Shown here: one piece after another, positions 1 through 43,140 of the stretch | Layout of the letters: each line of letters begins with the position of its first letter | Position numbering within the stretch: the first letter of the stretch is position 1 | Source of the DNA: Planobispora longispora | GTDB taxonomy: Bacteria > Actinomycetota > Actinomycetes > Streptosporangiales > Streptosporangiaceae | Reading direction: 5' to 3' | Length of the DNA stretch: 43,140 nt | Assembly (NCBI RefSeq): GCF_016863135.1 | Contig: NZ_BOOH01000011.1 | Span: 1-43,140, forward strand | Notes under the pieces: model-generated | Told to the model about the DNA's origin: nothing | Seen by the model: the letters and a program-made list of their open reading frames with translations, nothing else | The model's database searches: none | Translations under genes and position numbers: made by a program

Positions 1-543
1 TCCGGTGGCGGGAGCGGCCCTCTCGGTTCGGGTGCTTCCTCCGGCGGGAGCGGCGGTTACGGTGGGAGCGGTCCCCGGGACGAGGCGTGGCGTCCTTCGC
101 GGCGGGCAGGCGCGGACCCCGCGCACGAGCAGGCGCAGGCCGAACCCCGTGACCGCGATCCCGGCCGCCACCAGCAGCGCCGCGCGTGCTCCCGGCGCCA
201 GCCGTACGGCCGAGCCCAGCAGGCCGAGCAGTGCCCCGGCCACGATGTGGGAGGCCAGCCGTCCGGTGAGGAACAGGCCGACGACCTTCGGATCGGAGGG
301 CTCGCCGGAATCGGGGGACGGGTGGCGGTCTCGGGTGCGGCGGTCTCGGGTGCGACGGGAGGAGGGCTCGTCGCCGTCCTGCCGGAGCGACTGAGGGGTG
401 TGGCAGTCCCGGCTGCGCGGGAAGGCGGGGGAGGGGCCGGAGATGAGGCCCGCGAGCAGGCCGCCCTGCACGGCCGTACACGACGCGGCGCCCGCCACCA
501 GGCCGGCGGCGAGCCCCCCGACGAACAGCGCGACCGGCCCCAC
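1..543 (-). CDS. TauE/SafE (UreH/DsbD-like) membrane protein, 5' part only
   Basis: Translating the minus strand from a GTG at 543 gives an open frame to the window edge. It starts with a hydrophobic segment (VGPVALFVGGLAAGLVAGAA) followed by S-C-x-A-V-Q-G-G-L-L-A-G, the signature of the first helix of actinobacterial TauE/SafE or UreH-like transmembrane proteins. A charged Arg/Ser-rich insert of about 40 residues (R-T-R-D-R repeated) follows. A second block with F-L-T-G-R-L-A-S-H and A-L-L-G-L-L-G, then a third helix, match the family's second and third helices. After that the frame turns Pro/Arg/Thr-rich, probably a cytoplasmic linker. Family members are thought to move metal ions or sulfur anions; the substrate cannot be read here. 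The 3' end lies outside the window. Confidence 0.6.
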   Translation of the reverse strand, partial: MGPVALFVGGLAAGLVAGAASCTAVQGGLLAGLISGPSPAFPRSRDCHTPQSLRQDGDEPSSRRTRDRRTRDRHPSPDSGEPSDPKVVGLFLTGRLASHIVAGALLGLLGSAVRLAPGARAALLVAAGIAVTGFGLRLLVRGVRACPPRRTPRLVPGTAPTVTAAPAGGSTRTERAAPATG

Positions 544-668
544 GCTCAGCGAGCGGCCGGGATCGCGATCCAGGTCCCCACGGCTCGACCGTAACCGCCC
601 TCACCGGGAACGAACAGTGACATTCTCATTACCCACCGCCACCGGCGGTCGTTCGGGACGGTGGGTGC

Positions 669-1298
669 TCAGGTCCGCTTGAGGGCCTTCTCGAAGATCG
701 AGGTGTCGAGGGTGAAATCGACGGGCGCGGGGAGGCGGAGCTCGCTGCCCACGGCGACGCGGGAGACCGTCTGGTACTCGCCTCCCTTGGGATCGCTGAA
801 GACGGTCACGGTGGCGGGGGTGGCGACGGGGTCGATGAGGAGCATGACGGGGATCAGCCCCATGGCGTAGAGGTCCGGCTTCCGCTCACGGTCGTCGATG
901 ACGCTGCCGGGTGAGACGATCTCGGCGACCATGATCAGACCGGAGGAGAGGAGTTCGCGCGTGCCCCAGCGCGGGCAGTCGGCCGGGGCCAGGACGAAGT
1001 CCGGCTCGACCGGCTCGCGGGAGCCGTCCATGCAGACGTCGACGTTGCCGCTGAAGCCGTCCCAATCCTTCTCTTCCATGAGAGGAAGCAGGGCGGCGTA
1101 CAGGCGCATGGCGATCCTGGCATGCTCGGGGGTGCCTACCGGACTCACTATCAGACTCCCGTTGATGACCTCGGTCCGCAGTCCGGGGAGCTGCGGGAGC
1201 GCGTCGAACAGCTCGCGCGCGGTGCTGGGCAGGGGCCGGGACGCGGTCTCGGGGGTGGGCCGCAGGTCGGCGGGCTGCCGTCGCGAGGTCATTACCAT
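669..1298 (-). CDS. Uma2 family endonuclease-like protein (DUF820)
   Basis: A protein of about 209 residues with the Uma2 / DUF820 restriction-like fold. The PD-(D/E)xK-type elements are visible: E-P-D-F-V (Asp near residue 100), V-A-E-I-V-S-P (Glu near 126) and Lys near 140 in R-K-P-D-L-Y, followed by Y-A-M-G-L-I-P and L-I-D-P typical of the family. Uma2 proteins occur in many copies in actinomycetes and cyanobacteria; their role is not settled. Three in-frame starts lie at 1304 (GTG), 1298 (ATG) and 1292 (ATG). GAAGGGA lies 9 nt from the ATG at 1298, so that start is preferred. The gene stands alone between convergent or tandem neighbours. Confidence 0.8.
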   Translation of the reverse strand: MVMTSRRQPADLRPTPETASRPLPSTARELFDALPQLPGLRTEVINGSLIVSPVGTPEHARIAMRLYAALLPLMEEKDWDGFSGNVDVCMDGSREPVEPDFVLAPADCPRWGTRELLSSGLIMVAEIVSPGSVIDDRERKPDLYAMGLIPVMLLIDPVATPATVTVFSDPKGGEYQTVSRVAVGSELRLPAPVDFTLDTSIFEKALKRT

Positions 1299-1314
1299 GA
1301 TCACGTGTCCCTTC

Positions 1315-1338
1315 GTGTTCCTGTGAACACGGTCAGTA
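1315..1338 (-). promoter_or_regulatory. Probable Uma2-gene promoter and leader hairpin
   Basis: Read on the minus strand, TGCAATACT gives an extended -10 (AATACT at 1338-1333). Just downstream an inverted repeat, GTGTTC and GAACAC separated by 4 nt (1315-1330), sits before the ribosome binding site. The arm order (GTTC first) is the reverse of an SOS box, so it is not a LexA site. Confidence 0.35.
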
Positions 1339-1368
1339 TTGCAAACACCTGATCGGATCGCGAGGCGT

Positions 1369-2016
1369 TCACGCCCAGCCGGGGCGGACCAGTCCGCTCT
1401 CGTAGGCGATGACGACGAGCTGGGCGCGGTCGCGGGCGCGCAGCTTCATCATGGTGCGGCTGACGTGGGTCTTGGCCGTGGCCGGGCTCATGAAGAGCCG
1501 CCCGGCGATCTCGTCGTTGGTCATGCCGGTGCCGACCAGGGCGAGGACCTCGCGTTCCCGGTCGGTGAGCGGGGACAGGTCCATGGAGGACTCGGGCCGC
1601 TTGGCGCGGCTGGCGTACTCGGCGATGAGGCGGCGGGTCACGCCGGGGGAGAGCAGGGCGTCGCCGGCGGCGACGACGCGGACGGCCTGGATCAGCTCGG
1701 CGGGCTCGGTGTCCTTGACCAGGAAGCCGCTGGCGCCGTTGCGCAGGGCCTCGAAGACGTACTCGTCGAGCTCGAACGTGGTCAGGATGATGATCTTCGG
1801 GCCGGGTGGCATCCGCCGGGTGGCCTCCAGGCCGTCCATGCCCGGCATCCGGACGTCCATCAGGATCACGTCCGGCCGGTGCTCGCCGGCCCGCGCGATG
1901 GCCTCGGCCCCGTCGGCGGCCTCGGCGACCACGGTCATCCCGGGCTGGGCGTCGAGCAGGGCCCGGAAACCGGCCCGGACCAGGGCCTGGTCGTCGGCGA
2001 GAACGATGCTGATCAC
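1369..2016 (-). CDS. NarL/FixJ-type response regulator
   Basis: A 215-residue two-domain regulator. The receiver domain (about 1-120) has the acidic pair D8-D9, phospho-acceptor D54 in I-L-M-D-V-R-M-P-G and Lys near 104 in F-L-V-K-D. The C-terminal LuxR-type HTH (about 148-210) contains L-T-D-R-E-R-E-V-L-A-L-V and the recognition region S-P-A-T-A-K-T-H-V. It lies 78 nt downstream of the histidine kinase on the same strand, so the two form a cognate two-component system, transcribed kinase first. Target genes are not evident; the divergent gamma-glutamyltransferase gene next to the kinase is a possible one. Confidence 0.93.
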   Translation of the reverse strand: MISIVLADDQALVRAGFRALLDAQPGMTVVAEAADGAEAIARAGEHRPDVILMDVRMPGMDGLEATRRMPPGPKIIILTTFELDEYVFEALRNGASGFLVKDTEPAELIQAVRVVAAGDALLSPGVTRRLIAEYASRAKRPESSMDLSPLTDREREVLALVGTGMTNDEIAGRLFMSPATAKTHVSRTMMKLRARDRAQLVVIAYESGLVRPGWA

Positions 2017-2094
2017 GTGTCGTCTCTTCCGGGGGTCACGGGGTCTCCTCCGATGGTCATGGTGTCCCCCCGGGGCATGGCGTCTGTTCCGCGG

Positions 2095-3216
2095 TCACGG
2101 CGTCTCCTCGGGGATCGGCAGCCGGGCCTCGACGCGGAAGCCCCGCCCGTGGCGCCCGGCGGTGAGCGTCCCCCCGAGGGCGGCGGCCCGCTCCTTCATC
2201 CCGGGGATGCCGTTGCCGCCGCCCAGGTTCTCGGCGGGCGTGCCCTCCCCGGAGTCGGTGATGCGGATGAGCAGCTCGCGGGCGCCGTACTCCAGCAGGA
2301 GCTCGACGGCGGAGCCGGGAGCGTGCCGGGCGACGTTGGTGAGGGACTCCTGCGCGATGCGGTACCCGGCCAGGTCCACCCCGGACGGGAGCGGCCTGGC
2401 CCGGCCGGTGACGCGCCGGGTGACGTCGAGGCCGCTCCGCCCGGCCAGCTCGTCGAGCCGGTCCAGCCCGCCCGCGGGGGAGCGCGGCGCGCCGTCGCGG
2501 AGCACGCCGATCAGCGAGCGCATCTCGGTGAGCACCTCCTTGGACGCCTGCTTGATCGTGGTGAGCGCGGTGCGGGCCTGCTCGGGGTGGTCGTCGATCA
2601 GGTGCAGCGCGGTGGAGGCCTGCACGTGGATGAGCGAGATGTTGTGGGCGAGCACGTCGTGCAGCTCCTGGGCCATGGTCAGCCGCTCCTCGCTGGCCTG
2701 CCGCCGCGACTCCTCCTCGGTCACCCTCGCGTGTTCGGCCGCCCGCTCCTTCCTGGCCCGGACGAACTCGCCCACGGCCAGGACGATCCCCATGACGGCC
2801 GCGATGGCGATGGTGTGCCACAGCCCCGGGCTGGGGACGGGCGCCAGCCAGTTCGTGTAGACGACGAAGAACGCGTAGGCCACGACCGAGGCGGCCCAGG
2901 CGACGCGCCGGTGGCCGAGGACGACGGTGAAGTAGAGCGCGATGACGGGGCTGAAGAAGATCGGGCCGTAGGCGTGGCCCCGGATGATGAAGACGAAGGT
3001 CGTGGCGAGCGTGACGAGCAGGGTGGACACCGGGTGGCTGCGCCGCATGGCCAGGGCGAGCGGCCCGGCCAGCAGCAGGGAGACGCCGAACGGGTCCGCC
3101 GGGAGGCGGTCCGGCTGGTTGTCCTCCGCCCCGTAATTGGACGCGACCTGGGCGGCTCCCACGATGAGCGGGAGCATCCGGTCGGTCCAGCGGGGTCGGG
3201 TGCGCACGCCCAGCAC
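2095..3216 (-). CDS. NarL-family sensor histidine kinase
   Basis: Membrane histidine kinase of the HisKA_3 class. Four or five hydrophobic segments fill the N-terminal half with no sizeable extracellular domain, a layout common in actinobacterial DesK-like sensors. A cytoplasmic helix then leads to the dimerisation/phosphoacceptor motif E-L-H-D-V-L-A-H-N (first His is the phospho-site). The HATPase_c part shows N-V-x-R-H-A (N box), D-S-G-E-G and G-G-N-G-I-P-G-M-K-E-R. The open frame extends up to 3333, but its first 40 residues are Pro/Gly/Ala-rich and unlike the family. A GTG at 3216, preceded by TAGGGT, gives a normal N-terminus and may be leaderless. Confidence 0.9.
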   Translation of the reverse strand: MLGVRTRPRWTDRMLPLIVGAAQVASNYGAEDNQPDRLPADPFGVSLLLAGPLALAMRRSHPVSTLLVTLATTFVFIIRGHAYGPIFFSPVIALYFTVVLGHRRVAWAASVVAYAFFVVYTNWLAPVPSPGLWHTIAIAAVMGIVLAVGEFVRARKERAAEHARVTEEESRRQASEERLTMAQELHDVLAHNISLIHVQASTALHLIDDHPEQARTALTTIKQASKEVLTEMRSLIGVLRDGAPRSPAGGLDRLDELAGRSGLDVTRRVTGRARPLPSGVDLAGYRIAQESLTNVARHAPGSAVELLLEYGARELLIRITDSGEGTPAENLGGGNGIPGMKERAAALGGTLTAGRHGRGFRVEARLPIPEETP

Positions 3217-3398
3217 CCTATGCCCGCCCGCCGGCCCGGGCGTCCGCCCTGCGGGGCAGGGGGCGCTACATCCTCCGGCGTACGGAACTTCCGGAGCACG
3301 GCCCCCGGTGGCACGGACATTCCCCGTGAGCACAGGACTTCTCAGAAGTACAGAGCTGACAAACCTGACAAGCTGGGTAAAGCTCTCCGCAGGAGGTC

Positions 3399-5273
3399 AT
3401 GATGATCGCTCATCGCTTCGCGGTACCGCTCGCCGGAGTCCTGTTCGGAAGCTCTGTCCTGATCGCGTCGCCCGCCACGGCGGTGACGCCGTCGATCAAG
3501 CCGGCGGCCGGTCCCGCGGCCGGATCCGTGTCCGGGCCGCCGCCGGTGGCCGGAGGCGGGCGGCGGGAGAAGAGTCCCGTCGCCGAGGGGTACGGCGGAG
3601 CCGTCTCCACCGTCGATCTGGACGCCAGCGAGGCGGCGCTGAAGGTGCTGCGGCGCGGAGGCAACGCGATGGACGCGGCGATCGCGGGGGCGGCCACGCT
3701 CGGCGTCACCGAGCCCTACTCCGCCGGGCTGGCCGGGGGCGGGTTCATCGTCTACTACGACGCCCGGCGGGGACGGATCCACACGATCGACGGCCGTGAG
3801 ACGGCGCCCCGGGCGATGACCCCGACCTCCCTGGAGGGCATCCCGTTCGAGCAGGCCGTCACCAGCGGGCTCTCCGCCGGGGTGCCGGGCAGCGTGGCGC
3901 AGTGGGAGCTGGCGCTGCGCCGGTTCGGCACGATCTCGCTCCGGCAGGCGCTGCGGCCCGCGATCGAGGTGGCGCGCGAGGGGTTCACGGTCGATCAGAC
4001 CTTCCACGACCAGACGGCCGCCAACGCCGCCCGGTTCAAGGACTTCACCTCCAGCGCCGCGCTCTTCCTGCCCGGCGGCGCGCCGCCCCCGGTCGGCTCC
4101 ACGTTCCGCAACCCCGAGCTGGCCGAGACCTACCGCCTGCTCGGCCGGTACGGCGGCGGCTGGCTGTACGGCGGCGGCCTCGGCGTCGAGATCGTGGACA
4201 CCGTCAAGAATCCGCCGGTCACCCCGGGCTCCACCAGGAGCGTCCGGCCCGGCCTGATGGAGGTGCGGGACCTGACGGCCTACCGGGCCCTGGAGCGCCC
4301 GCCCACGAAGATGACCTACAAGGGCATGGACGTGTACGGCATGGCGCCGCCGTCCTCGGGCGGCTCGACGGTCGGCGAGGCGCTCAACATCCTGGAGGCC
4401 CTCCCCGAGGCGGGCGTGCACGAGTACCTGGAGGCGTCCCGGCTGGCCTTCGCCGACCGGGGGAAGTACGTCGGCGACGTCCCCGGCGTGCCGCTGCGGG
4501 AGCTGCTGTCCGACGGGTTCGCCAAGGAGCGCGCCTGCCTGATCGGCGATCGGGCGATGCCGCACCCGGCCCCGCCCGGGAACCCCGACGGGGCCTACGA
4601 GCCGTGCCCGCCCGCCTCGCCCTCGCCCGCCCCGTCCCCGGACTCTTCCGTGCCTCCCCCGTCTCCGGCGTCTCCGGGGCGGGGCGCGGAGCCGCCGGCG
4701 GAGGGACCGGAGACCACCCACCTGGTCGTGACGGACCGCTGGGGCAACGTGGTCGCCTACAACATCACCATCGAGTCCACCGGCGGCAACGGCATCGTCG
4801 TCCCCGGGCGCGGCTTCCTGCTCAACAATGAGCTGACCGACTTCACCTTCGGCCCGGCCCCGGGCGACTCGAACCTGCCCGGCCCGGGCAAGCGCCCCCG
4901 CTCGTCCATGGCCCCGACGATCGTCCTCGCCGAGGGCAAGCCCCTGCTCGCCCTCGGCTCGCCCGGCGGATCGACGATCATCACGACCGTGCTGCAGATC
5001 CTCGTCAACCGCTGGGAGCTGGGCATGCCCCTGCCCGAGGCGCTCGCCGCCCCCCGGGCCACCCAGCGCAACACCGCCCAGACCCAGGCCGAGCAGGGCT
5101 TCCTCGACCGCTACGGCGCCGAGCTGACGGCCAGGGGGCACAGCTTCGCCCTCAACCCGGAGATCGGCGCGGCCACCGCGGTGGAGTTCCTCGGCCGCGG
5201 CAGACTCCAGGCCGTCGCCGAGCCCTCCCGGCGGGGAGGAGGCAGCGCCCTGGTCGTCGTCCCGGCCCGCTGA
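3399..5273 (+). CDS. ggt: Gamma-glutamyltransferase, secreted
   Basis: A 624-residue precursor of the Ntn-hydrolase gamma-glutamyltranspeptidase family, which hydrolyses or transfers the gamma-glutamyl group of glutathione and related amides. A Sec-type signal peptide covers residues 1-28 (ends S-P-A-T-A). The large subunit has G-G-N-A-M-D-A-A-I-A and A-G-G-G-F-I-V. The small subunit would start at the autocatalytic nucleophile Thr439 in E-T-T-H-L-V-V-T-D, followed by L-L-N-N-E-L-T-D-F and P-G-G-S-T-I-I-T-T. A Pro/Ser-rich stretch (about 402-437) precedes the cleavage site. AGGAGG lies upstream of tandem ATGs at 3399/3402. Transcribed divergently from the two-component system. Confidence 0.95.
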   Translation: MMIAHRFAVPLAGVLFGSSVLIASPATAVTPSIKPAAGPAAGSVSGPPPVAGGGRREKSPVAEGYGGAVSTVDLDASEAALKVLRRGGNAMDAAIAGAATLGVTEPYSAGLAGGGFIVYYDARRGRIHTIDGRETAPRAMTPTSLEGIPFEQAVTSGLSAGVPGSVAQWELALRRFGTISLRQALRPAIEVAREGFTVDQTFHDQTAANAARFKDFTSSAALFLPGGAPPPVGSTFRNPELAETYRLLGRYGGGWLYGGGLGVEIVDTVKNPPVTPGSTRSVRPGLMEVRDLTAYRALERPPTKMTYKGMDVYGMAPPSSGGSTVGEALNILEALPEAGVHEYLEASRLAFADRGKYVGDVPGVPLRELLSDGFAKERACLIGDRAMPHPAPPGNPDGAYEPCPPASPSPAPSPDSSVPPPSPASPGRGAEPPAEGPETTHLVVTDRWGNVVAYNITIESTGGNGIVVPGRGFLLNNELTDFTFGPAPGDSNLPGPGKRPRSSMAPTIVLAEGKPLLALGSPGGSTIITTVLQILVNRWELGMPLPEALAAPRATQRNTAQTQAEQGFLDRYGAELTARGHSFALNPEIGAATAVEFLGRGRLQAVAEPSRRGGGSALVVVPAR

Positions 5274-5277
5274 CCGC

Positions 5278-5309
5278 CTCGCCGGGGGCGGTACGGCGTC
5301 CCCGGCGAG
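5278..5309 (+). terminator. Hairpin terminator after ggt
   Basis: Perfect 10-bp stem CTCGCCGGGG / CCCCGGCGAG with a 12-nt loop, starting within 5 nt of the ggt stop codon. No T-tract follows, as is usual in actinomycetes. Confidence 0.6.
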
Positions 5310-5325
5310 AAGGCCCCTCTCTTCG

Positions 5326-5421
5326 GAGGCGGTTCTCGGACGCACCGGTGAGGCGGTTCTCGGACGCACCGGTGAGGCGGTTCTCGGACGCACCGGCGAG
5401 GTGGCTCTCGGACGCACCGGC
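5326..5421. repeat. 24-bp tandem repeat, four units
   Basis: Four head-to-tail 24-bp units; each begins GAGGCGG or GAGGTGG and ends with GGACGCACCGG(T/C). Units 1 and 2 are identical, unit 3 differs at its last base, and unit 4 has two further changes. The repeat lies in the 311-bp gap between ggt and the MarR gene. The 24-bp period keeps a reading frame open on the minus strand, but no gene is otherwise supported there. Confidence 0.85.
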
Positions 5422-5584
5422 ACGGTGATCACCCGGCTCCCGGGCTCTCCTCCGCCGGCGCCGGTACGGTGGGAGGCGGCGCGGTGTTTTCGGCGCCGCC
5501 GTACGGCGGGTGCCCGTCCGCGGGGCGCGATGCCTAGGATTCCGGGAGTCCGCACTGCTGAGGATTCCGGGGGAGGGTGAACCG

Positions 5585-6199
5585 GTGGACGTGGGCCAGC
5601 CCGTGGAGGTGCCGGGGCCGCCACGCGACGAGCAGTTGCTCGCGGGGCTGGCGAGGCTGGGACAGGCGGTGCGGATGAGCGCCTGGCGCAACGCGGGACC
5701 CCATGGACTGACACCCCTCCAAGCCGACATCCTGACGTTCCTCGCCGGGGACGATCGCCCCCGGCGGCAGGGAGAGGTCGTCGCGGCTCTGGCCTCGACC
5801 GCGCCGACGGTCAGTGACGCCATGCGGGCCCTCACCGGCAAAGGGCTGGTGGGAAAGGCCAGGGACGCGGCCGACGCCCGCGCCTTCGTGCTCACTCTCA
5901 CCGACGCGGGGCGGCAGGAGGCGGCTCGGCTGAGCGTCGTTCCGGAACCGCTGCGGGCGGCCGTGGCCGCACTGGACCCCGGTGATCTCGCGGCGATGTT
6001 GCGCGGGGCGGCCACGATGATGCGAGAGCTGCAGGAACGCCGGGCGATCCCGATCTCCCGGATGTGCGTGACCTGCCGTTTCTACCGTCCCGACGCGCAT
6101 CCGGAGGATCCGGGTCAGCCGCATCACTGCATGTTCGTGGACGCTCCCTTCGGCGACGGAGAACTCCGTCTCGACTGCCCGGACCACGAGCCCGCCTGA
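5585..6199 (+). CDS. MarR-family regulator with C-terminal Cys/His cluster
   Basis: A 204-residue winged-helix protein. Residues about 40-120 form the MarR domain (L-T-P-L-Q-A-D-I-L, T-A-P-T-V-S-D-A-M-R-A-L, and a wing with D-A-A-D-A-R-A-F). The last 45 residues add C161-x2-C164, H180-H181-C182 and C198-P-D-H, a set of possible metal or Fe-S ligands absent from classical MarR. Similar tails are known in other MarR-type proteins, but I cannot assign the ligand. The start is a GTG at 5585 with GGGAGGG 7 nt upstream. The AhpD-like gene follows 166 bp later behind its own operator-bearing promoter, which makes this protein its likely regulator (inference). Confidence 0.85.
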   Translation: MDVGQPVEVPGPPRDEQLLAGLARLGQAVRMSAWRNAGPHGLTPLQADILTFLAGDDRPRRQGEVVAALASTAPTVSDAMRALTGKGLVGKARDAADARAFVLTLTDAGRQEAARLSVVPEPLRAAVAALDPGDLAAMLRGAATMMRELQERRAIPISRMCVTCRFYRPDAHPEDPGQPHHCMFVDAPFGDGELRLDCPDHEPA

Positions 6200-6300
6200 C
6201 CGCGAGCCCGCCTGATCCCGCGGTTCATCCGTCCATGTGAACGGTTCACCCGGTGGAGGGGCCGTTCGTGTCCTCGGTCCTCGAAGACCCAGCCCGGAGG

Positions 6301-6341
6301 TTGAATATTTGGCACTGCCAAGTATAGTTGGCAGTGCCAAA
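6301..6341 (+). promoter_or_regulatory. Promoter with two palindromic operators before the AhpD-like gene
   Basis: A sigma-70-like promoter is visible: TTGAAT (6301-6306), 16-bp spacer, TATAGT (6323-6328). Two near-identical 13-bp palindromes frame the -10: TTGGCACTGCCAA (6309-6321) and TTGGCAGTGCCAA (6328-6340), centres 19 bp apart. Together they also form a larger perfect inverted repeat with 14-bp arms. This placement fits direct repression by a dimeric regulator, most simply the MarR protein just upstream. Confidence 0.8.
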
Positions 6342-6365
6342 CGTTGATTCCCGTGAGGAGTTCCC

Positions 6366-6920
6366 ATGCCTCGTCTGTCCGTCGTCGATCCGGCCACCGC
6401 GAACCCGGAGGCCCGCGTTCTGCTCGGCAAGATCGAGCGCGCGCTCGGCGCGACCCCCAACATGATGCGCGCCATGGCCGCCTCCCCGGCGGTTCTGGAC
6501 GCCTATCTGGCCTTCAGCGGAGCCCTGGCCAAGGGGCGGCTCTCCGCCGCGGTCCGCGAGCAGCTCGCGCTGGTCGCGGCCGTGGAGAACAGCTGCGAGT
6601 ACTGTCTGGCGGCGCACACCGTCCTCGGTGAGCGGGCGGGCGTCAGCGGGGCCGACCTGGAGGCCGGGCTCGACGCCGACGCCGGTGATCCGGCCGTGGC
6701 CGCCGCCCTCCGCTTCGCCCGCGCGGTGATCCGCAACCGCGGCTTCGTCTCCGACGCCGACCTCGCGGACGTCCGTGCCGCAGGTTACGGCGACGGCGAG
6801 ATCGGTGAGATCATCGGCGCGGTCGCGCTCAATGTCTTCACCAACTACTTCAACTCCGTCGGCCAGACCGAGCTGGACTTCCCGCCGGTGGAACTGCCCG
6901 CCAAGCCCGCCGACGCCTGA
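6366..6920 (+). CDS. Carboxymuconolactone decarboxylase / AhpD-like protein
   Basis: A 184-residue alpha-helical protein of the CMD/AhpD family. The redox motif C77-E-Y-C80 with H84 (E-N-S-C-E-Y-C-L-A-A-H) is that of AhpD-type alkylhydroperoxidase-like proteins, which reduce peroxides or act as thiol-disulfide adaptors. The sequence before it (residues 60-76: L-S-A-A-V-R-E-Q-L-A-L-V) also matches the family. A GAGGAG ribosome binding site precedes the ATG. Expression is probably controlled by the operator pair at 6309-6340, so a redox or electrophile signal sensed by the upstream MarR protein is plausible. The physiological substrate is unknown. Confidence 0.9.
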   Translation: MPRLSVVDPATANPEARVLLGKIERALGATPNMMRAMAASPAVLDAYLAFSGALAKGRLSAAVREQLALVAAVENSCEYCLAAHTVLGERAGVSGADLEAGLDADAGDPAVAAALRFARAVIRNRGFVSDADLADVRAAGYGDGEIGEIIGAVALNVFTNYFNSVGQTELDFPPVELPAKPADA

Positions 6921-6966
6921 CTCGCCCACGCCGCGTGACCGTCCGGGTCGCGTGACCGGTCCGCAT

Positions 6967-7011
6967 GCGCGCCGTACGGCCTCCGTCTCAGGGGGAGGCC
7001 GTACGGCGCGC
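6967..7011. terminator. Bidirectional hairpin terminator
   Basis: Perfect 18-bp stem GCGCGCCGTACGGCCTCC (6967-6984) and its complement (6994-7011), with a 9-nt loop. It lies between the convergent AhpD-like gene and the monooxygenase gene and can serve both. Confidence 0.85.
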
Positions 7012-7043
7012 CGTGCCCGGCGAGTGATCCCGGCGGGCGGAGC

Positions 7044-8501
7044 TCAGTGGATGAGCTCGTACGCCTCGGCCTTCACCTTCCGCATCCGGGCCCAGTACTC
7101 GAAGGTGAAGCCGGGCCAGGTCGTGCGGTTGACGCCGTGCTCGTCGAGGTACCAGCTCTTGCAGCCGCCCTCGTTCCAGATCAGGGCGTGCAGGCGCTCC
7201 TGGAGGCGGTCGTTGAACGCCCGCTGGGCCTCGGGCCGCACGTCGAGCGCCTTGGCGCTGGTCTTCGACAGCAGCCTCAGGCACTCGATCACGTATCTGA
7301 CCTGCGATTCGATCATGAAGACGACCGAGTTGTGGCCCAGGCCCGTGTTCGGGCCGAGCAGGAAGAACAGGTTGGGGAACCCGGCGGTGGAGACGCCGTA
7401 GTAGGCCTCGATGCCGTTCTGCCAGGCGTCCTGGATCTTCAGGCCGTTCCGGCCGATGATCCGCTGCTCGTTCAGCGCGTCCACGACCTTGAAGCCGGTC
7501 CCGTAGACGATGACGTCCACCTCGATCTCCCGGCCGGTGGAGTCGACGATGGAGTTCTCCCGGATCTCGGCCACCCCGTCGGTGACGAGTTCGACGTTGT
7601 CGCGGGTCAGCGCGGGATAGTAGTCGTTGGACAGCAGGATGCGCTTGCAGCCGATCGTGTAGTCCGGGGTCAGCTTGGCGCGCAGTCCCGGATCGGGGAC
7701 CTGCCGCTCCAGGTGGCGGCGGGCCACCACCTCCTGCAGCTTCATCAGGCGCGGGTCGATCGTGAAGCCGAGTGCGCGGGTCTCCAGCACCCAGTAGATC
7801 GAGTTGCGCAGTGAGCGGGCGGCGCCCGGCAGGCTCAGGAGCCGCTTGGCCGCGGGCGGGAAGGCGAAGTCGGGCTTGGGCTGGATCCACGGGGGCGTGC
7901 GCTGGAAGACCGTGAGCCGGCCGGCCCGCTTGGCGATCTGCGGGACGAACTGGATGGCCGAGGCGCCGGTGCCGATCACCGCGACCCGCTTGCCGGTCAG
8001 GTCCAGGGAGTGGTCCCACTGCGCCGAGTGGAAGGCCGGGCCCCGGAAGCGCTCACGGCCGGGGATCTCCGGGAACGACGGTATGTGCAGCGCCCCGATG
8101 CCGGAGACGATCGCGTTGGTGGTGAACGTCTCACCGTCGGTGGTGCTGACCTGCCAGCGGTTGGCCGCGTCGTCGTACTCCAGCCCGACGACCTCCTTGC
8201 CGAACCGGAAGTGGGGGGTCAGGCCGTACTTCACCACGCAGTCGCGCATGTAGTCCCAGATCTCGGTCTGCGGGGAGAACATCCGCGACCAGCCGGGGTT
8301 GAGCTCGTAGGAGAAGGAGTACATGTGCGAGGGGACGTCGCAGGCACAGCCGGGATAGGTGTTGTCCCGCCAGGTGCCGCCGAGGTCCGCGGCCTTCTCC
8401 AGGATCACGAAGTCGTGGTATCCGGCCTCTTTCAGCTTGATGGCCATGCCGATGCCGGCGAAGCCGGAGCCGATGATGGTTATCCCGGGGCGAGTTCTCA
8501 T
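7044..8501 (-). CDS. Baeyer-Villiger-type flavin monooxygenase
   Basis: A 485-residue class B flavoprotein monooxygenase. The FAD-binding Rossmann motif is G-S-G-F-A-G (residues 11-16). The BVMO fingerprint F-x-G-x3-H-x3-W appears at residues 152-162 (F-R-G-P-A-F-H-S-A-Q-W), followed by D. The NADPH-binding motif G-T-G-A-S is at 177-181. Such enzymes use NADPH and O2 to convert ketones to esters or lactones, or oxidise heteroatoms; the substrate here is unknown. AAGGAGA precedes the ATG. A TetR-type palindrome lies directly upstream, but no TetR gene is adjacent. Confidence 0.93.
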   Translation of the reverse strand: MRTRPGITIIGSGFAGIGMAIKLKEAGYHDFVILEKAADLGGTWRDNTYPGCACDVPSHMYSFSYELNPGWSRMFSPQTEIWDYMRDCVVKYGLTPHFRFGKEVVGLEYDDAANRWQVSTTDGETFTTNAIVSGIGALHIPSFPEIPGRERFRGPAFHSAQWDHSLDLTGKRVAVIGTGASAIQFVPQIAKRAGRLTVFQRTPPWIQPKPDFAFPPAAKRLLSLPGAARSLRNSIYWVLETRALGFTIDPRLMKLQEVVARRHLERQVPDPGLRAKLTPDYTIGCKRILLSNDYYPALTRDNVELVTDGVAEIRENSIVDSTGREIEVDVIVYGTGFKVVDALNEQRIIGRNGLKIQDAWQNGIEAYYGVSTAGFPNLFFLLGPNTGLGHNSVVFMIESQVRYVIECLRLLSKTSAKALDVRPEAQRAFNDRLQERLHALIWNEGGCKSWYLDEHGVNRTTWPGFTFEYWARMRKVKAEAYELIH

Positions 8502-8513
8502 GCGCTCTCCTTA

Positions 8514-8530
8514 TTGGACGCACCGTCTAA
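8514..8530 (-). promoter_or_regulatory. Inverted repeat upstream of the monooxygenase gene
   Basis: TTGGACG-CAC-CGTCTAA: 7-bp arms with one mismatch and a 3-bp centre, ending 13 bp upstream of the ATG. Position and symmetry suit a repressor operator; the repressor is not identifiable in this window. Confidence 0.5.
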
Positions 8531-8863
8531 TGTAGTCGGCGCGCCCGAGCCCCGTCCATACCCTCCGGCCCGTGAGGCGCCTCACACCGACTGGTCGGTA
8601 CGGGACCGTCCCATATCGAGCGATCGGTATGGAGCAAGGAGGGCTCTGAAGCGGGCGCTCCGATGGGGGAGCGCGGAAGCCTGTGAGGAAACACGAAAAG
8701 CGCCGGGGCGTGGCCTGCGGCGCTGGCGGTCGCGGGCCGCCGACCCGAGGGGAGATCGGGAGGCCGCGAGAGGCGAGCGGACCCTGGGAAAGGGGGGCGT
8801 CTCCCAGGAGCGTCCGGATTCTCGGGTACTGCGGGTTTCCTTGGGGCCTGGCGGGCCCGGGCC
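8531..8863. other. Intergenic stretch with two palindromes and one hairpin, no supported gene
   Basis: No convincing coding region. ACCGAC-TG-GTCGGT (8586-8599) is a perfect palindromic site. An 18-bp imperfect palindrome (7 of 9 pairs) runs from ATATCGAG to TCGGTAT at 8613-8630. Both look like regulator sites and could act on the monooxygenase promoter. A 7-bp stem CCTGGGA / TCCCAGG (8783-8808) lies downstream of the small membrane gene and may terminate it. Confidence 0.4.
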
Positions 8864-9031
8864 TCAGAGGATCAGGTAGGCGGCCACCGCGATGACGATG
8901 ATCACGGCGAGTGCGATGGCGATGGGAACGAGCGGCGACCGCTTCTCGGCGGCGACCTCCGGCTCGTTGCGCTGCGCGAACGCGCGGAACTGCTGTGTGT
9001 TTCCTGCTGGGTCAATCTGGGGATCAGACAT
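8864..9031 (-). CDS. Small single-pass membrane protein (55 aa)
   Basis: An ATG at 9031 opens a 55-codon frame. It has a polar N-terminal half (begins M-S-D-P-Q-I-D-P, then E-P-E-V-A-A-E-K-R) and one strong hydrophobic helix ending the protein (P-L-V-P-I-A-I-A-L-A-V-I-I-V-I-A-V). Codon use is strongly GC-ending. The layout is that of a tail-anchored protein with a cytoplasmic N-terminus. No family is recognised, and no strong ribosome binding site is seen. Confidence 0.6.
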   Translation of the reverse strand: MSDPQIDPAGNTQQFRAFAQRNEPEVAAEKRSPLVPIAIALAVIIVIAVAAYLIL

Positions 9032-9149
9032 GGCTCGACTTTAGCGACACCGAATGACTTTTCGACATAGGTTCCCAGCAGGCAGGCGGCGTGTCATGCC
9101 GAACGGGGCTGGGGGCGGAACCGCGCACCTGGGCGGATAGCGTGGTGTC

Positions 9150-9917
9150 ATGCTCCGGATCCTGTTCTCTCCCCGTGTGGTGGTGCTCCACCTTCTCGCG
9201 ATCGGAGCGCTGGTGGTGTGCGGGCTGCTCGGCCGCTGGCAGCTCGGCGTCTTCGAGGACTCCGGGAAGCCCCGCGCCGCGCTGGACCCCGCACCGGTGG
9301 CGGTGGGCACGCTCACCGGCGTCGGCGCGCACCTGCCGGGGGAGGCGGCCAGGCGCCGGGTGACGGCCGAGGGCACCTACGACGCCGGACGGCAGCTCAT
9401 GGTGGCCGCGCGGGACGACGGCCTGTGGATCCTCACCCCGCTCGACCTGGGCGACGGCACGACGATCCCGGTGGTGCGCGGCTGGGTGCCCGCGGCGGAC
9501 CACCCGGCGACGGCCGTCCCGGCGGGGAAGGTGACCGTCTCCGGACGGCTCATGGCCTCCGAGTCGAGCGACAGCGTGCCCCGGGCCCGGCGGCTCCCGC
9601 CGGGCCAGGTGATGACCGTCTCGTCGCCCGAGCTGATCAACGTGTGGCGAGGGGTCGAGCTGCGCGACGGCTTCGTGGTCGCCGCCTCCCAGTCCCCGGC
9701 CCCGGCCGTCGCCGCCACGCCGGTCCCCGTGGGGCCGCCCACCGCCCCGGGCGCGCTCACCTGGCGCAACCTCGCCTACGCCGCCCAGTGGTGGATCTTC
9801 GGCCTGTTCGCCGTCTTCATGTGGTGGCATTTCGTCCGCGACGCCGTCCGGAGCGGCACGGCCGGGCCGGAACCCGAGCCCGCGACGGACCCGGAACCCC
9901 GGTCCGCCGCCGTCTGA
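9150..9917 (+). CDS. SURF1 family protein
   Basis: A 255-residue protein with SURF1 topology: one N-terminal membrane helix (about 10-28) ending G-R-W-Q-L, a large outer domain, and a second helix near residues 212-229 (A-Q-W-W-I-F-G-L-F-A-V-F-M-W-W). Family hallmarks are R-R-V-T-A-E-G-T-Y-D, V-V-R-G-W-V-P and V-S-G-R-L. SURF1 proteins help assemble haem-copper cytochrome c oxidase. Residues 231-255 form a Pro/Glu-rich tail. The ATG has no obvious Shine-Dalgarno sequence. Confidence 0.9.
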   Translation: MLRILFSPRVVVLHLLAIGALVVCGLLGRWQLGVFEDSGKPRAALDPAPVAVGTLTGVGAHLPGEAARRRVTAEGTYDAGRQLMVAARDDGLWILTPLDLGDGTTIPVVRGWVPAADHPATAVPAGKVTVSGRLMASESSDSVPRARRLPPGQVMTVSSPELINVWRGVELRDGFVVAASQSPAPAVAATPVPVGPPTAPGALTWRNLAYAAQWWIFGLFAVFMWWHFVRDAVRSGTAGPEPEPATDPEPRSAAV

Positions 9918-9964
9918 TCCCGCATATCGTTGAGTGTCCGAACCCCAGACCGAGGTAGATCACA

Positions 9965-10276
9965 GTGGAATCCGCCCTCAAGCCCTTCCGAGTCCTGGCC
10001 TACATCGTCGGCGTGATGCTGCTGGTCCTGGTCACGTGCATGATCCTCAGGTACGGCTTCGACATCGAGGGCCCGTCGAAGATCGTGTCCCCGATCCACG
10101 GGTTCCTCTACATGCTCTATCTCGTGGCCACCATGAACCTGGGCATGAAGGCCCGCTGGTCGTGGCAGTACATCCTCGGCGTGATGCTCGCGGGCACCGT
10201 GCCGCTGCTCTCGTTCGTGTTCGAGCGCAAGGTCACCCAGCGCGTGGAGAACGAGGTCGCCGCCGCGGCGGCCTGA
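9965..10276 (+). CDS. DUF3817 domain membrane protein
   Basis: A 103-residue integral membrane protein starting at GTG 9965. It has three hydrophobic helices (about 10-29, 42-58, 64-82) and the family landmarks P-I-H-G-F-L-Y-M-L-Y and W-S-W-Q-Y. DUF3817 proteins are widespread in actinobacteria and often lie near SURF1 or respiratory genes, as here (47 nt after SURF1), which suggests co-transcription. The molecular role is unknown. Confidence 0.85.
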   Translation: MESALKPFRVLAYIVGVMLLVLVTCMILRYGFDIEGPSKIVSPIHGFLYMLYLVATMNLGMKARWSWQYILGVMLAGTVPLLSFVFERKVTQRVENEVAAAAA

Positions 10277-10315
10277 ACCCCGGCGGAGCCCGTTCCCTGC
10301 TCCGCCGGGTCCGGA

Positions 10316-10507
10316 TCAGCGGCCGAGACCGCGCCTGCGTGCGCGCTTGAGCCGCTCGCGCTGGGACGGGTCGAGCATCAGGTAGCCGACGACCGGGGCG
10401 GCGACGACGCCCAGGACGACCAGCAGGGTGATCAGGCCGGGCAGGAAGATCCACGAGAGCAGGACGACGGCTCCGGCACCGATGGCGTACTTCTGGACGG
10501 GTGACAT
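10316..10507 (-). CDS. Small membrane protein, hypothetical
   Basis: A protein of about 63 residues: short polar start (S-P-V-Q-K-Y-A-I-G-A-G), two closely spaced hydrophobic segments (A-V-V-L-L-S-W-I-F-L and L-I-T-L-L-V-V-L-G-V-V-A-A-P) and a basic tail (R-E-R-L-K-R-A-R-R-R). Two in-frame ATGs exist. GGAGG abuts the one at 10516 and sits 9 nt before the one at 10507, so 10507 is preferred. It converges with the DUF3817 gene. No function can be assigned. Confidence 0.6.
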   Translation of the reverse strand: MSPVQKYAIGAGAVVLLSWIFLPGLITLLVVLGVVAAPVVGYLMLDPSQRERLKRARRRGLGR

Positions 10508-10582
10508 TCTCGACATCCTCCGAACGCGGAGCGCGCGCCCCGCCTGGTGTCATTCTGCGTCGCCCGTCCAACGCACGGGCCC

Positions 10583-10644
10583 ATCGCCGTGGTTCCCTCC
10601 GAGATATATCGCGATTTCCGGCGGTTGTCGACAACCACGGCGAT
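10583..10644. repeat. Long inverted repeat with nested palindrome
   Basis: Perfect 12-bp arms ATCGCCGTGGTT (10583-10594) and AACCACGGCGAT (10633-10644) enclose 38 nt. The right arm overlaps a second perfect 14-bp palindrome, GGTTGTCGACAACC (10623-10636). It lies in the gap between the last gene of the kinase array (ends 10679) and the small membrane gene (starts 10507), so it could terminate the kinase transcript or be an operator. Confidence 0.6.
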
Positions 10645-10678
10645 CCGGACTCCCCGCCCTCTTACGATCCCCGGCCGG

Positions 10679-12004
10679 TCACTTCGTGCGGCTGAGGGTT
10701 CCGAGGATCCAGCGGGTGGTTGTGAGCGCGCCCTCACGCGTGGCGCCGCCGGAGTCCTCCGGGCTCTTGCGTGAGTACTGGACGGTGACCACCAGGTTGC
10801 GGGCGCGGAAGATCATTGTGGTGGTGTAGGTGAGGCCGTTGGTGACCTCCTTGGTGAAGGCCTCGTCGGCGATTCCGGGGACGGCCTCCAGCTCTCTGCC
10901 GACGGTCAGGGGAAGACCGACACCGGTCGTGGTCCGCCCGGCGGTCTCCTTCCGGAACCGGGTGTAGTTCTCCTGCGCCACCTTCACCGACGAGAGACGG
11001 AAGGCTTCGATCTGGAGGGTGAACGCGAAGCTGCCGGGCTCGCCGTCGATCGCCTTCCAGTTACAGCGTTTCGAGCCACCCCGGGACGGGGTCGTGTCCA
11101 GCCGCAGATCGGACGCCTGCCGCTCCGAGATGAGCGTGCAGGGGTCGATCTCCCCGGTGAAGAACGTGGGGAGCGGGACCGGGGCGGCCGCCGGGGACGG
11201 GGCCGGGTCCGGAGTCCCGGAGCCGGCCCACAGCACCCCGCCGGTGACCAGGACCGCGGCGGCGACGGCGAGCGCGACGGCGAGGAGCGGCCCGCGGCGT
11301 GAGGGGGCGGGGCGGGGGGCGAGGCTCTCCAGGGTCAGGCGGACGGAGGCGGCGTCGGGCCGGCGTGCCGGGTCGTCCGAGAGCAGGCCGTCCAGGAGCG
11401 GGGCGAGAGGACCGGAACCGGTGGCGCCGGTCTCCGGACCGGCCAACGCGGTGCCGTCGGCCAGGCGGGGGGCGGTGTGGGCTCCGGGAAGGCGCCCCTC
11501 CACGGCGGTGTAGAGGGCGGCGCCCAGGGCGCGCAGACCGTCGGCGGGGGCCGGGACGGCGATGCCGGTGAGGACGACCCGGCCGTCGGGGGCGAGCAGG
11601 ATGGTGTCCGGGGTGGCGGCGAGGTGGACGCCGTGCCGCTGGGCGGCGGTCAGGGCGTCCAGCACGGCCAGGCCCACCTCGGCGGCGCGCTCCGCGGGCA
11701 GCGGCCCCTCGGCCCGGACGGTCTGGGCCAGCGAGCGTCCGGCGGCCGACTCCAGGACCAGCCACATCCCGTCGGGGGCCGGGATCACGTCGTGCAGCGT
11801 GATCACCGAGGGGTGCCGGAGCTCGGCCGCCGCGCGGACCTGGCCGATCAGCCAGTCGTGGTGCGGGCCGGGGGGCGGGAGCCGTACTCCGGAGAGGATC
11901 ACATCCCGGTGGAGCAGTTCGTCGCGGGCCCGCCGGCTCGCGCCGGCGGGGTCACGGCGCTCCAGCAGGCGGTAGCGGCCGGCGAGCAGGTTCGGGTCCG
12001 TCAT
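10679..12004 (-). CDS. Membrane pseudokinase with paired-cysteine ectodomain (array gene 4)
   Basis: A 441-residue protein. Residues 1-230 align with the receptor kinases upstream (L-A-G-R-Y-R-L-L-E, L-R-H-P-S-V-I-T-L-H-D-V) but every catalytic element is changed. The glycine loop is missing, the V-A-V-K lysine is replaced (V-I-L-S), the HRD-VKPxN segment reads H-L-A-A-T-P-D-T, and DFG is absent (L-T-G-I-A). It should not phosphorylate. A Pro-rich linker, a membrane helix (about 239-260) and an outer domain with C289 and C314 (C-N-W), A-D-E-A-F and F-R-A-R-N-L-V-V follow. ATG 12004 has GGAG 5 nt upstream. It lies 96 nt after the preceding kinase, so co-transcription is likely. Confidence 0.85.
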   Translation of the reverse strand: MTDPNLLAGRYRLLERRDPAGASRRARDELLHRDVILSGVRLPPPGPHHDWLIGQVRAAAELRHPSVITLHDVIPAPDGMWLVLESAAGRSLAQTVRAEGPLPAERAAEVGLAVLDALTAAQRHGVHLAATPDTILLAPDGRVVLTGIAVPAPADGLRALGAALYTAVEGRLPGAHTAPRLADGTALAGPETGATGSGPLAPLLDGLLSDDPARRPDAASVRLTLESLAPRPAPSRRGPLLAVALAVAAAVLVTGGVLWAGSGTPDPAPSPAAAPVPLPTFFTGEIDPCTLISERQASDLRLDTTPSRGGSKRCNWKAIDGEPGSFAFTLQIEAFRLSSVKVAQENYTRFRKETAGRTTTGVGLPLTVGRELEAVPGIADEAFTKEVTNGLTYTTTMIFRARNLVVTVQYSRKSPEDSGGATREGALTTTRWILGTLSRTK

Positions 12005-12100
12005 CACCGCTCCAGTCGTCGTTCTCCGGAGGGAACCGCCTCACGGGCAGGAGCCTCACGGGCGAGCGTCCCATGGGAAAGCGCCTTGCGGGGAAGCGCC

Positions 12101-13648
12101 TCACCCACGGCCGTCCAGCCCCCTCGCGACGACCTGCGCGGTGCGGAGGGCACGCCGGCGCAGGTCGGCGGTGGCGCGCTTGCCCGTCATCGACAGGTTC
12201 ACCTCGACCAGCAGGTTGCTGGAGCGGAACCGGATGACGCTGTGCGCGCGGTCGAGGGCGGTCAGCTCGTAGCCGAAGGCCTCCTCGCCGACCCCGTCCA
12301 CGTCCCTGAGGGGCCCGGCCGAGCCCAGGAGCCCGTCTCCCTCGTCGGCCCGGGTCGCGGTCCGCTCGGCGGCGAAGAAGGCGTGCGCGGTCTCGGGGCC
12401 GGTCTTGCCCGGGGCGGGCTCGTGCAGGGACAGCGAGACGGTGATCCGGGAGCCGCCGGTCGCGGGCCCCTCCCATGTGCAGGACGCCTCCCGGTCCCCC
12501 TTCACCTCGACGCCGAGCGGTGAGGAACCGGGGACCACGGCTCCGGCCTGCGCGTCGGTCAGCAGGGAGCAGGGGGCCGGGGCGGTGGTGAAGCGCCCGG
12601 CCCGGGGGTCCGGGCCGGTGGGGGAGGGGGCGGGCGTCGTCGAGCCGCCCGAGGTCAGGAGCACCGTGGCGGCCGCCCCGGCCGCCACGACGGCCAGCCC
12701 CGCCCCGGCGATCAGTCCGGTGCGGCCCCGCGCGGTGCGGCGGCCGGACGGGGACCGTGTCCCCGTGGCCGGAACCGCCGGGAACGCCGGCGACGTCGAG
12801 GACGCCGGGGAGAGGGGCCCGGCGGGCCTGCCGTGGGAGACCTCGCGCAGGGCGGCGCGGAGCGCCCTCTCCCCGGGCCGCTCACGCGGATCCTTGGCGA
12901 GTACGGCCAGCAGCACCGGAGCGAGCCCTCCGGCCCGGGACGGGTACGGGGTCTGCTGGGTGAGCACCGCGCCCAGGGTGGCGACCGGGGTGCCGCGCTG
13001 GAACGGCCCCGCGCCCTCGACGGCGGCGTAGAGCGCCGCGCCCAGCGACCACAGGTCGGCGGCCGGGCCGTCGCCGGTGCCGCGCAGCCGCTCCGGGGCG
13101 ATGTAGCCGGGGGAGCCGACCAGCGCGTCCGGCGAGGTGAGCTGGACGTCCCCTTCGAGGGTGGCGATGCCGAAGTCGGTCAGCAGCACGCCGCCGCCCC
13201 GGTCGATCATGATGTTGGCCGGTTTCACGTCCCGGTGCAGGATGCCCCGGCTGTGGGCGAGGACCAGCGCGTCGAGGACGGCCAGGCCGATCGCGGCCAC
13301 CCGCTCCGGCGGCAGCGGGCCGCGGGCGCGGATCACCTGCTCCAGGGAGTGTCCCCGGACCAGGTCCATCACGATCCACGGGCGGCCGTCCTGGGCGATG
13401 ACGTCGTGCACGGCCACGATGGACGGGTGGCTCAGCCGGGCCGCGGCCCTGGCCTCACGGAGCGTCCGCTCCCGCATCTCGGCCCGCTGCGCCTCGGGGA
13501 GGTGCGGGCCGAGATTGACCTCCTTGACGGCCACCTCACGATGGAGCAGCTCGTCGCGGGCCCGCCAGACCACGCCCATCCCGCCCGCGCCGAGCCGCTC
13601 GACCGCCCGGTAGCGGCCCGCCAGCACGGGGAGCGCCTCGCCCGTCAC
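12101..13648 (-). CDS. Receptor Ser/Thr protein kinase (array gene 3)
   Basis: A 515-residue PknB-type kinase with all catalytic residues: glycine loop G-A-G-G-M-G-V-V (20-27), K42 (V-A-V-K), H-R-D-V-K-P-A-N (catalytic D140), D-F-G (D158) and I-A-P-E. A Pro/Ser-rich juxtamembrane stretch (about 275-310) and a membrane helix (311-332) follow. The extracytoplasmic domain carries C360 (A-P-C-S-L-L-T-D-A-Q-A) and C390 (C-T-W), G-V-G-E-E-A-F, and F-R-S-S-N-L-L-V-E-V. It resembles DUF3558-type domains only loosely. GTG start at 13648 with GAGGGG upstream. It follows array gene 2 by 75 nt. Confidence 0.95.
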   Translation of the reverse strand: MTGEALPVLAGRYRAVERLGAGGMGVVWRARDELLHREVAVKEVNLGPHLPEAQRAEMRERTLREARAAARLSHPSIVAVHDVIAQDGRPWIVMDLVRGHSLEQVIRARGPLPPERVAAIGLAVLDALVLAHSRGILHRDVKPANIMIDRGGGVLLTDFGIATLEGDVQLTSPDALVGSPGYIAPERLRGTGDGPAADLWSLGAALYAAVEGAGPFQRGTPVATLGAVLTQQTPYPSRAGGLAPVLLAVLAKDPRERPGERALRAALREVSHGRPAGPLSPASSTSPAFPAVPATGTRSPSGRRTARGRTGLIAGAGLAVVAAGAAATVLLTSGGSTTPAPSPTGPDPRAGRFTTAPAPCSLLTDAQAGAVVPGSSPLGVEVKGDREASCTWEGPATGGSRITVSLSLHEPAPGKTGPETAHAFFAAERTATRADEGDGLLGSAGPLRDVDGVGEEAFGYELTALDRAHSVIRFRSSNLLVEVNLSMTGKRATADLRRRALRTAQVVARGLDGRG

Positions 13649-13723
13649 CGGCTCACCCCTCGATCTGCCGGGCCGGGGCGCCGGACCGGGGCGGTGTCCT
13701 CCCGGGGAACGCTCACGAACGCG

Positions 13724-15613
13724 TCAGCCATGGACCTGCTGCCGCAGGGCCTCGGCGAGCCAGCGGGCGGTCTTGCCGGCGTTCTCCGCGATCTTTCCGT
13801 CCGGGTCGCCCTTGACGCCGCCCCGCTCGTATTCGACCTCGGCGACCAGGTTGCTGACCCGGAAGACCACGGTCACCTTGTAGGACCCGCCGTAGAGGTT
13901 GATCGTGTTGTGCGCCGCCGCGATGAACGCCTCCTCGCCGACGCCGCTCATGTCCTGGGGCGGCAGGGCCTTGGGAGTGGCGAGCCGGCCCTTGCCGAGG
14001 ATGTCCTGCTTCTTGCTCGCCAGGTACTCCCTGGCCCGTGCGATCTCCGAGCCGTCCTGCTTCTGGGCGACGAGCCGTACGCGCAGGTCGTATTTCTCCG
14101 CGCTGGGCTTGCGCCAGTCCCGGTTGAGCCAGTTGCACTCGGCGGCCTCGACCTCGGAGCTCTGGAAGCCGGGGACCACCTCGGCGGCCTGCTCGTCGGT
14201 GAGCAGGCTGCACGCCCGGGGGGCGGCGGGGAACAGGCCCTGGGTCCCCGTGGTGGAGGGCTCGGGCGCGGCCTCCTCCGGGGCGCCGCTCAGCGTGGGA
14301 CCGAGCAGGAGGCCGATGGTGACCGCCATGCCGGCCAGCAGCACGCCCGTCAGGGCCACGATCGAGCGGGGCACCAGGACGCCCTGCGGGCCGGACGACC
14401 GCTGGGTCGGAGCGGTGGAACCCTCGGGCGTCCACGACGGGGAGGCGGAGGGGACGGGGACGAGTTCCCGGGAGGCGGGCACGTCCCCGTCCGGGCGCGT
14501 GCGCGCGGGCGTGGTGACGTCGTCCTTCGCGGCGGGTACGGCGGCCTCCCGCCCGGGGGCGCCCTGGGCGGCGAGGTCGCGCGGGACGGCGCCCTGCGCG
14601 GGACCGCTCACGGCCTGGCCGGGACCGCTCTGCGCGGGACCGCTCACGGCTTGGGCGGGACCGCTCATGCCCTGCGCGAGACCGTTCCGCGGGGCCAGGT
14701 CCTGCGAGGTGAGACTCCGCAGGGGGACGCTCTGCGAGGTGAGGCCCTGCACGGTGGTGTCCTGCGCGGCGTCCCGTGTCGCGGCGCCCCGTGTCGCGGC
14801 GCCCCGCGTGACGGGCACGGCGGGTGCGGCGAGGACGTCCGGCGCGGCGAGGACGTCCGGCACGGAGGCGAAGGGCTCCGGCACCGGCAGGGCCGCCTGC
14901 GGCATGGGGAGCACGGGCGCGATGGCGGCCACCTCGGGCACGAAGGGGCGGGGCCCGACGCGGGGCGTCTCCGGCTCGGTCTCCGGCGGCTTGGGGAAGG
15001 TGAGTGTGGCGTTCGGCCGGCGGGCGGCGGGCGCCGGGGCGCCGGGGAGGCCGGGGCGGTCCCGGGAGACCTCCAGCAGGGCCGTGCGCACGGTGTCCGC
15101 GCCGGGGCGGAGCGCGGGGTCCCCGGACAGCAGCTTGACCAGGATCGGGGCGATCGGGCCCGCGTTCCGCATCGGGGCGCCGGGGGTGGGGGTGTAGCCC
15201 TCGACGGCGGCGTACAGGGTCGCGCCGAGCGACCACAGGTCCGAGGCCGGTCCGGTCGCGCCCTCGGGAGCCGTGTAGGAGGGGGACCTGACCGCGGGGG
15301 CGGCCAGCACCGCCCGGTCGCCCGGGCCGATCAGCACCGAGGCGGGCCGTACGTCGCCGTGGACCGTCCCGTTCCGGTGCGCGGTCATGATCTGGTCCAG
15401 CAGGCTCAGGCCGATCGCGGCGGTCCGCGCCGGGGACATGGGGCCGTTCTGCCCGATGAGGAACTCCAGCGACGTCCCCCCCGGCTCCGTGGCTCCGCCG
15501 GCGCCGGGGGCGAGGATGTCGGGGCCGCGACCCCCGTGGTCCCCGTAGCCCCCGTGACCGGGTGCGGAACCGGCGTGCCTGCCCTGCCGCCCCGGAGTGT
15601 CTGCCTGGTTCAT
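13724..15613 (-). CDS. N-lobe-less membrane pseudokinase with paired-cysteine ectodomain (array gene 2)
   Basis: A 629-residue protein. After a Gly/His/Asp-rich start (1-47) it enters the kinase fold only at the alpha-D/alpha-E level. There is no glycine loop and no ATP-binding lysine. The catalytic-loop remnant is H-G-D-V-R-P-A-S (Asp kept, Arg for Lys), DFG is missing (L-A-A-P-A-V), but S-D-L-W-S-L-G-A-T-L-Y is well kept. A linker of over 200 residues rich in Pro/Ala/Gln with short internal repeats (G-P-A-Q, T-S-Q) leads to a membrane helix (417-437). The ectodomain has C468, C493, V-G-E-E-A-F and F-R-V-S-N-L-V-A-E-V. Its ATG overlaps the upstream kinase stop (ATGA), indicating translational coupling. 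Confidence 0.88.
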   Translation of the reverse strand: MNQADTPGRQGRHAGSAPGHGGYGDHGGRGPDILAPGAGGATEPGGTSLEFLIGQNGPMSPARTAAIGLSLLDQIMTAHRNGTVHGDVRPASVLIGPGDRAVLAAPAVRSPSYTAPEGATGPASDLWSLGATLYAAVEGYTPTPGAPMRNAGPIAPILVKLLSGDPALRPGADTVRTALLEVSRDRPGLPGAPAPAARRPNATLTFPKPPETEPETPRVGPRPFVPEVAAIAPVLPMPQAALPVPEPFASVPDVLAAPDVLAAPAVPVTRGAATRGAATRDAAQDTTVQGLTSQSVPLRSLTSQDLAPRNGLAQGMSGPAQAVSGPAQSGPGQAVSGPAQGAVPRDLAAQGAPGREAAVPAAKDDVTTPARTRPDGDVPASRELVPVPSASPSWTPEGSTAPTQRSSGPQGVLVPRSIVALTGVLLAGMAVTIGLLLGPTLSGAPEEAAPEPSTTGTQGLFPAAPRACSLLTDEQAAEVVPGFQSSEVEAAECNWLNRDWRKPSAEKYDLRVRLVAQKQDGSEIARAREYLASKKQDILGKGRLATPKALPPQDMSGVGEEAFIAAAHNTINLYGGSYKVTVVFRVSNLVAEVEYERGGVKGDPDGKIAENAGKTARWLAEALRQQVHG

Positions 15614-17241
15614 CCCGCCGCCTTCTGCTTGTTCAACGCCTCCGCGACCCAGACCGCGGCGGTGTGGACGCCGCTTCGGATCGCCGGGCCGTCCTTGGTC
15701 CCGTCCACCACGGTGTAGGCCACCTCCACGACCAGGTTGTCGACGCGGAACGTCACGTAACTCTGTTCGAGCCTGCCGGTCTTGCGGTTCTCGTAGACGT
15801 CGTAGCCGAACGCCTCGTCTCCGACGGGCCGCACCGGCAGCGGGCCGGTGTTCCTGGCCGAACGCGACCCGGCCGAGATGCTCGCCCAGTTCCAGGCGAG
15901 CCGGCCGTTGGGGAGGGTGGCGTTGCGCTGGTTGACGAAGAGCTCGTGGGCCTGGCGCGGGCTCTTGCCCCACTGCTTGTCCTGGCCGCCGGCGGGCTCG
16001 ACCACCAGCCCCTTGCCGGAGGTCGTCCACTCGCAGCCGCCCCTGTTGGTCGGCTTCCCCGCGCCGGTCAGGGCGGGCAGGAGCTGCCCGGCCCGTTCCG
16101 GGGAGATGAGCCCGCACAGGTCCACCGGGGTGGCGAAGGCGCCGGGCCGCTCGCTGAGCCGCACCGGCGCGGCGGGCGCCGTACGGTCCTCGGTGAGATG
16201 GACCACGCCCGCGGTGGCGCCGATGATCATCGCGACCGCGGCCACCTCGGCGACGGCCCACACCAGCGCTCCCCGCCCGCGCGGGGGGCGGACGAGGGAC
16301 GACACCAGCCGGGTGAGGGTCGATCCGGTGGATCCCGGCCCCGCGAGCCTCGGCCCGGAGCGGCTCCCCGGATACCCGGAGAGGTCGACGTCGTCGGAGG
16401 ACGGGGAGCCGGTGGCCGGACGGCCGGAGGCGATCTCCTGGAGTTCCCGGGAGACGTCGTCGAAGGACGGCCGGGCCACGGGGAGAGGGTGCAGCATGCG
16501 CATCAGCAGCGGGCCCAGCTCGCCCGCGCGCTCGGGCGGCCGGGGCGGCTCGGTGAGCACCTTGCTGATCGCCGAGACGGGCGTGTCGGCGGGGTGCGGG
16601 GGCACGCCCTCGACGGCGAAGTAGAGCGTCGCGCCCAGCGACCACAGGTCGGAGTAGGGGCCGCCGCGCTCGCCGCGCAGCCGTTCCGGGGCGATGTAGT
16701 GGGGAGAGCCGACCAGGCGGCTGGTCTGCCCGGCGAGGGTGTCGCCCTCGGCGACGGCGATGCCGAAGTCGGTGAGGACGGCCTTGCCGGTCCTGGAGAG
16801 GAAGATGTTGCCCGGCTTGACGTCCCGGTGCAGCACCCCGACGGCGTGCGCGGCGGCCAGCGCGCTGAGGATGCCCACACCCGCCCGGGCCGCCTGGTGC
16901 GGCGGGAGCGGCCGGCGGTCCCGGACGATCTTCTCCAGCGATTCCCCGGTGAGCAGCTCCATGATGATCCACGGGCGGTCGTTCTCGACGACCACGTCGT
17001 GGATCGTGACGATGGACGGGTGTTTGAGCCGGGCGGCCAGGTTGGCCTCGCGGAGCGCGGCGGCGCAGACGTCCTGCCGCTGGAGGGGGGACAGTTCCTG
17101 CGGGAGCCGTATCTCCTTGACCGCCACGTCGCGGCGGAGCGTCTCGTCGGAGGCGAGCCACACCGTGCCCATGCCGCCCTCGGCGAGAGGGTTGAGCAGG
17201 CGGTAACGGCCCGCCAGCACTCGCGCGTCGATCCTGCTCAC
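15610..17241 (-). CDS. Receptor Ser/Thr protein kinase (array gene 1)
   Basis: A 543-residue active-type kinase: G-G-M-G-T-V-W, K42 (V-A-V-K-E-I), H-R-D-V-K-P-G-N (D140), D-F-G (D158) and Y-I-A-P-E. One membrane helix (about 325-348) and an outer domain follow, with C376 (D-L-C-G-L-I-S-P-E-R-A), C403 (C-E-W), V-G-D-E-A-F and F-R-V-D-N-L-V-V-E-V. The frame is open to an ATG at 17295. The GTG at 17241 is preferred because it puts K42, D140 and D158 at exactly the same numbers as in array gene 3 and gives the same short lead to L-A-G-R-Y-R. The ligand is unknown. First gene of the four-gene array. Confidence 0.95.
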   Translation of the reverse strand: MSRIDARVLAGRYRLLNPLAEGGMGTVWLASDETLRRDVAVKEIRLPQELSPLQRQDVCAAALREANLAARLKHPSIVTIHDVVVENDRPWIIMELLTGESLEKIVRDRRPLPPHQAARAGVGILSALAAAHAVGVLHRDVKPGNIFLSRTGKAVLTDFGIAVAEGDTLAGQTSRLVGSPHYIAPERLRGERGGPYSDLWSLGATLYFAVEGVPPHPADTPVSAISKVLTEPPRPPERAGELGPLLMRMLHPLPVARPSFDDVSRELQEIASGRPATGSPSSDDVDLSGYPGSRSGPRLAGPGSTGSTLTRLVSSLVRPPRGRGALVWAVAEVAAVAMIIGATAGVVHLTEDRTAPAAPVRLSERPGAFATPVDLCGLISPERAGQLLPALTGAGKPTNRGGCEWTTSGKGLVVEPAGGQDKQWGKSPRQAHELFVNQRNATLPNGRLAWNWASISAGSRSARNTGPLPVRPVGDEAFGYDVYENRKTGRLEQSYVTFRVDNLVVEVAYTVVDGTKDGPAIRSGVHTAAVWVAEALNKQKAAG

Positions 17242-17306
17242 CTCGTTAACCGGCCTGCCACCCCAGGGGACCCGCTGACCCGTCTCGGACAGCATGTCGC
17301 CGACAA

Positions 17307-17336
17307 AAGATAGCCATTGACCGCGATGCGGGCCAA
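17307..17336 (-). promoter_or_regulatory. Candidate promoter of the kinase array
   Basis: On the minus strand, TTGGCC (17336-17331), an 18-bp spacer and TATCTT (17312-17307) make a plausible sigma-70-type promoter. Transcription would begin about 60 nt before the preferred GTG start. Confidence 0.45.
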
Positions 17337-17406
17337 AGAACAGGGATTTCTCTTATCTCTCGATCTCGCTCATACCGCTGTCTGTCGCCTCCGCCGGGGC
17401 AAGCCG

Positions 17407-17435
17407 TTGATCTCGGAAAAAATGATCGATAGGCT
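17407..17435 (+). promoter_or_regulatory. Candidate promoter for the GNAT gene
   Basis: TTGATC (17407-17412), 17-bp spacer, TAGGCT (17430-17435). It points toward a short leader ORF and the acetyltransferase, divergent from the kinase array promoter. Confidence 0.5.
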
Positions 17436-17470
17436 GGCCCTCCCTTCGACGAAGAGGAGGTGAGGAGCGG

Positions 17471-17518
17471 ATGTCCACCCTCATGACGCGCTCTCACCTC
17501 GGGCGGCAGGACGCCTGA
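17471..17518 (+). CDS. Possible leader peptide ORF (15 aa)
   Basis: ATG at 17471 directly follows a strong AGGAGGTGAGGAG ribosome binding region and opens 15 codons (M-S-T-L-M-T-R-S-H-L-G-R-Q-D-A) ending 35 nt before the GNAT start. The strong site on so short a frame suggests a translated leader. Resemblance to the short leader peptides annotated before actinobacterial genes is only slight. Confidence 0.35.
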   Translation: MSTLMTRSHLGRQDA

Positions 17519-17553
17519 GCCCGGAGAGCGCACTCTCGCTTCCGGAGTTTCGC

Positions 17554-18495
17554 TTGTCTGATCTGATCTTCCGTCCGCTCGACGCGGACGAGTTCGACGT
17601 GTTCCACCGCTACGCCACCCCGCCGACCTCCGGCGTGGGCGCGCGCACCCTCACCTTCGAGGAACTCGGCTACCGGTCCGGGCGGGTGTGGGTCGCCCTC
17701 CGCGGTGACGAGGCGGTCGCCCGGGCCGCGTTCTGGGGTCCCGACGACTTCGACCACCCGTTCAGCCTCGACTGGTTCGACCCGGGCACCGGCCCGGACG
17801 GGATCGAGGCGGGGGCGGCCCTGCTCCGGGCCGCCTACGCCGCGCTGGTCACGCCCGACTACGCCACGCCCATCGGCGACCGTCCGGACTACCACCTGTT
17901 CCTCCCCGCCGACTGGCGGGAGCGTCCCGACGCCCGCGCCGACGCCGAGGCCCGCATCGCCGCCGCCGAGAAGGCGGGGCTGAGCGTGCGGGTCGAGCGG
18001 CTGAACCTGCGCTGGGCCCCCGAGTACGGCCTGCCGCCCCGCTCCACCCGGCTCACCTTCGCCCCGGCCACCGACGACATGGTGATCGTGGAGGTGCTCT
18101 CCCGGATCCTGGTCGGCAGCCTCGACGACGACGACCGCCGCACGATGGCGGAGAAGGGGCCGGAGGCGGCGGCCCGGGAGGGCCTGGCCGACCTGGCCGG
18201 CTTCCCCGGCGGGCGGGACCGCTGGCGGCTGGCGTACGACGGGGCCGGGGAGCTGGTCGGCATCGTCATGCCCACCCGCAACTCCTACAACGCCACGATC
18301 GGCTACCTGGGCGTGCTCCCCGAGCACCGGGGCCACGGCTACGCCGACGACCTGGTCGCCGAGGCGCTGCACATCTTCAGCGCCGAGGGGGCGCCCCAGG
18401 TGACCGACAACACCGACGTCGGCAACGAGCCCATGGCGGCGTCGTTCGCCCGGATCGGCTACCGGGTCACCGGCCGCAGGATGATCCTCGTCTGA
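17554..18495 (+). CDS. GNAT family N-acetyltransferase, tandem-domain size
   Basis: A 313-residue protein with a clear GNAT acetyl-CoA-binding core near the C-terminus: I-G-Y-L-G-V-L-P-E-H-R-G-H-G-Y-A-D-D-L (motif A, R/Q-x-x-G-x-G/A type), followed by T-D-N-x-N-E-P-M and F-A-R-I-G-Y. The N-terminal half (1-150) is a probable degenerate second GNAT repeat, as in other proteins of about 300 residues in this family. The start is TTG at 17554, with GGAG 6 nt upstream. The acceptor substrate is not predictable. Confidence 0.85.
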   Translation: MSDLIFRPLDADEFDVFHRYATPPTSGVGARTLTFEELGYRSGRVWVALRGDEAVARAAFWGPDDFDHPFSLDWFDPGTGPDGIEAGAALLRAAYAALVTPDYATPIGDRPDYHLFLPADWRERPDARADAEARIAAAEKAGLSVRVERLNLRWAPEYGLPPRSTRLTFAPATDDMVIVEVLSRILVGSLDDDDRRTMAEKGPEAAAREGLADLAGFPGGRDRWRLAYDGAGELVGIVMPTRNSYNATIGYLGVLPEHRGHGYADDLVAEALHIFSAEGAPQVTDNTDVGNEPMAASFARIGYRVTGRRMILV

Positions 18496-18525
18496 CGGAC
18501 GACGGCGCGCCGCCGCTCGCAAGGC

Positions 18526-19395
18526 TCATGACCTGCTCGCCTCCCAGGCCTCCTGCGCGGTCACGAGCCGGTCCCAGAGCGCGGCGCGCCCGGCGGGGCC
18601 GACGTCGTCGAGGGTGAGGCCGAAGACGTCGGCCAGCAGCGCGAAATAGTCGTCCGGGGTCTCGACGGTCAGCCGGTTCTCCCGGTCGCCGACGCGGGTG
18701 AGCACCAGGCCGCGCAGGATGTCGACGCCGGCCGCGTCGCGCCGCTGGACCGTGGCCACCCGGACGAAGCCGGAGTCCGGCGAGGTGGACAGGTGCCTGT
18801 GCATGCCGGCGAAGGCCGTCATCTCCACGGACTCCGGCCCGAAGTCCATGCCCAGGAAGCTGCCGCGCGGATCGTGGTCGAAGCGCCAGCCGCCGGGCGC
18901 CACCTCCGACGGGCGCAGGCCGTAGGAGAAGGGCCCCTGCCGGTAGACGCCCTCGACCAGCGGGAGCGGCTCGTGGAGGGCGTCGCCGAGCCCCGAGTCG
19001 ACCAGCCACCCGCCGCCGGGGTTCTCCGCCGTGGGCAGGCCCGAGACCGTCAGGACGAGGTGGTTGCCGTCGACGCCCGCCGGGCGTTCGGCGTTGCCCT
19101 GCACCCCGCCGAAGTGCCGGGTCACCCGGTAGCCGAGCCCCTGCAGGAGCAGCGAGAACGCCCCGTTGAGGTGGTAGCAGTAGCCGCCCCGCCCGCGCAG
19201 GATGCGCCCGGCCGACTCCGCCGGATCCACGCTCGTCGGGCGGTCCAGCCAGATCTCGAGGCACTCGTACGGCACCCGCTCCACGTGGGCCCGGTGCAGC
19301 AGGCGGAGCGATTCCGCACTCGGCGGGCCATCGCCTGCCCCGCCGATGCGCCGTAGATATGCGGAAAAGTCGATCACCTCGTGACGATAACCCAT
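18526..19395 (-). CDS. Arylamine N-acetyltransferase
   Basis: A 289-residue NAT-family enzyme that transfers acetyl from acetyl-CoA to arylamines or hydrazines, or acts in amide formation. The catalytic triad is in place: C73 in R-G-R-G-G-Y-C-Y-H-L-N, H112 in G-N-H-L-V-L and D133 in W-L-V-D-S-G-L-G-D. The usual R-G-G-x-C-x-E-x-N motif has His instead of Glu, a small departure. The frame continues to 19452, but the ATG at 19395 gives the normal N-terminus (I-D-F-S-A-Y-L-R-R-I-G). Convergent with the GNAT gene (30-nt gap) and divergent from the response regulator. Confidence 0.93.
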   Translation of the reverse strand: MGYRHEVIDFSAYLRRIGGAGDGPPSAESLRLLHRAHVERVPYECLEIWLDRPTSVDPAESAGRILRGRGGYCYHLNGAFSLLLQGLGYRVTRHFGGVQGNAERPAGVDGNHLVLTVSGLPTAENPGGGWLVDSGLGDALHEPLPLVEGVYRQGPFSYGLRPSEVAPGGWRFDHDPRGSFLGMDFGPESVEMTAFAGMHRHLSTSPDSGFVRVATVQRRDAAGVDILRGLVLTRVGDRENRLTVETPDDYFALLADVFGLTLDDVGPAGRAALWDRLVTAQEAWEASRS

Positions 19396-19497
19396 CACCG
19401 TGGACGCGCGGGATCCTGGAACTGCGCGGGCGAAGCTGCGCGGAATCTTCACAATTCACCTCAAGTCCTCTGCACAGGGCGGGCCTAAGCTCGCGCC

Positions 19498-20187
19498 ATG
19501 GCTACTCCGCAACAACGACGGATCCTCGTGGTCGAGGACGACGCGACGATCGCGCGGGCCGTACGGCACCGGCTCGTCGCGGAGGGCTTCGACGTGCGGA
19601 TCGCCGGGGACGGCGAGGAGGCGCTCGCGGCGTACGCGAAGGCGGAGCCCGATGTGGTGGTCCTCGACCGGCTGCTCCCCGGCCTCGACGGGCTGGAGGT
19701 CTGCCGGCGCATGCAGGCGGCCCGGCCGGTGCCGGTGCTCATGCTCACCGCGCTGGGCGAGGAGACCGACCTCCTCGTCGGGCTCGGGGTCGGCGCCGAC
19801 GACTACATGACCAAGCCGTTCAGCATGCGCGAGCTGGTCGCGCGGGTGCACGCGCTGCTGCGGCGGGTGGAGCGCGCCTCCCAGCTGGCCGCGGACGACA
19901 TGGTCGTCCGGGTGGGCGACATCGAGGTCGACACCGCCGAGCGGCGGGTCTACGTCCGGGGCGAGGAGGTCCAGCTCACCCGGACCGAGTTCGACCTCCT
20001 GCGCCGGCTGGCGGAACGGCCGGGGCAGGTGTTCGAGCGGGAACGCCTCCTGGCCGACGTGTGGGGCTTCTCCGAGGCCGCGGCCACCCGGACCGTCGAC
20101 AGCCACGTGCGGGCCTTGCGCCGCAAGCTCGGCTCCGGCGTCGTCCGCACCGTCCACGGGGTCGGCTACGCCCTCGTGAGGTCCTGA
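19498..20187 (+). CDS. OmpR/PhoB-type response regulator
   Basis: A 229-residue regulator. The receiver domain has E13-D14-D15, phospho-site D57 (V-V-V-L-D-R-L-L-P-G) and Lys near 106 (M-T-K-P-F). The C-terminal winged helix (about 135-228) has L-T-R-T-E-F-D-L-L, F-E-R-E-R-L-L-A-D-V-W and R-T-V-D-S-H-V-R-A-L-R-R-K-L. It is transcribed with the downstream histidine kinase (68-nt gap) and is its likely partner. Confidence 0.95.
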   Translation: MATPQQRRILVVEDDATIARAVRHRLVAEGFDVRIAGDGEEALAAYAKAEPDVVVLDRLLPGLDGLEVCRRMQAARPVPVLMLTALGEETDLLVGLGVGADDYMTKPFSMRELVARVHALLRRVERASQLAADDMVVRVGDIEVDTAERRVYVRGEEVQLTRTEFDLLRRLAERPGQVFERERLLADVWGFSEAAATRTVDSHVRALRRKLGSGVVRTVHGVGYALVRS

Positions 20188-20255
20188 CGGCCCCGCCGGC
20201 CGTTCACCCGGACTCGCGGCGAACCAGTCGCCCTCCCCGTCGGTCGAACACTGAA

Positions 20256-23200
20256 ATGCGCAGACAATTGAGACCACTCGACTTCCTGGGCCGGATCAAG
20301 GTCAAGCTCGGCATGGTGATCCTGCTGGCCGTGGCGGCGGCGTTCGTCGTCAACGAGGTCGGCATCAACGCCGGATTCTCGCGGGACGTGCGCGTCGCGG
20401 TGGCGGCGGTGCTCGCACTGATCATGGTGCAGCTGCTGGCCCGCGGGATGACCAAGCCGCTGCGGGAGATGGCCGCCGCCGCCCAGACGATCGCCCAGGG
20501 CCGCTACGGCCTGCGGGTCACCGCCACCTCCCGCGACGAGGTCGGCGAGCTCGCCCGCGCCTTCAACGCGATGGCGGCCGACCTGGGCGAGGTGGACCGG
20601 CAGCGGCGCGAGCTGGTCGCCAACGTCAGCCACGAGCTGCGCACACCGATCACCGCGCTCCGGGCGGTGCTGGAGAACGTGGTGGACGGCGTCTCCGAGC
20701 CCGATCCGGCGACGCTCGGGACGGCGCTGGCCCAGACCGAGCGGCTCGGCCGCCTCGTCGCCCAGCTGCTGGACCTGTCCCGCCTGGAGTCCGGGGCCCG
20801 GCTGATCGATCCGGAGAACGTCGAGCTCAGAGCCCTGTGCGAGCAGGCGCTGCGCGAGGCGGTGCTCGCCCGGGAGGAGGTGACGGCCCGGTGCGAGGTG
20901 CCCGCAGGCCTGAGCGTGCGGGCCGACGCGGACCTGCTGGCCCAGGTGCTGGCGAACCTGCTGGACAACGCGGTGCGGCACAGCCCCGCGGGCGGCGTGG
21001 TGGTGCTCTCCGCCGACTGCGAGGGCCCCGGCGTACGGCTGCGCGTCATCGATCAAGGTCCCGGGATCCCCGAGGAGGACCGGGCCAGGGCCTTCGAGCG
21101 CTTCTCCCGCTTGGACGCGGGGCGGGCGGCGGACGACGGCGGCGCCGGGCTGGGCCTGGCCATCACCAAGGAGATCGTCGAGCTTCACGGCGGCTCCATC
21201 CGCGTCGAAGACGGCGTCGGCTGCCGCATCGCGGTCGACCTCCCCGAAAGGATCACGATGGACACCTCGTCCCTCCCGGATCCACCCGGGTCCCCCGGGT
21301 CCGATCCCGCTTCCTCCGCGTTCGCCGGGGCCGTCGTCCCGGAGGCGCCCGAGGGTTCCATCCCCGACGCCGGAGCGCCCGCCGAGACGCCTTCCGGGGC
21401 GCGGGCCCGCGCGGACACCCCGGCGGACGTCTCCGCGGACGTCGCGGCCGAGACTCCTGCGGCTGTCTCCGCGGCGGCCCCGGCGGACGGCTCCGCAGCG
21501 GTCTCGCCGGAGGTCTCCGCGGCTGTCCCCGCGCCCGCTCCCGGGCCGGCGCCGCCGGCCGGCGGTGATCTCCCGCCGTCCCCGGAATCGTCGGAATCCC
21601 GGTCCCCGGGATCCTCGTCCCCGGACCCGGTGCTCTCCGGCGCGCCATCGGTCCCGGACATGTCCCGGGAGCCGGCGTCCTCCGGCGCGTCGCCGGAGTC
21701 CGTCCCGTCCCCGCCCGGCGGTTTCCCGGTCGGGCTGTTCCCCCAGTCCGGTACTTCCCCCCAGGCGGCCACGCCGCCCGCGGCGTCCGTGCCCGCCGAG
21801 ACTTTCGCGTCCGCGCGATCCGGGGACAGGATCAAGGCCGCCGCGCCCGCGCCTGCGGAGCCGGTCCGAAGCTGGTGGGGAGCGATCGCCGGGTTCTTCA
21901 TCGGAGGGTTCATCGGGCTGTGCGTCGGCGTGCCCGTCGGCTTCGTCATCGGCTCCATGGAGATCAGGCTCGGCCTGATGCTGGGGGTCCTCGCCCCGGT
22001 GGTCGGAGCGTTCATCGGCACGGTCGTCGGAGCCACCACGCCGCCCAACGGCATGTGGACCGGCTACCAGCAGGCCGGGTCCCGTACGGCGGCGCCGACG
22101 ACCGAGGCCGCCTATCCGGCCGTGCCGGTGCTGGTCGGCGAGGTCCGGCAGACCGCGCCGGGCGGCGGGCTCCCGGGTGGCCAGGGGCGGCAGGCCGTAC
22201 CCGGCGGTGACGGGATCAAGGAGGCCGCGCCGGACGGCGCGCCGCGGGGGATCACGACCGACGGATACGTGGCGCCGTCGATCTTCCCCCGGCCCGAACT
22301 GCCGGACACCCCGCGGTGGATGCTCGCCGTCTGCGCGGTCGTGGGCGTGCTCGCGGCGGTCGCCCTGCCGGGCAGCGCGGCGGGCCTGGGAGTCGCGCTG
22401 GTGGCGGTCGCCATGGGGGCGGCGACGCTGCCGGTCGTGCGCCGCCGGCTCACTCCCTGGTCGATCGGGATGGGCGTGATCGCGTACGGACTGGTCGCGG
22501 TGGCCGTCTTCAGGGACGCCGACTGGCTCGTCGGGCTGCTGCTCCTCGCCGGATTCCTGATGGCCGCGCTCGCTCTGTCGGGGGCCGGGCGCGGCTGGCT
22601 CGGGGTGATCAGGGGGGCGTTCTCGGTGGTGCTGGGGCTGCTCCCGCTGCCGTGGTTCCTGGCCGCGCCGGTGAAGGGGAAGGGGATGACGGCCCGCCGG
22701 CGGCTGGTGCCCACGCTCCTCGGGCTCGGGATCGCCATCGTGCTGCTCGCGGTCTTCGGCGCGCTGTTCGCCTCGGCGGACGCGGTGTTCGCCGAGGCGG
22801 TGGAGCGGGTGTTCACCTCGCAGAACTGGGCGGACGACCTGCCGCTGCGGATCGTGGTGTTCGCAGCCTTCGCGGTGGCCGTCGCCTCGGCCGTGCTGGT
22901 GGTGCTGCGGCCGGTCGTCGAGCCGAAGGGGCCCGACGTGCGGCTGCAGGTCGGGCGGGGGCTGTGGGTGACGCCCCTGGTCGCGCTCAACCTGCTCTTC
23001 GGCACCTTCGTGGCGATGCAGCTGACGGTGCTGTTCGGCAGCGCGCGGTGGCTGGTGACGACCACCGACCTCACCTACGCCGAGTACGCCCGTTCGGGGT
23101 TCTTCCAGCTGGTGATCGTCAGCGTGTTCGTCCTGGCGATCGTGGCGGTCGCCTCGGGGGCGCTCGAACTGCAGGGCCGCGACCGGTGGCTGATGGCCGG

Positions 23201-23753
23201 GCTGCTCGGCCTGCTGTGCGCGCTGACCGTGGTGATCCTGATCTCCGCGATGTACCGGCTCGACCTCTACGTCGACGCCTACGGGTACACCCGGCTCCGC
23301 GCCTCGGTCGGGGCGGCCATCTGGTGGCTGGGCGGGATCTTCGCGCTGGTCCTCGTCGCGGGCGCGGTACGGCTCACCGGCCGGGCCGCGGGCTGGCTGC
23401 CGAGGGGCGTGGTCGTGATGACGGGCGCGGGCCTGCTGGCCTTCGCGATCTGGAACCCGGACCTGAGGGTGGCCGAGTCCCAGCTCAGCGTCAGGGGCGT
23501 GGACCGGCTGGACCAGGCGTACCTCAGCGACCTCGGGGCGGAGGCCGTACCGGCGCTGGACCTGTTGCCCGAGCCGACCCGCAGCTGCGTGCTGCGGGAG
23601 GTCATCCAGATCAACCAGCTCGACGGCGCCGACCCGTGGAACGGCTGGAACCTCGCCAGGGAGCGGGCCAGGGAACTGCTCGCCGAGCGGCCGGTCCCGG
23701 CGGCGCCCTCCTGCGCCTCCGGGCGGCTGGACTACATCCCGGACCAGGACTGA
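20256..23753 (+). CDS. Sensor histidine kinase continuous with a DUF4173-type membrane protein
   Basis: One uninterrupted frame of 1165 codons. Residues 1-335 form a full histidine kinase: two membrane helices with a very short outer loop (about 17-62), HAMP, phospho-His126 (N-V-S-H-E-L-R-T-P), N box (L-L-D-N-A-V-R-H), D-Q-G-P-G-I-P and G-A-G-L-G-L-A-I-T-K. About 200 Pro/Ser/Ala-rich residues follow, then many hydrophobic helices with DUF4153/DUF4173 marks: F-A-S-A-D-A-V-F-A-E, T-Y-A-E-Y-A-R-S-G-F-F-Q-L and Y-V-D-A-Y-G-Y-T-R-L-R. An in-frame ATG at 21258 has AAAGGA 5 nt upstream, so the membrane part may also be made alone. It could be a real fusion, a recent stop loss, or two nested products. 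Confidence 0.85.
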   Translation: MRRQLRPLDFLGRIKVKLGMVILLAVAAAFVVNEVGINAGFSRDVRVAVAAVLALIMVQLLARGMTKPLREMAAAAQTIAQGRYGLRVTATSRDEVGELARAFNAMAADLGEVDRQRRELVANVSHELRTPITALRAVLENVVDGVSEPDPATLGTALAQTERLGRLVAQLLDLSRLESGARLIDPENVELRALCEQALREAVLAREEVTARCEVPAGLSVRADADLLAQVLANLLDNAVRHSPAGGVVVLSADCEGPGVRLRVIDQGPGIPEEDRARAFERFSRLDAGRAADDGGAGLGLAITKEIVELHGGSIRVEDGVGCRIAVDLPERITMDTSSLPDPPGSPGSDPASSAFAGAVVPEAPEGSIPDAGAPAETPSGARARADTPADVSADVAAETPAAVSAAAPADGSAAVSPEVSAAVPAPAPGPAPPAGGDLPPSPESSESRSPGSSSPDPVLSGAPSVPDMSREPASSGASPESVPSPPGGFPVGLFPQSGTSPQAATPPAASVPAETFASARSGDRIKAAAPAPAEPVRSWWGAIAGFFIGGFIGLCVGVPVGFVIGSMEIRLGLMLGVLAPVVGAFIGTVVGATTPPNGMWTGYQQAGSRTAAPTTEAAYPAVPVLVGEVRQTAPGGGLPGGQGRQAVPGGDGIKEAAPDGAPRGITTDGYVAPSIFPRPELPDTPRWMLAVCAVVGVLAAVALPGSAAGLGVALVAVAMGAATLPVVRRRLTPWSIGMGVIAYGLVAVAVFRDADWLVGLLLLAGFLMAALALSGAGRGWLGVIRGAFSVVLGLLPLPWFLAAPVKGKGMTARRRLVPTLLGLGIAIVLLAVFGALFASADAVFAEAVERVFTSQNWADDLPLRIVVFAAFAVAVASAVLVVLRPVVEPKGPDVRLQVGRGLWVTPLVALNLLFGTFVAMQLTVLFGSARWLVTTTDLTYAEYARSGFFQLVIVSVFVLAIVAVASGALELQGRDRWLMAGLLGLLCALTVVILISAMYRLDLYVDAYGYTRLRASVGAAIWWLGGIFALVLVAGAVRLTGRAAGWLPRGVVVMTGAGLLAFAIWNPDLRVAESQLSVRGVDRLDQAYLSDLGAEAVPALDLLPEPTRSCVLREVIQINQLDGADPWNGWNLARERARELLAERPVPAAPSCASGRLDYIPDQD

Positions 23754-23797
23754 CCCCGGGCCGATCCCGGAGCGGGCCGGCCCCGCGCGGCGGTCGC

Positions 23798-23833
23798 GGG
23801 GCGGGATTCCGGAGCGATCCGGAATCCCGCCCC
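23798..23833 (+). terminator. Hairpin terminator after the two-component operon
   Basis: Perfect 16-bp stem GGGGCGGGATTCCGGA / TCCGGAATCCCGCCCC closed by GCGA, 45 nt after the stop codon at 23753. Confidence 0.85.
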
Positions 23834-23908
23834 CGGCGTGAGGATAGGGTCCTCCAAGGCGGCCGGAGGAGGCCGCCGACGCCGCCGGGCGAACGAGGGG
23901 GGACGTCG

Positions 23909-25018
23909 TTGAAGGGGATCATCGATCCCGGCAGGGTCGTGGGCGAGTCGCTGTTCGGCGGGGCGTTCACCTTCCCGGTGATGGTCGCGCACCGGGACGC
24001 GCTGCGGCACAACATCGCCACCCTCGCCGCCTTCGCGCGCGAGCACGGGCTGACGCTCGTCCCGCACGCCAAGACGACCATGTCGCCCGAGATCGTCCGG
24101 GCCCAGCTCGACGCGGGCGCCTGGGGCCTGACCGCCGCCACCCCGAGCCAGGCGCTCACCCTGTGCGAGTTCGGGGTGCCCCGCGTGCTGCTCGCCAACC
24201 AGATCTTCGACCCGGCCGCGCTCGACGCCCTGGCGGCCAGGCTCGCCGGCGACCCCTCGTTCGAGTTCCTCTGCTTCGTGGACTCGGCGGCCGGGGTCGA
24301 GACGCTGGCCCGGCACGCCGGGCCCCGGCCGTTCCGGGTCCTGGCCGAGCTGGGCCACGAGGGCGGGCGGGCCGGCTGCCGGACCCTGGAGGAGCTGCTG
24401 GAGGTCGCCGCCGCGGCCCAGGCCGCGCCCGGGGTGGAGCTCGCGGGCGTGGCCGGGTACGAGGGGTCGCTGACGTCGGCCGCCGAGGTCCGGCGCTACC
24501 TGCACCGGCTGATGGAGGCGGTGGAGCACCTGCGGGTCAGGAACCCGATCCTGTCGGTGGGCGGCAGCCAGTGGTTCGACGTGATCGGCCGGGAACTGGC
24601 CGCCTGCCAGGCGACGATCATGCTCCGGAGCGGGGCGTACGTCTCCCACGACGACGGCTACTACCGTGAGCGCACGCCGTACACCCGGATCGAGGGCGAG
24701 CTCCGTCCCGCGCTGGAGATCTGGGCCCACGTGCTGTCCGTCCCCGAGCCCGGCCTGGCCGTCGTCGGGTTCGGGAAGCGGGACGCCCCCTTCGACGAGG
24801 GGCTGCCGGTGCCGCGCGGCGCGGTCGAGGGCGCTACCGTTCTCAAGGTTCAGGACCAGCACGCGGTCCTGCGGCTCGCGCCGGACTCCCCGGTGCGGCC
24901 GGGGGACCTGGTGTCGTTCGGGATCTCCCACCCGTGCACGGCCTTCGACAAGTGGCGGGCCATGCCGGTGGTGGACGACGACTACACCGTCGTGGACCTG
25001 ATCACCACCTGTTTCTAG
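23909..25018 (+). CDS. D-amino-acid deaminase (cryptic D-serine deaminase-like, fold-type III PLP)
   Basis: A 369-residue protein of the alanine-racemase-fold (type III) PLP family related to D-serine dehydratase and D-threonine aldolase. The Schiff-base lysine is K55 in V-P-H-A-K-T-T-M-S-P. The C-terminal metal-site residues H342 and C344 appear in S-H-P-C-T-A-F-D-K-W. Such enzymes deaminate D-serine or similar D-amino acids to 2-oxo acids and ammonia, releasing reactive enamines. The start is TTG at 23909, with GAGGGGGGA about 5 nt upstream. A RidA gene follows 40 nt later, which fits removal of the enamine product. Confidence 0.88.
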   Translation: MKGIIDPGRVVGESLFGGAFTFPVMVAHRDALRHNIATLAAFAREHGLTLVPHAKTTMSPEIVRAQLDAGAWGLTAATPSQALTLCEFGVPRVLLANQIFDPAALDALAARLAGDPSFEFLCFVDSAAGVETLARHAGPRPFRVLAELGHEGGRAGCRTLEELLEVAAAAQAAPGVELAGVAGYEGSLTSAAEVRRYLHRLMEAVEHLRVRNPILSVGGSQWFDVIGRELAACQATIMLRSGAYVSHDDGYYRERTPYTRIEGELRPALEIWAHVLSVPEPGLAVVGFGKRDAPFDEGLPVPRGAVEGATVLKVQDQHAVLRLAPDSPVRPGDLVSFGISHPCTAFDKWRAMPVVDDDYTVVDLITTCF

Positions 25019-25058
25019 GTCTCCCCAGGTTGCCTGGGCTCCGGATAAGGACGGACAG

Positions 25059-25445
25059 ATGAGCGGCAAGGTTGAGCTGCGGACCGACGAGGGCGCCGCG
25101 CCGGTCGGCGCCTACTCCCAGGGTCTCGTGGTGGGCGACTTCGTCTACACCTCGGGCATGGGCCCGCTGGACCCGGCGACCGGCGAGGTCGTCGGCGCCG
25201 ACGTGGCCGAGCAGACCCACCAGACGATGCGCAACCTCGGCGCGATCCTCGCGGCGCACGGCCTGGGCTTCGACGACGTGGTGAAGTCGACGGTGCACCT
25301 GCAGCACCTCAAGCGCGACTTCGCCGCCTACAACGAGGTCTACAAGTCCTACTTCACCGAGCCCTACCCGGTCCGCACGACCGTCGGCTCCAACCTGATG
25401 GACATCCTGGTCGAGATCGACTTCGTGGCCTACAAGGGACGTTAG
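25059..25445 (+). CDS. RidA family enamine/imine deaminase
   Basis: A 128-residue Rid/YER057c/UK114 protein. It has the family start (G-A-A-P-V-G-A-Y-S-Q-G), F-V-Y-T-S-G-M-G, and the catalytic arginine region Y-P-V-R-T-T-V-G with the Glu near the C-terminus (V-E-I-D-F-V-A). RidA hydrolyses 2-aminoacrylate and related reactive enamines made by PLP dehydratases. AAGGA precedes the ATG. The upstream PLP enzyme and this gene form a coherent catabolic and detoxifying pair. Confidence 0.95.
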   Translation: MSGKVELRTDEGAAPVGAYSQGLVVGDFVYTSGMGPLDPATGEVVGADVAEQTHQTMRNLGAILAAHGLGFDDVVKSTVHLQHLKRDFAAYNEVYKSYFTEPYPVRTTVGSNLMDILVEIDFVAYKGR

Positions 25446-25486
25446 AGTCTGACCAGAGTCTGACCGGCGGCGGGAGGGGCGGCGGC

Positions 25487-26698
25487 GTGGACAGTTCGGT
25501 GTACGTCTACGTCGAGGACGTGCGGGGCGAAGGCCTCCAGCCGGTCCTCGACCGCGTCGCCGGATACGGCGTGGCCGGCGTGACCGTGGCCGCCGCCTAC
25601 CACCGCACCCGGGACGTGACCCCGCACGGCTCGTCCCGGGTGACGATCCGCCGGGACGGAGTGCACTTCCTCCCGCCGGAGGACCTCTTCGGCGGGCTCC
25701 GCCTCGTCCCGCCCGTCCAGGAGGGGGCCGAGGAGGAGCCGCTGGCCGCGCTCCGCAGGGCCACCGCCGAGCGCGGGCTCAGGCTGCACGGCTGGACCGT
25801 CTTCCTGCACAGCGTCACCCTCGGCGACACCCATCCCGACGTGACCGTGCGCAACTGCTTCGGCGACCGGGGCTCGCTCGCCGACCTGTGCCCCTCCCAC
25901 CCCGACGTCCGCCTCTACGCGGTTGCGCTGGCCCGGGCCGTGGCCCGGCAGGGCGTCGACAGCGTGGTCGCCGAGGGGCTGCACTTCGGCGCCTTCGGGC
26001 ACGGCTACCACCACGAGCGGAGCTTCGTCGCGCTCGGACCGATGGACCTGTTCCTGATCGGGCTCTGCTTCTGCGACTTCTGCCTGCGCCGCGCCGCCGA
26101 CCTGGGCGTCAACGCCGGGGCCGCGCGCCAGGAGTGCGCCAGGATCGTGGGCGGCGTGCTCGACGGCGACCCGCCCGCCGAGGGAGAGGTGACCCGGGCG
26201 GCGCTGACGGCCTACGCCGGGCCCGAGGTGGTGGCCTACGCGCGGGCCCGCTCCGAGGCGGTGACGTCCCTGGTGTCCGAGGTCGCCACGGCGGTCGCCG
26301 ACGAGGGGTCGCGGCTGGTCTTCCTGGACGGCACCGGGTCGGTGAAGGGGTACGCCGACGGCCTGCCCTCGCCGATCCTCGCCGCGCACGACGCCTGGCA
26401 GCTCGGGGTGGACCTCGTCGCCCTGGGCGACCTGGTGCCCTCGCTCGGGGTGCTCGCCTACGCCCGCGACGCCGCCCGGGTCGCCGACGACGTGAGCTCC
26501 TACCGCCGTTCGACGGGCAAGGAGCGCGAGCTGCGGGTCGTGCTCCGGCCCGGCCCGCCCGACACCGACTCGGCCGACCGCCTCGTGGCCAAGGTCCGCG
26601 CGGCCCGGGCGGCCGGGGCGGACGCGGTGGACTTCTACGCGTACGGGCTCATGCCGTACCCGATCCTCGACCGCATCCCCGGTGCGCTCTCGAGCTGA
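25487..26698 (+). CDS. Conserved hypothetical, TIM-barrel glycoside-hydrolase-like
   Basis: A 403-residue soluble protein starting at GTG 25487, with GGGAGGGG upstream. Alternating beta/alpha segments (V-Y-V-Y-V-E-D-V; V-A-G-V-T-V-A-A-A-Y-H; L-R-L-H-G-W-T-V; V-D-S-V-V-A-E-G-L-H-F-G) suggest a TIM barrel like those of glycoside-hydrolase relatives. The acidic residue in V-V-A-E-G could be catalytic. A tight cysteine group C-F-C-D-F-C occurs near residue 195. It is the third gene after the deaminase and RidA (41-nt gap), so it probably serves the same pathway, perhaps releasing a D-amino acid from a conjugate. That role is inference; I do not recognise the family. Confidence 0.75.
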   Translation: MDSSVYVYVEDVRGEGLQPVLDRVAGYGVAGVTVAAAYHRTRDVTPHGSSRVTIRRDGVHFLPPEDLFGGLRLVPPVQEGAEEEPLAALRRATAERGLRLHGWTVFLHSVTLGDTHPDVTVRNCFGDRGSLADLCPSHPDVRLYAVALARAVARQGVDSVVAEGLHFGAFGHGYHHERSFVALGPMDLFLIGLCFCDFCLRRAADLGVNAGAARQECARIVGGVLDGDPPAEGEVTRAALTAYAGPEVVAYARARSEAVTSLVSEVATAVADEGSRLVFLDGTGSVKGYADGLPSPILAAHDAWQLGVDLVALGDLVPSLGVLAYARDAARVADDVSSYRRSTGKERELRVVLRPGPPDTDSADRLVAKVRAARAAGADAVDFYAYGLMPYPILDRIPGALSS

Positions 26699-26807
26699 CC
26701 CGCACGTCCGGGACCGGTCGGCCGGAGCGTGAGGCGGCCGGCCGGGTCCGGGGCGCGGGGCGGCGGCCGGGTCCGGGTCCGGATCGGGGCGATGGCCGGA
26801 TCTCCGA

Positions 26808-27362
26808 TCAGGCCGGGGCGGAGCCGTCGAGCACCGTCCGCACCGCCTCGGCGGCGAAGCCGTCGTCGAGGGGGAGTCCCCGGAAGACCGTCCGCAGCCA
26901 GACCGCGCCGCCCAGCAGGTCCATGATCAGCATGGGGTCGGCGTCCTCGCGGAGCTCGCCGCGCCGCCGGGCCCGTTCGAAGATCTGCTCCTCGCGGGCG
27001 AGCCGGTCGGCGAAGAAGCGCCGGGCCGTCTCCGCCAGCTCGGGGTGGTGGACGGCGGCGCCGAGCGCGGCCACCGCGACGTCGGCCGCCGGGGGGCGGG
27101 TGAGCAGCGCGGCGATGCCCCGGACCAGCGCCTCCAGGTCGCCGCGGAGGCTCCCGGTGTCCGGCGCCTCCACGGCCAGCGTGTCGGCCTCGACCAGCGC
27201 GGCGGCCAGCAGCGCGGCCTTGGAGGGCCACCAGCGGTAGATCGTGGTCTTGTTGACCCCGGAGCGGTCCGCCACCCCCTCGACGGTCAGTCCTTCGTAT
27301 CCCTTCTCGGCGAGCAGGCCGAGCGTCGCCTGGAAGATCTCCTGCTGCCTGCGCGGTGCCAT
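26808..27362 (-). CDS. TetR family regulator
   Basis: A 184-residue TetR protein. The HTH (about 10-55) reads I-F-Q-A-T-L-G-L-L-A-E-K-G-Y, V-A-D-R-S-G-V-N-K-T-T-I-Y-R-W-W-P-S-K. The C-terminal half is a helical ligand and dimer domain (D-P-M-L-I-M-D-L-L-G-G-A-V-W). It is divergent from the alpha/beta hydrolase gene across an 87-bp gap holding a perfect inverted repeat, which makes autoregulation and control of the hydrolase gene likely. Confidence 0.93.
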   Translation of the reverse strand: MAPRRQQEIFQATLGLLAEKGYEGLTVEGVADRSGVNKTTIYRWWPSKAALLAAALVEADTLAVEAPDTGSLRGDLEALVRGIAALLTRPPAADVAVAALGAAVHHPELAETARRFFADRLAREEQIFERARRRGELREDADPMLIMDLLGGAVWLRTVFRGLPLDDGFAAEAVRTVLDGSAPA

Positions 27363-27406
27363 GGTCCTCCTTGCGCGGTGCCGTGGGTCTCAGGGTAGCG
27401 TGTCAT

Positions 27407-27426
27407 GCAACGCAACGGTGCGTTGC
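27407..27426. promoter_or_regulatory. Probable TetR operator
   Basis: Perfect inverted repeat with 8-bp arms, GCAACGCA / TGCGTTGC, around ACGG. It lies between the divergent TetR and hydrolase genes, 45 bp from the TetR start and 24 bp from the hydrolase start. Confidence 0.7.
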
Positions 27427-27449
27427 GTTTTCTGGATCGGGAGGTTCTC

Positions 27450-28280
27450 ATGACGCCGGTCGTCTTCGTTCACGGAATCCGCGTCAGCGCGACCATGTGG
27501 GGGCCGGTGACGGCCCGTCTCGACCGGCCCGCCGTGGCGGTGGACCTGCCCGGGCACGGGACCCGGCGGGGCGAGCCGTTCACGATGGAGGCGGCGACCT
27601 CGGCGGTGGCCGCCGCGATCGACGAGGTCGGCGGACGGGCGTTCGTGGCCGGTCTCTCCCTCGGCGGCTACGTCGGCATCGCGACGGCCGGGCGGTTCCC
27701 CGGGCGGGTGGCCGGGCTGGCCGCGCTGGGATGCACGGCCCTGCCCGGCCGCTACGCCTGGATCTACCGGTCCCTGGCCTCCCTGGCCGCCCGGGATCCG
27801 TCCCTGGCCGACCGGATCAGCGCGTACGGCCTGCGCCGCGCCCTGCCCGGTCCGGCCGGGGAGGCGATGGTGGCGGGCGGGCTGTCCTGCGAGGTGATGC
27901 CCCAGGCCGTCGCCGCCGTCGCCGGGCACGACCAGCTCGCGGCGCTGGCGGCCTATCCGGGGCGGGTGTGGCTGGTCAACGGCGCCCGCGACCCGTTCCG
28001 CGCGAACGAGCGCGACTTCCTGCGGGCCTGCCGGGACGGGCGGCTGATCCTGGTCCCCCGCCGGGGGCACCTGGGCGTGCTGGCCGCGCCGGGGCCGCTC
28101 GCCCGGCTGCTGGGCGACCTGTGCGCCCAGCTGGACGGCCCGGCGGGCGGGCGCGCGGGCGGAGACCGGACCGGGCGGCCGGAGAGCGGGGCGGAAGGTC
28201 GGGCGGGGCAGACGGAGAGCGGGGGCGGAGATCAGGCCGGGCGGCTGGAGAGCGCGGTCGCCACGCCGAGCCCCAGGTAG
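27450..28280 (+). CDS. Alpha/beta hydrolase
   Basis: A 276-residue alpha/beta-hydrolase fold enzyme. It has the H-G oxyanion motif (V-V-F-V-H-G-I), the nucleophile elbow G-L-S-L-G-G, an acid in N-G-A-R-D-P-F-R and the catalytic His in R-R-G-H-L-G. The catalytic domain ends near residue 232. The last 45 residues are a low-complexity Gly/Arg/Glu tail (repeats of G-R-x-E-S-G), whose final 49 nt overlap the LysE gene tail to tail. ATG 27450 has GGGAGG upstream; an earlier in-frame ATG at 27405 overlaps the operator. Probably repressed by the divergent TetR. Substrate unknown. Confidence 0.88.
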   Translation: MTPVVFVHGIRVSATMWGPVTARLDRPAVAVDLPGHGTRRGEPFTMEAATSAVAAAIDEVGGRAFVAGLSLGGYVGIATAGRFPGRVAGLAALGCTALPGRYAWIYRSLASLAARDPSLADRISAYGLRRALPGPAGEAMVAGGLSCEVMPQAVAAVAGHDQLAALAAYPGRVWLVNGARDPFRANERDFLRACRDGRLILVPRRGHLGVLAAPGPLARLLGDLCAQLDGPAGGRAGGDRTGRPESGAEGRAGQTESGGGDQAGRLESAVATPSPR

Positions 28281-28852
28281 ACCACGCCGCTGACATAGCC
28301 CAGCGGCCTCGCCCGGTTCCGCAGCCGCCTGCCGAGGGCGCCCGCGCTCGCGGCGTAGATCATGTCGGAGATCAGCCCCAGGACCAGCAGCGTGCCGCCC
28401 AGGATGACGATCTGCAGCGGCACCGCCCCGGCCTCCGGGACGACGAACTGGGGGAGGAACGCCAGGAAGAAGAGGGTCACCTTGGGGTTGAGCACGTTGA
28501 CGACGACGCCTTCGAGGAAGACGGCGCGCAGCGGCTGCGGGGCGGTCTCCCGGGCGGCGAGCTCCTGCCTGCTGGTCAGCGCCCGGAACCCCAGGTAGAC
28601 GAGATAGAGCACGCCCGCCCATTTGATCACGTTGAACAGGGTCGCCGACTGGGCGATCACGTACGAGAGTCCGGCCGCGGCCGCGGCGATGTGCACGAGC
28701 GTCCCGGTCTCCACGCCGAACGCGCTGGCCATCGCCGCGGCCCGTCCCTGGGAGATGCCGCGGGCGGCGATGTAGAGGTGGTTCGGGCCCGGCACGAGCA
28801 CCAGCGCCAGGGACGCGACCGCGAACAGCAGGAATGTGGACATCGACACCAT
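28232..28852 (-). CDS. LysE/RhtB family amino-acid exporter
   Basis: A 206-residue integral membrane protein of the LysE/RhtB superfamily. Hallmarks are V-P-G-P-N-H-L-Y-I near the first helix, G-x2-A-A-M-A-S-A-F-G-V-E-T-G, the second-helix block K-W-A-G-V-L-Y-L-V-Y-L-G, and N-P-K-V-T-L-F-F-L-A-F-L-P-Q-F. Members export amino acids or their derivatives. The frame stays open far upstream, but family similarity begins at the ATG pair 28852/28843. No clear ribosome binding site. Divergent from the LAL regulator gene, which could control it. Confidence 0.92.
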   Translation of the reverse strand: MVSMSTFLLFAVASLALVLVPGPNHLYIAARGISQGRAAAMASAFGVETGTLVHIAAAAAGLSYVIAQSATLFNVIKWAGVLYLVYLGFRALTSRQELAARETAPQPLRAVFLEGVVVNVLNPKVTLFFLAFLPQFVVPEAGAVPLQIVILGGTLLVLGLISDMIYAASAGALGRRLRNRARPLGYVSGVVYLGLGVATALSSRPA

Positions 28853-28955
28853 GCGTCCGACATTAGGGGGGGTTTGGTCCTCGCGGCGAAGGCCAATCCG
28901 GGGGCGGTCCGGTGGACCAATCGAATTGCCGGCGGTCCGTGACATACTCGCCGTT

Positions 28956-31727
28956 GTGGTGTCCCAAAAGGTGCAAAGCGCCCTGGTAGGGCGGCTGGTC
29001 GAGCTCGACCGGCTGCTCGGCGTGCTGCAGTCGGCGAGCGGCGGCATGGCCGGGGTCGCCCTGGTGGGCGGTGACGCGGGCATCGGCAAGACCCGGCTGG
29101 TGACCGAGCTGGCCGAGCGGGCCAGGGAGAAGGGCCTGGCCGTACTCGTCGGGCAGTGCGCCGAGCTCGGCGACGCCCTGCCGTACCTCCCGCTGGCCGA
29201 CGCCCTGCGCGGCGCGGAGGGAGAGCTGCGCGCGGCGATCGAGGCGCGTCCCCTGCTCGGCAGGCTGCTGCCCGGGGTCGCCGACGCCGGCCCGGAGAGC
29301 GCCTCGGGCCTCACCCAGCAGCAGCTGTTCGGCTCGGTGCTCGGGTTCCTGGCCACCCAGCCGATCCTCCTGATCATGGAAGACCTGCACTGGGCCGACC
29401 AGTCGACCCGCGACCTGCTCGTCTTCCTCAGCCGGATGCTGCAGACCGAGCGGGTCTGCCTGGTCGGCACCTACCGTACGGACGACCTGCACCGCCGCCA
29501 CCCGCTCCGCAGGGTCCTCGCCGAGCTCAAGCGCCTCCCCCTGGTCACCTCCGTCGAACTGAGCCCGCTCGACCGCGAGGAGATGGCCGACTACGTCACC
29601 ACGCTCGGCGGCTCCGACGCCCGGGTGGTCACCGAGGTCGTCGACCGCGCCGAGGGCAACCCCTTCTACGCCGAGGAACTGCTGGAGGCCGCGCTCGGCG
29701 GCTCCTCGATGCCCGACGGCCTGGCCAGCCTGCTGCTCTCCCGGGCCGAGCTGCTCTCCGACCCCGCCCAGCGGGTGCTGCGCGGCGCGGCCGTCGCGGG
29801 ACGGCGGGTCGACCACGCCCTCCTGCAGGAGGCCTCGGGCCTGGACGACATGGCCTTCGAGGAGGCCATGCGGGAGATCGTCTCCCGGGGCCTGCTGCAT
29901 CCCTCCGGCGAGTACGGCTACGCCTTCCGGCACGCGCTGCTCCAGGAGGCCGTCTACACCGACCTGCTGCCCGGCGAGCGGACCCGCCTGCACGCCGAGT
30001 TCGCCCGGCTGCTGACCGCCCGCAAGGGCGCCGCGGCGGAGCTCGCCCACCACTACCTGGCCAGCCACGACCTCGCCGGGGCGCTGGCCGCCTCGGTCGA
30101 GGCCGGGCGCCGGGCCGAGCGGCTCGGCGCGCCCGCGGAGGCCCACCGCCACTTCGAGCAGGCCCTCGGTCTCTGGGACCGGGTCGAGGACGCCGAAGGC
30201 CTCGCCGGGACCGACCACCTGTGCCTCGCCATGCGCAGCGCCGCCGCGGCGGCCGACAGCGGCGACAACCACCGGGCCATCGCCCAGCTGCGGAGGCTGC
30301 CGCCGTCGGCCGAGGTCAACGAGCGACTGGCGTACGTCCTCATCGACAAGGGTGACGAAGAGGACAAGGCGGGAGCCGTCGCCGCGGCCCAGGCCGCCGT
30401 CGAGGCGGCGGAGGAGGAGCCCGTACTCGCCCGGGCCCTGGCGACCTACGCGCGCGCGCTCTACTGGACCGACCGGGATGACGAGGTGGAGCCGCTCGCG
30501 TCGCGGGCGATCGAGAAAGCCCGCGCCAGCGGCGCCACCGACGCGGAGACCAGCGCGCTGATCACCCTGGGGTCCCTCGCCGCGTTCGGCGGCGACATCC
30601 CCCGGGCCAAGGAACTGCTCGCGTGCGCCTCGGCGGAACGCTCCGGCGATCTGGTCATCGACCTGCGAGCGATCTTCCAGTACGCCCGGGTCCAGTATGA
30701 GAGCGGCGACCTGGCCGAGGCGGCGGTCACCACCGACCGGGGCCTGGAGCTGGCGCACGAGACCGGGCTCGACTGGAGCACCTTCGGGACCGACCTGCGC
30801 TTCCTGCGCTTCCTCATCCACTACGTGGCGGGAGAGTGGGACGCGGCGGAGAAGGTCGCGACCGGGTTCGGCATCCGGGTGGGCACCCCGGCCGAGGCGC
30901 TGCTGTCCTCCTTCGCCCTCTTCGTCGAGGTGGCGCGGGGCCTGCCCGCCGTGGAGGAACGCCTCTCCTGGATGGCGCCCTTCCAGTCCGACGCGTTCGT
31001 CTCCTACATGGCGCACGGCCTGGCCGCCGAACACGCCATGTGGCAGGGCGACCCGGAGAGGGCGCTCAGCCACATCGAGACGGCGCTGGAGGCCACCGAT
31101 TCCAGCGCCGCCATCCGGCTCAGCGCGACCGGCCTGTGGGCGCTGGCGGACCTGGGACGCGCCGACGCCGCCGACGCCCTCCTGGAGCGGGCCAGGACGC
31201 CCGTCGCCGGCGGCCCGGGATCGAGCCGGGGCTGGATCGGACCCGAGGGAATGGCCTGGGCGGCCCGGGCGGAGGCCGAGTGGCACCGCGCCCACGGCCG
31301 CCTCGACGTCGACGCCTGGCGCGCGGTGGTCGAGGCGTTCGACTTCGGCTTCGTCTACGAGACCGCCCGCTCGCGCTGGCGGCTGGCCGAGGCGCTGCTG
31401 GCGGCCGGCGACCGCGACACGGCACGGGAGGAATGGGAACGGGCGGTCGAGGCCGCCGCGTCCCTGGGCGCCCGGCCGCTGGGGGAGGCCCTGGAGGAAC
31501 TGGGCCGCCGGGCGAGGTTCACCTCGGCGCAGTCGGGGCTGCTGACGGGCCGGGAGCAGGAGGTGCTGGCGTTGGTGGCCGAGGGCCTGTCCAACCGTGA
31601 GATCGCCGGGCGGCTGTTCATCGCGCAGAAGACGGTGAGCGTGCACGTCTCCAACATCCTGGGCAAGCTGGGCGTGTCCTCCCGGACTCAGGCCGCCGTC
31701 GTGGCCCGCAAGGAAGGCCTGATCTGA
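28956..31727 (+). CDS. LAL-type LuxR regulator with AAA ATPase domain
   Basis: A protein of about 923 residues. The N-terminal ATPase has Walker A G-G-D-A-G-I-G-K-T (38-46) and Walker B I-L-L-I-M-E-D-L-H-W-A-D. The long middle part is alpha-helical with TPR-like repeats, and the C-terminal LuxR HTH (about 860-920) has L-T-G-R-E-Q-E-V-L and T-V-S-V-H-V-S-N-I-L. Large ATP-binding LuxR proteins of the MalT/LAL class sense a ligand through the helical region. The start is GTG at 28956 or 28959. CATACT at 28943-28948 looks like a -10 so close that the mRNA may be leaderless. Confidence 0.93.
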   Translation: MVSQKVQSALVGRLVELDRLLGVLQSASGGMAGVALVGGDAGIGKTRLVTELAERAREKGLAVLVGQCAELGDALPYLPLADALRGAEGELRAAIEARPLLGRLLPGVADAGPESASGLTQQQLFGSVLGFLATQPILLIMEDLHWADQSTRDLLVFLSRMLQTERVCLVGTYRTDDLHRRHPLRRVLAELKRLPLVTSVELSPLDREEMADYVTTLGGSDARVVTEVVDRAEGNPFYAEELLEAALGGSSMPDGLASLLLSRAELLSDPAQRVLRGAAVAGRRVDHALLQEASGLDDMAFEEAMREIVSRGLLHPSGEYGYAFRHALLQEAVYTDLLPGERTRLHAEFARLLTARKGAAAELAHHYLASHDLAGALAASVEAGRRAERLGAPAEAHRHFEQALGLWDRVEDAEGLAGTDHLCLAMRSAAAAADSGDNHRAIAQLRRLPPSAEVNERLAYVLIDKGDEEDKAGAVAAAQAAVEAAEEEPVLARALATYARALYWTDRDDEVEPLASRAIEKARASGATDAETSALITLGSLAAFGGDIPRAKELLACASAERSGDLVIDLRAIFQYARVQYESGDLAEAAVTTDRGLELAHETGLDWSTFGTDLRFLRFLIHYVAGEWDAAEKVATGFGIRVGTPAEALLSSFALFVEVARGLPAVEERLSWMAPFQSDAFVSYMAHGLAAEHAMWQGDPERALSHIETALEATDSSAAIRLSATGLWALADLGRADAADALLERARTPVAGGPGSSRGWIGPEGMAWAARAEAEWHRAHGRLDVDAWRAVVEAFDFGFVYETARSRWRLAEALLAAGDRDTAREEWERAVEAAASLGARPLGEALEELGRRARFTSAQSGLLTGREQEVLALVAEGLSNREIAGRLFIAQKTVSVHVSNILGKLGVSSRTQAAVVARKEGLI

Positions 31728-31810
31728 GGCCGCCCCGCCGGTGGTCTCCCTCACCCGCTCACCCCGTCGCCCGCCTTACGCAGCCGCGGCCGGCCTGCGG
31801 CGGCGGTGAC

Positions 31811-31850
31811 GCGGTGACCCGCTTGCGGGGGCGGTGACCCGCTTGCGGGG
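31811..31850. repeat. 20-bp perfect tandem duplication
   Basis: GCGGTGACCCGCTTGCGGGG occurs twice head to tail. Each unit holds CCCGC / GCGGG complementarity and can fold. It lies in the convergent gap between the LAL regulator and the response regulator (31728-31922), where no gene is seen. Confidence 0.85.
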
Positions 31851-31922
31851 GCGGCAAGACCGAGTGGCCGGATGGCCGGGTGACCGGGCGTCAGCCCCGG
31901 CCCGGCCGTCGACTGCCAGCCG

Positions 31923-32312
31923 TCAGCCGCTGCGGGCCGAGAGCGCGAGGTCGCGGACGACCTGGATGAGCTCGGCCGGGTCGAACGGCTTGGTGAGGTA
32001 GGCGTCCACCCCGATGCCGAACCCCCGCCGCTTGTCGTCCTCCTGAGCGCGGGCGGTGATCAGGACGACCTTGATGTGGCTGGTGCTGTCGTCGCCCCGC
32101 AGCCGGGTGGCGGTCGTCCAGCCGTCCATCCGGGGCATCATCACATCCAGCGTGACCACGTCGGGTTGCACGTCCCTCACCCGGTCCAGGCAGTTCTGCC
32201 CGTCGAAGGCGGTCTCCACCTGGAAGCCCTCCAGGGTCAGGTTGACCGCGATGAGCTGCCGGATGACCTCGTCATCGTCCACCACCAGAACTTTGCCCAG
32301 AAGTTCTCCCAC
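31923..32312 (-). CDS. Single-domain response regulator (CheY-like)
   Basis: A 129-residue protein consisting of one receiver domain: acidic D12-D13, phospho-site D56 in V-V-T-L-D-V-M-M-P, Thr/Ala switch (L-I-T-A-R) and conserved Lys in L-T-K-P-F. No output domain. The open frame runs to 32429, but the upstream part does not resemble a receiver; GTG 32312 gives a normal N-terminus. No kinase gene is adjacent, so its partner is elsewhere. Its promoter region contains two DnaA-box-like sites. Confidence 0.88.
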   Translation of the reverse strand: MGELLGKVLVVDDDEVIRQLIAVNLTLEGFQVETAFDGQNCLDRVRDVQPDVVTLDVMMPRMDGWTTATRLRGDDSTSHIKVVLITARAQEDDKRRGFGIGVDAYLTKPFDPAELIQVVRDLALSARSG

Positions 32313-32374
32313 GGCCGCCAAGCTAGCTCTTCGGGATCGATCACGCGCGGGTTTCTGCGGATGTGTACGCGGAC

Positions 32375-32401
32375 TTGTCCACAGCCGACAGGTTTTCCAC
32401 A
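32375..32401. promoter_or_regulatory. Pair of DnaA-box-like sequences
   Basis: TTGTCCACA (32375-32383) matches the high-GC actinobacterial DnaA box, and TTTTCCACA (32393-32401) differs from it by one base. Same orientation, centres 18 bp apart, in the gap between divergent response-regulator and NlpC/P60 genes. Confidence 0.5.
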
Positions 32402-32482
32402 GAACCAGGCTCGGTCCCATGGTGATCACTCCGTCCCACCGATTCTGGGGCCTCGATCGTCCATCGAGCTCAGGAGGCCCAA

Positions 32483-33313
32483 GTGATCGCCACTCTCATC
32501 ACCGCCACCGTCCTCGCCACGACCGTCACGGGTGGTCTGGGAAGCGCGGAGGCGTGGTGGTCCTGCCCGCGGGCACTCACCCAGTTGCCGGACCACATCC
32601 GGCGCTGGATTCCCGAGAGCCTGCGCGCCCTGTCCGTCGCCGATTGCCGCCCAGGTCGACCGGAGGCCGCAGATCCCCGTTCCCCGGAACCGCCCGCCCG
32701 GGTCCACCGGCCCGCCGCCACCCGGCCTCCCGTCCCCGGCCCCCGGCCCGGGGCCACGCCGGAGACACCGGGACGGAAGGAACCCGCATCGAAGAAGCCC
32801 GCGCTCAGAGAGCCCGCGCCGGGGAAGTCCGAGCGCGGAGAGTCGGAGCCGCTACGGCGGCAGCCCGAGCGGAGGAAGCCCGAGTCGTCACGGCGGCAGC
32901 CCGAGCGGCAGGATCACCCCTCGCCCGGCCAGATCGCGGCGGCCGCGGCACTCCGCCAGCTCGGCACGCCGTACGTCTGGGGCGGAGGCTCGAGCACCGG
33001 GCCGACACGCGGCGGCTTCGACTGCTCCGGTCTCGCCCTGCACGCCTGGTCGAAGGCCGGAGTCACCCTCACCCACTACACCGGCACCCAGTTCCGGCAG
33101 GGCCGTCGCGTGCCGTTCTCCCAGCTCCGCCCCGGAGATCTCGTCTTCTTCGGGGGCGGCACCGGCGCCCCCGCCCACGTCGGCGTCTACGTGAAGAACG
33201 GCGTCATGGTCCACGCCCCCAAGACCGGCGACGTCGTCAAGACCACCGCCTTCGCCGGCTCCCCCTACTACCGCGCCCGCTACCGCGGAGCCGTCCGCCC
33301 GTCCCCCCGCTGA
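32483..33313 (+). CDS. Secreted NlpC/P60 cell-wall hydrolase
   Basis: A 276-residue protein with an N-terminal signal peptide (1-24, ends G-S-A-E-A), a Pro/Arg/Lys-rich linker (about 56-147) and a C-terminal NlpC/P60 domain. The domain has C181 in G-G-F-D-C-S-G-L, H232 in P-A-H-V-G-V-Y and H244 in M-V-H-A-P. Such papain-like enzymes cut peptide stems of peptidoglycan. The linker carries a duplicated R-R-Q-P-E-R block. GTG at 32483 is preceded by AGGAGG 5 nt upstream. No ydaO-type riboswitch is visible in the short leader. Confidence 0.93.
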   Translation: MIATLITATVLATTVTGGLGSAEAWWSCPRALTQLPDHIRRWIPESLRALSVADCRPGRPEAADPRSPEPPARVHRPAATRPPVPGPRPGATPETPGRKEPASKKPALREPAPGKSERGESEPLRRQPERRKPESSRRQPERQDHPSPGQIAAAAALRQLGTPYVWGGGSSTGPTRGGFDCSGLALHAWSKAGVTLTHYTGTQFRQGRRVPFSQLRPGDLVFFGGGTGAPAHVGVYVKNGVMVHAPKTGDVVKTTAFAGSPYYRARYRGAVRPSPR

Positions 33314-33395
33314 GAGCCGATCCCCACCAGATCACCCACTTCCCCGCTGTGAGTGTCAGTTCCCCTCCGGATGCTGGTAATCTAGTCACGCGTTG

Positions 33396-33470
33396 GCCCC
33401 CTTAGCTCAGGGGATAGAGCACCGGCCTCCGGAGCCGGGAGCGCAAGTTCGAATCTTGCAGGGGGCACCA
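33396..33470 (+). tRNA. tRNA-Arg (anticodon CCG)
   Basis: A complete cloverleaf of 75 nt including an encoded CCA end. Acceptor GCCCCCT pairs with AGGGGGC. The D arm is GCTC/GAGC, the anticodon stem CCGGC/GCCGG holds loop CTCCGGA (anticodon CCG), and the T arm is GCAAG-TTCGAAT-CTTGC. A TAATCT -10 lies at 33378-33383. Confidence 0.97.
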
Positions 33471-33517
33471 ACGCAGGACCAGTGGGATCATGCCGCTGAC
33501 CTGCACGAAGGACGCCG

Positions 33518-33557
33518 GAACGGGCGGGGCTCCAGTCTCACGGAGTCCCGCCCGTTC
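33518..33557 (+). terminator. Hairpin terminator downstream of tRNA-Arg
   Basis: A 16-bp stem (one G-T pair) from GAACGGGCGGG(G)CTCC at 33518-33533 and its complement at 33542-33557, with an 8-nt loop. It begins 48 nt after the tRNA end. Confidence 0.85.
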
Positions 33558-33599
33558 TCATTGGCGCTCGCTGTCTGTGGGCCAGCTGTGGACCACCCT

Positions 33600-33827
33600 T
33601 CACCGGGTCGACGCGAGTTCCTCGATCACACGCCGGGCGACGCCGGGCTCTTCCAGCTCGCTCGTGGCGAGCGTGCCCTTCTGAAGAAGGCGGACGGCGG
33701 TCTCCGGGTGCGGCGGTACGGTCTCGCCGTCGGCCCGCGGAATCGGAGCCCATTGCATCGCAGCCCTGATGTTCTTCCTCGGCAGGCCGGCACCTTCCCA
33801 CTCCCTCCGCCGACGAGAACGGATCAT
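33600..33827 (-). CDS. Hypothetical protein (about 75 aa)
   Basis: A minus-strand frame with GC-rich third positions and natural-looking composition: basic start (M-I-R-S-R-R-R-R-E-W-E-G), middle I-R-A-A-M-Q-W-A-P-I-P and a helical acidic end (E-E-P-G-V-A-R-R-V-I-E-E-L-A). The frame opens up to 33926, where it would overlap the sigma factor start by 23 nt; ATG 33827 avoids that. No family or partner is recognised, and it could be a remnant. Confidence 0.4.
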   Translation of the reverse strand: MIRSRRRREWEGAGLPRKNIRAAMQWAPIPRADGETVPPHPETAVRLLQKGTLATSELEEPGVARRVIEELASTR

Positions 33828-33903
33828 GTCGTATACCGTTTCGGGTAGATCGCGTACGGCCCGCGACCGGAGACGGTGACCGAATTCCCCGAAGGGCGCG
33901 CCA

Positions 33904-34848
33904 GTGGATGGTTTCGGCGATGCCATCGAGAAGCATCGGCATGAACTGCACGTGCACTGCTACCGGATGCTCGGCTCGTTCGACGAGGCCGAGGACATGG
34001 TCCAGGAGACGTTCCTGCGGGCCTGGCGCAGGCAGGACACGCTGCAGAGCGAGGCGGGGCTGCGCGCCTGGCTCTACCGGATCGCCACGAACACCTGCCT
34101 CGACTTCCTCAGGGCGAACCCGCGGCGGCCGGAACCCCGCGAGGCGCCCGTCGTGGCGGACTCGTGGCTGGACTGGCCGGTCAGGACGGCGGTGCCGTGG
34201 CTGCAGCCGTACCCCGACGACCTGCTCGACGCCGTCATCGAGCGGGAGACGATCGAGCTGGCGTTCCTGGCCGCGGTCCAGCACCTGCCGCCCCGGCAGC
34301 GCGCCGTACTGATCCTCCGTGACGTCCTCGGCTGGCCGGCCCAGGAGACCGCCGAAGCTCTGGAGATCAGCGTGGCGGCGGTCAAGAGCGCACTGCAGCG
34401 GGCCCGGCCGGTCCTGCGGGAGCATCTGCCCGCCCAGCGGCTGACGTCGGCGACGGCCGAGGAGATGGCCGTCGTCCAGCGGTACGTCGACGCCCTGGAG
34501 AAGGCGGACCCGTCCCTGCTCCCCGAGTTGCTGAGACAGGACGTCTACCAGACCATGCCGCCCGCGCCGATGTGGATCCTCGGCCGCGAGGCGTTCCTGG
34601 CGGCCTGGACGCCCGCCATGGTCGGCGAGGGGTCGTGGGGCGACTGGCGGCTGGTGGTCACGCGGGCGAACCGGCAGCCCGCGGTCGCCGCCTATCTCCG
34701 CACGCCCGTCGACTCCCTGTACCGGCCGTACTGGATCGCCGTCCTCCGGATCGAGGACGGGCTGATCGCCCAGATCACCACGTACGGCCGGGACCTGTTC
34801 CCCGCGTTCGATCTCCCCGATTCCTTTTCCGCCGCCCGTTCGTCTTAG
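33904..34848 (+). CDS. ECF sigma factor with C-terminal SnoaL-like domain (SigG-like)
   Basis: A 314-residue extracytoplasmic-function sigma factor. Sigma region 2 (about 10-80) has Y-R-M-L-G-S-F-D-E-A-E-D-M-V-Q-E-T-F-L-R-A-W-R. Region 4 (about 125-180) has L-P-P-R-Q-R-A-V-L-I-L-R-D-V-L-G-W and E-I-S-V-A-A-V-K-S-A-L-Q-R-A-R. A further 130 residues form a SnoaL/NTF2-like domain (V-V-Q-R-Y-V-D-A-L-E-K-A-D to I-A-V-L-R-I-E-D-G-L-I), as in Mycobacterium SigG-type factors that lack a classical anti-sigma. GTG start at 33904. The serine hydrolase gene 42 nt downstream is probably co-transcribed. Confidence 0.93.
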   Translation: MDGFGDAIEKHRHELHVHCYRMLGSFDEAEDMVQETFLRAWRRQDTLQSEAGLRAWLYRIATNTCLDFLRANPRRPEPREAPVVADSWLDWPVRTAVPWLQPYPDDLLDAVIERETIELAFLAAVQHLPPRQRAVLILRDVLGWPAQETAEALEISVAAVKSALQRARPVLREHLPAQRLTSATAEEMAVVQRYVDALEKADPSLLPELLRQDVYQTMPPAPMWILGREAFLAAWTPAMVGEGSWGDWRLVVTRANRQPAVAAYLRTPVDSLYRPYWIAVLRIEDGLIAQITTYGRDLFPAFDLPDSFSAARSS

Positions 34849-34890
34849 GAGCAGATCCTTGAGGACAGGTATCGCGAAAGGGAGTCCACC

Positions 34891-35985
34891 ATGTCTGATC
34901 TTCAGAAGAACGTGCAGGCCGCGATCGACGAGCTGGTCGAGTCCGGAGCCGAGCGCGGGGTGCAGGTCGCGGTCTACCGCCGCGGCGAACTCCTGGTCGA
35001 CGCGGTGGCGGGCGTCGCGGACCCGGCGACCGGCCGCCCCTTCACCTCCGACACGCCGGTCTACGTCACCTCCACCGGCAAGGGGGTGATCGCGGCCGTC
35101 GTGCACGTGCTCGCCGACCGCGGGGTGCTCGACTACGACGCGCCGATCTCCTCCTACTGGCCCGAGTTCGGCATCCACGGCAAGGACAGGGCGACCGTAC
35201 GGCACGCGCTCACGCACGCGGTCGGCGTGCCGGGGGTGCCCGTCGGCACCACGCCCGAGGACATCGCCGACTGGGACCGGATGTGCGCGGTCATCGCCGC
35301 CGCGGAGCCCTGGTGGGAGCCGGGCACCGCGACGGGCTACCACCCGCAGACCTTCATCTTCATCCTCGGTGAGACCGTGCGCCGGGCGACCGGGAAGAGC
35401 ATCTCCCGGGTGCTCCGCGAGGAGGTGGCCGGGCCGCTCGGCCTGGCCGACGAGCTGTTCTTCGCCGTGCCGCCCGCCGAGCTGCCGAGGCTGGCCGTGA
35501 TCGAGGACGCGCAGCCCCCGATGGAGATGCCCGCGGAGATGCTCGCCCAGATCCCGTTCTTCAGGGTCGTCAACGGCTACACGGCCGCGCCGCTGAACGC
35601 GATGCCCGACGCCGCCTACAGCAACCGGTCCGACATCCTGACCTCCGACTCGGGCGCCACCATGACCGCACGGGCGCTGGCCCGCGTGTACGACGCGCTG
35701 ATGAACGGGTTGATCTCGGCCGGACGGCTGCGCGAGGTCACCTCGGCCGCGGTGTCCGGGATGGACGAGGTCAACGGAACGCCCGCGACCTGGGGGCTGG
35801 GATACTCCATCGGTTTCCCGCAGGCGCTGAACAGCCCCACGGCCTTCGGGATGGCCGGCAGCGGGGGGACCGCGGCGTTCGCGGACCCCGCCACGGGCAT
35901 CGCGGTCGGGGTGACCAAGAACCGTGCTTCGTTCGGGGACTTCAGCACCGTCGAGCGGGTGGCCCGGCTCGTGGCGGACGCCTGA
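34891..35985 (+). CDS. Serine hydrolase, beta-lactamase class C / EstB-like
   Basis: A 364-residue cytoplasmic (no signal peptide) enzyme of the beta-lactamase-related family. S61-x-x-K64 (T-S-T-G-K) is the nucleophile motif, Y150 lies in A-T-G-Y-H-P (the Y-x-N-like site), and G-S-G-G-T near residue 330 replaces the KTG box. Such proteins are usually esterases or D-aminopeptidase-like hydrolases rather than drug-inactivating beta-lactamases. GGGAG precedes the ATG. It lies just behind the ECF factor. The hairpin at 36095 ends the unit. Confidence 0.9.
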   Translation: MSDLQKNVQAAIDELVESGAERGVQVAVYRRGELLVDAVAGVADPATGRPFTSDTPVYVTSTGKGVIAAVVHVLADRGVLDYDAPISSYWPEFGIHGKDRATVRHALTHAVGVPGVPVGTTPEDIADWDRMCAVIAAAEPWWEPGTATGYHPQTFIFILGETVRRATGKSISRVLREEVAGPLGLADELFFAVPPAELPRLAVIEDAQPPMEMPAEMLAQIPFFRVVNGYTAAPLNAMPDAAYSNRSDILTSDSGATMTARALARVYDALMNGLISAGRLREVTSAAVSGMDEVNGTPATWGLGYSIGFPQALNSPTAFGMAGSGGTAAFADPATGIAVGVTKNRASFGDFSTVERVARLVADA

Positions 35986-36094
35986 CACGGCCGCCGGGGC
36001 TCCGGGGGCTCCGGCGGCTCGGGGGTTCCGGGGCTCCGGGGGTGCCGAGGCGTCAGGGGCCGAGGTGCCGGGACGGTGTCAGCCGAAGGATGCG

Positions 36095-36126
36095 GTCCGG
36101 CCTCCTCAACCGTCAGGAGGCCGGAC
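36095..36126 (+). terminator. Hairpin terminator after the sigma/serine hydrolase unit
   Basis: Perfect 12-bp stem GTCCGGCCTCCT / AGGAGGCCGGAC with an 8-nt loop. The stretch before it (35990-36060) is a low-complexity run of GGCTCCGGGG variants. Confidence 0.75.
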
Positions 36127-36231
36127 GATCCGCCGTGAGGGCTCCTTCGGTGTCGATTTTTCGAAGTCGGCTGCACGGATGTCTGAACTCCTGCACACGT
36201 GAAGGTCTGCCTCTATCGGCGGGTCGGCGGG

Positions 36232-36762
36232 CTACCGGTCGGCCCACGCGATGATCGGGCCGGTGTGCTCCGGCAGCAGGACGACGAACTCGCCGAAGGG
36301 CTGGACCACCCGTGCGATGCCGATGTGGGCGGGGGCGGCGAGCAGGTCTTTCACGATTTCCGCTCCGTCGGTGATGCGGTCGGCGTGCGCATGGACGGCG
36401 ATTCTGTCTGCTGGTCCGCTGATCCAGACGTCGATCTCGGCGCCGTTGCGCAGCACGTCGAGGAGCCAGGTCCGTAGGGCGCCGGGTGCGGCCGTCAGGA
36501 CCTTGTCGTGCAGGCGCTCTTGGACGCAGGCGACGGAGGACGCCGCCGCGGCCTCCTCGCGACACCGCGGGCAGGCTCGGGCGTCGTCGGGTCCGAAGAG
36601 GTGCCGGTAGACATCGAGCTGGACTTCCGGGATGCCGCACAAGGTGGCGTGGCCGGCTCCGAGCGCGTGCTCCGCCCCTGGGAACCGGCGGTGTTCGGCG
36701 GCCGCGAACCTGGCCGGTTCTCTCGCGGAGGCGAACGACCATCCCCCGTCGTCTGTGGTCAT
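36232..36762 (-). CDS. Hypothetical protein with possible zinc site
   Basis: A 176-residue soluble protein. Early residues H38, C42, H54 and C64-P-R-C67 (spacing C-x21-C-x2-C) could bind zinc. The C-terminal half alternates helix and strand (I-D-V-W-I-S-G, I-A-V-H-A-H-A, F-V-V-L-L-P-E-H) and ends I-I-A-W-A-D-R. No family recognised. It starts 19 nt after the TetR gene on the same strand, so the two form an operon, and it may be a TetR-controlled accessory protein. ATG 36762. Confidence 0.7.
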   Translation of the reverse strand: MTTDDGGWSFASAREPARFAAAEHRRFPGAEHALGAGHATLCGIPEVQLDVYRHLFGPDDARACPRCREEAAAASSVACVQERLHDKVLTAAPGALRTWLLDVLRNGAEIDVWISGPADRIAVHAHADRITDGAEIVKDLLAAPAHIGIARVVQPFGEFVVLLPEHTGPIIAWADR

Positions 36763-36781
36763 CGGTAACCCCCGGTCGCCG

Positions 36782-37381
36782 CTACGGAGAGATCTGCCGG
36801 TCTGCGGCGATCGCGGCCAGGAGGGCCGCCGCTCGCTCGATCAGCGCGTCGGACTCGGCCTTCGTGTGGACGGCCGCATGCAGTTGCAGGGCGGTGCCGT
36901 CGAGGAGTGACGTCATGAGCTGTGCCCTGATCCGGACATCCGGGAGCGCGGCATCGGGGTCGATCCGGCGGACGAGTGAACCGATCGCGGCGTAGAACGA
37001 CTCGTAGACCTCGCGGTTCAGTGCCCGGAAACGATCACTGTGATAGGCCAGCGAGGCGAGCGAGAGATACACCCCGCCGGTGCCGGACGACCAGTTCTCC
37101 ACCAGTTGCCGGGCGAGTTCGGGGACGTCGCGCACCGCGTCCTCGGCGCGGAGCGAGCCCTCGACCATGGTGAGATCGTTCGTGATCTCGGCCCGGATCA
37201 CGGCCTCGAGCAGGTCGTCGCGTGTGGCGAAGTAGTACTGCAGATTGCCCAGTCGCATCCCGGCCGACGCGGCCACGGTGCGCATCGCGAAGGCGTCCAG
37301 GCCCTCGCCGAGGAGCAGGCCGCGGGCCGTTTCGATGATCTCGGCGCATCTGCTCGCGTGCCGTGGTCGTGTCCCCGCCAT
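36782..37381 (-). CDS. TetR family regulator
   Basis: A 199-residue regulator with an N-terminal HTH (I-I-E-T-A-R-G-L-L, V-A-A-S-A-G-M-R-L-G-N-L-Q-Y-Y-F-A-T-R-D-D-L-L) and a helical ligand domain. The N-Y-F-type recognition end (Q-Y-Y-F) is typical of TetR proteins. A TAAGAT -10-like element lies very close to the ATG. Two identical-arm palindromes in the divergent gap are its presumed operators and would also repress the flavin-oxidase-like gene opposite. Confidence 0.92.
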   Translation of the reverse strand: MAGTRPRHASRCAEIIETARGLLLGEGLDAFAMRTVAASAGMRLGNLQYYFATRDDLLEAVIRAEITNDLTMVEGSLRAEDAVRDVPELARQLVENWSSGTGGVYLSLASLAYHSDRFRALNREVYESFYAAIGSLVRRIDPDAALPDVRIRAQLMTSLLDGTALQLHAAVHTKAESDALIERAAALLAAIAADRQISP

Positions 37382-37410
37382 CCCATGATCTTACTTCGCT
37401 CGCCAAGGAT

Positions 37411-37443
37411 TAGGTCGCTGACCTATGTTAGGTCAGTGACCTA
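37411..37443. promoter_or_regulatory. Twin TetR operators
   Basis: TAGGTC-GCT-GACCTA (37411-37425) and TAGGTC-AGT-GACCTA (37429-37443): two 15-bp perfect palindromes with identical arms, centres 18 bp apart, so they lie on nearly the same face of the DNA. The second contains the proposed GTG start (37436) of the rightward gene. Confidence 0.8.
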
Positions 37444-37882
37444 TTCTGATGGGAATTCGGACGGATTCCTCGACGAGCTCCATGTCGGCGTGCTGCATGC
37501 CGTGGCCCGGGTGGGGACGCTGGCCGTCCCGGTCTGGTACCGGCGGGTGGCGGACGGCATCTCGGTGATCACCGCACTCGGCTCCCGGAAAGGGCGGGCG
37601 ATCAGCGAGTCCGGCCGGTTCGGGCTCGTGGTGTCGACCGGTTACCGCTATGTCAGCCTCGAAGGCCCCGTCGTCGAGGTACGGGAGTGTGACTTCGCCC
37701 ATGACCTCGTCCCGATGGCGGTCCGCTACCTGGGTGACGACGGCGAACGTTACGCCGCCCTCTGGCGGGACGCGGTCGGTGACGACCTGCGGGTCTTCGT
37801 GATGCGTCCCGAACGCCGCTACAGCGCCGATGTCACCGGCGAGTTCGCCGAGCTCGGCATCCGTCCCCTTCCGCTCCCCTGA
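37436..37882 (+). CDS. Pyridoxamine 5'-phosphate oxidase-like flavin protein
   Basis: A protein of about 148 residues of the split-barrel PNPOx-like family, which binds FMN or F420. Family marks are F-L-D-E-L-H-V-G-V-L, L-A-V-P-V-W-Y, V-I-T-A-L-G-S-R-K-G-R-A-I, and Y-R-Y-V-S-L-E-G-P-V. The substrate is unknown. GTG 37436 is preferred; an in-frame ATG at 37385 would run coding sequence through both operators and touch the TetR gene. Controlled by the divergent TetR. It is followed 13 nt later by the beginning of an old-yellow-enzyme-like gene. Confidence 0.75.
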   Translation: MTYSDGNSDGFLDELHVGVLHAVARVGTLAVPVWYRRVADGISVITALGSRKGRAISESGRFGLVVSTGYRYVSLEGPVVEVRECDFAHDLVPMAVRYLGDDGERYAALWRDAVGDDLRVFVMRPERRYSADVTGEFAELGIRPLPLP

Positions 37883-37895
37883 CGAGGAGCCGATC

Positions 37896-37997
37896 ATGAA
37901 CTCCTCGTTCCGGCCCGTCACGACCGGGAAGCTGCAGCTGCCGAACGTGCTCGGCCGCCCCGTCCTGTGCCCGGTGGGGAGCCGCAACCGGACTTGA
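37896..37997 (+). pseudogene. Truncated start of an old-yellow-enzyme-like flavin oxidoreductase gene
   Basis: ATG 37896, preceded by GAGGAG, opens 33 codons starting M-N-S-S-F-R-P-V-T-T-G-K-L-Q-L-P-N. This matches the N-terminus of OYE/alkene reductases (L-F-x-P-x-x-L-G-x-L-x-L-P-N). Similarity stops after L-P-N, and the frame closes at 37997. No remaining OYE domain is present, so this looks like a gene cut at its 5' end, once in an operon with the PNPOx-like gene. Confidence 0.45.
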
Positions 37998-38007
37998 ACC
38001 GTTGACC
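37973..38007 (-). other. tRNA 3'-end-like fragment
   Basis: On the minus strand, GGTCAACGGTTCAAGTCCG is an exact-looking tRNA variable/T-arm block (loop TTCAAGT), followed by GGTTGCGGCTCCCCACC, which resembles a 3' acceptor half with a changed end. The upstream 5' parts of a tRNA are absent. It coincides with the point where the OYE-like frame breaks, so it may mark a recombination or attachment site. Confidence 0.35.
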
Positions 38008-38073
38008 GGACTGTCGGTGACCATCCTGAGAGGGATCACCTCATCGGTGACGTACTGCCGATGATCGCGCCGC

Positions 38074-38397
38074 CTACGACTCGTCGTCGAACGGCGTGTC
38101 ACTCCAGCGGAACCACGCCTCGTCCTCCTCGATGTGCAGCAGGAACTCTGCGACGGGACCGGAAGGTGCCACCAGGGAGACCTCCTTGCGGATCTCTGCG
38201 TACACCTTCTCCCATTCGCCGCAGTTCTGGTCCTCCATCAGCTCGAGATCACGGTCGAACAGCGGCTTCACCGCGGGGAACGCCGGGCCGGGAGTGAAAC
38301 GCCCGGCCAGCCAGGGGAAGTCGGTCTCCTCGATGGTGATCTCCCCGGCGAGTTCCCGTCCGCGCAGCACGCGCCAGATCTCGCCCACGAATCCCAT
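38074..38397 (-). CDS. Conserved hypothetical protein (107 aa)
   Basis: A small soluble acidic protein. ATG 38397 has GAGGAG upstream. It starts M-G-F-V-G-E-I-W-R-V-L-R-G-R-E-L and contains D-F-P-W-L-A-G-R-F and P-L-F-D-R-D-L-E-L. It ends with an acidic aromatic segment (I-E-E-D-E-A-W-F-R-W-S-D). I recognise the pattern as a common actinomycete hypothetical but no function. The neighbours give no clue. Confidence 0.7.
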   Translation of the reverse strand: MGFVGEIWRVLRGRELAGEITIEETDFPWLAGRFTPGPAFPAVKPLFDRDLELMEDQNCGEWEKVYAEIRKEVSLVAPSGPVAEFLLHIEEDEAWFRWSDTPFDDES

Positions 38398-38529
38398 GGC
38401 CCACTCCTCATCGCGGCGATCGAGTCCGTCACGACGCAGCGTTCCAGACCGCTGCGACAATCCGGTTCGGGGAGAGCCGATCGACGACGGGACAAGAGCA
38501 GTCGTCAGCCCGGGAGGAGGGGCGAACGT

Positions 38530-38601
38530 ATGTGCGCCCCCTTGAGTCCGCCATCGTTCTCGGGGGCGTTAAGAGGGCTGGTGGATGCTCCTCCGTCATG
38601 A
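38530..38601 (+). CDS. Micro-ORF 1 upstream of the repeat protein (23 aa)
   Basis: ATG 38530 has a strong ribosome binding site (GGGAGGAGGGG, 7 nt spacing). It encodes 23 residues (M-C-A-P-L-S-P-P ... D-A-P-P-S) and ends in ATGA, overlapping micro-ORF 2. Codon 14 is TTA, rare in such genomes. The large gene downstream lacks its own visible ribosome binding site, so this may be the ribosome entry point. Confidence 0.4.
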   Translation: MCAPLSPPSFSGALRGLVDAPPS

Positions 38602-38669
38602 CTGAGCGCTTCCGCCCCGGGGCCGCTGGTATGCCGCCCTTCGATCCTTCATCGTGGATTCCGTGGTGA
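38598..38669 (+). CDS. Micro-ORF 2 upstream of the repeat protein (23 aa)
   Basis: Starts inside the ATGA shared with micro-ORF 1 and encodes 23 residues (M-T-E-R-F-R-P-G ... W-I-P-W). Its TGA at 38667 overlaps a GTG codon of the repeat protein frame (GTGA at 38666-38669). No ribosome binding site of its own. Confidence 0.35.
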   Translation: MTERFRPGAAGMPPFDPSSWIPW

Positions 38670-40198
38670 AGCCAGCCGAAACGGTCCCCGCCCCGTCCGA
38701 CAAGACCTCCACTACACCCGCCTCCGGTGAAGGTCTGCGTCTGGCTCGCATCGGGCCCGTGCTCGCCCTCGCCCTGACCGGCACGGTCCTGCTCAGTGTC
38801 GGCCTGTTCGTCGGTGCTCTATGGCTGCTGGGTTTCCCGGTCCTGACTCCGGTCGGCTCGAAGGGCATCTCTCTAGCCCGGCTGCTGGACCTGCTGAAGC
38901 TGTCCTTCGCCGTGGTGGCGGGGGTCGGCGGTGTCATCGCCTTGGTGGTGGCCTACCGAAAGCAGAAGGTCACCGAAGCCGCCGAGCACCGCCAGCAAGC
39001 CGCCGAACAGCGCGCGGACGAAGCTCACCGGCGTGAGGCCACCAAACTGTTCAACGAACGCTTCTCCACCGCCAGCGACAAACTCGGCCACGACTCACCC
39101 GCCGTACGTCTGGCCGGCGTGCACGCCCTGGCCGGTCTGGCCGACGACGCCCCCACCCGCGAGCTGCGCCAGACCGTCATCGACGTGCTGTGCGCCTACC
39201 TGCGCATGCCCTACAAGCCCGATCCCGGCGACGACGGCGATGCCGAGGAGCGCCTGCTGTTCGCCGGACTGCGCGAGGTGCGCCACACCATCGCCCGCGT
39301 CATCACCGCTCACCTCCGCGACGGCGCCGCAGTGTCCTGGAGAGGTCACGACTTCGACTTCACCGGTGTGGTCTTCGACGGCGGAAGCTTTGGCGGTGTG
39401 GAGTTCTCCGGCGGTGAAGTCAGCTTCATCGACGCGACGTTCGGCAGCGGCACGGTCTGGTTCGGCAGTGCGAGGTTCTCCGGCGGCATGATCTCGTTCC
39501 GCCGCGCCAAGTTCTCCGGCGGTACGGTCGACTTCAGCGGCGCGGCCTTCTCGGGCGGTACGGTCGACTTTCGCCACGCGGTGTTCTCGGGCGGTACGGT
39601 CGACTTTCGCCACGCGGCCTTCTCGGGCGGTACGGTCGACTTCAGCGACGCGGCCTTCTCCGGCGGCACGGTCCACTTCCGTGAGGTGGCATTTTGCGGC
39701 AGCACGGCCTACTTCGGCGGCGCGGTGTTCTCGGGCGGTACGGTCGACTTCAGCCGCGCGGCCCTCTCGGAGGGTACGGTCTACTTCGGCCGGGCGGCCT
39801 TCTCGGGCGGTACGGTCTACTTCGGTTACGTGAAGTTCAACGGCGGTACAGCCGACTTCGGCGGCGCGGCTTTCGCGGGCGGTACGGTCTACTTCGGTTA
39901 CGTGAAGTTCAACGGCGCCACGGTCGACTTCGGCTCTGTGAAGTTCAACGGCGCCACGGTCGACTTCGGCGGCGCGGCTTTCGCGGGCGGTACGGTCCGC
40001 TTCTGTGAGGCGGCCTTCTCCGGCGGCACGGTCCACTTCCGTGAGGCGCTCTTCTCCGGCGGCACAGTTGACTTGCGTGAGGTGAGTGATTGGTCGCATC
40101 CGCCGGTGCTGCCGAATCCGGTGCCGGCCACATTGCTGCTGTCCGAGCGGAGCAAGATGCCGGGCTCCAGGAAAGGGCGGAACCCGAGGAGCCTCTGA
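38666..40198 (+). CDS. Membrane-anchored pentapeptide-type repeat protein
   Basis: A protein of about 510 residues. Two membrane helices (about 28-55 and 71-91) are followed by a charged helix (Q-K-V-T-E-A-A-E-H-R-Q-Q-A-A-E-Q) and a conserved block (F-S-T-A-S-D-K-L-G, V-R-L-A-G-V-H-A-L-A-G-L-A-D-D, V-L-C-A-Y-L-R-M-P) known from actinobacterial pentapeptide-repeat proteins. Then come 19 repeats of 12 residues around F-S-G-G-T-V-D-F, predicted to form a beta-helix. A short polar tail ends the protein. GTG at 38666 is favoured by overlap with micro-ORF 2; GTGs at 38654 and 38663 are also in frame. Function unknown. Confidence 0.85.
   Translation: MKPAETVPAPSDKTSTTPASGEGLRLARIGPVLALALTGTVLLSVGLFVGALWLLGFPVLTPVGSKGISLARLLDLLKLSFAVVAGVGGVIALVVAYRKQKVTEAAEHRQQAAEQRADEAHRREATKLFNERFSTASDKLGHDSPAVRLAGVHALAGLADDAPTRELRQTVIDVLCAYLRMPYKPDPGDDGDAEERLLFAGLREVRHTIARVITAHLRDGAAVSWRGHDFDFTGVVFDGGSFGGVEFSGGEVSFIDATFGSGTVWFGSARFSGGMISFRRAKFSGGTVDFSGAAFSGGTVDFRHAVFSGGTVDFRHAAFSGGTVDFSDAAFSGGTVHFREVAFCGSTAYFGGAVFSGGTVDFSRAALSEGTVYFGRAAFSGGTVYFGYVKFNGGTADFGGAAFAGGTVYFGYVKFNGATVDFGSVKFNGATVDFGGAAFAGGTVRFCEAAFSGGTVHFREALFSGGTVDLREVSDWSHPPVLPNPVPATLLLSERSKMPGSRKGRNPRSL
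39404..40087 (+). repeat. 36-bp coding tandem repeat, 19 units
   Basis: Nineteen consecutive 36-bp units encode 12-residue motifs of type F-[SNA]-G-G-T-V-x-F-x-x-[AV]-x. Several units are nearly identical at DNA level (TTCTCGGGCGGTACGGTCGA recurs), which points to recent expansion by unequal exchange. Confidence 0.9.
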
Positions 40199-40328
40199 GC
40201 GAGGTGCCCGACCGCTGGGCGCCCGGGGCACCGGCCACTGATACGGCCGGCAGCACGGCTGCGGTCGGTGCGAGCACGACCGCAGCGGAGATCTGGCGAC
40301 ACCAGACGGGAGCGTGGCAAAGTGAATC

Positions 40329-41315
40329 ATGCCCGCGAACCAGAAGCGACCGGTGGATGAGCTGGAACCTTTACCCGGTGATCTCCTTCCGGAGGTCCGG
40401 GAGCTCGCGGAGTTCCTCCGTGAGCGCTTCGCGGAGATAAAAAGGCCGTTAAAGCCTTACGCACATGGGAGGGGGTGGGGTCCCGACACCGTCTCGCGTT
40501 ACCTGAACGGTAAAAGCGTCCCCACCTGGGATTTCCTCCGGCCTTTTCTCCACGATGCCGCCCTGCGGCGGGGGAGGCCGATGTCCGCCGACCAGATGGA
40601 ACGCGCCAGGGAACTGCAGAAGGAGGCGCTGCGGGTCAGCAACGAGCTGGGCTACGAGCTGGAGGAGCTCCGAAGCCGGCTGGACGAGGCCAAGGTGGAG
40701 AAGGAGGAGGCGGAGAGGCGTCTGAGGCATGCGCTCGCCCGCCACCAACAACAGATCGACGCGGTCAACCGGGTCGAGGTCAAACGGCGGGCGCTGGAAT
40801 CCCGCTGGCGTCAGCGTGAGTTGACCGCCTCGTCCGGAGAGGAGGCGAAGCAATATACGAGAGATCATGAGCTTCTTTTGCAGAGGCAGCAAGCCCTGGA
40901 GGCTGAGGTCGAGCGACTGGAGGCTGAGCGCGAGACGGCCGAACTGGAAAAGGAGAAGGCGGATCGGAAGTGCCTCGCCCTGGAGGCGGCGCTCAGTAAA
41001 TACAAGGCCGTAGAGGTCGAGATCGGTGATCTCGGATCGCAGGAAAAAACTGTCGTCCCGACTGCGGTGCCTGCCGCCGTTTACATATTTCCTATATATT
41101 TGGGTTTCATCTACAGACTGTTTTCCGGCAGCAGTCTCTTTCTGAAGATCTGCACTCTTGCCGGCCTCATGATTCCCGTCTGGGTTTCTTACGGCATCAA
41201 GCGACTCGAGCGATCGCGGCTTGCGCCCGCTGTGCGTCTGGCGTACGCCGCGGCGACTACATTGATCATTTTCATTGTCAGCACTGCGTTGCCCTTAGAG
41301 CGATGGATATGGTGA
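40329..41315 (+). CDS. HTH, coiled-coil and membrane protein of unknown function
   Basis: A 328-residue protein in three parts. Residues 15-80 look like an HTH or effector-associated domain (V-R-E-L-A-E-F-L-R, D-T-V-S-R-Y-L-N-G-K-S-V-P-T-W-D-F). Residues 90-235 are a long charged coiled coil (E-K-E-E-A-E-R-R-L, E-A-E-V-E-R-L-E-A-E). Residues 246-264, 268-288 and 302-321 are membrane helices. Codons toward the 3' end are much AT-richer than the neighbours (ATA, TTT, TAT), a sign of transfer. Similar N-terminal domains occur in actinomycete signalling and defence proteins; that link is inference. Confidence 0.75.
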   Translation: MPANQKRPVDELEPLPGDLLPEVRELAEFLRERFAEIKRPLKPYAHGRGWGPDTVSRYLNGKSVPTWDFLRPFLHDAALRRGRPMSADQMERARELQKEALRVSNELGYELEELRSRLDEAKVEKEEAERRLRHALARHQQQIDAVNRVEVKRRALESRWRQRELTASSGEEAKQYTRDHELLLQRQQALEAEVERLEAERETAELEKEKADRKCLALEAALSKYKAVEVEIGDLGSQEKTVVPTAVPAAVYIFPIYLGFIYRLFSGSSLFLKICTLAGLMIPVWVSYGIKRLERSRLAPAVRLAYAAATTLIIFIVSTALPLERWIW

Positions 41316-41580
41316 CCCAGACTGGTGGATATAGGCCCGGCACTCCTGGAGCTCCGATGAGGGGCAAGGCGGGCCGGAGTCTCCGGCAGAGGCTCTCGGT
41401 GTCTTCTTCCTCCGACCTGCCGGGCAGGCGCCGGGTGAACGGACGTGGCGCTCGGAGTTCGGTGGAGTCGATGGGGTGCCCCGCGTTCGGTGGAGCCGCG
41501 CGATCCATGATTAATTGCGGCTCTTGGGGCGACCTCGGTGGCGATGCCGGAACGGCTCTTGCCGGGGAGTCGAGGACGGG

Positions 41581-42126
41581 TCAGGCGTCGCTCGGGCCTG
41601 GTCGCCAGCCGACGCTTTGCGCCCAGGCGTCGGCGTGCCGCACGATGTCCCAGACCAGGGGTTCCTTGGCGGTGACGTATCGCCGGCGGTCGTCGCGGAA
41701 CCGCCGCGCGCACTCCCGCTTGGCCTGCGCGAACTCGGTCGCGGCGGCGGGGTGGGCGCGCAGGTAGTCGCGGAACAGCAGGGGCAACTGCTGGGAGAAG
41801 CTGCCGAGTTCACGGACATGGATGTGGGTGCGCCGGGTTCCCGGCGCCTCGCGGAAGTAGCGTTTGGTCAGCTCCGGATTGCCCGTCCGGTGAACCAGGC
41901 CCAGACGTTCCAGAGGGGCCTTGTAGGCGTTCAGCGGCTCCAGCGCGCGCACCGAGATCTGGATGTCGATCACCGGCTTGGCGGCCGGGCCGGGCACCGA
42001 CGTCGAGCCGATGTGATCGATCCGCGGTGCGACGTCGCCGAGCGCCTCGCGCAGTACCGCCCCGATCGCGGCGAACTCCCGCGGCCAGGCGGAGTCGTGG
42101 TCCGTGATCTCGACGGGGTCTCCCAT
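41581..42126 (-). CDS. GrpB family protein (UPF0157)
   Basis: A 181-residue protein of the GrpB / nucleotidyltransferase-like family: V-E-I-T-D-H-D-S-A-W-P-R-E-F, the core motif D-H-I-G-S-T-S-V-P-G, P-V-I-D-I-Q-I-S-V, and H-I-H-V. The G-S-T-S-V-P-G...D-I-D/Q-I layout recalls nucleotidyltransferases, but no activity is established for most members. ATG 42126. The frame is open upstream into a transporter remnant, so the 924-nt open frame is not one gene. Confidence 0.9.
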   Translation of the reverse strand: MGDPVEITDHDSAWPREFAAIGAVLREALGDVAPRIDHIGSTSVPGPAAKPVIDIQISVRALEPLNAYKAPLERLGLVHRTGNPELTKRYFREAPGTRRTHIHVRELGSFSQQLPLLFRDYLRAHPAAATEFAQAKRECARRFRDDRRRYVTAKEPLVWDIVRHADAWAQSVGWRPGPSDA

Positions 42127-42189
42127 GCCCTGATTATCGACCACATCGATCAACGTCGGGAGGCGTGCAGGGGAGGCCGGACACGCCTT

Positions 42190-42432
42190 GGGAATCGTGG
42201 GGGCGAAGACGCCGCCCAGGATGGCACCGAGCGCGTAGCCGAGCTGGAAGGTGCGGGCCCGGCCGATCCGGTCGGACGGCGTCCCGCCGTACATCGTGAA
42301 GACCGGCCGGCCCGCCGGCCCGGCGACGGTGGCGAGCAGGGCGGACGGCCTGGACAGGCCCAGCGTGGTGGTGCCGTAGCCGATGAAGGAGGCGATGAGG
42401 AGGGAGGCCGCGGCGTCGGCCGTGCCTGACAT
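42190..42432 (-). pseudogene. MFS (metabolite:H+ symporter type) transporter remnant
   Basis: In frame upstream of GrpB, residues S-L-L-I-A-S-F-I-G-Y-G-T-T-T-L-G-L-S-R and P-S-D-R-I-G-R match the middle of MHS-family transporters (loop with S-D-R-x-G-R). They join directly to F-Q-L-G-Y-A-L-G-A-I-L-G-G-V-F-A-P-T-I, which normally lies about 100 residues later. Both ends and the middle are missing, so this is a decayed gene with an internal deletion. Confidence 0.65.
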
Positions 42433-42533
42433 TCCGCCGGGAAATTCTCCGGAGCGATGTCGAGAATCCGTACCCCGCTCCGTCCCCGCCCTGAACGCGG
42501 CCACAATGGGCCGTACGCATCGAGGGGGTCATG

Positions 42534-42941
42534 ATGGCCAAGTACCTGCTGCTCAAGCACTACCGCGGCGCCCCGGCGCCGGCCAACGACGTGCCGATGG
42601 ACCGGTGGGCGCCGGAGGAGATCTCGGCGCACGTGAAGTACATGGAGGATTTCGCGAGCCGTCTGGAGGAGACGGGCGAGTTCGTCGACGCCCAGGCGCT
42701 CTCCATGGAGGGCACGTTCGTCCGCTACGACGGCGAGGGGCGGCCGCCGGTCACCGACGGCCCGTTCGCGGAGACCAAGGACCTGATCGCCGGCTGGATG
42801 ATGATCGACGTCGAGACCTACGAGCGGGCGCTCGATCTGGCGGCCGAGCTGTCCGCCGCCCCGGGGGCCGGCGGGAAGCCGATCCACGAGTGGATCGAGG
42901 TGCGCCCGTTCCTGACCGCGCCCCCGACCATCACGGAGTGA
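42534..42941 (+). CDS. YCII-related (DGPF-domain) protein
   Basis: A protein of about 135 residues with the YCII/DGPF fold: K-Y-L-L-L-K-H-Y at the start, the signature D-G-P-F-A-E-T-K-D, G-W-M-M-I-D-V, and W-I-E-V-R-P-F near the end. Tandem ATGs lie at 42531 and 42534; AGGGGG is better spaced for 42534. The ECF sigma factor gene begins 6 nt after its stop codon. DGPF proteins are the known genomic partners of ECF42-type sigma factors, so the pair is a standard regulatory unit. Confidence 0.93.
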   Translation: MAKYLLLKHYRGAPAPANDVPMDRWAPEEISAHVKYMEDFASRLEETGEFVDAQALSMEGTFVRYDGEGRPPVTDGPFAETKDLIAGWMMIDVETYERALDLAAELSAAPGAGGKPIHEWIEVRPFLTAPPTITE

Positions 42942-42947
42942 CGCACG

Positions 42948-43140
42948 GTGGACGAGGCCCTTCTGCGGACTCTCACACCCACCGTGATCGGTGTTCTCGT
43001 CCGCCGTGGAGCCGACTTCGCGGCGGCCGAGGACGCCGTGCAGGAAGCCCTGGTCGAGGCCCTGCGCGTGTGGGCGGGCGAGCCGCCGCGGGACGCCAAG
43101 GGCTGGCTGGTCACGGTGGCCTGGCGCAAGTTCCTCGACG
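42948..43140 (+). CDS. ECF sigma factor, ECF42-like, 5' part only
   Basis: GTG 42948 opens a frame to the window end (64 codons). It shows sigma region 2: L-T-P-T-V-I-G-V-L-V-R-R-G, A-E-D-A-V-Q-E-A-L-V-E-A-L-R-V-W, and P-R-D-A-K-G-W-L-V-T-V-A-W-R-K-F-L-D. The spacing to the DGPF gene and the W-L-x-T-V-A-x-R-K block fit ECF42 factors, which carry a long TPR-like C-terminal extension (outside this window). Confidence 0.9.
   Translation, partial: MDEALLRTLTPTVIGVLVRRGADFAAAEDAVQEALVEALRVWAGEPPRDAKGWLVTVAWRKFLD

What the first reader, a model, noticed from the sequence alone, without database searches (positions are those of the whole stretch)
10679..17241. Alternating array of two receptor kinases and two pseudokinases with a common ectodomain
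Seen: four minus-strand genes in the order kinase, pseudokinase, kinase, pseudokinase, all with cytoplasmic kinase-fold, Pro-rich linker, one membrane helix and one extracellular domain. The two kinases have K42, D140 and D158 at identical positions. The two others lack most or all of these. Known: PknB-type receptor kinases and some bacterial pseudokinases exist. Inference: tandem duplication followed by loss of catalysis has given dedicated partner receptors, so the unit may sense through hetero-oligomers.
Basis: partly seen in the sequence, partly recalled or inferred. Interest (0 to 1): 0.85.

Follow-up and report, generated by a model that had tools for sequence, protein, structure and literature searches.

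The report
Paired live and dead receptor kinases
A soil bacterium and its relatives keep a fixed row of four surface receptors, two working kinases each followed by a broken one, and one of the broken ones has repeatedly had its outer sensing half exchanged for a different type, as a recognition receptor might.

Summary
Four minus-strand genes (K1, PK1, K2, PK2) encode receptors with DUF3558-like ectodomains. K1 and K2 carry K42/D140/D158; PK2 is a full-length pseudokinase; PK1 has only a kinase C-lobe, and in four loci not even that. The array was found only in one family (named copies: Streptosporangiaceae): 27 complete copies including the window, plus one with a shrunken PK2, same order, open frames. 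dN/dS of the kinase-derived parts of the dead genes is 0-0.53. Three relatives have lost PK2 or K2+PK2, and three K1 have lost a catalytic residue; K2 is intact in 30 of 30. PK2 keeps the PknB back-to-back dimer residues in 27 of 28. K1-PK1 and K2-PK2 domains co-diverge beyond background, not exclusively. The ectodomain tree rejects K1-to-PK1 duplication; K1 and K2 resemble the members of a live tandem pair found in seven genera. Unforeseen: the PK2 ectodomain is exchanged as a cassette between species (5 of 10 close pairs differ in type; delta lnL 741 against 14-82 for other parts). Most likely: two kinase-pseudokinase receptor pairs, PK2 being a swappable specificity subunit. Interaction itself is inferred, not shown.

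The parts
15610..17241 (-). K1: receptor Ser/Thr kinase (GTG start), catalytic motifs intact here; ectodomain about 15613-16137
   Evidence: ORF and motifs; Pkinase E 1.8e-43; groups with pair-A kinases
13724..15613 (-). PK1: receptor with an isolated kinase C-lobe (about 15059-15481), long Pro-rich linker, TM (about 14291-14383) and ectodomain (about 13727-14221); ATGA overlap with K1
   Evidence: sequence, Pfam 82-199 of 263, alignment A2, AlphaFold2 model, Foldseek match to about 165 of 270 residues of PknB
12101..13648 (-). K2: receptor Ser/Thr kinase, the only member with Lys, HRD Asp and DFG Asp in every complete copy seen; ectodomain about 12104-12601
10679..12007 (-). PK2: full-length receptor pseudokinase with shortened activation segment; pseudokinase domain about 11318-12007
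10682..11179 (-). PK2 ectodomain: the cassette that is exchanged between species (type e2 here)

Best explanation
The four genes encode two kinase-pseudokinase receptor pairs at the cell surface. K1 works with PK1, mainly through their ectodomains and membrane regions. K2 works with PK2, through the N-lobes: the dead PK2 keeps the PknB-type back-to-back dimer face and so could allosterically switch K2 without catalysing anything. K2 is the output enzyme. PK2 supplies the changeable sensor: its ectodomain is exchanged as a cassette while its pseudokinase half is held constant. Shown here: anatomy, conserved order, purifying selection on the kinase-derived parts, retention of the dimer residues, co-divergence, cassette exchange. 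Inferred: physical heterodimers, the direction of allostery, the ligand, and what is phosphorylated.
For: Order kept and frames open in 27 of 27 loci not cut by a contig end (26 fetched plus window) and in a 28th with a shrunken PK2. dN/dS in ten chosen close pairs: PK2 pseudokinase 0.12-0.50; PK1 C-lobe 0-0.53 in the nine pairs that have it. The PknB R10/L33/D76 equivalents are R/L/D in 27 of 27 PK2, K1 and K2, whereas PK2 has the beta3 Lys in 1 of 27, the HRD Asp in 0 of 27 and the DFG Asp in 1 of 27. Partial correlations of divergence over 19 of the 27 arrays: K1ecto-PK1ecto 0.66, K2kin-PK2kin 0.56 and K1kin-PK1kin 0.53 are three of the four highest of 28 pairs; controls adjacent in the DNA: K1ecto-PK1kin -0.03, K2ecto-PK2kin 0.05, PK1ecto-K2kin 0.29. 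PK2 ectodomain: 5 of the 10 close pairs have pseudokinase domains 82-94% identical but ectodomains 27-32%; two show identity recovering downstream; forced onto the array backbone it loses 740.6 log-likelihood units, K2 ecto 81.8, the five other parts 14.5-45.0. K1+PK1 are present without K2+PK2 in one locus.
Against: No complex was predicted or measured. The shrunken PK2 of L166 reads R-A-D, so the L33 equivalent is kept in 27 of 28. All 18 kinases of nine pair loci also have R/L/D, so these residues may be kept for folding; the chance that all three fall among the 11 of 89 N-lobe positions that are invariant and PknB-like in 26 PK2 is about 0.0015 (computed from the counts). K1kin also co-diverges with PK1ecto (0.58), PK2kin (0.49) and K2ecto (0.41), and the adjacent control PK1ecto-K2kin has p=0.002, so the pairing is not exclusive; the test was chosen after seeing data, and partial Mantel tests are liberal (recalled). 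Two Streptosporangium loci keep K1, PK1 and K2 without a working PK2. K2 ecto and PK2 ecto do not co-diverge (0.01). The K1kin, K1ecto, PK1ecto and PK2kin parts also conflict with the backbone at p-AU under 0.05, so some conflict is general.
Confidence: 0.5

Rival explanations
1. PK1 and PK2 are phospho-scaffolds, not kinase activators: K1 and K2 phosphorylate their Thr/Pro-rich cytoplasmic stretches, which then recruit FHA-type proteins, as described for the MviN pseudokinase.
For: MviN precedent read in the review PMC12599244. PK1 has a linker of about 240 residues here, and a T-x-P/T-T/A stretch before the membrane in 21 of 27 copies, a pattern I wrote after seeing the alignment. In 3 of 27 copies, and in L166, PK1 has lost its kinase remnant while TM and ectodomain stay.
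Against: The PK1 linker is poorly conserved; no FHA gene was looked for; it does not explain the kept dimer residues of PK2 or the ectodomain exchange.
Confidence: 0.25
2. The dead genes are slowly decaying tandem duplicates with no function.
For: PK2 is debris in L164 and absent from the locus in L165; K2 and PK2 are absent in L167; K1 has lost a catalytic residue in L065, L166 and L167; PK1 lacks its C-lobe in L076, L077, L078 and L166; dN/dS nears or exceeds 1 in linkers and in some ectodomain comparisons.
Against: 28 arrays keep both dead genes open and in order; dN/dS of the kinase-derived parts is at most 0.53 in ten chosen pairs; the PK2 replacements for VAIKE, HRDVKPAN and DFG are themselves fairly uniform.
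Confidence: 0.08
3. The ectodomains are the point: a cell-surface recognition or adhesion complex whose signalling half is secondary, with PK2 as the variable partner.
For: The two large PK2 ecto types do not cluster on the array tree (e2: 8 changes, shuffled mean 9.2, 135 of 500 shuffles as low; e4: 5 changes, 232 of 500 as low). L167 keeps K1+PK1 although K1 has lost Lys and HRD Asp and no K2 is present.
Against: K2 keeps its catalytic residues in 30 of 30 copies; the PK2 pseudokinase domain is more conserved than its ectodomain (65% against 37% mean identity over 26 arrays).
Confidence: 0.15

Closest known systems
PknB-type (Hanks) receptor Ser/Thr kinases
   Same: K1 and K2: cytoplasmic kinase, one TM, one ectodomain; PknB is the best match of K2 among solved structures (E 2.1e-42)
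   Different: DUF3558-like ectodomain instead of PASTA repeats; arranged in tandem with catalytically dead copies
ActPs3 pseudokinases (MviN pseudokinase domain)
   Same: PK2: all catalytic motifs lost, large activation-segment deletion, TM after the domain, dimer-face residues kept (family features read in PMC12599244)
   Different: PK2 is a receptor with an ectodomain in an array with live kinases; its placement with an MviN-like protein is not resolved
Tandem pairs of DUF3558-like receptor kinases in Streptosporangiales (no published name known to me)
   Same: K1 groups with pair member A, K2 ectodomain with member B
   Different: in the nine pair loci examined all 18 kinases have Lys, HRD Asp, Asn and DFG Asp; no dead member there
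ChrS pseudokinase / HrrS histidine kinases of Corynebacterium glutamicum
   Same: a dead kinase version raising output through a live paralogue; heterodimers of the native proteins (passages of PMC9491836)
   Different: histidine kinases; the dead form arose in laboratory evolution, and heterodimers of the truncated form were not detected
TraA of myxobacteria
   Same: a polymorphic surface receptor (abstract of PMC6372800)
   Different: not a kinase (recalled); self-recognition has been tested there, not here

Membership tests
PknB-type receptor Ser/Thr kinase (K1, K2) | full kinase domain with beta3 Lys, HRD Asp, DFG Asp | tested here: met
   window K1 and K2; K2 in 30 of 30 complete copies (27; L164-L166); K1 in 28 of 31 (exceptions L065, L166, L167)
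PASTA kinase (PknB_PASTA_kin) | PASTA ectodomain / NCBIfam cut-off 450 bits | tested here: not met
   225.3 and 227.3 bits, kinase part only; no PASTA family among the Pfam matches
DUF3558 (PF12079) | score over the gathering cut-off 34.1 | tested here: not met
   27.7, 25.9 and 16.0 bits for PK2, K2 and PK1, none for K1 at E<=1; E<=0.1 in 12 of 18 ectodomains, E<=0.01 in 21 of 25 PK2 and 1 of 27 PK1: a distant relative only
ActPs3 pseudokinases (PK2) | all three catalytic motifs degraded | tested here: met
   26 of 27; L082 keeps Lys and DFG but not the HRD Asp
ActPs3 pseudokinases (PK2) | deletion in the activation loop | tested here: met
   DFG-to-aF distance 42-44 in K1/K2, 12-26 in 22 of the 23 PK2 measured; one was 75 and four of 27 gave no value
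ActPs3 pseudokinases (PK2) | dimer-interface residues conserved | tested here: met
   R/L/D in 27 of 27; R/A/D in the shrunken L166 copy
ActPs3 pseudokinases (PK2) | phylogenetic grouping with MviN pseudokinases | tested here: inconclusive
   groups with one MviN-like protein at support 86, but on a 3.19-long branch; PK2+K2+pairB is equally likely (p-AU 0.538)
ActPs3 pseudokinases (PK2) | aromatic residues filling the ATP site | not tested
   no alignment to the MviN structure was made
ActPs2 pseudokinases (PK2) | beta3 Lys to Arg and HRD Asp to Asn | tested here: not met
   PK2 has S/T/A (K in one) and A/T/G/S/L
TraA-like polymorphic self-recognition receptor (PK2 ecto) | alleles differ between strains and set recognition | not testable with these tools
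   one genome per species held; recognition needs an experiment

The most novel reading that the evidence does not exclude
PK2 is the specificity subunit of a bacterial allorecognition-like receptor: a dead kinase whose ectodomain exists as several old types kept across species and moved as a cassette by recombination, reading out through the live partner K2, while the K1-PK1 half stays constant.
Probability: 0.3. Interest if true: 0.9.

Novelty: new variant of a known kind. Interest (0 to 1): 0.75.

Why it matters
Bacterial pseudokinases remain largely unexplored by experiment (abstract of PMC12599244). Here nature offers 28 matched copies of a live-dead receptor array with an intermediate, partial losses and swapped sensors, which makes 'what is a dead receptor kinase for' directly testable in soil actinomycetes. 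A receptor with only a kinase C-lobe, and a dead receptor whose sensor is exchanged while its dimer face is frozen, would be bacterial parallels to receptor-pseudoreceptor pairs in animals and plants.

Tried and rejected
Simple K-to-PK duplication twice over: rejected for K1-PK1 by the ectodomain tree (p-AU 0.0088); not rejected for K2-PK2 (p-AU 0.133).

Hidden paralogy instead of cassette exchange (two PK2 genes, differential loss): none of the array loci searched carries a second PK2 or a spare ectodomain in the fetched stretch, and the pseudokinase halves follow the array backbone closely (r 0.98, with a backbone that includes them). Not strictly excluded.

Donor of the exchanged ectodomains: none found within the fetched stretches; whole genomes were not searched for one.

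Ectodomain fold by comparison: no PDB sequence match (profile A4, E up to 10). The 50 Foldseek rows shown for each full model were kinases; the ectodomain was not searched alone, so its fold has no named relative here.

Promoters and terminators: none found by consensus scan, which says little in this GC-rich genome. Within-species polymorphism could not be tested: one genome per species.

Literature: full-text searches listed no paper that, by title and abstract start, treats such an array; most subscription-journal papers are not held. Seen: PMC12599244, abstract and sections 6, 7, 8 and 14; passages of PMC9491836 and PMC6333020; abstract and outline of PMC6372800. Other papers: search listings only. 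That R10, L33 and D76 are PknB's back-to-back dimer residues is recalled; consistent with it are PDB titles of L33D and D76A mutants, the allosteric back-to-back dimer cited in PMC6333020 and the review's remark on analogous MviN residues.
Full report
What is there. The window holds four minus-strand genes, in order of transcription K1 (15610-17241), PK1 (13724-15613), K2 (12101-13648) and PK2 (10679-12007). PK2 is a full-length kinase-like domain without the catalytic motifs. AlphaFold2 models that stretch as C-lobe helices at high confidence, although the whole model has mean pLDDT 68; Foldseek matches it to about 165 of 270 residues of PknB. All four carry one ectodomain distantly related to DUF3558, below its curated cut-off, with two cysteines present in 26 of 26 K1, PK1 and K2 ectodomains and 24 of 26 PK2; the two PK2 exceptions have lost both together.

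How widespread. A PK2 query found 4 of 4 genus genomes and 28 of 297 family genomes (9 of 68 genera) at E<=1e-32. At E<=1e-35 it found 26 of 297 genomes drawn from the order and 6 of 394 drawn from the class, with 137 genera in that sample; every match lay in the window's own family. The listings do not show how many of those genomes lie outside it. Named copies come from Planobispora, Planomonospora, Streptosporangium, Spongiactinospora, Thermocatellispora and Microtetraspora. Contig lengths equal to those of two genus genomes (142760 and 222067 bases) place the window in Planobispora, family Streptosporangiaceae. I fetched the neighbourhoods of all 27 other genomes with a match. In 26, and in the window, all four genes stand in the same order with open frames; the remaining one (L071) is cut by a contig end. 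Five further stretches were fetched because K1 matched and PK2 did not: L166 has all four, with a shrunken PK2 and a PK1 without C-lobe; L164 has PK2 as debris; L165 lacks PK2; L167 lacks K2 and PK2; L168 is cut by a contig end.

Selection and decay. In ten chosen close pairs, dN/dS (Nei-Gojobori) is 0.12-0.50 for the PK2 pseudokinase, 0-0.53 for the PK1 C-lobe (nine pairs), 0.11-0.52 for the K1 and 0.05-0.45 for the K2 kinase domain. So the kinase-derived parts of the dead genes are constrained like the live ones. Other parts are looser: linkers reach 1.6, ectodomain values reach 1.37 (K1, L064/L068, dS 0.02) and 1.17 (PK2, a swapped pair), and the short TM stretch of PK1 gives erratic values. 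K2 keeps Lys, HRD Asp and DFG Asp in 30 of 30 complete copies. K1 has lost a key residue in 3 of 31: DFG Asp in L065, Lys to Arg in L166, Lys to Arg and HRD Asp to Gly in L167; several further K1 have lost part of the glycine loop or other HRD-motif letters. L082 shows an intermediate PK2, with Lys and DFG kept and the HRD Asp gone.

Origin. A second locus in the same genome (L034), and loci like it in Planobispora takensis, Nonomuraea (two), Acrocarpospora, Microtetraspora, Microbispora, Planotetraspora and Actinomadura, is a tandem pair of receptor kinases with the same kind of ectodomain (nine loci examined). All 18 of these kinases have Lys, HRD Asp, Asn and DFG Asp. In trees of 16 of the 27 arrays and these nine pairs, K1 groups with pair member A (kinase 99, with one pair outside; ectodomain 98) and the K2 ectodomain with member B (93); PK1 and PK2 ectodomains group together (86). 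PK1 as sister of its neighbour K1 is rejected (p-AU 0.0088), PK2 with K2 is not (0.133), and PK1 with K2 and pair B is as likely as the free tree (0.506). The likely history is an A-B pair that gained two extra members which then died, not two K-PK duplications. The kinase tree does not place PK2 firmly.

Mechanistic clues. First, the three residues known (recalled) from PknB's back-to-back dimer are R, L and D in 27 of 27 PK2, although Lys, HRD Asp and DFG Asp are gone in 26, 27 and 26 of 27; the shrunken L166 copy reads R-A-D. Eleven of 89 N-lobe positions are both invariant and PknB-like in 26 PK2, so all three falling among them by chance is about 0.0015; but the same residues are also kept in the live kinases examined, so a folding role is possible. 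The activation segment is cut from about 43 to 12-26 residues in 22 of the 23 PK2 that the script could measure (one was 75; four gave no value). Second, over 19 arrays, conditioned on the kinase-type domains, the strongest co-divergences are K1ecto-PK1ecto 0.66, K1kin-PK1ecto 0.58, K2kin-PK2kin 0.56 and K1kin-PK1kin 0.53, followed by K1kin-PK2kin 0.49; parts adjacent in the DNA but not cognate give -0.03, 0.05 and 0.29. A first version over 26 and 19 arrays agrees for K1ecto-PK1ecto (0.57 and 0.69). The test was chosen after seeing data. Third, the losses: K1+PK1 remain without K2+PK2 in L167, but K2 remains without a working PK2 in L164 and L165.

The exchanged sensor. In 5 of the 10 close pairs the PK2 pseudokinase domains are 82-94% identical and the ectodomains 27-32%; a sixth, more distant pair (L067/L074) has 65 and 35%. 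In two of the five (L060/L066 and L063/L073) DNA identity falls from above 90% to 36-56% in the ectodomain and recovers to 71-98% downstream; in the other three the downstream DNA is unrelated. I sorted PK2 ectodomains into five types by clustering (six or two with other thresholds). In 18 core arrays identity is 42-92% within and 22-39% between types (61 and 92 pairs), a separation partly made by the clustering; mean K1, PK1 and K2 ectodomain identities differ by under 1 point between the two classes of pair. On a tree of other parts of the array the types need 9 changes; the two large types are no more clustered than shuffled labels (135 and 232 of 500 shuffles as low), while all five labels together are slightly clustered (4 of 200 shuffles as low), the three-member type e1 being one clade. 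Forced onto the backbone tree (26 arrays), the PK2 ectodomain loses 740.6 log-likelihood units, the K2 ectodomain 81.8, the other five parts 14.5-45.0; four of these five are also under p-AU 0.05. Hence the K1-PK1 half has rather constant sensors and the K2-PK2 half variable ones, PK2 extremely so.

Reading. I think the array is two receptor pairs, each with a dead partner: PK1 an ectodomain co-receptor of K1, PK2 an N-lobe partner of K2 with an interchangeable sensor. That the proteins bind, that PK2 activates rather than inhibits, and what is sensed, are inference. The rival that the dead members are phospho-scaffolds is live; mere decay is disfavoured. The resemblance to polymorphic recognition receptors such as TraA is a lead only; strain-level data are needed.

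Limits. Genomes are one per species and mostly unnamed. Starts were chosen by rule. dN/dS values rest on small dS. Tree support is SH-aLRT from quick searches. The PK2 ectodomain donor was not sought genome-wide.

Noticed in passing
L034 5333-8721 (own genome C40): A second locus with a tandem pair of receptor kinases of the same ectodomain kind, catalytic residues present in both; eight similar pair loci examined in related genera.
   Followed up: partly
window about 10316-10516, minus strand: A small membrane-protein-like ORF (about 66 aa, MSPVQKYAIGAGAVVLLSWIF...) between PK2 and the plus-strand small gene at 9965; a like protein reads in L165 and L167, where PK2 is gone.
   Followed up: no
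L169 (own genome C16): An MviN-like pseudokinase (PVAVHTF, HLCLTPDH, LLGLG) in an open frame of its own in the locus fetched around a MurJ match.
   Followed up: partly
L062 12431-14458 and L070 11864-13876, plus strand: An additional, more distant kinase gene lies between the array and the GNAT gene in these two Streptosporangium loci.
   Followed up: no
L164 8148-8608, minus strand: PK2 remnant: the start of the N-lobe stands next to part of the ectodomain in another frame, which looks like a recent loss.
   Followed up: yes
window 19498-20187, plus strand: By reading of the translations only, a response regulator, followed by a long open frame that includes a histidine kinase and a multi-helix membrane part, lies beyond the array.
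   Followed up: no
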